37,061 nt of DNA from positions 25,001 through 62,061 of the forward strand of contig JAHBMJ010005841.1 of the NCBI GenBank assembly GCA_018398765.1, given 5' to 3'. How positions within the stretch are numbered: the first letter of the stretch is position 1; each line of letters opens with the position of its first letter. This DNA comes from Chromera velia (lineage: Eukaryota > Sar > Chromeraceae). Positions 1 to 37,061 of the stretch are shown here, one piece after another. The position numbers were made by a program, and so were the translations under genes. The notes beneath the pieces are model-generated. The model had not been told where the DNA came from. It searched no databases and was given only the letters and a program-made list of their open reading frames with translations.

Positions 1-75
1 TGAACGAATGAATGAATGGATGAATGAATGAATGAATGAATGAAAGAGTGAGTCAGTGTGTGAGTGGATGCCGGC
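1..75. repeat. Tetranucleotide GAAT/GAGT repeat in PLD intron
   Basis: Imperfect GAAT, GGAT and GAGT units run from the left edge to the acceptor of the first visible PLD exon. The same repeat type recurs at 2995-3133, 25085-25125 and 34730-34765. Confidence 0.8.
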
Positions 76-81
76 GTGCAG

Positions 82-1635
82 ATAAGCATCTACAAGGCGG
101 TTTTGAAGGCCGTGCACAGAGCGCGTAACTACATCATCGTCGAGGACCAGTACGGCATCTTCGTGCAACATCTGTTCGATGCACTCGCGGCGGCTCTGTA
201 CAGGGGTGTGCGGTCAGTTGAGTTTTTCAGGTGGGAACTTTGAGAGATTCCATGTGTGTGTGTGTGTGTGTGTGGTGGCTGCTTTTCTCTAACACCGGAT
301 CGTTTCGCTGATCTGGTCGATCGATGGAGGACGTAGCCTTGACGGGTCGTGTGATTTCCCACACACCGTTGTGTGCTTGCACCGGTTTTTGTGAAAGGAG
401 TCTTTTCTCATATCTGAGCGCACCGCGAATGCAAGAAACAATTGCATACGTAAACCCACTTTGTCCGTCTATACAGATCGGCCAGGTCGGCCTTTGCTCA
501 GTATCTTCAATCCGACCTGCGAGAGACAGGGTTGAAGCAGGGGATTTGTGTGGACGTTTTTGTTGGCCTCTTTCACCGTGAGTGTTGGATTTTGCGTCAC
601 TATATATGTCTATTGAGATTTTTGATATGCGTGAAGGTATCTAATCGTCTTTTTGGCCCCCGCGACTTCCGAAGGGACGGGGAACGGGCTCGCGCACGGG
701 GGGGGATTCAAGTCGCAGGACAAAATGTGGGGAACACTCCAGAGAAAATTTGGGGCTCACAGGTCGGTCGGTCAGTCTCTTAGTGAGTGGGCTGGGTGGT
801 TAACGGTCTCTGAACACGTGAGTGAGGGCTGTTGCTCGTTGCTGTTTAGCTTCTGTATGTCTGTTTGTGGTCTTTGGCTTCTGTTCTCTTCTTTCCCGCC
901 TGCCAGAATGGACTAGAGAGGCCGAGCGAATGCAAAAAAAGAATGAGATGTACAATGTGAATGCATGCAGGGTGAGGATCTATGCAATGAACCAGCACAG
1001 CAAGAGTGCAGATACATTGATCCATTCCAAGACAGTTCTTGTGGACGACCGGTGGCTTCTCGTCGGAAGTGCAAACATCAATGCACGGTCAGTATTAATC
1101 ACGTGAAAGGATCTTCAAAAGACTGTGAAGAGAAACGAACTCGGTTGCGATCATTCGTCTTCCTTTTCTTCAATGCAGCCGTGTGATTTTTTTTTCATCG
1201 AATAATTCATTGATTGACATTTCTGCCTTTTTCTCTGTCACAAAAAAGGACCTCTCTCGACCGTCAAGTCACAGATCTGTGAATCTACTTGATAGATGGA
1301 GTGAGGAACACACAGTGGCTGTAAATAGACGATTGTTTGCCTTCCAATTTCGTAAATCAATTTGTGTCCATTTCCTCCATCGGCTCTTCTCTCTCTGTAT
1401 TAATATATGTTTCGCTTCTCTACACTGATCTGTAGGATCCATTCTCTCTATCTCCCTCTCTCACTATGCTGTTCTCTTCTCTTCGTTGAGATGCTTCATG
1501 CATTCATGCAAGCAAAAAAGAAAGTCCATTTCGGTCTCCAGGTCGTACACAGCGGACAGCGAGATTGGAGCTGCAATCGTTGACAAGGCGACTGTGAAAA
1601 ATCCCGACGGCCTGGAAGTATGTCGGTTGCCTCTT

Positions 1636-1670
<35 letters not shown>

Positions 1671-2642
1671 TTCTCTCCCCGTGTGTGTGTGTGTGTGTGT
1701 GTCTGTCTGTCTGTCTCTGGGTTTCTGTCGGATTTTTTTCCTTCATTCCTTCGTTGTTTCTCCCCCACTCCACCTCCCTTCCCTTCCTCTCCTTTCCCTT
1801 CGTCTCCCTTCTCTTTCTATGCTCCCCCCCCCCTCCCCCCCTCGTTTTTTCAAAGGAAGCGCAGTTGCGGATTTTGGACTCTCCTCGCTCATGCGTGCAT
1901 CTGTGTCTGTGTGTATGTATGGATGTGTGTGTGTGTGTGTGTGTGTGTGTGTNNNNNNNNNNNNNNNNNNNNNNNNNNNNNNNNNNNNNNNNNNNNNNNN
2001 NNNNNNNNNNNNNNNNNNNNNNNNNNNNNNNGGGGGGGGGGGTAATGTGTGTTAGTGTGTGTGCGGGTACGCATGTGCTTTAGAGAGATGGGAGGGACAC
2101 AGAGAGACAGATTCAGTCTTCTGCTGCAACGACTTTTAGTCTGCCCAACATGAGGTCTGATCCTTGGAGACTAAGGAGGGCTGCATGGTGTGTTTCCTGC
2201 TTCTTCGTTTTCATTTCTCAAATGTCGAGTAGGGACAGAGGACAGAGGGAGAACGAACAGCAAAAACATTCGTGGAAGCTTCTCAGGAGAAGGGGAGGTA
2301 CCCCATCTCCTCACATGCATGCCTCTGCATGCGTGCGTGCGTCTCTGAGTGTCAATGCAGATTATGGACCTTCTCAGTGCAAAAACGACGGCGGAAGGTT
2401 GGGGCAATGTGGGACCCCCAAAGATAATCAACCTGGACCTGGCAGCAAAAGTTCGGGAGTGCCTGGAGAAGAAAGACAAAAACGGACAGCCCAATGAGTG
2501 CTACAAGGAGCTGCAAGGAAAACTCAACTTTCCGGCACGTCTGGCGATGTCTTTCAGTTTGACGAATTTCAATTTGATTGAATGGGACCTTCAGGGCATG
2601 TGCAGCGAAGGGACTGAGAATCTGTTGAGATTTGACGACTAG
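82..2642 (+). CDS. Phospholipase D family protein, C-terminal half (5' part outside window)
   Basis: Phospholipase D enzymes hydrolyse the phosphodiester bond of phospholipids to give phosphatidate, or transfer the phosphatidyl group, using two HxKxxxxD (HKD) motifs. Five exons are read: 82-212, 477-577, 907-1087, 1542-1617 and 2361-2642. All introns are GT-AG (donors GTCAGT, GTGAGT, GTCAGT, GTATGT) and the phases join without a stop to give 256 residues ending at TGA/TAG-type stop 2640-2642. Exon 1 encodes ARNYIIVEDQYG, like the segment that precedes the second catalytic half of PLDs. Exon 3 encodes IHSKTVLVDDRW then VGSANINAR, the second HKD motif (His codon 1023-1025, Lys and Asp following) with the usual GSAN. 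Exon 4 continues with TADSEIGAAIVD, the typical follow-on. Exon 5 encodes a C-terminal region I do not match to plant or animal PLD tails. The first HKD motif must lie upstream of the window. Introns hold microsatellites and a gap. Confidence 0.88.
1633..2042. repeat. Intronic CT/GT microsatellites around assembly gap
   Basis: The fourth visible PLD intron holds (CTCTGT)n and (CT)n at about 1633-1680, (GT)n at 1681-1702, a polypyrimidine stretch, then (GT)n at 1925-1952. This runs straight into 79 unknown bases (1953-2031) and then a G run (2032-2042). The true intron length is therefore unknown. Translations through it are artefacts. Confidence 0.85.
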
Positions 2643-3148
2643 AAGATCCACTCACTCCCTTGGTCGATTTCCTGATAAAGGGGTCGGAGCTTAAGAAAAG
2701 ATAAAGAGGGGCATTCAGGTTTTCGTGAACGCAGAATTAAGTCATCAGCTGTTTAAGCTTGCACCTGCACAATCCGATTCCTTCCTCCCTTCATTCATGC
2801 ACCCGATCGATCGACTGATCGTATGCTTTGACTTGATTTCTTTTCGATCTCGGCGAGGTCCTTGATTTGCCGGGGGGGGGCATTCGAAGGATCTATCTCC
2901 CCCCAAAAAACGTCGCTGGTAGAGAATTCAACTCCATCCAACAATGCCAGTTCCCCTGGCGCAAAAGGGGCATAAGAAACAAGGGGGGCGGGAGGTGAGT
3001 GAGTGAATGAGTGAATGAGCGAGTGCGTGAATGAGTGAATGGGTGAGTGAGTGAATGGGTGAATGAGTGAATGAGTAAACAAGGGAATGAGAGAATGCGT
3101 GAGCGAGTGAATGAGTGAACGAGTGAATGAGTTTGCGTCTGTGTACAT

Positions 3149-3183
<35 letters not shown>

Positions 3184-3390
3184 GAAGGGGAGAGAGAAAG
3201 GGAAAATGCGGAAAAAAGTTTAAGGAATTTGAGAAGAAATGGCTTCGAGACACAGGGAAACAAGTTTGAGGTCTGCAATAGAGGGACAGGGGAAGGTGGC
3301 TTGTATATCTTTCGCATCGTACTGATGGGCTCCCCCCTAGCTCGTTTCTTTGCAGATCCACCCCTGTCATAAGGTTGCATGCAAGTAAGG
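2643..3390. other. PLD downstream region with simple repeats
   Basis: No convincing gene is seen. After the PLD stop there is unique sequence, then GAGT/GAAT tetranucleotides at 2995-3133 and a run of 32 G at 3149-3180. Reading frames across these repeats on either strand are low-complexity artefacts (for example Ser/His/Thr-rich on the minus strand). Confidence 0.6.
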
Positions 3391-4480
3391 TAACAAAGTA
3401 TGTTGCAGCTGTATGTTATTCCTGGCCACCATCATACAAAAGATACTTAAAGGATTTTTGTATAAAAAATATGTAATGAAATGTATATTGTATAATTTAA
3501 AATGTATATAAATCAAGTTCGATTTATAAGAATTTGATTTTTTGAAACTTAGTTAGTAAGCTATTACTTTAATTGTTTTTAAGGACTTTTTAAAAATCTA
3601 ATGATGATGATGGGGATGATTGGGGGTTAAATCCTAAATCGAGTGAATACGACTCAGTGTTAGACTCAGTGTGAATAGGTGTTTGTAATAGAGTTTGTTC
3701 AATTAAATGCAATTGGCTGCTAGATTGGCTGCAATATGCTGTGATTAGTTCAGCCTGCTAATCAATGATTATAGGCAAAGTAATAGGCAATGAAGACAGA
3801 AAATGTTAGGCATACTTAGATGATACTCATAGTTTTAAACACAATTGGTTATAATGGATATTTAAAAAAAATTTTAGATATTTTTAGAGTCAAAATCTAG
3901 AGTAAACCAAATGCTTGGTATTTTTTTTTTAAAGAAAAAAAAAGAAAATGTTTCAATAGTAATAATGATCGGTATGATCCTCTATACCTGGGTTCGAATT
4001 CATAGTAGACAATGAATATCCATTAATATCCAGAATGAATGCATTTGATAATTATTTTTTTTAAAAAAAAAAATCAAGAACAAAAATTATATGATATGTC
4101 ATGATTGGAAAATATTGGAAAAGAGTTTAAGGGGTTGGCGAAAGCAAACGAAGTGAAACAAAGGAACCATGTGATACTGTGTGGAAGTCTAACTAGATAT
4201 TACTAGATATTGAGCAATATTGAGTCTCATAGAGTCTCAATTAGTCTCAGTGTGAACCAAGTGAGAGATACGCATGCGATTAGGATGATGACATATAATG
4301 ACGTATGCAAAGAGTACTTAGTTGCCATCCCTAACCCCGCTCACTCCTCGACCTGCTTTAATTTGACATGCTTTTGTCTACTTTTGTCTTCCTTGGTCCT
4401 CCTTCTACATCCTTCGCCATCGTTCGCCTTTTACGTGATTCAATATGATTCAATGGTGATTGTGTACACTTAAGAGTAAA
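3390..4480. other. AT-rich non-coding block
   Basis: Base composition falls sharply compared with the flanking genes, with A and T runs at 3917-3950 and 4055-4070 and many short repeats of the ATTAG/AATTGG type. No long reading frame, no RNA gene and no clear terminal repeats were found. It could be a decayed transposable element or ordinary spacer. Confidence 0.5.
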
Positions 4481-4902
4481 CCCCTCCCCCGAGAACGGAA
4501 GCAGCGGGATCCGTTGCGCGGGGGCACTTGCACGGAGTGTCTGGCATTGCGGGGCCGCGGCCTGAGACAATGAATTTCATTGAATTTCTGCATGTCAGAC
4601 TGAGAGTTGTCAGAAGTGAAGAGATGTCAACAGGACTTCGAAACGGTCATGGTGCGAGAGTGATCTGCCATTTCATGATCTGCCTCTGTACGTGTTTACC
4701 AAAGAAGAGCGTTGCTATCGGTCAGATTGAGAGAAAAGGCGCAACGTGAGGTGACTTTCACTTCCCATTCCAACCAAAGAGAATATATACGTCCCGCGTC
4801 TTCCATCTGCGTGAGCGCAGCGGTACTGAATTATTTTCTCGAAAAGCACAGCTGTACTCGTCCGACAAAAGTGAAAAGGGATTTGCAAATTCATATTTCA
4901 GT
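4481..4902. other. Upstream region of the KH-domain gene
   Basis: GC content rises again here. A perfect 10-bp palindrome GGCCGCGGCC lies near 4552-4561 and a TATA-like GAATATATAC at 4781-4790, about 110 bp before the chosen start codon. The sequence just before that ATG (TTTCAG) could be a splice acceptor, so a 5' exon in this stretch cannot be excluded. Confidence 0.35.
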
Positions 4903-6450
4903 ATGCTGGGATCTGTATCAGTTTTAGCGCGAAGCCCCTCTGAAGTGAGCGGACAGTCTGAGGAACAAAAAACGATCACACGAGTCTGCACTGTCTTGAG
5001 TGTCTCGCCCATTTCGCCGTCGGTATTTTCCGATGGCTTCTGGTCTGATTTCACTCTTGTCGGTGCCGAAGAGATGCTTGTGCAGGCACTTTCCACTGTG
5101 CATGATGCGGAACGAATTCCTCTGCGTATTCTGGTTGACACAGAGGTTTGTGAGAAAAACGACTTCAAGGACTTGATTGCGAATTCGGAGGGGTTCTTTG
5201 GGTTTCCTGTCCGGGTTTATCCAGAGACCACCTTCAGGGCTGACTCTGCTTCCTCTGACTCCCATACCAGACAAATCCTCACCATCTGCGATCGCGCCAA
5301 GTCTTCCCTCAAAGCAATCCGTGCCTTCGCTCCTTTCGTGATCAAGCGAAAGGAAAAAGAAGGTTTCAACACTTTCCTCAGGTGGCAACAGCAGAACAGT
5401 AGCAATCGGAATAACACAAACACGCACACCAACACAGGGGGCACCAATTCCCGTCTCTCCTCCCTTGATGCCTCTGAGGAAAGAGCAGGAGCCGCCGCCT
5501 CGATCCCAGACTACCCCCTCACCCTTCCCCCCAGCCCCGATGAAGGCACGATCACTGACACCCTTTCTCAGTATCCCCACCCAGCTTCTCAGCAGGGTGC
5601 GTCCTTCCCCTCAGCCTCCAACCACCACCTGTCCCCCGTGACCCCCTCAACAACGAACCCTTCCCATCAGTCCCCCAACTCCCTTCCCACCCTTCCCCCC
5701 GGCCACACGTCTGCTCACGGCATCACCATCGGGCCTCTCGTGCCCGTCTCGAACCAGAGGGGCCCGGGAGGGAACGGGTCCGCCCCCCTCCTAGGCGCCT
5801 CCCCCGGGGCTCTGGCTGAGCTCAAACACATGCAGACAATCTGGATCCCTGCACACAATGTGCCGAGGTTGATTGGGGCAGAGGGAAGCTTCATCCAGGA
5901 ATTCCAGAATAGATCCGGTGCAAAGATCAAATACTCCAACAATACGAATATGACGGGCATGAAGAACGCCACCGTCACCGGGACTGTGCGACAGGTGGGG
6001 ACGTGTGTGACCCTCATCCGTAACAAACTCGACTCCTGGGCAGCTCTCGACAACGCAGGACCCCATACGCATACCCTGTGGGTGCCCGACTCTCTCGTGA
6101 GTCAGGTGATCGGAAGGAAAGGGACGAAAATCCAAGAATTCCAACTCTACAGTGGGGCAGCCGTGTTCATCGATAGTCCTGAGCAGGCAGTGATGGGCAC
6201 CTTTGCGCAGGTGTGCAACAGCCTCGGGATGACTTCACCGGCACATCAGCGAAACATCGCAGAACAGCTCTACGTGATTCAGGTCCGTCTCAAAGTTTTT
6301 TTCTTTTTTTCGTGATTGTCAGCCTGCTGTCTCTCGCCCCTCCTTCCGGGTAGTTTTTTCTTTCGCGTCTGAACTGTCGGCCTTCTTTTTTTGCTTTGCG
6401 TTTCGCGCCGAGCTCTCTTTTCCCTCTTCTCTCTCTCTCCCTCTCTCTTT

Positions 6451-6485
<35 letters not shown>

Positions 6486-7286
6486 CGTGCGTTCGTGTGC
6501 CACCATGTGTCCATCCCTGCTGCATTCATTCCCGTCTCGCTGCATGGATGTGTACTGGCGACGAGGCATCTCGTATGACGAGCTGTATGTCCGCTTGCTT
6601 TCCTTCCTCCCTCTCTCCCTCCTTCCCTGCAGCCCCCCCCGGGTGCCCACGGGATGCCCACCCCTGCTGAGCTGTCCCCTCAGATGCCCACCCTCTGCCG
6701 TCGCATGATCGTGGCGGGGACCCAGCAGGCTGTGAGCACGTGCGTGGGGTACATGATTGAGTGGATCGCGCGGGCTCTCCGCGGCACGGCACACCGCATC
6801 AGCAGCGCTTCCGCTGCGAGCGCCCCGGGAGGGGGAGGGGGGCGCCGCGGTCACCGCGGAGGGGCAGGGGGGCAAGCCCCGTCCCACCAGACCCAGCAGC
6901 AACAGCAGCAGATGACCGTGACGATGACGACTCACGCCTCGCAGATACAAGGGGGCCACGGAGGTTTCCAGGGACACATCGGAGGATATCCACACGCCCA
7001 CACCCTCACCACATCCCCGGTGGGTACCAACGCCGCACCCCCCCCCTATCATGATGGGATCGCTGCTGCAGGTGTGCATGGGGGAGGATGGACCTTCGGA
7101 TCGGGTCCCGGAGTGCAGGGGTGGGGTGTTGGGGCACAGGTGCAGCAGGGGGGTTCGGGAATGCCTCCCCCTGTTGGACCGCCGCCGCATCCCCCAAACG
7201 CCCTCCCCGGTCCCCACCAGGGTCAGCAGCAGCCCGCGGCCCCCCTGGGGCCAGCTTTGCACCCGCCCCCTGGATTTCATGATTGA
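4903..7286 (+). CDS. KH-domain RNA-binding protein with Gly/Gln/Pro-rich tail
   Basis: KH domains bind single-stranded RNA or DNA through a GxxG loop. Two exons are read, 4903-6282 and 6633-7286 (donor GTCCGT, acceptor CCCTGCAG, both phase 0), giving about 677 residues. Residues 1-150 form a globular region I do not recognise. Residues 150-305 are Ser/Thr/Pro/Asn-rich linker. KH1 spans about 309-372 (IWIPAHNVPRLIGAEGSFIQ, GxxG = GAEG, ending in TVTGTVRQVGTCVTLIRNKL). KH2 begins at about 387 (LWVPDSLVSQVIGRKGTKIQ, GxxG = GRKG). Its last strand and helix (MIVAGTQQAVSTCVGYMIEW) lie in exon 2, so the intron falls in the variable loop. The C-terminal 150 residues are rich in Gly, Gln, His and Pro, typical of disordered tails in RNA-binding proteins. 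The start is the first ATG of the frame; an upstream exon is possible because TTTCAG precedes it. Similar to hnRNP K/PCBP-type proteins only in general layout. Confidence 0.85.
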
Positions 7287-8303
7287 GTGATTGATTGAGA
7301 GGTGGAGGGAGGGAAGGCAGGTGGAGAGAATCTCTTTCTCTTTGCCAGAGCTGTTTGCATGTTTCTTTTGTTGAAGTTAGGAAGAAAACGGAGGAGGAAG
7401 AGAAAAGATCAGATGGAAGAGATAGTTGTATTCAGAGAAGGAAGAGAAAAAGGCAAACGGATGGTAGCCACGTGAAGAAAACAGGAAGAAGCGTCGATTT
7501 CTAATTCCGTCTGTCTTGCCGGTCATCTTTCGACCGGAAGAGCGGATGGGCGGATGGATTGACGGCAGGAGTTCGGATGGATGGGTGGATGGATGGGTGG
7601 ATGGGTGGATGGGTGAGTAGACAAATGCATGCAGCATCAAAAAGGTTTTGGGGTGCATGGCAACTTTTGTATGCCTGTGCATGAGCACGGGCCTGCCTGA
7701 CTGCTTGCATGAGTGTGTTTCTCGTCCTCCTTGGGTAGTTGGGCTTGTCCGTTCGGTGAATGCGTGCCTGCTTGCCTGCCTGCCTGTCTGCCTGCCTGTC
7801 CTCTCTTTGTCTCCTTGATTGAGACTGCCTGCCGCCCTGCCTGCCTGTCCTCTCTTTGCTTCTTGATTGAGACCGCTTGATGAATTCAAGGGTGGATCCC
7901 TATCGATTTTATTTTTGTCCCCCCAGTCTTCTTCGTCTTCCAATCCGGACCCAAACCCTCCCGTCCTCCCTCCCTTCCGTCTTCCCCGTCCTCCTCTTCG
8001 TCCTCCTCCCTCTCCTCCTCTTTCGCAGCAGCATTGTCCGATCCTCCGGCTCGCCCCGAAGCCCTGTCTTAAGACCATGACTGTGTAGGTTCCCACATGT
8101 AGTTTTTCTTTTTTTCTTCTTCTTCTTCTTCCCTTTTTTCTCTCCCTTGGTTTGAGGGGAAGCAGCAGGACAGTAGCGTTTGACGATCAAGTGATCACGT
8201 GAAGTCTTGCGGGAGGTTGAGAGGCAAGTGGCGCTTGACTTTCACCTTTTGGGCCCCCTGCCCATTTTGCCTCAGTTGTCGTGATGTTCTTTTATCTTTG
8301 TTG

Positions 8304-8334
<31 letters not shown>

Positions 8335-8852
8335 TTTTGTCTGTTGTGTTCATGAAGAACAGGAGGGAAAGAAATCGTACAGTCTGTCTGTCTGAAGAAA
8401 AGAAGGGAGAAGAAGAAACATAGAATCTGTCGTAGATGGCACGTCACGTCTATCCATCAATTCCGTCTATTTGTCTAGTTGCGGGGCGGAACGGACATCT
8501 AGAATGGGGCTGTTCCTGCGTTTGTTCTTCTTCTTCTTCTTCTTCTTTTCTTCTTCTTTTCTTCTTCTTCTTCTTCTTCTCCTTCTCCTCACACGGTGGA
8601 CGATGACTCATGCTGCCTGGCTGGCCTGTTCGAATTTGTTCCTTCCTTTCGATTCGTATGGTCTAGGGGAGCAGTATCGGTGGGGGTGAATGTTCAGTGA
8701 TGGATCGAGGAGGTTAGGGAAGGAAGGAAGAATTCAGCGTAGGCGTCTGTCTTTATCGGATGAAGTGGTCGAGGCCGTAATTCGTTCATCTTTTCCCCGT
8801 CTGCTTGTTGCTTGCAACATCCTTCCAATCAATGCAGAATGTTACAGTCTGC
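7287..8852. other. Intergenic spacer with polypyrimidine and tetranucleotide repeats
   Basis: No gene is supported. Repeats include GGAT units at 7560-7615, TGCC/CTGCC units at 7765-7850, TTC units at 8108-8132, TTTC units at 8306-8334 and TTC units at 8524-8585. Frames in this stretch encode Pro/Leu/Phe-rich low-complexity peptides and are not credible genes. Confidence 0.6.
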
Positions 8853-8988
8853 GCGTTCATCTGAAGTAGCCAAGAGATGAACACACGTTTTCATCTGAAA
8901 TAGCCAAGAGATGAACACACGTTTTCATCTGAAGTAGCCAAGAGATGAGCACACGTTTTCATCTGAAGTAGCCAAGAGATGAACACAC
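8853..8988. repeat. Four tandem copies of a 34-bp hairpin-forming unit
   Basis: Units at 8853-8886 (slightly degenerate), 8887-8920, 8921-8954 and 8955-8988 are nearly identical. Each contains TTCATCT and, 12 nt later, its complement AGATGAA (AGATGAG in the third unit), so each could fold as a 7-bp stem. Units abut without spacers, so this is a minisatellite and not a CRISPR array. Confidence 0.9.
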
Positions 8989-9111
8989 GTTTTCGTATCC
9001 CCACCACACTTTTTTACCCGCAACGTTGTCATTCTTTCTTTCGTCACTTCTCTCTTCCTTTTGGCTTCTGCGTTCAGAGTGCTCATTTATTTTTTTGATC
9101 AGTGCAAAGAA

Positions 9112-9181
9112 AAACTTTCCTTCTTTCCTTCTTTCCTTTCTTTCTTTCTTTCTTTCTTTCTTTTCTTTCTTTCCTTCTTTC

Positions 9182-9214
<33 letters not shown>

Positions 9215-9385
9215 TTTCATCCTTCCTTCCTTCCTTCCTTCCTTCCTTCTTTCTTTCGTTCTTTCTTTGTTTCTTTCTTTCTTTTTTTCTTTCTTTCTTT
9301 CTTTCTTTCTTTTGTTTGTTTGTTCTTTCTTTCTTTCTTTCTTTCTTTCTTTCCTTCCTTCTTTCCTTCTTTCCTTCTTCCAACC
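9112..9385. repeat. Long TTTC/TTCC polypyrimidine microsatellite
   Basis: About 270 bp of almost pure pyrimidine on the plus strand (TTTC, TTCC and CTTTT units) with rare G interruptions. All overlapping Phe/Leu/Ser or Lys/Glu/Arg reading frames are artefacts. Confidence 0.95.
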
Positions 9386-11579
9386 TTCATGTTCGTGTCT
9401 TCTTGTCTGTGTCTTTTGTGTGAGACGGTATGGATGCTAGAGGAAAGAGAGAGAGGTGCAATTTGTTGACTTTGTCGAGGACCGAACAACCTGGCAGGCA
9501 AATAGAGCGAGGCACACGCTGCCCGGGGGGATTTAATTGAATTGAAGGTCATGGCAGGGCCCTCCCTCTCGTACAAGTAAAGGAAGGGAAAAAGAAAGAA
9601 AGAGCCAAAGAGCGAAGAGGGGAGCCCTCCGATCCCTCGATCGGATGAACAAAATGAAACAGATCAACACTCTTGTGTTCGGGAAAGCGGTCACAGGCTG
9701 ACTGCAGTCTCTCTCTGTTTTGGATTTTACGTGGTGGTCTGTTGGCACGTGCATCGGTGCGTGTTTTTGCATGATAACTGGATGAATCGATGAATGGGAG
9801 ACGAAACACGCGCTTGATGCTTTAAAAAAGAAACAGGAAGATGTCTTGCTGAGGCAGACAGAAGCGAACCGGCCACTGATAGTCAGACACGTGAGTAGGC
9901 AGATAGATAACCGGGGACAGGCAAATAGTCGAAGGAATGATGCCCTGTTCTTCTTCGATGGAGAGAAATCCTCTTCTATATAGCTCTTTTCCCTTCATTT
10001 TGCAATCTGGCGTGAATAATGCAAGGGAAAAAAAATGGCGGAAAATTCTGACCGTCTGACCGTTTTATTCGGGCACGTGCGCAACTTTTCCTCAAACAAT
10101 AAATCTTTCTTTTATTTTCTGTCTGTCGATGCTGAGAGAAGAGAAGCTCTTCTTTTTTCATCCTGATCTTTTTGTTTTGTGTTGTGTGTTGCTCTTTTGT
10201 CTTTTGAGCGGCTCTGCTGAGCTGTCTGTTTTTCTGTCTTGTTTTTGGAAGTCCAAAATCCTCGAAAGAAGGTGATGGACCTTCACTGAACTTTGTGTTT
10301 ACACCCAGATTGACACTCCTTGGAAAGAAAGGTTTGGTTGGTGAGGGGTCCGGGCACGAGCCGCGCACAGAGAAGATAGATAGACGTTTTTCTCTACAGA
10401 GGAGGAGGGTGGATTCGAGAGGTTGCATACAGTTCGGGAAAAGGAAAGAAGGAGAGAGGGGAGAGAAATCCTCAATCCGCGCGGGAATAAGAGATCCAAC
10501 GCTGCATGTGAGAAAGATCGATCGCGTTGAGTCCTTCCAATCCCTCCCGGTGGTACGCTTTCTTTCTTCTCTTTACTTATTCTTTCCTTCTCATCCTTTT
10601 GATACGCAGGGAGATCACAACTGTTGTTGTGAGAAGACAGAGAGAGAGAGAGAGAATCCCAGAAAGGCAGGCGCACACAAATCCGATGTCTAGATGAACG
10701 AACAAAGATATGCAACGAGAGAAGGAGGCCTCCGTTGAAAGATGTCTGTTTGTCTTTTTTTCTCTTCGCGCTCTGCACATAGGAGGGCAGGTGCACTTGT
10801 TTCAACGACCCGGCCCGCATCGAGACTGTATGTTGAGGTCTATGATCAAAGGGCTTCTTGGCCCTAAGTAGCCAGTCATTGCTCGTCAAGCAGCCAGAGT
10901 GCTTCTGACCACTTTTGTAGAGACCCCAAAATCATTGTACGAGCCTTTTCACCTTGCGTTTTCCATTATTTTCCATTCAATCTAGCATTCAATAAATCTG
11001 TATTTTCATATCATCTTTTTATTAGAACAAAATTTCATAGTGTTTCGAAGTTTGAACTGTATGCCTATGTATGTTTTGTTCATCGGCAGTTATCTGCCGT
11101 TTTAATGTTCGTTTTTAGGTTCGTTTTGATGCATACAGTCTTTCTAGTCTAAATTTTAGATGTTTTTACATTGATTGTTTAACTTATTCTGTTCCATTTA
11201 ATCCGCCGTTTACCGATGTTTTAAAACCGGGCTTACTCGTAATATCTTATTATCAATCATACAATGAATCATAACGTTTATCCCTTTTTTACATTATCTT
11301 TAATTGTCTTCATATTTTTTTTCGAAGGAGATTTAAGGAGATTCTTCTAGACAGTTTGTTTGTATCCAAGATCTAAAATATGGTAACCACACCACTATAT
11401 AGGAGTGACTTATTTATACTTACTTAAGGAAAGAAAAAAAAAATCTACTGAGAATAACAACACTTAAATCCAATATTCTACGCATATTCTGTTTTAGCGA
11501 GTAGGCAGATCTGGTAGTTTCTAGTAGTGAGAAGGATCGATATTCCAACTTCCATGCAGTTTTGCACTAGCTGTTAAAA
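9386..11579. other. Intergenic spacer, no gene recognised
   Basis: From 9386 to about 10930 the composition is mixed, with a short GA repeat near 10637-10655 and no frame with recognisable protein features. From about 10930 to 11579 the sequence is AT-rich. One perfect small hairpin (CGGCAG, loop TTAT, CTGCCG) lies at 11084-11099. Nothing else could be supported. Confidence 0.5.
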
Positions 11580-11966
11580 TTGATGATCGGGGGTTTTGTT
11601 ATGCATGCCGTATTCTCACATATGAGGGGCGGATCTAGCCTAGTTTGCAGCATTTCCGCCTTCCGGGCCCCTTCGCTGGGCCTTCAGAGTTCATAATAGT
11701 TCATGCAATTAGACAAAACCCTCAATCATCAATCAGTGTCTCAAAGGTTCTGCTCTGCATCCCCTCTGTCTCTTTTCTCTTTCTTTTGATTGTCCAACCT
11801 AGTCCAACCTGTTGTGAAGCCGCGATTGATCAGCTGTATCAAAGTGATCGAAGTCGCGCCTATTTTCGTCGCTGGTAGTTTTAGGACGGAACAAATCGAC
11901 AAACTAGGTTAGATCCGCCTCTCATATATGGGGACGCGGCATGCATGAAAAAACCCTCAATCAACA
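11580..11966. mobile_element. MITE-like element with long terminal inverted repeats (copy 1)
   Basis: The left end (11580-11647) and right end (11900-11966) are imperfect inverted repeats of about 65 bp, sharing in order GGGTTTT, ATGCATGCCG, ATATGAG, GGCGGATCTA and CCTAGTTTG. The element is about 390 bp and has no transposase frame. A second copy lies at 17373-17600. A clear target duplication was not found, so the exact ends are uncertain. Just beyond the right end, 11947-11986 could fold into a further hairpin. Confidence 0.7.
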
Positions 11967-12224
11967 ATGATGGTTGAGAGTTTTTTCAATCAACAATCAT
12001 CAATCTCGGCAGCTGGGTACAGCTGCATGAGGGTCGGATCAACTAGCTCTATCGAGAACAAATCATGGGAAATCTGATGATTTCTGACGTCAGCTTCAAC
12101 AATCAAACAGTCAATAACAGTCAAGAATCAGACTTTGGCAGAAGCGACCCAAGGAAAGGAACTTGACCGTCTTTAGCTCCATTGGTTTCCAGAGACCGAA
12201 AGAGAGATTCATCGGTATACAGAT
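11967..12224. other. Upstream region of the synapsin-like gene
   Basis: AT-leaning sequence with several ATCAATC-type words and no recognisable promoter element. The 5' end of the synapsin transcript may lie here. Confidence 0.35.
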
Positions 12225-13098
12225 TTGAATGCGCACAAGCCTGGAAGGACTCCTCTAGCTGCCAATCGTGCTTCTCTCAATCTGCGAGACGGCATCATGT
12301 TTACTTTCTTGAAAAAACCCTCTGCAGGGACGACAGAGCCGAGTAAACCGGTCACGCTTCTGGTCATCCAGAGCGACGCCTATGATTGGCCTACCATCTT
12401 CGGAGAGCGGTCCGCCAATGTGTATGATGTATATGTGAGGATTTCCCCTAATTCGCGTAGGACAACGTGTTCTAGCTAAAAATGCAGACACATGTGAAGA
12501 TTAAAGCATGTTTCCTGTTCGTGAAACCTTTCTCGCGTGGGGACTCATGCTCGCTTGACCTTGCAGGCTTGTGTGTGTGGACGGAATGTCCGTCTACCTG
12601 CGCTTCTGTGGTCATATTGTTTGCCGTCTCCGCCCTTCCATGCATGTACTTACTTTACTCTGGTATCCTGTTGTATCCTTGACGTGCCTGCCTTCTCCGA
12701 TGAAGGTCCACATATATTGGTGAAATTACCTGTCTTCCTGCAGAAAGCTGAGCAACGGCCGGCCAGTGAAGGTTGTGCAGACGGGGTGGCACGAGGTATT
12801 CGCACAAGCAGACAACTACTCTGCCAACCCGATTCTCGTGACTGTGCGGAGGGAGACGGGAGGGCTGAGGGAGGGGGGAAGCTCACCCCAGAGGTTGATG
12901 ATCAAGCCAGACTTCTTGCTGATCAGGAATGAGGTGGGTTCCGAAGCTGTGCGGTGTGCGTTCAAGAATGACCCCTCTCTCTACGGCTCTTGGTCTTTCC
13001 GTCTGTGAGAGAGGTAGAGCAAAACAGAGAAATTCGAAGAAGAGTGCAATACGATCCGTCTGTCTGTCCTTCTGTCTGCTGTGTTGCCTGCTTGGCTG

Positions 13099-13140
<42 letters not shown>

Positions 13141-14561
13141 GTCTAATTTGGATGTTATTTGGGCCTGATCGAATTGTAGCACAATCTTACGATCCCAGGC
13201 CTCCTATTGTTTCGTTTTCTTCCGACCAATCTTCTCCAACGTGCGCCTGACTGTTGCATTTTTGATTGCATAAGCGCAGGTACGCGAGCTGAACGACTAC
13301 CGGTCTCTCCTTTATGCCTTCATGTTCGCGGGCGTTCCCTCAGGTGAGTTAAACGGGGAGCAGGGGGGTAGTCGAAAGGGGTAGACCAAGTACGCGCAAG
13401 AGACTGAAGTGTGGTTGTAATGCTTTAGAAAGACTACTTTTGATAATTGAGTGTTATGGCACGAGAGGGAACGAAGGGGGTGACGAACAGAACTGGAAGG
13501 CAGGAAAGTCAGTGCAAGTCCGCGATTCATTATGACGGTGTTTGTTTGGCTCACGTTCCATCGTGCTTTGGAAGGGATTCACGTATCGCCATTCTGGGCT
13601 AGGGCAGTCAATCCGTGTGAGAATAGACAAACGGAAAGATAAGTGAGAGCAACGATGAACAGACAAATGGAAAGATAAGTGAGAGCAACGATGAACAGAC
13701 AAAAACGGAAAGATAAGTGAGAGCAACGATGAATGTTGGATAGATGGATGGATGGATACATGCATGCATGGATGTATGCAGTGAACAGTCTGGAATCTAT
13801 CTTTGCCTTCTGCGAGCGTCCCGTCATACAAGCAGCCTTGAACGCCCTGAGCAGGATGTGTGTCCAGAGGGGGGAGGCGCCACTCCCCCTGATCACCCAA
13901 CAGTTCTTCCCCTCCCACAAAGAGATGATGTACGCACAGCCATTCCCGTGTGTCGTCAAGGTTAGCCAATGTTTCCTTCTGTGAATGAAGGGGCAGAAAA
14001 GGTGGAGTGGTTGATGCCCCATCTCGAGATGGCCATGCTTTGTTTTGTCTGTCCTTTTTTCCCTCTCCGTCCCGTCTCTCGATCTTTCTCTGCGTGTCAG
14101 CTTAGACACCAGGCATGCACTTATTCGAATGCGATTGGGCGATTGGATCATTGTGTGTGTTGCATGCTTTCAGGTGGGACACGCACACGCTGGGTTGGGG
14201 AAGATGAAGATCCGAGACCATCACGACTTTGCGGACTTTCGCTCTGTGCAGGTTGGGTCAGGATCACCCCCCCCCCCCCNNNNNNNNNNNNNNNNNNNNN
14301 NNNNNNNNNNNNNNNNNNNNNNNNNNNNNNNNNNNNNNNNNNNNNNNNNNNNNNNNNNNNNNNNNNNNNNNNNNNNNNNNNNNNNNNNNNNNNNNNNNNN
14401 NNNNNNNNNNNNNNNNNNNNNNNNNNNNNNNNNNNNNNNNNNNNNNNNNNNNNNNNNNNNNNNNNNNNNNNNNNNNNNNNNNNNNNNNNNNNNNNNNNNN
14501 NNNNNNNNNNNNNNNNNNNNNNNNNNNNNNNNNNNNNNNNNNNNNNNNNNNNNNNNNNNNN

Positions 14562-14595
<34 letters not shown>

Positions 14596-14644
14596 GTGTA
14601 TGTGTATGTGTATGTGTTTGTGTGTTTGTGTGTTTGTGTTTGTG

Positions 14645-14679
<35 letters not shown>

Positions 14680-14805
14680 TGTGTGTGTGTGTGTGTGTGT
14701 GGATATGCGTGTGCGCGAGCGTGCATGTGTGTGTGAGAGAGAGGGGGAGAGAGAAAGAGAATGAGACAGAGAGAGAAGGAGAGGAAGAGAGAGAGAGAGA
14801 GAGAG

Positions 14806-14877
<72 letters not shown>

Positions 14878-16584
14878 TTTCACACTTCTTCGCCCTCCCC
14901 CTTTCCTTTTCTCTCTCCAGTCTTCTTTTTCTGCTTTTCGAACCCCCCTCTTCTTCCTCTGAGTGTGTATAGGCGGTGGACCGTGTGATCGTCAGACATC
15001 TGCATGTCAGCAAATAAGCTTGCGTGTTCACATGTTATCGCATGCATGCCGGTTTTTGTGAATCTTCACTCATTGATTGCAGGCCATGACGAACACGTAC
15101 TGCTCTGCCGAGCCGTTTGTGACCTCAGACTTTGACTTGCGCATCCAGAAAATTGGGGGCAGTGTGAGGACCTTCAAGCGCGTGGGCTTGTCAGGGGACT
15201 GGAAGACAAATACAGGCAGCTCGATGATGGAAGAAATAGAAACAACAGAGGAATACAAACGGTATGTATGATTGATCTGTTTATTGATTTTGTTTGTCTT
15301 CAGACGAATCAGCTGATCACGGGAGGGTCTCCTGACGCAGAATCATGCTTCTTTCTTCTGATCACAGAAAAGGTCTGCACTCTGATTGTCACATCGCTGC
15401 TTCGCATTCTTCTCTATACGCATGAAGATTGGTATATGTACTTGTCAGGTTGGTTGGAGCGCACAAAAGAAGGACAGCGGTGGACTGCATGTCGTTGAAT
15501 GATCTTGAATTCTTGCATTTGCGTCGGTGTCTTCCTTCTCAAGTCTTCAATGCCGCATTTCATTACATGACCTCACCTCGTGCCACTGCATAGGTGACCT
15601 TGAAGTTGAAAACAGTAGCTTAATTGATGCTCTTCGAAATGATATGATTCTTTTCACAACACCGATAATCATTCATTCACCTGAGCGTGACGCTGTTTGC
15701 GTTCCAAATTTGCTCTAGCTCATCCATGCAGATGGGTTGATGAGGCCTCGAAAATGTTTGGAGGCCTAGACATTTTGACCGTGGATGCTCTGAAGGAATC
15801 GGCGTCTGGAAAAGAGGTCAGTACGTCAGAGAGTCAATCAAATACGTCGACTTACGAGACGCATGGTCTCTCCTGTTGCTCTCTTGTGAAGTTTCAATGC
15901 TTTGCCTTTATTTTTCAGACATTTAAAATGCAGCAGACGCCAATGCTGCATTGACAGTCTTGGGCATGGGAAACGTATTGCCATGCAGGGAGTGCAGGTT
16001 GATCGAGTTTTATTCAACACAGATAAGTACGCGATGCGTGTGAAATTCTTCTTGCCTAGAAATATGCCGCCAGGCGTTTTGTTCTTCGAATTAATGTACA
16101 TGAAGATAGCTAGCTAATTTGCATTCTCTGCATGATTGCATACAGGAAGAAAGATTCGTTCCCCGCTTGCGACGCACACCTTTCGACCTTTCACTGGCTG
16201 ATCGTTTGTAGACGTCATGCGGTGTGTTTCACAATCTACTACTGTTATCGTCAAAAGGGGCCGCACTCTTTTGGAAGTGTTCCTATGTTTTCTAGATTTG
16301 TACTGCCTATCCGGATCCTTTGTTTCGATAGGAAGTGGATTTGTGTCAATTCTTTCAGGTCTCTGTGTATTTCAAAAATCGAGACGTCACCAGACAAGTC
16401 GCTTTGTGTGTTTCCATGCGTTTGTATTGAGTGGTATCACTTGTACCTAAAAATGCAGGTCATTTTGGAGGTAAACGGAACCTCTTCAGGTTTGCATCCC
16501 GAATACGCAGCGGAAGACAACGCTCAAATCAGGGACCTGGTTTTAGGTCGACTAGAAGAGCTTTTGGGGAGGGTGACAGACTAA
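12225..16584 (+). CDS. Synapsin homologue (ATP-grasp synapsin C domain), eight exons
   Basis: Animal synapsins are peripheral proteins of synaptic vesicles that bind ATP through an ATP-grasp fold. Exons: 12225-12421, 12744-12933, 13280-13343, 13782-13960, 14174-14251, 15083-15261, 15732-15816 and 16459-16584. All introns are GT-AG, phases agree at all seven junctions, and the product is 365 residues with a TAA stop. Matches to the animal C domain, in order: [77 protein letters not shown] (Lys 210), [13 protein letters not shown] (212-223), [17 protein letters not shown] (245-261), [15 protein letters not shown] (273-287), [20 protein letters not shown] (297-316) and [12 protein letters not shown] (325-336). 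The ATP-site lysines and glycine-rich loop are kept. There is no animal-type domain A phosphosite and no D/E tail. The start is uncertain: ATG 12297 or an upstream exon are alternatives. Intron 5 contains a gap. Its function in this organism is unknown. Confidence 0.93.
13083..13144. repeat. CT/TCTG microsatellite in synapsin intron 2
   Basis: A (CT)n run followed by TCTG units, inside the intron between exons 2 and 3. Confidence 0.85.
13625..13734. repeat. Three tandem copies of a 36-bp unit in synapsin intron 3
   Basis: Units at 13625-13660, 13661-13696 and 13697-13734 share AGACAAA, CGGAAAGATAAGTGAGAGC and AACGATGAA. The third is 38 bp because of two extra A. A short GGAT repeat follows, just before the exon 4 acceptor. 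Confidence 0.9.
14267..14875. repeat. C run, assembly gap and GT/GA/GAAA microsatellites in synapsin intron 5
   Basis: Thirteen C (14267-14279) precede 282 unknown bases (14280-14561). Then come (GT)n to about 14700, (GA)n, (GAAA)n at about 14808-14840 and (GA)n to 14875. The intron length is therefore not known. Long frames read through this stretch are artefacts. Confidence 0.9.
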
Positions 16585-17372
16585 AAAACTTGATCAAGAT
16601 TTGGTAAAGAAACGTATCAGTAAATTCTTGAAAATAACTAAAGAGTCAGTGTCAGAAACATATAATGAAGACTAGAGTGAAGAGCATCAATAACAATTAA
16701 GTCTAGATAGTAGGTGTTAATACCGTGTTATCGTGAACTCTTCAGCTTAGGCTGGGGAACGCCCCGCCCTGCTAGCTCTGGTGACAGATAGACATAGCGG
16801 GAAGGCCCTGGGGCGGAGCATATCAATCAGTCAATCAATCAATTGTGCCGCTTGTTTTTAAAACTTATGGAAGACCACGGGGGGGAGTAGTAAGGTTTTT
16901 GAAGGAAGCGGCAAAGTTGGGAGCAGGGAGGGTGAGGGGTGGGGAAGGAGACGAAGCAGTCCAACCAAAGTTGATAGACTGCTACTACAAGCTCTTGTCC
17001 TGCACTCTGTAGCGTTTTGTCGCAGCAAACCTTCTGTCCTCCATCCATAGCAGGAGGGGCACAAGGGGCCCCTTCCAGCCCAAGGGTCTGCTCGGGAGGG
17101 AAGTGGCCGCGTTCTCCGGGTCTTTTGACCGGGAGGGCGCAAACTGAAGGAATTTCTTTGGCAATGCGAGAAGACAGAAGAGGGATGGGTAAAAGTGCAA
17201 GCAAATGAATCGGAAAAGTTTGGAAAACTGCCAGTGAGTTTAAAGAAAGAGTTTTGATGGGGTGTTTAAAGCAGGAGTTCTTTGAAGGGATGGAAGACGT
17301 GCAGGATGCACCTCTGCACAATTAAAGTCTTTCTGATTAAAAGGGTAGCCTTTTTTCAATGAAAGAACTGAA
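16585..17372. other. Synapsin downstream region with a possible retrotransposon remnant
   Basis: An AT-rich 3' flank is followed at 16842-17010 by an open plus-strand stretch encoding IVPLVFKTYGRPRGG and more. This recalls the extreme C-terminus of some LINE-type proteins. The match is from memory and weak. A further readable fragment (FLWQCEKTEEGWVKVQANES) lies near 17147-17206. No intact gene is supported. Confidence 0.25.
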
Positions 17373-17600
17373 GTGTTTTGAAGGGTCTGCGCTGCATCCC
17401 CTCTGTCTCTTTTCTCTCTCTTTTGATTGTCCAACTTATTGTGAAGCCGCGATTGATCAGCTGTATCAGGGTGATTGAAGTCACGCCTATTTTTATCGCT
17501 GGTAGTCGTAGGACGGAACAAATCAACAAACTAGGTTAGATCCGCCTCTCATATATGGGGACGCGGCATGCATGAAAAAACCCTCAATCATTAATCAATC
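17373..17600. mobile_element. 5'-truncated second copy of the 11580 inverted-repeat element
   Basis: This stretch aligns in the same orientation with about 11730-11960. Shared words include CTGCATCCCCTCTGTCTC, TTGATTGTCCAAC, GTGAAGCCGCGATTGATCAG, CTAGGTTAGATCCGCCTCTC and ATATATGGGGACGCGGCATG. The left inverted repeat is absent, so this copy is truncated or was partly deleted. Confidence 0.85.
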
Positions 17601-18690
17601 AATTAATCAATCTTTTTGATCGATTACGTTTACTGCCCAGCTTGTCTGTCTAGTTGTCTGTGCTGTGCAGGAGCCCTGTACCTAGTTGTATAAGCATCGC
17701 ACCGCCTTTCAACTACCAGTTAGGCGAGTTCAAATGGGATGTGTGCCACTTATTGCTAGGCTTATTGCATTTATTGGAATACAACAATCTATGTATAACA
17801 ATTAAATACTACACAATACTAGGATTTATGCTTGTTCTAACTTGTTCCCCTAGTCTCTTAACGTAGTTGAGGCACCTGGAGTTGCCAGGTATCCCTTCAC
17901 TCCGGAACAAGCAGTGATGCTAGCAGTGATGCTAGCAGTGATGCTCGAAAAGGACAACCACGGAGCAAGCAGAGGAAGCAAAACACTCAGTGACACAATT
18001 GTTAACGCCCTTAAAGCTTCAAAGTTCAACCAACTGAAGAACCTCCCTGAACCTAAGTGCCACTTGAAAAAATCTAATCAAGATGATCTCTACCTGCGGC
18101 ATCGTTTTTCAAGAGACCATCCAGGTATACGGCTTTAGCTTTCAAGAGACCGTAAATGATCTGCACCTGCGGCGCGGACTTTCAAGCTTATCCAAAAATG
18201 CGGCTTGAACTTTCAAGTAGTAGTTAGGTTCAAGGAGGTCAACTGAAGAGATGTCTGTGAGCTGGGCTCTCTATTCCATACAGATCCAGAACCATGACAA
18301 ACACGCGTGACTTCGCACACTTGGGGGTAGATGCCGGCCTTTGAGGTTTCCCCCTTCCTTCAATGTTGACCAGACAAGCCGCGCTCACGGCCGCAACCAG
18401 TTTTTAAGAAGGCATAAGAAGGCGGTGTTGTGTAGAACAAGAAAATCGGAGGAAACGGCAAAAATCTAGGGGCATAACTCGATGAGGGTTTTCCACCAAG
18501 GTCAAGATGGCAAATCACATGCATGCACATGCCATGGAGCACTTCAGGACGGTTGTGATGGCGTGGGTTTCTCAGTATACGAACACCAGTTGGAGAAAAA
18601 CAAAAACAATAAAGATAAAGAGAAAAAAAGAGAGATGAGATAGAACTTACAGGTAACTTGGCTCCCCCCGGTTACCTTTTAATCCTGCAG
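17601..18690. other. Spacer with two small repeat clusters
   Basis: Three near-perfect 12-bp units (GCAGTGATGCTA) lie at 17911-17945. Four copies of CGGC, six variable bases and TTTCAAG lie at 18097-18217. A frame at 17854-18138 encodes VEAPGVARYPFTPEQ and a basic stretch, and may be a gene or transposon fragment, but I do not recognise it. A 7-bp inverted repeat (AGGTAAC/GTTACCT) lies at 18651-18677. Confidence 0.4.
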
Positions 18691-19180
18691 AGTCCTAGAG
18701 TTGTTAAATACCACCTAAGATAAATACCGGTAACCGTTATTTGAGGGTCAAATACTGACTTTAGGTATAAGGTATTTATCTAAATATTTATAATCAATCC
18801 TAGTAATCAATTCCTGGACTAGTCCCTGGAGAGTTCAAGGCCAACGACCTAAAATCGGGTGTGTTTTGCGGAAAATGTTGTTGCAGAGAGTTCAAGAGAG
18901 TTGATAAAGGCTTGAAAAACTATGAAAAACCTAAAAATAGACAGTGATCACCATCATCACTGTGTGCTGAGCTACTGACCATGATTGACGGCCTATGCAA
19001 TCACCTAAATACGGAGAATGTTACAGTTATTCATATTTTTTCACGTATTGTTGGTTAAGTAATTAATTAACCTCTATATTAAAAGCTTAAAATGGTAAGT
19101 TTAAATACCAAATACCGTCATTTAAGGGTCAAAAACGATCAGTTATAACCGGTATGCAGTATTTAACAACTCAGACAACT
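18691..19180. mobile_element. AT-rich element with short terminal inverted repeats
   Basis: The left end reads AGAGTTGTTAAATAC (18698-18712) and the right end is its near complement, GTATTTAACAACTC (19159-19172). CTGCAG lies just outside both. Inside each end is a related direct segment containing ACCGT(T/C)ATTT(G/A)AGGGTCAAA. No coding capacity is seen. No matching target duplication was identified, so the class (hAT-like or other) is open. Confidence 0.55.
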
Positions 19181-19350
19181 CTACTGCAGACCATTGCAGA
19201 CCAGCGTTTAAAGCCGATCTTTTGTCATAGTTGTTAGCATACATAGTTTAGGACAAGCTCCTTTTGAGCCACTGAGGGTCTTTTATCATGTTTTTGCGTC
19301 TACATGCTTTCTGTTTTGGAGGAGGTAGGGGGAGGGCTACCGAGTACTGC

Positions 19351-19355
19351 CCTAG
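19351..19355. repeat. Left target-site duplication CCTAG
   Basis: CCTAG directly abuts the start of the 5' LTR and recurs directly after the 3' LTR at 25933-25937. Five bases is the usual length for Ty3/gypsy integrases. Confidence 0.85.
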
Positions 19356-19619
19356 TGTAGTACTAATACCTGGCGCCGCCAGTGTGTCGCCGCCTGATTG
19401 TCGCGCTGCCGCCTGTTTGACGTACGCGCTCAGTCTGCCAGCCTGCCTTAATTTGTATGGTTATGCCGCATACGTCTTTTTACAGACTGACACCGGTGTT
19501 GTGATGTGTTATATTTCATGGAGAAACAACAATGTCTAGAAAAAGAACCAAACGATCAGTCCTTTTGTGCGTCCTATGAATGGCTCTATAGAAATCAGTT
19601 ATCCCTTAGCAATTCTACA
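19356..19619 (+). repeat. 5' LTR of the chromovirus
   Basis: Begins TGTAGTACTAATACC and ends near TTCTACA. It aligns throughout with 25661-25932, for example GTGTGTCGCCGCCTGATTG, ACACCGGTGTTGTGATGTG and TTTCATGGAGAAACAACAAT. Confidence 0.93.
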
Positions 19620-19636
19620 GGGTAGCAGAGCCTGGT
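19620..19636 (+). other. Primer binding site, initiator-Met tRNA type
   Basis: GGGTAGCAGAGCCTGG directly follows the 5' LTR. It closely resembles the complement of the initiator methionine tRNA 3' end that primes many Ty3/gypsy elements (TGGTAnCAGAGC). Confidence 0.7.
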
Positions 19637-19739
19637 TTGACCAGAGGCCACAGTTGATTGTATCCATTTATGTTGTGGTTGCACTGAATGGCTAAAGGGA
19701 CATTCAGTCAGTTTGTTACTCAGTCCGAGTGTAACACGC

Positions 19740-20660
19740 AGTTCCAGGAGCTATGTTAGGAACTTCTCTTGCAGCGCTCTGTGATGCAGAGGCTGGCAGA
19801 TGAAGTTGAGGAGCCGCGGAGTCCGATGCAAGCTGTGCCTCCGACCATGGCCACTCAGTCTGGAGTGGAGACGTCTGCCAGTCTAGCTGCCAGTGAACAT
19901 CCTCTGTTGCTCGACGGAAAACTGCCTCGAGCCTGCAAGGTGAAGGAGCCCTCCGTCTTTGCAGGGGATCGGCACGAGGTCTTTGACTGGATTGAAGACA
20001 TGAAGGAGTATTGTCTGGGCACGGGCGTGCCAAAGAGTCGATGGCTCTTTGTTTTGAAGAGCTATCTGTCAAAGACTCTGAAAAAGTAGGTCCATTGGAG
20101 ACAAAAAAGCAGAACTCCCTTCCTTTCCTTCCAAGACTTCGCAGAGGCACTGGAATACAGGTACATCGACCCGCTTGAGCAGGATCACTGCGGATCACTG
20201 CAGAGATGCACTGGAGGAGCTGCACTATTTGAAAGGACAGGGTATGGAGAAGTTTGGGGACACTTTTTTAGACCTGGCAGAAGAGATCAAAGACACGACC
20301 CCTGCTCATCTCATCCATACCTTCAAAAAGGCCATCCCCGATGCCATTTGCCTCGAGTTGAACAAAAAGGCCCCCTCCACTCTCGATTAGGCAGTGGAAG
20401 CGGCTTGTATCACAGCGGAGACTTTGGAAAGAAGAGGTGGGAACCGAAAGAGGCACGTTCAGACTGGGGGCAGCAGACCGAACGGAAAGTACCAGGGTAG
20501 GTCCAACTCTGACGGACTTGTTCCTATATAGCTAGACACCGTGTGCTCTCTTTCTTCAAAAGAGAGAGCCGAACTGTTGCGACAAGCCTTAGGACGGTGC
20601 TTCCTCTGCAAGCAGAAGGAACATGAGAAAAAAGATTGTTCATCCTTATTGTCTTTGCAG
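19740..20660 (+). pseudogene. Gag-like region of the chromovirus
   Basis: The left part encodes FAGDRHEVFDWIEDMKEY, like the capsid region of Ty3/gypsy Gag proteins. A CCHC zinc knuckle, CFLCKQKEHEKKDC (C-x2-C-x4-H-x4-C), lies at 20598-20639 and is the nucleocapsid motif. The region is degraded. Confidence 0.75.
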
Positions 20661-20939
20661 AGGGAGTTCGGGTCGAATATTCCCAGACTGTAGCAGCCGT
20701 ACGGAAGTAGGCCATGGGGTCCTTCGGGACTGCAGAGACCCGCGTATGGTGGTTAGGGAGGTCCACCTGTTCACGCGAGTGGTAGAGAAGGACGATGGGT
20801 GTGGATCCCAGTCAGACGGACAAGGCCACCACGTAGCTCTCCACCAAATATGCAGAAAGGTTACCTACAGGGGGGGCAGAGAGGGTGTGCTTAGAATAGC
20901 CGTGTAGCTGGTATCAAGACTGCAGGGCAGGAGGGGAAT

Positions 20940-23900
20940 CAGGTTGCTAGAGAAGGAGAGGAAGAATTCTGGTTCTCTGACAACAACTTTGAAGCTCTCG
21001 ATGAACATTGAGGGAGAGCAACCTACTGAACCCTACGTGTACAATCAGGTGAATATGATCGGCACTGCCAGTGCTGACGGGAAGGTGAAGAATCTGATGC
21101 TAGTGAAGATGATTCGCTTCCAGAGCACTGTTAAAGGCATTTCAGTGAGAGTGCTCTTAGACTGTGGGGTGGGGCAGACCAGGGTAGACATTTCTGTCTG
21201 CCCAATTCGCTCACGACAAAGGTCTTCTCATCAAGAAGATGCAAAGTTCGCGTCAGTGTAGGGGGGCCATCAAGGGAGAAGACGGGCAGACGGTGGTGAC
21301 TACGGTCAGTGAGTACACCAGTCCTCTGGCCTTCACCATTCAGGGGTACTACCAGAGAATGAAGTTCACTCTGGGCCTAAGTCTTTGGCTGACCTCGATG
21401 ATGACTATGATGTCTATCTGGGCATGAAGTGGCTGATCGAGCATGAGCCTGAGACTCGCATGCATTGGAGCAAGGAAGAAGTGGAGATTCCAATTTCAGA
21501 GGCTCATGAAAGGTCAGACTGAGTCACTATCAAGTCACAGACACAGACATCTGCCCGTACTCTTTCCAGCAGAGAGCTCAAAAGAGAAGTCAGGAAGGGC
21601 CGTGTGCAAGAGGTGTATCTTTGTAGGTTAGAAATGGTGGAGCCTGTGCTGGCCCCTGCGCTGATGACCCTGGAGGTAGAACCCCTAGGTGAGGCCTAGG
21701 GTGAGGCGAAAATGGCAGCGGCGATCAGAGAAGAGACAGAGAAGGAAGTGCCAGAAAGAGAGACAGCAGAAGAGAAGGCAGAGAGGGAGAAGGATGAAAC
21801 ACTCCATAGGGGGTGGTCAAAAGTCATGAGTGATCCCTCCCTCCACCCTGCAGCTCGATGGGTGGTGGGAGAGTATCGGGACATCTTTTGCGACGAGATC
21901 CCCAAGCTACCTCCAAGACGGTCAGTCAAGTTTGCAATTGATCTGGAGCCTGGACACCCCCCTCCCACTTGGCCGCCATACCGACTTTCTTTTGGAGAGC
22001 TTGATGAGATGAGGAGATAACTGGATGATCTGCTGGCAACTAGGCTAGCAAAAGGATTCATCCATCCCTCTGTTTCTCCGTTTGCGGCACCAGCCTTCTT
22101 TGTGGCGAAAAAAGATGGGAGTCTACGGATGTGCATCGACTACCGCACCATCAACAAGATCACAATCAAGGACAAGTATACGATGCCCAGACTGGAAGAA
22201 TTGTTGGACCGTCTCCACGGAGCAAAGATTTTTTTGGTCCTCGATATGCGGCAGTTTTTCTATCATGCACTAGATCATGCAGCTTCACATTCGACTGGGT
22301 GACGAACCGAAAACAGTGATGTGCACCCGGTACGGCAACTATGAGTAGCTGGTGATGCCTTTCAGGATGTGTAATCCACCCTAAAATCCACCGCTGACCA
22401 GCCAGCGAGCTATTCAGATTTGCCTTCGTGAAGTAACAGTTACTGTTCTAGATGACTGTGTATTTGCTTGGATTGATGATATCCTCGTGTACTCCCCAAC
22501 GGTCGACCCATACGAAGAGGATTTGCGGAGAGTTCTTGGAATCCGATGTCTGAGAAGAGACGAGTATTATGTGAAGATCTCCAAGTGTAAATTCTTTGTC
22601 CCGAAAGTTGTGTACATCAGGCTAGAGATCTGGGATGCAGGAGTGAGAGCGGTCTAGGAGCTGAAGAACGCAGAGCTCGTTCAGACTTGGCTGAAGCCTG
22701 AGAATAAACACGAGCTCCGTGTCTTTTTGGGACTGTGCAACTGGTTCCAGAGATTTATCTACAAGTACAGTCATATCACAGCCCCACTCACTTCTCTTCT
22801 CCAGGCAAAGGTCGAGTTCGTTTGGTCAGAGGTCTGTGAAGCAGCGTTCAAGGAGTTGAAAGAGAAGATTGCAGAATTGATTCTTCTCTTCATTCCAGAT
22901 CCCACCCGCCCTTTCGACTTGTATGTTGATACGTCAGAGAAAGAGATCTGTATCGTGGCAGCTCTGATGTAGTGGGATCCAAGAGTGAATGGACTGAGAG
23001 TTGTAGCCTTTGCTTCTAGGAAGCTCGTTCAAGCTGAGCAGAAGTATCCGATTCGGGAGAAGGAGCTTCTTACAGTTATGTTTGGAGTGAAGACCTTCCG
23101 CGTTTATGTGAATCATACCATGAAGATCTACTCCGATCACGAGAGCTTGAAGTGGCTCGGCACTTCAGGGGGTCTGATTAAAGGCCCCGACAGAGTGAAG
23201 AGATGGGCCATCTTCCTGAATACATTCGGCATTGTTCTTCAGTACATCCCTGGCTCCAAGAACGTTGTGGCAGACACGCTATCACATCGACCGTCTCGAA
23301 CCGGAACGCAGAAGCAGACAGGAGAGGAGAGGTCTAATAAAAGGGAAACAAACCGAATTGCGCAGGTGAAGAGCACTCAAAAGGTCTGTTCAGACCTTCT
23401 GGAAGAGACTCAAAGTTTCTACACCAAGTTAGGAAGGGGTACGCTCAAGACTCTTTCTTCAAGGAGCTCGTTCCCTAGCTTGTTCCTTTCCTCACTCATG
23501 CTCCCACCCAAGGCACCCCCCTTGCCTACCTGCATTTGCGTTTAAGTCATTTTTCGGTGAAGGAGGGACTTCTGTACTACAACCAGAGGAGACTGGCAAT
23601 CCCAACAAAGACACTGCAAAGGCAAGTCATTTGGGAGTGTCACGATTCTCCTTTGGCTGGGCACCTTGGCGTGGATAAGACCTACTGACGACTGGCTGCA
23701 GACTTCTTTTGGCCACACATGTGGAAGCGGGTGATGCACTACGTCGCTCACTGCGATGTGTGTCAAAGGAACATTGTCAAACCGTCGAACGAGAAGCCCG
23801 CAAGCCATGAAGTTCTCCAACCACTCCCTGTGCCAGAGTCTCCCTTTCACAATCTTTCAATAGATTTCATCACTAATCTTCCGCCTGTTTAGTTCAAAGG

Positions 23901-24970
23901 AGAGGTGGTTGACTTAATTATGGACGTGGTGTGTAGGTTGAGCAAGTGGGCGATCTTTGTTCCAACCAGAGAGACAGCCGGAGCCCAAGAGACAACACAG
24001 AAGTTTTTTGACAAAGTGGTATATGAACATGGCATACCACAATCGATTGTCTCTGATCACGACTCCAGGTTTATCTCACCTTCTGACAAACACTGTTCTA
24101 CCTGTGTAGAACCAAGCTTAAGATGTCAACTGCTCAGTATCCTCAGACAGACGGACAGATGGAGATCGAGAATCGGACACTTGAGCAGTCTGAGATGCTT
24201 CGGTGCTTTATCCTAGACCATCAGACGGACTAGCCTCAGCACTTGAATATGCTTGCCTTTGTAGTCTGCACGAGTGTCCACAAGTCGACTAGATTTACTC
24301 CGTTCGGTGTCGTTGAACAAAGAGATCCACTCACTCTCCCCAGTTCTCTCTGCCCCCACCCATCCTCACCTGAAGCTTCACAAGACTTGAAGGAGAGGGT
24401 GGACATCGTTCAAGAAGTGAGAGACCGATTGGAGAGAGTGAGGGAGAGAGCAGCACATTACTATAACTAAAGAAGAAGAAAAGAAGAATTCAAGCCTGGG
24501 GATTGGGTTAATATGGTCCATAGGAACTTCTTTACCGGAGCAAAGACACCGGAGGGAGATCGAAAGAATTTCAAACTTGCATATCTATGGTACGGGCCAT
24601 TTAAAGTAGACCGACGGGTCAGAAAGGTCGCATACGAAGTGGTGTTTCCTGAGGGGGTTAGAAGACATCCAGTTCTCCACGTGGTCTAGTTGAAGAGATA
24701 TTTACTGTAAAAATGACAGTCTAAAAAGAATCCTCCGCCGGTGCGCCTTCTACACAGTGACTTGGCTGAAGAAGAGCATGAAGTAGAGACAGTCCTCGAC
24801 AAGAGGAAGATCTGTTGTAGTGTGGAGTATCTGGTATACTAGAAAGGGGATTCAGAAGAGAATGCCACGTGGGAGCCATCAGAGAATCTTCTGAACGCTC
24901 GTTCAAAAATCAGAGAGTTTTTGGCGCAGCCTGGAAGGCCTCTTAAAGGGAGACGGGGAAAGAAGTGAGG
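20940..24970 (+). pseudogene. Pol-like region of the chromovirus: protease, RT, RNase H, integrase, chromodomain
   Basis: Approximate parts: protease-like 21040-21430; reverse transcriptase 21840-22640 ([20 protein letters not shown] near 22097-22156, and the catalytic box WIDDILVYSP near 22471-22500); RNase H 22690-23300; integrase zinc-binding region 23540-23790 (CDVCQRN); integrase core from about 23850 (LSIDFITNLPP); chromodomain-like C-terminus 24770-24940 (ATWEPSENLLNA). The chromodomain is what marks the chromovirus lineage. The region is a fossil, broken in many places. Confidence 0.85.
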
Positions 24971-25660
24971 GGAATCAAGCAAATGAATGCATAATATTAT
25001 AGGTGTATGTTTGTGCAATGCAATGAGTTTCTCTCACTCTCATTCTACTCCTGAGAGGTCGTGGGAAGGATGGGAGAAAGTAAGAATGAATGGATGAATG
25101 AATGAATGCATGAATGAATGAATGATGCAGTGTTCTTCTCTCTGTCTTGTGACGATGTCTTCTCTCTCTGTCATTGTCTCTGCATCTTTCTCTGTGTCTT
25201 TTCCTATCTCTTCTCTCTCTTCTGTATGCTTTTTGTTGCTTTCCTCTTTCGTACGTTCAGCTTTCCTTCTCAATGCCTTTCATGCATGCATGCATGTATT
25301 CTGTTCTCTTCTTCAGATCCGTCTATCTATTTTTTTTTGCAGTGTTTAATGTACGGAGTCACTTGTTTGGTGACTGAATATGGAGCATCCAGTCTCAGTA
25401 GGTGTTCTTCTATGGTCGGCTATATGAAGGGGTCCATGCAAGCCGATGTCTGCTCATGTTGTTGGCCGTGGCATGTTAACATCATATCGAGGGATGTTTG
25501 TTTGATGGGTCGATTGTAAGTCGATTGAGATCGAGTGATTCACTGCAGTCTGATGTATCTGGCTGTTAGTGAACAGATGTCTTGTCCAGCTGTATTTGAT
25601 GAAAATGTATCCGTTCATGTTTGACTATGTATGAGGATATACGTCTCAGAGGGGTGGGCA
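24971..25660 (+). other. 3' non-coding part of the chromovirus, with polypurine tract
   Basis: About 690 bp between the integrase end and the 3' LTR, including GAAT repeats (25085-25125) and a pyrimidine-rich stretch (25130-25330). The purine-rich CAGAGGGGTGGGCA just before the LTR (about 25647-25660) fits a polypurine tract for plus-strand priming. No gene is supported. Confidence 0.6.
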
Positions 25661-25932
25661 TGTTATAGTACTGATGCCTGGCGCTACCAGTGTGTCGCCG
25701 CCTGATTGTTGCGCCGCCGCCTGTTTGATGCACGCGCTTAGTCTGCCGGCCTGCCTCAGTTTGCATGGTTATGCCGCATGCGTCTTTTCACAGACTAACA
25801 CCGGTGTTGTGATGTGTTGTGTTTCATGGAGAAACAACAATATCTAGAAGAAGAACTAAACAATCAGTCCTTTTGTACATCCTATGAATAGCTCTATAGA
25901 AACCTCCCTAGTTATCTCTTAGCAATCTTATA
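25661..25932 (+). repeat. 3' LTR of the chromovirus
   Basis: Begins TGTTATAGTACTGATGCC and ends near ATCTTATA. It is homologous to the 5' LTR along its full length, with two short indels and mainly transition differences. Confidence 0.93.
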
Positions 25933-25937
25933 CCTAG
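25933..25937. repeat. Right target-site duplication CCTAG
   Basis: Matches 19351-19355 exactly and abuts the 3' LTR. Confidence 0.85.
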
Positions 25938-26052
25938 GTACTGCCGAGCTTGTCTCTTGCCGAACGTTGGAAGCTAGGTTGGAAGCCTTGCTTAGTAGGC
26001 CGCTAGTCTATAGGCAGTCTAAGGCAAACGACGACGGCGTATCTAGTGGCAT

Positions 26053-26521
26053 CAGTGCTAGGGATACAATTATTGTAATTGCAATTATTGGAATTAATTG
26101 CAAACAATTATTGTTTACCAGGAGCGGGCGAGAGGCAATTAGTTGCAATTAATTGCGATTTTTGTTCATGCGTTGTTTATGTGTTGCTATGTGTTGTTCA
26201 TATGTTGCCATGTGTTGTTTAGGCGTGTTTAGGTACTGTTTAGTGAATTTTACAACAGTTTACACAGTTTAAAACATAAAACACTAAGTTACAAGTCGTA
26301 AAACGTTTGTTTTAGATGATTTATAATCATTTCATTTCATAAATGCTTACATTTGAGTTGGTATTTCATTGTGAACTGTTATCTGATACTCCAATTCGCT
26401 TAATAACTACATATTTGAGTCTGATTGCAATTATTGACAATTAATTGCAATGATTGCAATTATTTTTTGGCCAGACTTCCTTGAAGTAATAGGCACTGCA
26501 ATTTAATTGCTCCTAGCAGTG
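26053..26521. mobile_element. hAT-like non-autonomous DNA element (MITE)
   Basis: The ends read CAGTGCTAGG and CCTAGCAGTG, an inverted pair with one mismatch. They are flanked by perfect 8-bp duplications AGTGGCAT (26045-26052 and 26522-26529). An 8-bp target duplication with CAGTG-type termini is typical of the hAT superfamily. The interior (469 bp in total) is AT-rich with many TTGCAATTATTG and AATTAATTGCAA words near both ends (subterminal repeats) and encodes no transposase. Confidence 0.88.
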
Positions 26522-26529
26522 AGTGGCAT

Positions 26530-28690
26530 ATGATCTCTGGCACTGGCTTTCAGTATGCTCTAATTGGGCAGAAGCAAGAAATTAACTAAGCAAACTGGTA
26601 GCAGGAAAGAAAGTGAAGCAAAGAATTTAGAGAGAAGGAATTGAGGGATCGGATGCAGCCAAAATAAAAGTGGGGAAGATGCTGCTTTGGGCTTTACAAG
26701 TCGATCCGTATGAAGCATGCAAAGCCGTTTGCAACCTTTATTACTCACTATGCACGCCTGCTTCTGTATTACCGCAATCTTTTCTTCTTCTTCTTCTTCT
26801 ATTGCCATCTTCAATACGCATGCTGCTCATGAGCTCACTAAGCATATACTTCAGGGGATCTCGCACTTAGCTTTGTACATCTTTAAAGTTGAGTGATTGA
26901 CGATCTCTTGCATGAACATGGGCTGCTGGGAGAACGGCTCCACTCTAGCATAGCCAAACTTTCATTCCATTTCATTTTATCATGATGATGATACTTAATA
27001 GTCTGGTTAAATTAAATAATTAATTGATTAAATTGTGTTTTCCCCTATGTTAGCTAGTAAAACATATTTTTAAATGTTGATGTTAATCATGTCATCTTCA
27101 AAGTTACCAATGATATTGTTTTTCTATAGTAACCAACATATAGTAGGCCCGGTACTACCTGGCACATCGGCAACTCTAGTGGCAACTCTAACTAACTAAT
27201 TAGCTGAAGGCAACGATCGCCGATCTATTGGATTGATGATCTATGCAAATACAAACAAAGTTTTCTATCATATAGTTTCGGCTGTGTCACTCGACGGTGG
27301 AGCAGTTGTGAAGGGCTTCTAATTTGGAAGAAGACATTGGAGGCTGCAGACTTTTGTTTGCAGTGGGGGTTGGAGATGGAAGAAGAGAGGGAGACTGATC
27401 AGAGTGTGCTTGAGGGAAGTGAGAGTGAGTGTGGTGTGGAGGCTTGTTTGTGAATGAATATTTCTGTCTCTTTGTATCTCTCTGACTGTTTTCTTTCGCT
27501 GTTTATGAAAGATGAATGGGAAGGGGAGATAGTTCGAGAGAAAAGAAAGTGAAAGAGTAAAAAAAGAAAGAGGAGAGAGACAGGGACTAAGAGGGTGAAG
27601 GTATTGAATACTTGTGAGAGGTTGTTTGCTTCCTTAACTTCTGTTGTCTAAGCTTTCCCTCTGTTTGTCTGGGTATGGGAAAACATTGAAAGCAAAAGAA
27701 AGAGGGAAAAGGATTGAAAGGGAAATCAAGAAAAGAAACACATAGAATCAGACACTCTGTAAAGCAAAGAAGAGAAGAGAAAAAAAGAAAAGAAAGAAGG
27801 ATGAGAGATTGATACCCTTAGATCTTCAATGTTCTGCTGTTTTCGAGAGTGGTGTGCACTGCGTTCGACTTCGGTCAGACTGTTCAAGATGTTGTACAGT
27901 TCTTTGGCCCCGCAGCTGGCCAGGCTGCGGTGAGTTATGCAGCATCCAAGGGTAGCGGGCTCACGCAGAACATGAGAGCTTGGTCTGTTACTGGGGATGA
28001 AGGATTGTGTCGATCTGTGTTGGTTTGTTTAAAAAGAAAGAAGAGAGCTTCACTGAGATTTTTGCAGTCAAAGGGCACACTTTGAGTGATTTTTAGGAGT
28101 GTGTGCTTTCTGCTTTCTGTCTGACTGGATGGTGTTTTGTTAGTAACCTCTGAGACGACTGTTATGCTCAGTTAGCGGGCAGTTTTTCATAGAGCTTTCA
28201 AAGCCTCGGGTCTTCTGAGTACGTGCAGTTGAGCTCCTTATGCTCTGTCTACGATCGCTTCATATGAGAGAAACCGAGTGTGTGTGCATTGCTTGAGGAG
28301 TGCCCGGAGCGCATACAAGAGTGGCCGTGTTTTGTCTGCCACCTATATTTATGGCTGGCTGCATTGCACAATACCTACTTGGTCAAAAGAAGATAAAGGA
28401 AGGAAAAATGACGTCCAGTGACTCGAGTCTATCCCCTGTCTGCGCGTGTATTATGGGCTGGGCACAGTGACTGCATGTGCTGTCGTAAAGTCTCCTAGTG
28501 AATATCAGTGATTAAGTGAGTCCTTCCAGTGACCCTGAATGGGAAGATTCTGGACAGAGAGAGTGAGTGCATCCAGTCAGAAATCACTGGAGTCCTCTGA
28601 GACAGTTGCATGCATGAATGCCTTGTGTTCGCGATGCATTGGATGCGAAAACCACGTGAATGAATCTTTTATCTTGCTTGTACATGCTGG
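26530..28690. other. Spacer between the hAT-like element and the LINE-like element
   Basis: Mostly unrecognised sequence with purine-rich stretches (27510-27800). One exon-like segment is at 27848-27929. Another weak one (TGG GGG TTG ... ending before GTGAGT) is near 27365-27426. No complete gene is supported. The 5' end of the LINE-like element may lie inside the right part of this stretch. Confidence 0.4.
27848..27929 (+). CDS. Possible internal exon of an unidentified gene
   Basis: An 82-bp open segment is preceded by a pyrimidine-rich tract ending TTTTCGAG and followed by a strong donor, GTGAGT. It encodes VVCTAFDFGQTVQDVVQFFG and then PAAGQAA, a compact, balanced sequence unlike the surrounding low-complexity frames. 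No partner exons with matching phase were identified. It could be a gene relic or chance. Confidence 0.25.
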
Positions 28691-28692
28691 CC

Positions 28693-28818
28693 CCCCGCGC
28701 AGCCGAACAGCAGCAGGAGAAGACGGCCGAGGCTCTCCATGCAGCCGAACAACCTCAGAAGAAGATAGCTGAGGCCCCCCGCGCAGCCAAACAGCAGCAG
28801 GAGAAGACCAAAGGGGCC
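28693..28818 (+). repeat. Three 42-bp tandem units encoding a Gln/Glu/Ala-rich 14-mer
   Basis: Units at 28693-28734, 28735-28776 and 28777-28818 encode variants of PRAAEQQQEKTAEA. Fourteen residues is two heptads, so a short coiled coil is possible. The frame continues to 28866. Confidence 0.85.
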
Positions 28819-29581
28819 CCCCACGCGAGGCCCCGCACGATCGACCACGAGAGAGAAGGAAAGTGAGGCAAACGCAGGCATACGAGCAGCCGAGGAGGAG
28901 AAGCGCCCCTTGATAAGAGAGGAGGCCGACCGTCTCATAGAGGCAGCCTACGGGGCCCCCAAAGAGCCAAGAGGGAAGCTCCCCCTCGCTCAGGGAAGGT
29001 GGGAGAGAGAGTGGATGCGTACACAGCGTCTACACCCCAGCGGGCAGTACGCATTCCCCAAAAGAGGCACAGGGAGGAGGCTAGTACGGCTGACGCAATC
29101 CCTAATTGCAGGGATTAGGAGCGGGGATAACCCAAGTGAAGCGCTCCTGCTGATGCTAGTCTAAGACCTTACTCTCCGGAGAGACCCCCGTATCAAAAAG
29201 GCAAAGAAAGTACGGGAGACCATCGAGAGTAGGCTAGATTTGTGGGAGCAGGGGGAGAAGGGAAGAGAAACCCTCCTTTAGGAGGCAACCAAAATTAGTA
29301 GAAGAGCCCACAGCAGCAGCAGGAGGGGGGAGAGCGAGAGCCGATCAAAAAGGGAAGAACTCGAGAAGGCAGCGGGCCTCCCCGAGATGAGGAAATTTCG
29401 AAACTTCATCTAGGCAGAGGAGATGAGGAGGGGAACACGGATACTGATAGGCTGAGAGAAAGGGGGAGTCCTGGACGGAGAAGATACCTTCATCAAGAGA
29501 GGACAAACCTACCAGGTAGCAGAGACTCTGAAAGCCAAACATCCCCCCGAAAAAACACCCTAAGCAGCAGCACTAGAAGCG

Positions 29582-31045
29582 ATGCCCAGAGAGGGCCTCC
29601 CCACCCTCACCCCCCTCCTAATCACCGAAGAGGACATTGCCGCAGTAGCACGCCGCCTCCAAGGCAGCGCGGGGCCATCTGGATTCGATAGTACACAGCT
29701 CCGCACCACAGTCCTAAGCCTAGGGAGGGAGAGTAGAGAGTTATGGAAAGAACTTGCCAACTTAGCAAGAGAAATGGGGAGGAGGGTGTTTGAGTGGGAC
29801 CAGGTGAAGGCACTCATGGCATGCCGACTGGTTGCGCTAGACAAATGCCCCGGGGTACGCCCGGTAGGAATCGGAGAGGCGATCAGGCGCCTCCTCGGAA
29901 AAGCAGTGATGAAGGAGACTAGAGAGGAACTGCAGGAGGCATGCGGAGCCGATCAGCTGTGCAGTGGCCTCATGGGAGGCCTGGAAGGGGGGATTCATGC
30001 AGTGAGGGAGCTCTGGGAGACCCTCACACAGGAAGCTGGCGACGACCCTGAGAAGCCATTCGGAACCCTCCTAATAGACGCCAAAAACGCCTTCAACGCA
30101 GTAAATCGCATAGTGGGGCTGTGGAATGCCCGCATACTCTGGCCCAGAGCCTCCACATTCCTCTTCAAGTGCTATAGGGGGGATGCAGAGCTCTTCCTAA
30201 GAGGAACCCACGGGACCACCACCATCAGCAGCAGAGAGGGATGGATGCAAGGGGACCCGATGTCGATGGCAGGGTACGCCATCACCATCCTCCTCCTCGT
30301 CCGAGCTCTCCGAGGCAGCGGGAGCGGGCAGACAGAAAGCGAGACACAGTCGGAAGCAAGCGGGAGCAGCCAGGTAGCCGGAGAAAAACAGATAAAGATG
30401 AGGGAGAGCAGACAGGCAGACAGAGAGACACAGTCAGAATCGAGCGAGAACAGCCAGCCGGACAGAGAGAATCAGACAGGGGCGAGTGAGAGCAGACAGG
30501 CAGACAGCAAGACACAGCCAGGAACGAGTGAGAGCAGCCAGCCGGATAGAGAAAATCAGTCAGAGGCGAGTGAGAGCAGACAGGCGGACAGAGAGACACG
30601 GCCAGGAACGAGTGAGAGCAGCCAGCCAGACAGAGAGAATCAGTCAGGGGCGACAGGGAGCAGACAAGCAGACAGAGAGAATTGGCCAGAGGCAAGCGAG
30701 AGCAGCCCGACAAACAGGGAGAAACAGACAGGGGCGAGAGACAGAAGACAGGAAGCTGAAGAGCATACATCCACCGCCACAACCACTCATACGCCAAACC
30801 AGACAGGAAGAGAGGACAACCTGATACACAAGACAGGTAGACAGGCAGCCGTCCTTTCATCATCTTCAGCTTCCTCCCCCATTCTATCCCCCCCCTCCTC
30901 TCCCTCCCCCTCTTCCCCCTCCCCCTCCTCCTCCTCCCCCTCCTCCCTCCACTCGGACCACCCCTCAGCTCGCCCACCCGCCCCACCCCTTGGCGATTCG
31001 CACCGCACAGCATCGTCCTCTTCAGCCGCCTCCGCGTCGGCCTGA
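29582..31045 (+). pseudogene. Reverse transcriptase block of the LINE-like element, motifs 1 to B plus low-complexity insert
   Basis: A 487-residue open frame. Residues 28-40 read LQGSAGPSGFDST. VALDKCPGVRPVGIGEAIRR is at about 82-101. The catalytic motif A (LIDAKNAFNAVNR, with the first Asp) is at about 162-174. Motif B (GWMQGDPMSMAGYA) is at about 220-233. From residue 247 to 386 the frame is a perfect-period repeat array, and from 387 to 485 a Thr/Ser/Pro-rich tract. Motif C (YADD) is not in this frame but follows about 120 bp after its stop. The true start of the protein is upstream, because related sequence is readable before the first ATG. It would copy the element's RNA at a nicked genomic target. 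Confidence 0.75.
30321..30740 (+). repeat. Ten in-frame 42-bp units inside the reverse transcriptase
   Basis: Ten consecutive 42-bp units (14 codons each) fill exactly 420 bp. From 30405 they alternate in two types, forming four 84-bp higher-order units (30405, 30489, 30573 and 30657). The encoded 14-mers are of the type ESRQADRETRPGTS and ESSQPDRENQSEAS, strongly hydrophilic. Confidence 0.9.
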
Positions 31046-31141
31046 AACGGAAGTGACTGGTTTTTCACAGCAGACAGATGGAGTGCAGGGGTAGCAGCCG
31101 GAACGGAGAAGAAAAAGCAATAACAGCAGGAGCCCGATCCC

Positions 31142-31573
31142 CCCCAGAGATACTGGCACCAGCTCTGGTATGCGGATGACGCATCCAATACCGGCTGGTT
31201 GCGCCAGCTGCGAGCATGGCTGCGCGAGTTAGTCAAGAGGGGGCCTACGGCAGGGTATATAGTGGAGGTGGACAAGTTGATCCTTGCAGTGCTCCCGCAA
31301 TTTGTGCAGAAAGCCAAAGAGATTTTTGCAGAGTTCCCCGACCTGCAGATAGTAGAGGGGACGCGTCTCCTAGGGGGGCACGTAGGTACGGACGCACACA
31401 GAGAGAAATGGGTGCAGAAGAAGGTGAAGGAGTGGGCTGGAAGCGTGGAAAGAGTCGCAACAGCAGCAGAATTTGCCCCATACGAAGCATACGCAGCCTG
31501 TTCAAAATCCTTGCAGCACGAATGGAAGTTTGTGGCGCGGGTAGTGCCAGGAGCGGGGGGACAGATGGGGTAG
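31142..31573 (+). pseudogene. Reverse transcriptase motif C and thumb-like block of the LINE-like element
   Basis: Opens with QLWYADDASNTGWLRQLRAW, containing the YADD catalytic box of LINE reverse transcriptases. It continues with GPTAGYIVEVDKLIL and IVEGTRLLGGHVGTDAHREK, typical of the region after the active site in this family, and ends at a stop at 31571-31573. It has the right order relative to the 29582 block, so both belong to one element copy. Confidence 0.75.
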
Positions 31574-32653
31574 CTGGAAGGCACGATCAGAGACCGCCTC
31601 ATCCCCGCCCTGATGAAAGGACGACGGAACGGAGGGCCCCCTACCCAACATGATGTATGGCTGAGAGACGTTGCTGCCCTTCCGGTCCGACTGCTAGGCC
31701 TAGGCATCCCCAAACCCACCGAAACAGCGGACAGGGACTACAAGACCTCAGCCGCAGCCAGTGAAGCGATCACAGAGGCCATCCTTCGAGGAGAGGACAT
31801 AGACACAGACGAGCACGTGAAGAGGGGGCAGAAGGCAAGGACAGCCCAGAAAGAAACAGTAAAAGAAGCAGTAGAGAAGGAGTGGGAGAGGTTAGGCAGC
31901 CAGTCAGGGCAGGCAGCCAGTGAGGACCAGTGTGAGGAAGTCAGGCAGTCAAAAGAAAAGAGGCAGTCAGGATGGTTGACAGCCACCCCCCTGAAGGAAC
32001 ACAGAATGAATCTCAGCCCAGACGAATTCCGAGATGCGATGACCATCCGATACCAGGGGAGGGTAGGGGGGGAGAAGAGCAGATGTGAGGGATGTGGGGG
32101 AAGGTGGAGTCTGCAACATGCCCTTAACTACCCAGTCGGGGGACTGCCGACGCTGCGACATGACGAAGTCAACCGTACGTGGGCGAGTCTAGCAGCGGAA
32201 GCATACCCCGTGGGAGCGGTCCACGCAAAGGAGCCGATCATTAGGGAGGAAGGGGAGGTACAGGGATGTCCGGCGCTAAGGGGGGACTTCCAAGTCCGGG
32301 GGGCCTATGTTCCACAAAGGCTGGCAATTTTCGACACCAGGGTGATAAACCCACACGCCGTCTCGAGGGAGAAGGTGACCTGGACTCAAGCCCTCAAAGC
32401 AGCAGCAGAAGAAAAGAAGAGGAAACATGGGCAGGCAAGCGCGGACAGAGGGTGCGAATTCACTCCACTCGTGAGTGCGGTCGACGGGACGATGGAGGGG
32501 GAGGCAAAGATGTTCTTGAAGAGGGTGGCAGAGCGATTAAGTGAGAAATGGAGGCAACATGTGAGCAAGACATGCGGCCGGATCCAAGCCCGACTGCAGA
32601 TTGCCCACCTGAAAGTGGCAAGCGCGTGCATTCGGGGGACCAGAGGAGTGTAA
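31574..32653 (+). pseudogene. C-terminal block of the LINE-like element: zinc-ribbon-like motif and conserved FDTRV domain
   Basis: The open frame reads through [20 protein letters not shown], an acidic/Gln-rich linker, and a CxxC...H motif ([20 protein letters not shown], near 32086-32145) in which the usual second Cys is not seen. It then has [38 protein letters not shown] and [12 protein letters not shown], ending ACIRGTRGV with a stop at 32653. In LINEs with restriction-like endonucleases a CCHC knuckle precedes a PD-(D/E)xK nuclease. The order here is compatible, but the nuclease assignment is inference. Confidence 0.65.
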
Positions 32654-35600
32654 GGGGAGGGCTGGGAGGAAGGAGGAGTAGACAGTGCACTGGTTATGAC
32701 TGAGGGGTAGGAAGTACTTAGCAAATGCCGAAGAAGGCATTCAGATGGAGGAGCGTCAAGTATGAGGTCGTATGAGAGAGAGAGCTAGTAGCAAGAGCAG
32801 TAACCAGGACAGAAGGAAGAGATGAAAGACGTATAGGCTAGACGCTAGGAACAAACTTTAAGTCAATGCCCCCCCTTGGGAAGCTTTGGACGCCTTTTGT
32901 ATGCCATTTCAGGGATGCCCTCAAATGAGATCGCAGAAGTGCGGATCGATGTTAAAGTGAAAGGAGACTTGCATAAGGAGAGTCTCAGGCCAAAGTCATG
33001 AGTCCGAGTGTCTGATGTATTGTCGGATGTATTGTCTGATGCCTTGTAAATTGTTAATATTCTCACCTACCCTCCTTGTGAGCGAACATGTCTGAGGTGC
33101 ATGCTTAAATTTGAACCAAGCGTGGACGTTGGTCTGGTGGGTGGGCATTTATGAGGTGATTGCCAGGAAGTCTAGGCTTGTGGGGTACTGAACTAGAATT
33201 GGCATCGCTTAGCTTAGCGGCCTCGGCCTGTGTGAGAACGGCATAGCTCGCGGGCGCACACGTATAATGACTGATCGATATATGAGCATACGCAGTGATG
33301 CAATCAGTAGATCAAATATAAGAGTGGGTCTGATTCCAAGAGTCATCGCATGAGGTTTGACTGACAGACTTACAGACTTCTCCTTTGGAACTATGTAGAC
33401 TTTGACAAGGCTTATAGTAGCACTAGAGTACTCTCTGCCAGAAGCTATTATTACTTAAGAGCCCCGTACACCTCTTACATGACGGTTATTCACCATGCGG
33501 GGACTCGTGGAAACGGCCCTGAAAAGTACTGAAAAGTCTTTGGCTAGGTCTTTGGACATGGTTTAGAAAAGAGTTAAATCATGGTAACTTGACCCATCTA
33601 ACAAGTTAAAAAAAGCCGTCGGTAACCAGTAAAAAGTTACGTAATTCTAGTAACCCAACTTTTGGTAAAAGTCCTTTAGTAACTCTTAAAGTCCAAGTGT
33701 ACCCTCTAGCACATTTTTGCGAAACAGATTTGTTTTCAATCTCTCTTCTGATCTTTCTCGCATCAGTAACATGATAAGTTCTAGGATCAGTTGAATCTCC
33801 CTTCTCCCACTCTCGCTCCTACTTTCACCATCTACACTTTCGTCCTTCTTTCCTCACTTTGTGGGACCCTAAACTCTTTATCAAGTCATCAATCTTTCTC
33901 CTAGTCTTTCTCCAAGCTCTTTGGCTGCATGCCAAATGATAGAGGCGTCTCCTTCGCAAAGCCATTCATTCTCGTCCATTCTCCGTAGATCCCTCTGTTC
34001 CGGCCTCTGGTACCCTCATTTCGAGGATCTAGGATTTCTTCCTACCCTCAATTCTTTCTGCCTTGCTCGCTTCTCTGTGATGGGGAACTGTTTTGCTGTC
34101 TCTGTCTGCCTGCTTCGTTTTGCCTCTGCGCAATTAAAAGAAAATGAACATCGGGCCTCCGAGAGACAAAGTGGGAGGAATCCAGGAAAAAGGGAGAGAG
34201 CCTGTTTAAATTATTGATAGTACGAACAAGGAAATGAGTGGGGGGACAACCAGACAGTCAGAAAGAACAAAAGCAGACAGAGATCGACTTTTCCGTCCCG
34301 TCATCTTTCGTTTCCTCCTGCTCTTCTCCATTCCATCGCTTATTCAACTTCATCTTTTCCGGCTGCTCCGTTCCTTCCTTGCTGCCCTCTCTTGATATCC
34401 TCCCTTCCCTCCGTTTTCATTCTCCTCTCCTGAATCGCACATTTGCCTGCCCTGATCTTCATGTCTGCCTCTGTCGCGTGCTCATGTCTCTCTCTGAATT
34501 GCTCTTTCTCTCTCTCTCTCTCTTTTTGCTGTGCCTCAAATTTCAGGCCGTGACTGGAGAGATGGATCGACGGCGCTTGCATGACGGCACTGTTTGTTTA
34601 TAGTGAATCGGTCTCTTTGCGTCTGCAGTGGAGTGTCTATGGACTGCTAGGAGATTCGTGAAGACTGTCTGTCACCTTCAACTTTTCGGCCCCTCGCTGC
34701 ATGGATTCAGTCATTTCAATCACTGACTGACTGAGTGCGTGAGTGAGTGAGTGACTCCGTGAATGAGTGCATAGACTGAGTGGCACACCTCGGCAAGCAA
34801 GCAAGAGACAGACACGGAGAGAGACTGCAGAATGGAAGTGAGGGAAGGCAAGCAGGAACACGCATTGAAGGTTCCCATGCACAAACGAAACAAAAGAAAA
34901 AGGCCTCCAATGGCTCTAGAGGGAAGGTCCAACATGCCCTCTTGCTCCTGTCCTCTTCTTTTTCTTCCTCCTCATCCTCTTCCTTTTCCTCCATCCTCCT
35001 CCCCTCATCACCTTCTCCTCCCATGTGAGAGAGTCGTCGTCTTTTTTCATCTTCTCCCCTCCTTCTTTTCTTTCGATCCTTATTCGCTCACACGCAAACA
35101 CGAGAGGAGAAAAAGAACTTTCCTTTGCCGAAGCTTTCACTCAAAATCACGAAAAGGCTGGCAGACGAGAATGGAAAGGAAAAGAAACTCGGTACAGACA
35201 CAGGGGCAGACAGGAAGGAGATACGGACGAGTGAAAACTCATCCATCCATCATCTCAAGCAGCTAAGCGCATTCTTCACTTTCATGAACCAACCTTTCGC
35301 CTCCCTGCCCATATTCTTTGCTCCTCCCCCCCTCCTCAAAAAAGGAAGGTCACCAGAGCACACAAACACAGTAACACGCAAGACCAGAAAGGAGACACAA
35401 GGCCTGAAAGCACAGGAACAGGATCAGGGACACGCACACATGGAGCAGAAAAAAGTGCTGGAAGGAAGGAAGGAAGGAAAGAGGTAGGTATGCCTTGACT
35501 AGAAAAAGGGAGACCACAGGAAGAGCCAACCGTCCATCGCGGATCAACCGTCTTCCTTTTTTTTTCCCTCCCTGCCTGACTCCCATTATCTGACTGCAGT

Positions 35601-36457
35601 GTAAAAGCATGAGCATGATGCATGACAAGAAGTTTTCCAATCATGCAGACAAGCTTGCAAGCCTTTTGAATTTCTCCCTTCCCTTCTTCCCGACTTGTTC
35701 ACAAACAAGGCCGGCAATAATAAAAGAAAAGGGAAAGGAACTAACTGCTTGCCTGCGTGCCCGTGTCTGTCTGTCTTGAATTTGCTCCTAACCTCCCCCC
35801 TCCATTTCTAGTTTCCAAAAGAGAAAAGAGAAAAAGAAAGGGAGGAAGTCAATTCAGCATGCACCCATCCATCCGTCCCTGTCCTCCTGAATTTCCCTCC
35901 CCCCTGTTTCGTTGCCCCTCCTTCCCACCGTTTGGAGAGAACTGAAATGAAAGAGAGTGGCCTCTTCACCATCTCTTCATTCTCCACCAGCAACCTCCGT
36001 GCCCAAAAGAAAGAAAGAAAGAGCAAACAGATCTGGTCGCTTCCCTAAGAGATCAATCACCTCGCCCACTCGCTTCGCTTCTCTTTCGTTCGTTGTTGCC
36101 CTATGATACACATCCCCATGTTCCACCCCACAGACCTGTCAGACAATCCGGCGACGGCCGGCGCGGGGAGAAACACTCAGACAGAGACGACAAAGACAGA
36201 ATGGAAAACAGAAAACACCAAACAAGCAAACAATCACACAGCTACGAGCGCCTTTCTCTTTCTTCTGTTGCCTGTCGGCGATTCACACAGAAGGATGTGC
36301 TCATGCGGACACGCTGTAAAGAGAAAAGAAGAAGAAACACGAGAGGGGTCCTTTCTTCTTCGTTTCTATTCTTCTCCTTCCGACCTTTCACTCTCTCCTG
36401 TCCTCCTTCCCCTCACTCTACCCACTCACCTCCTCCTCCCTTCTTTCCCTCTTCTCT
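32654..36457. other. Intergenic spacer, no gene recognised
   Basis: The first 200 bp or so may be the LINE-like element's 3' untranslated region. Around 33560-33710 there is a cluster of GTAAC/GTTAC words. Pyrimidine-rich tracts, CT repeats (34507-34530), GAGT repeats (34735-34765) and TTC-rich stretches (34950-35010) follow. Reading frames here are low-complexity, Ser/Pro/Phe- or Lys/Glu-rich, with no family resemblance. Confidence 0.5.
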
Positions 36458-37061
36458 TCACTGCAGCACCTCCTCATCCTCGTCCTCCCCCCCGACCGTC
36501 AGAAGGGGCAGGGCCTCCTCCCCCTGTCCTTCCGGTCTCACAGCAGCTGCAGAGGCAGTGGCGGAACCCGCAGCGGCAGCAGCCACCGCAGAGGCCACGG
36601 CCTCCTGGGCGGCCTGTCTAGTTGCCTCCCCCTCTGCCAGCTGTCTCTCCTTCTGGAAACGGATAGAGGCATTGAGCTCAGGCAACTGCCAGGACATTTC
36701 CATGTGGGGGGCGTACAGCTCTCTCAGGGAGGGGCTCACATTGCGCCCGTCCCCGGCTGACGGGGGACGCTCATCGTCGCCGCACTGGGACCCGCAGAGG
36801 GTCTCGGAGCATTCGGTGTAGACGTCAGGGGTGCTACCGACATCGTGAACGTACACGCAGCTGCTGGGAAGGTCTTTGGGGACTGTGGCGAAGAATTCGG
36901 AAACTCTCTGAACCGCTTTCTGCGTAATCTGCTCCATTGTCTCTGCCGTCTCTGTGATGGGGATCAGATTGATATTTCGGTCGGAGACGGGAACCCCCTC
37001 ATCATACTGGGGTAGCTCGGCAGCAGCTGCGGCAGCAGCAGCGGGGGCGGAGGCGGTGGAA
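36458..37061 (-). CDS. C-terminal part of an unrecognised protein, Ala-rich with acidic end (runs off window)
   Basis: The minus-strand frame is open from the right edge to a TGA at 36458-36460, about 200 residues. It starts with an Ala-rich stretch, then ELPQYDEGVPVSDRNINLIP, MEQITQKAVQRVSEFF (predicted helix), KDLPSSCVYVHDVGSTPDVY, SLRELYAPHMEMSWQLPEL, and a long Ala/Glu/Gln helix that could be a coiled coil (residues about 145-185). It ends in the acidic GGEDEDEEVLQ. Amino-acid use is balanced and unlike the microsatellite frames nearby, which favours a real gene. I do not recognise the family and suggest no function. ATG 36937 is an internal Met, not the start, because the frame continues upstream. 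Confidence 0.6.
   Translation of the reverse strand, partial: STASAPAAAAAAAAELPQYDEGVPVSDRNINLIPITETAETMEQITQKAVQRVSEFFATVPKDLPSSCVYVHDVGSTPDVYTECSETLCGSQCGDDERPPSAGDGRNVSPSLRELYAPHMEMSWQLPELNASIRFQKERQLAEGEATRQAAQEAVASAVAAAAAGSATASAAAVRPEGQGEEALPLLTVGGEDEDEEVLQ

What the first reader, a model, noticed from the sequence alone, without database searches (positions are those of the whole stretch)
12225..16584. Full-length synapsin homologue in what looks like a microbial eukaryote
Eight exons join in phase into a 365-residue protein that follows the animal synapsin C domain from [17 protein letters not shown] to VILEVNG, including [21 protein letters not shown] and MFGGLDI. Synapsins are known chiefly as synaptic-vesicle phosphoproteins of animals. 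A copy beside chromovirus and LINE-like elements, in a protist-style genome, bears on the pre-neural origin of the family.
Basis: partly seen in the sequence, partly recalled or inferred. Interest (0 to 1): 0.88.

Follow-up and report, generated by a model that had tools for sequence, protein, structure and literature searches.

The report
Ancient synapsin gene in an alga
A single-celled alga carries an intact gene for synapsin, a protein best known from animal nerve endings; relatives occur in many microbes, including Asgard archaea, and those compared here keep enzyme-type residues that the vertebrate synapsins compared have lost.

Summary
It is a synapsin: Synapsin_C 216 bits plus the N-terminal domain; only synapsins match in the PDB below E 0.1. 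The host is inferred to be a photosynthetic myzozoan, most likely Chromera or a near relative.

It is not an oddity: 429 database proteins match, and synapsin-like sequences in Naegleria and Entamoeba were reported in 2010, though a 2021 survey of 13 species found synapsin only in animals.

Two results go further. (1) Intronless synapsins exist in Asgard archaea (Loki-, Hod-, Heimdallarchaeota MAGs) and split from the 65 other synapsins in an unrooted tree at 100/100. (2) Eleven positions are invariant in 149 of 149 rows outside the vertebrate set; vertebrates differ at two of them, D290 and N306, which with E304 form the ATP-grasp metal site. Best reading: synapsin began as a metal-dependent ATP-grasp enzyme, still intact here, and lost catalysis on the way to vertebrates. 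Catalysis is inferred; invertebrates were not tested; no structure could be predicted.

The parts
12297..12421 (+). synapsin exon 1, ATG start
   Evidence: splice joint and frame; Pfam Synapsin N-domain covers residues 16-126
12744..12933 (+). synapsin exon 2 (N-terminal, pre-ATP-grasp domain)
13280..13343 (+). synapsin exon 3 ([16 protein letters not shown])
13782..13960 (+). synapsin exon 4 (holds R139, equivalent of rat K225, and K186, equivalent of rat K269)
14174..14251 (+). synapsin exon 5 ([12 protein letters not shown])
14280..14561 (+). assembly gap (282 N) inside intron 5, followed by simple repeats to about 14875
15083..15261 (+). synapsin exon 6 (loop [12 protein letters not shown]252 and K253 = rat W335 and K336)
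15732..15816 (+). synapsin exon 7 ([12 protein letters not shown]290, first residue of the proposed metal triad)
16459..16584 (+). synapsin exon 8 ([12 protein letters not shown]304 and N306 of the proposed metal triad; TAA stop)

Best explanation
This is an intact nuclear synapsin gene of a photosynthetic myzozoan, most likely Chromera velia or a close relative. It encodes only the synapsin core: the N-terminal pre-ATP-grasp domain and the ATP-grasp (C) domain. Shown: gene structure on the DNA, family membership, wide spread outside animals, relatives in Asgard archaea, and conservation of ATP-loop and metal-site residues. Inferred: the protein binds ATP with a divalent metal held by D290, E304 and N306, closes the W252-K253 loop over it, and catalyses an ATP-grasp reaction (a carboxylate is activated as acyl phosphate, then attacked by a nucleophile, typically an amine; recalled enzymology) on a substrate not yet known, perhaps as the tight dimer seen in animal synapsin crystals. 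In vertebrates the Asp and Asn of that site are replaced, leaving an ATP-regulated, Ca-binding oligomer that clusters vesicles.
For: Gene and family. Not RimK. Spread: 429 hits; 77 of 77 A1 members match both synapsin Pfam domains. Metal site: D290, E304 and N306 are invariant in 149 of 149 rows outside the vertebrate set (120 hits, 28, the window); the 122 vertebrate-type rows keep E (122), but have K (121) or E (1) for D290 and M (120), V (1) or a gap (1) for N306. Of 11 columns invariant in all 149, these two are the ones where vertebrates differ. E and N of ExN are also present in 4 of 4 RimK-type outgroup proteins; the Asp aligns in 2 of 4, the other two show a gap there. In rat synapsin I, Glu373 and Glu386 (equivalents of D290 and E304) coordinate Ca (PMC9678998, passages); dimers and tetramers: PMC2922380, passages. 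Age: Asgard synapsins; 8 Asgard-type rows against 65 others at 100/100, unrooted. Host: several divergent COX1 copies and no second cytochrome b match (PF13631 search only), fitting the loss of cob in Chromera (PMC9550989, passages); the one match is read as plastid petB with five TGA codons as Trp.
Against: No activity was measured and no substrate is indicated. Conservation shows selection, not turnover; ATP-driven oligomerisation could also conserve the site. No RNA evidence. The vertebrate rows are 120 hits of one synapsin-3 query plus rat synapsins I and II; no invertebrate was compared. At 95% or more, three other columns also differ in vertebrates (L146, R241, G311), so change is not confined to the metal site. 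Structure prediction never ran. Synapsin was not found in a sponge, a placozoan and choanoflagellates by others (PMC2825198, PMC6823388, PMC7934909, passages), so simple vertical descent needs several losses. Host: the published Chromera assembly is 193.66 Mb in 5953 scaffolds (PMC4501334, passages), not 177.8 Mb in 4040 contigs; no RuBisCO large subunit or PSII reaction-centre match; best database identity only 57-58%.
Confidence: 0.6

Rival explanations
1. The protein is a non-catalytic, ATP-gated scaffold, as animal synapsins are thought to be: it clusters secretory or trafficking vesicles in the protist, and that role was merely specialised at synapses.
For: The W335/K336 and E305 equivalents and other pocket residues are shared between vertebrates and protists. 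ATP binding favours synapsin I oligomers and vesicle clustering in animals (PMC9678998, passages).
Against: The A domain is absent (0 of 77), and two canonical metal ligands are kept in 149 of 149 rows outside the vertebrate set, which a pure scaffold would not obviously need. Asgard archaea have the protein too.
Confidence: 0.3
2. Generic RimK or glutathione-synthetase-type ATP-grasp ligase mislabelled as synapsin.
For: The fold is shared; 11 of 77 A1 members also match Pfam RimK (best E 3.7e-06); weak NCBIfam match to an alpha-L-glutamate ligase (26.3 bits).
Against: 216 bits to Synapsin_C and no RimK match at E<=1 for the window protein; in the PDB only synapsins below E 0.1; 73 synapsin rows stand apart from four RimK-type rows at 100/100, although those four have long branches.
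Confidence: 0.03
3. Animal contamination or recent transfer from an animal.
For: Synapsin was found only in animals in a 13-species survey (PMC7934909, passages).
Against: Best hits are protist-type at up to 57%; the window protein sits in a 41-row clade without the vertebrates at 99/89; it lies on a 62-kb contig of an assembly with divergent COX1 copies and a petB with TGA as Trp.
Confidence: 0.01
4. As to ancestry only (compatible with the best explanation): Asgard synapsins are a transfer from an early eukaryote rather than the source of the eukaryotic gene.
For: Strong synapsin matches are rare in the group: 2 of 227 genomes.
Against: Eight Asgard-type rows form one side of a 100/100 branch and nest in no sampled eukaryotic group; seven of them are 46-86% identical to the Lokiarchaeota query. 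With distant outgroups the root is unresolved (Asgard clade 85/51), so direction is open.
Confidence: 0.35

Closest known systems
Vertebrate synapsins I, II, III (Pfam PF02078 + PF02750; PDB 1auv, 1pk8, 1i7l, 2p0a)
   Same: core collinear with the window protein; equivalents of rat E305, W335, K336 and E386 kept
   Different: no A domain (PF10581) found and no tail after the C domain; D290 and N306 intact where the vertebrate rows have K/E and M/V
Protozoan synapsin-related proteins (Naegleria, Entamoeba; Candiani et al. 2010, PMC2825198, passages only)
   Same: single-core synapsin relatives outside animals
   Different: those two sequences did not appear by name in my lists, so no direct comparison; the passages describe C-domain similarity, here the N domain scores as well
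Asgard archaeal synapsins (P0241 Lokiarchaeota, P0244 Hodarchaeota, P0248 Heimdallarchaeota)
   Same: N+C core, D-E-N site, W-K loop
   Different: intronless where the DNA was read (L003, L005); 296-308 aa in the six complete unique lengths listed; ELND instead of EVNG; separate side of a 100/100 branch
RimK-family alpha-L-glutamate ligases and glutathione synthetase
   Same: ATP-grasp fold and ExN motif
   Different: window protein far below the family cut-offs (26.3 bits against 350 for MptN); no RimK match in Pfam

Membership tests
Synapsin (core: PF02078 + PF02750) | Synapsin_C above its curated cut-off | tested here: met
   216 bits against 22.5
Synapsin (core: PF02078 + PF02750) | Synapsin N-terminal (pre-ATP-grasp) domain directly before it | tested here: met
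   42.5 bits against 23, residues 16-126
Synapsin (core: PF02078 + PF02750) | closer to synapsins than to other ATP-grasp proteins in solved structures and in a tree | tested here: met
   only synapsins below E 0.1 in the PDB; 100/100 apart from four RimK-type rows, long branches noted
Animal synaptic synapsin | A domain (PF10581) with the N-terminal phosphorylation site | tested here: not met
   no match in the window protein and 0 of 77 A1 members
Animal synaptic synapsin | further domains after the C domain | tested here: not met
   protein ends 9 residues after the Synapsin_C match
Animal synaptic synapsin | association with secretory vesicles, phosphorylation, ATP-driven tetramers | not testable with these tools
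   needs experiments
ATP-grasp ligase (working-enzyme hypothesis) | acidic residue plus ExN metal ligands | tested here: met
   D290, E304, N306 present, invariant in 149 of 149; that these are the metal ligands is by position, Glu373/Glu386 from PMC9678998 (passages) and otherwise recalled
ATP-grasp ligase (working-enzyme hypothesis) | demonstrated turnover and substrate | not testable with these tools
   no assay
RimK-family glutamate ligase | family score above curated cut-off | tested here: not met
   only MptN, 26.3 bits against 350, at E<=1; no Pfam RimK match at E<=1

The most novel reading that the evidence does not exclude
Synapsin is an Asgard-inherited ATP-grasp enzyme that was present at the origin of eukaryotes. 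Protists such as this alga and some Asgard archaea still run the reaction; on the line to vertebrates two of three metal ligands were lost and the dead enzyme became the ATP-gated glue of synaptic vesicles. The substrate of the protist form would then reveal what synapsin did before synapses.
Probability: 0.45. Interest if true: 0.9.

Novelty: new variant of a known kind. Interest (0 to 1): 0.72.

Why it matters
Why synapsin has an enzyme fold, and where the family came from, are old questions; a 2021 survey of 13 species found it only in animals (PMC7934909, passages). A broad family outside animals with an invariant D-E-N site, reaching Asgard archaea, makes both testable: an algal, dinoflagellate or Asgard protein can be expressed and screened for ATP-grasp activity, and the loss of the Asp and Asn can be dated on the animal tree.

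Tried and rejected
Rejected: RimK-type ligase; animal contamination; a viral source (13 pattern matches in viral contigs, none confirmed; two narrow patterns); Asgard hits as eukaryotic contamination: both genes read on DNA are intronless. Neighbours on the Lokiarchaeota contig are GatB, a TPP enzyme, a D-Ala ligase-like protein, a thioesterase and a TrmB regulator by Pfam, with one 413-aa frame without a match; those on the G036 contig look prokaryotic by eye only. Base composition fits each bin: Lokiarchaeota synapsin contig 61.5% against 57.9-64.0% in 7 other G001 stretches (the 6.9-kb piece around the gene is higher, 65.7%); G036 contig 30.1% against 27.8-31.3% in 3 readable stretches. A fourth G036 stretch, L028, read entirely N and was dropped. 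That the 227 genomes are Asgard rests on the record title of L003; the tool names no phylum.

Led nowhere: structure prediction of the Asgard protein (not completed), hence no fold search; 18S search of the own genome. RuBisCO large subunit and PSII reaction-centre families gave no match in the own genome: the plastid genome is at best partly in the assembly, and for RuBisCO this is unexpected if Chromera has a nuclear form II enzyme (recalled). The animal search listed 120 of 1303 hits; the 117 with a name are vertebrates, so invertebrates could not be tested. The genome-contig scan used two peptide patterns (16 stretches matched, 1 confirmed), so other prokaryotic relatives could be missed. 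Only PF13631 was used to look for mitochondrial cob. Literature: searches of synapsin with choanoflagellate (15 of 16 listed), dinoflagellate (9 of 9), alveolate (1 of 3), ATP-grasp (4 of 4), Asgard (1 of 1), archaea (25 of 106), Naegleria (2 of 2), protist (20 of 24), and of PF02750 (0 papers) showed no report of an archaeal synapsin in titles and starts of abstracts; the library is open-licence PMC only.
Full report
What is there. The window holds an intact eight-exon gene on the + strand from 12297 to 16584. Intron 5 carries an assembly gap and simple repeats. In the held genome the Synapsin_C search scored four candidates and gave two matches, both in this gene (exons 4 and 6).

What it is. 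Pfam gives Synapsin_C 216 bits and the Synapsin N-terminal domain 42.5 bits, and nothing else at E<=1. In the PDB the matches below E 0.1 are four distinct synapsin sequences, best E 1.6e-70. In NCBIfam one model appears, MptN at 26.3 bits against a cut-off of 350. The animal A domain (PF10581) is not found here nor in any of 77 members of A1, which holds the window protein and 76 of the 120 proteins; of the 120 listed hits of the human synapsin-3 query, all but two (P0143, P0147) carry it. The protein ends nine residues after the C domain. So it is the synapsin core and not an animal synaptic synapsin.

The host. The genome has 177.8 Mb in 4040 contigs. COX1 matches lie on C4001 (three), C4038 and C2371; the fetched copies are AT-rich. 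The only match of one cytochrome b family (PF13631) is on C213; I read it as a plastid petB because it has 212 residues and lies beside frames that look by eye like psbH and atpA, and it needs five TGA codons read as Trp. Loss of mitochondrial cob is described for Chromera velia (PMC9550989, passages); a plastid that reads TGA as Trp in Chromera is recalled. The published Chromera assembly is 193.66 Mb in 5953 scaffolds, with about 30 Mb of transposable elements and introns larger than in Vitrella (PMC4501334, passages). The figures differ, no RuBisCO large subunit or PSII reaction centre was found, and no near-identical protein was in the database, so I call the host a photosynthetic myzozoan, most likely Chromera or a near relative, by inference.

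How common. 429 proteins match at E<=1e-3; of the 120 listed, those whose shown name gives an organism include Effrenium voratum, Durusdinium trenchii, Thalassiosira exigua, Lotharella globosa and Haptolina ericina: two dinoflagellates, a diatom, a chlorarachniophyte and a haptophyte (groups recalled). One search adds Balamuthia mandrillaris. Candiani et al. 2010 reported synapsin-related sequences in Naegleria and Entamoeba, and none in a sponge, a placozoan and Monosiga (PMC2825198, passages); synapsin is also listed as apparently absent from Amphimedon in PMC6823388 (passage), and a 2021 survey of 13 species found synapsin only in animals (PMC7934909, passages).

Asgard archaea. A two-pattern scan of the prokaryote species collection matched 16 stretches and confirmed one locus, in a Lokiarchaeota MAG. 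Its 296-residue intronless gene scores 176.4 bits for Synapsin_C and 25.2 bits for the N domain, and in the PDB it finds four synapsin sequences at E 4.5e-53 to 2.9e-50 before anything else (0.015). A Pfam search of 227 genomes of that genome's phylum found 8 with a match, 6 above cut-off, but only 2 at synapsin strength (177.5 and 224.5 bits); the other six score 20.8-39.5 bits, and the four of them that I scanned are RimK proteins (L009, L010) or intermediate (L006, L007) (L008 and L011 not scanned). A protein search with the Lokiarchaeota gene listed 28 hits, among them records named Lokiarchaeota, Hodarchaeota and Heimdallarchaeota and five without an organism name that cluster with them. 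Gene neighbours and base composition fit prokaryotic bins.

The tree. In 77 rows (the window; 40 of 120 proteins; 8 Asgard-type and 17 of the 20 other proteins, three short ones dropped; 5 of 120 proteins; 2 rat stretches; 4 outgroup proteins) the 73 synapsins stand apart at 100/100, but the outgroup branches are long, the tool warns of it, and the Asgard clade gets 85/51. Without the outgroup, the eight Asgard rows form one side of a branch at 100/100, the vertebrates another at 100/100, and the window with the 40 rows a clade at 99/89. Inside that clade the place of the window is not resolved: no starred set holds it. The vertebrates together with that clade alone are not a clade; they group with it and two or more other rows at 99/94. 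The root, and so the direction, is not settled.

The metal site. Aligning all 268 listed proteins with the window, rat synapsins I and II and the outgroup, D290, E304 and N306 (window numbers) are invariant in 149 of 149 rows outside the vertebrate set. The 122 vertebrate-type rows keep the Glu (122), but have K (121) or E (1) for the Asp, and M (120), V (1) or a gap (1) for the Asn. Eleven columns are invariant in all 149, a gap counting as a departure; the vertebrate rows differ at these two. At 95% or more, L146, R241 and G311 also differ. In rat synapsin I the equivalents of D290 and E304, Glu373 and Glu386, hold Ca (PMC9678998, passages). E and N of ExN are kept in 4 of 4 RimK-type proteins; the Asp aligns in 2 of 4.

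How it most likely works. Shown: an ATP-grasp core with the ATP-loop and metal residues in place. Inferred: metal-ATP binding, closure of the W252-K253 loop, and a ligase-type reaction on an unknown carboxylate, perhaps in a dimer. The weak NCBIfam matches, all far below cut-off, are amino-acid ligases (MptN for the window, LysX and RimK for the Asgard protein), which suggests but does not show such a substrate. The vertebrate form would be a derived, non-catalytic use of the same fold.

Verdict. The gene is a member of an old and wide family. What appears new, as far as the searches named in Tried and rejected show, is the reach into Asgard archaea and the change of two metal ligands in vertebrates against all 149 other rows.

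Noticed in passing
L003:2995-3885 (JAFGBX010000346.1), L005:2-655 (G036:C589), P0244: Synapsins in Lokiarchaeota, Heimdallarchaeota-type and Hodarchaeota MAGs with the ELN metal motif; intronless where the DNA was read (L003, L005).
   Followed up: yes
L006:1300-2127 and L007:1081-1965: Asgard-phylum ATP-grasp proteins midway between RimK and synapsin (L006: Synapsin_C 39.0 bits, RimK 38.9 bits); possible stem of the family.
   Followed up: partly
window 11735-11968 and 17372-17595: A dispersed repeat (67 + 167 nt pieces, 90-92% identical) lies on both sides of the synapsin gene in the same orientation.
   Followed up: no
window 13618-13733: Three tandem copies of a 42-nt unit at 36-38 nt spacing inside intron 3.
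   Followed up: no
window 822-1103: Exon-sized frame with a phospholipase D active-site motif (PLDc_2 33.5 bits).
   Followed up: no
window 4750-6315: Long frame with two KH-domain stretches, apparently a host RNA-binding protein gene.
   Followed up: no
window 22385-23545: Pieces of a reverse transcriptase and RNase H of a retroelement; scanned apart, not joined.
   Followed up: no
L014 and L016 (G000:C4001), L015 (G000:C4038): Several AT-rich COX1 copies, one in a 623-residue open frame; looks like the recombining mitochondrial DNA of myzozoans.
   Followed up: partly
L018:1498-2136 (-) (G000:C213): Cytochrome b6 (petB)-like plastid gene with five TGA codons read as Trp.
   Followed up: yes
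P0259: Balamuthia mandrillaris synapsin-domain protein carried in the database under the name asparaginyl-tRNA synthetase.
   Followed up: no
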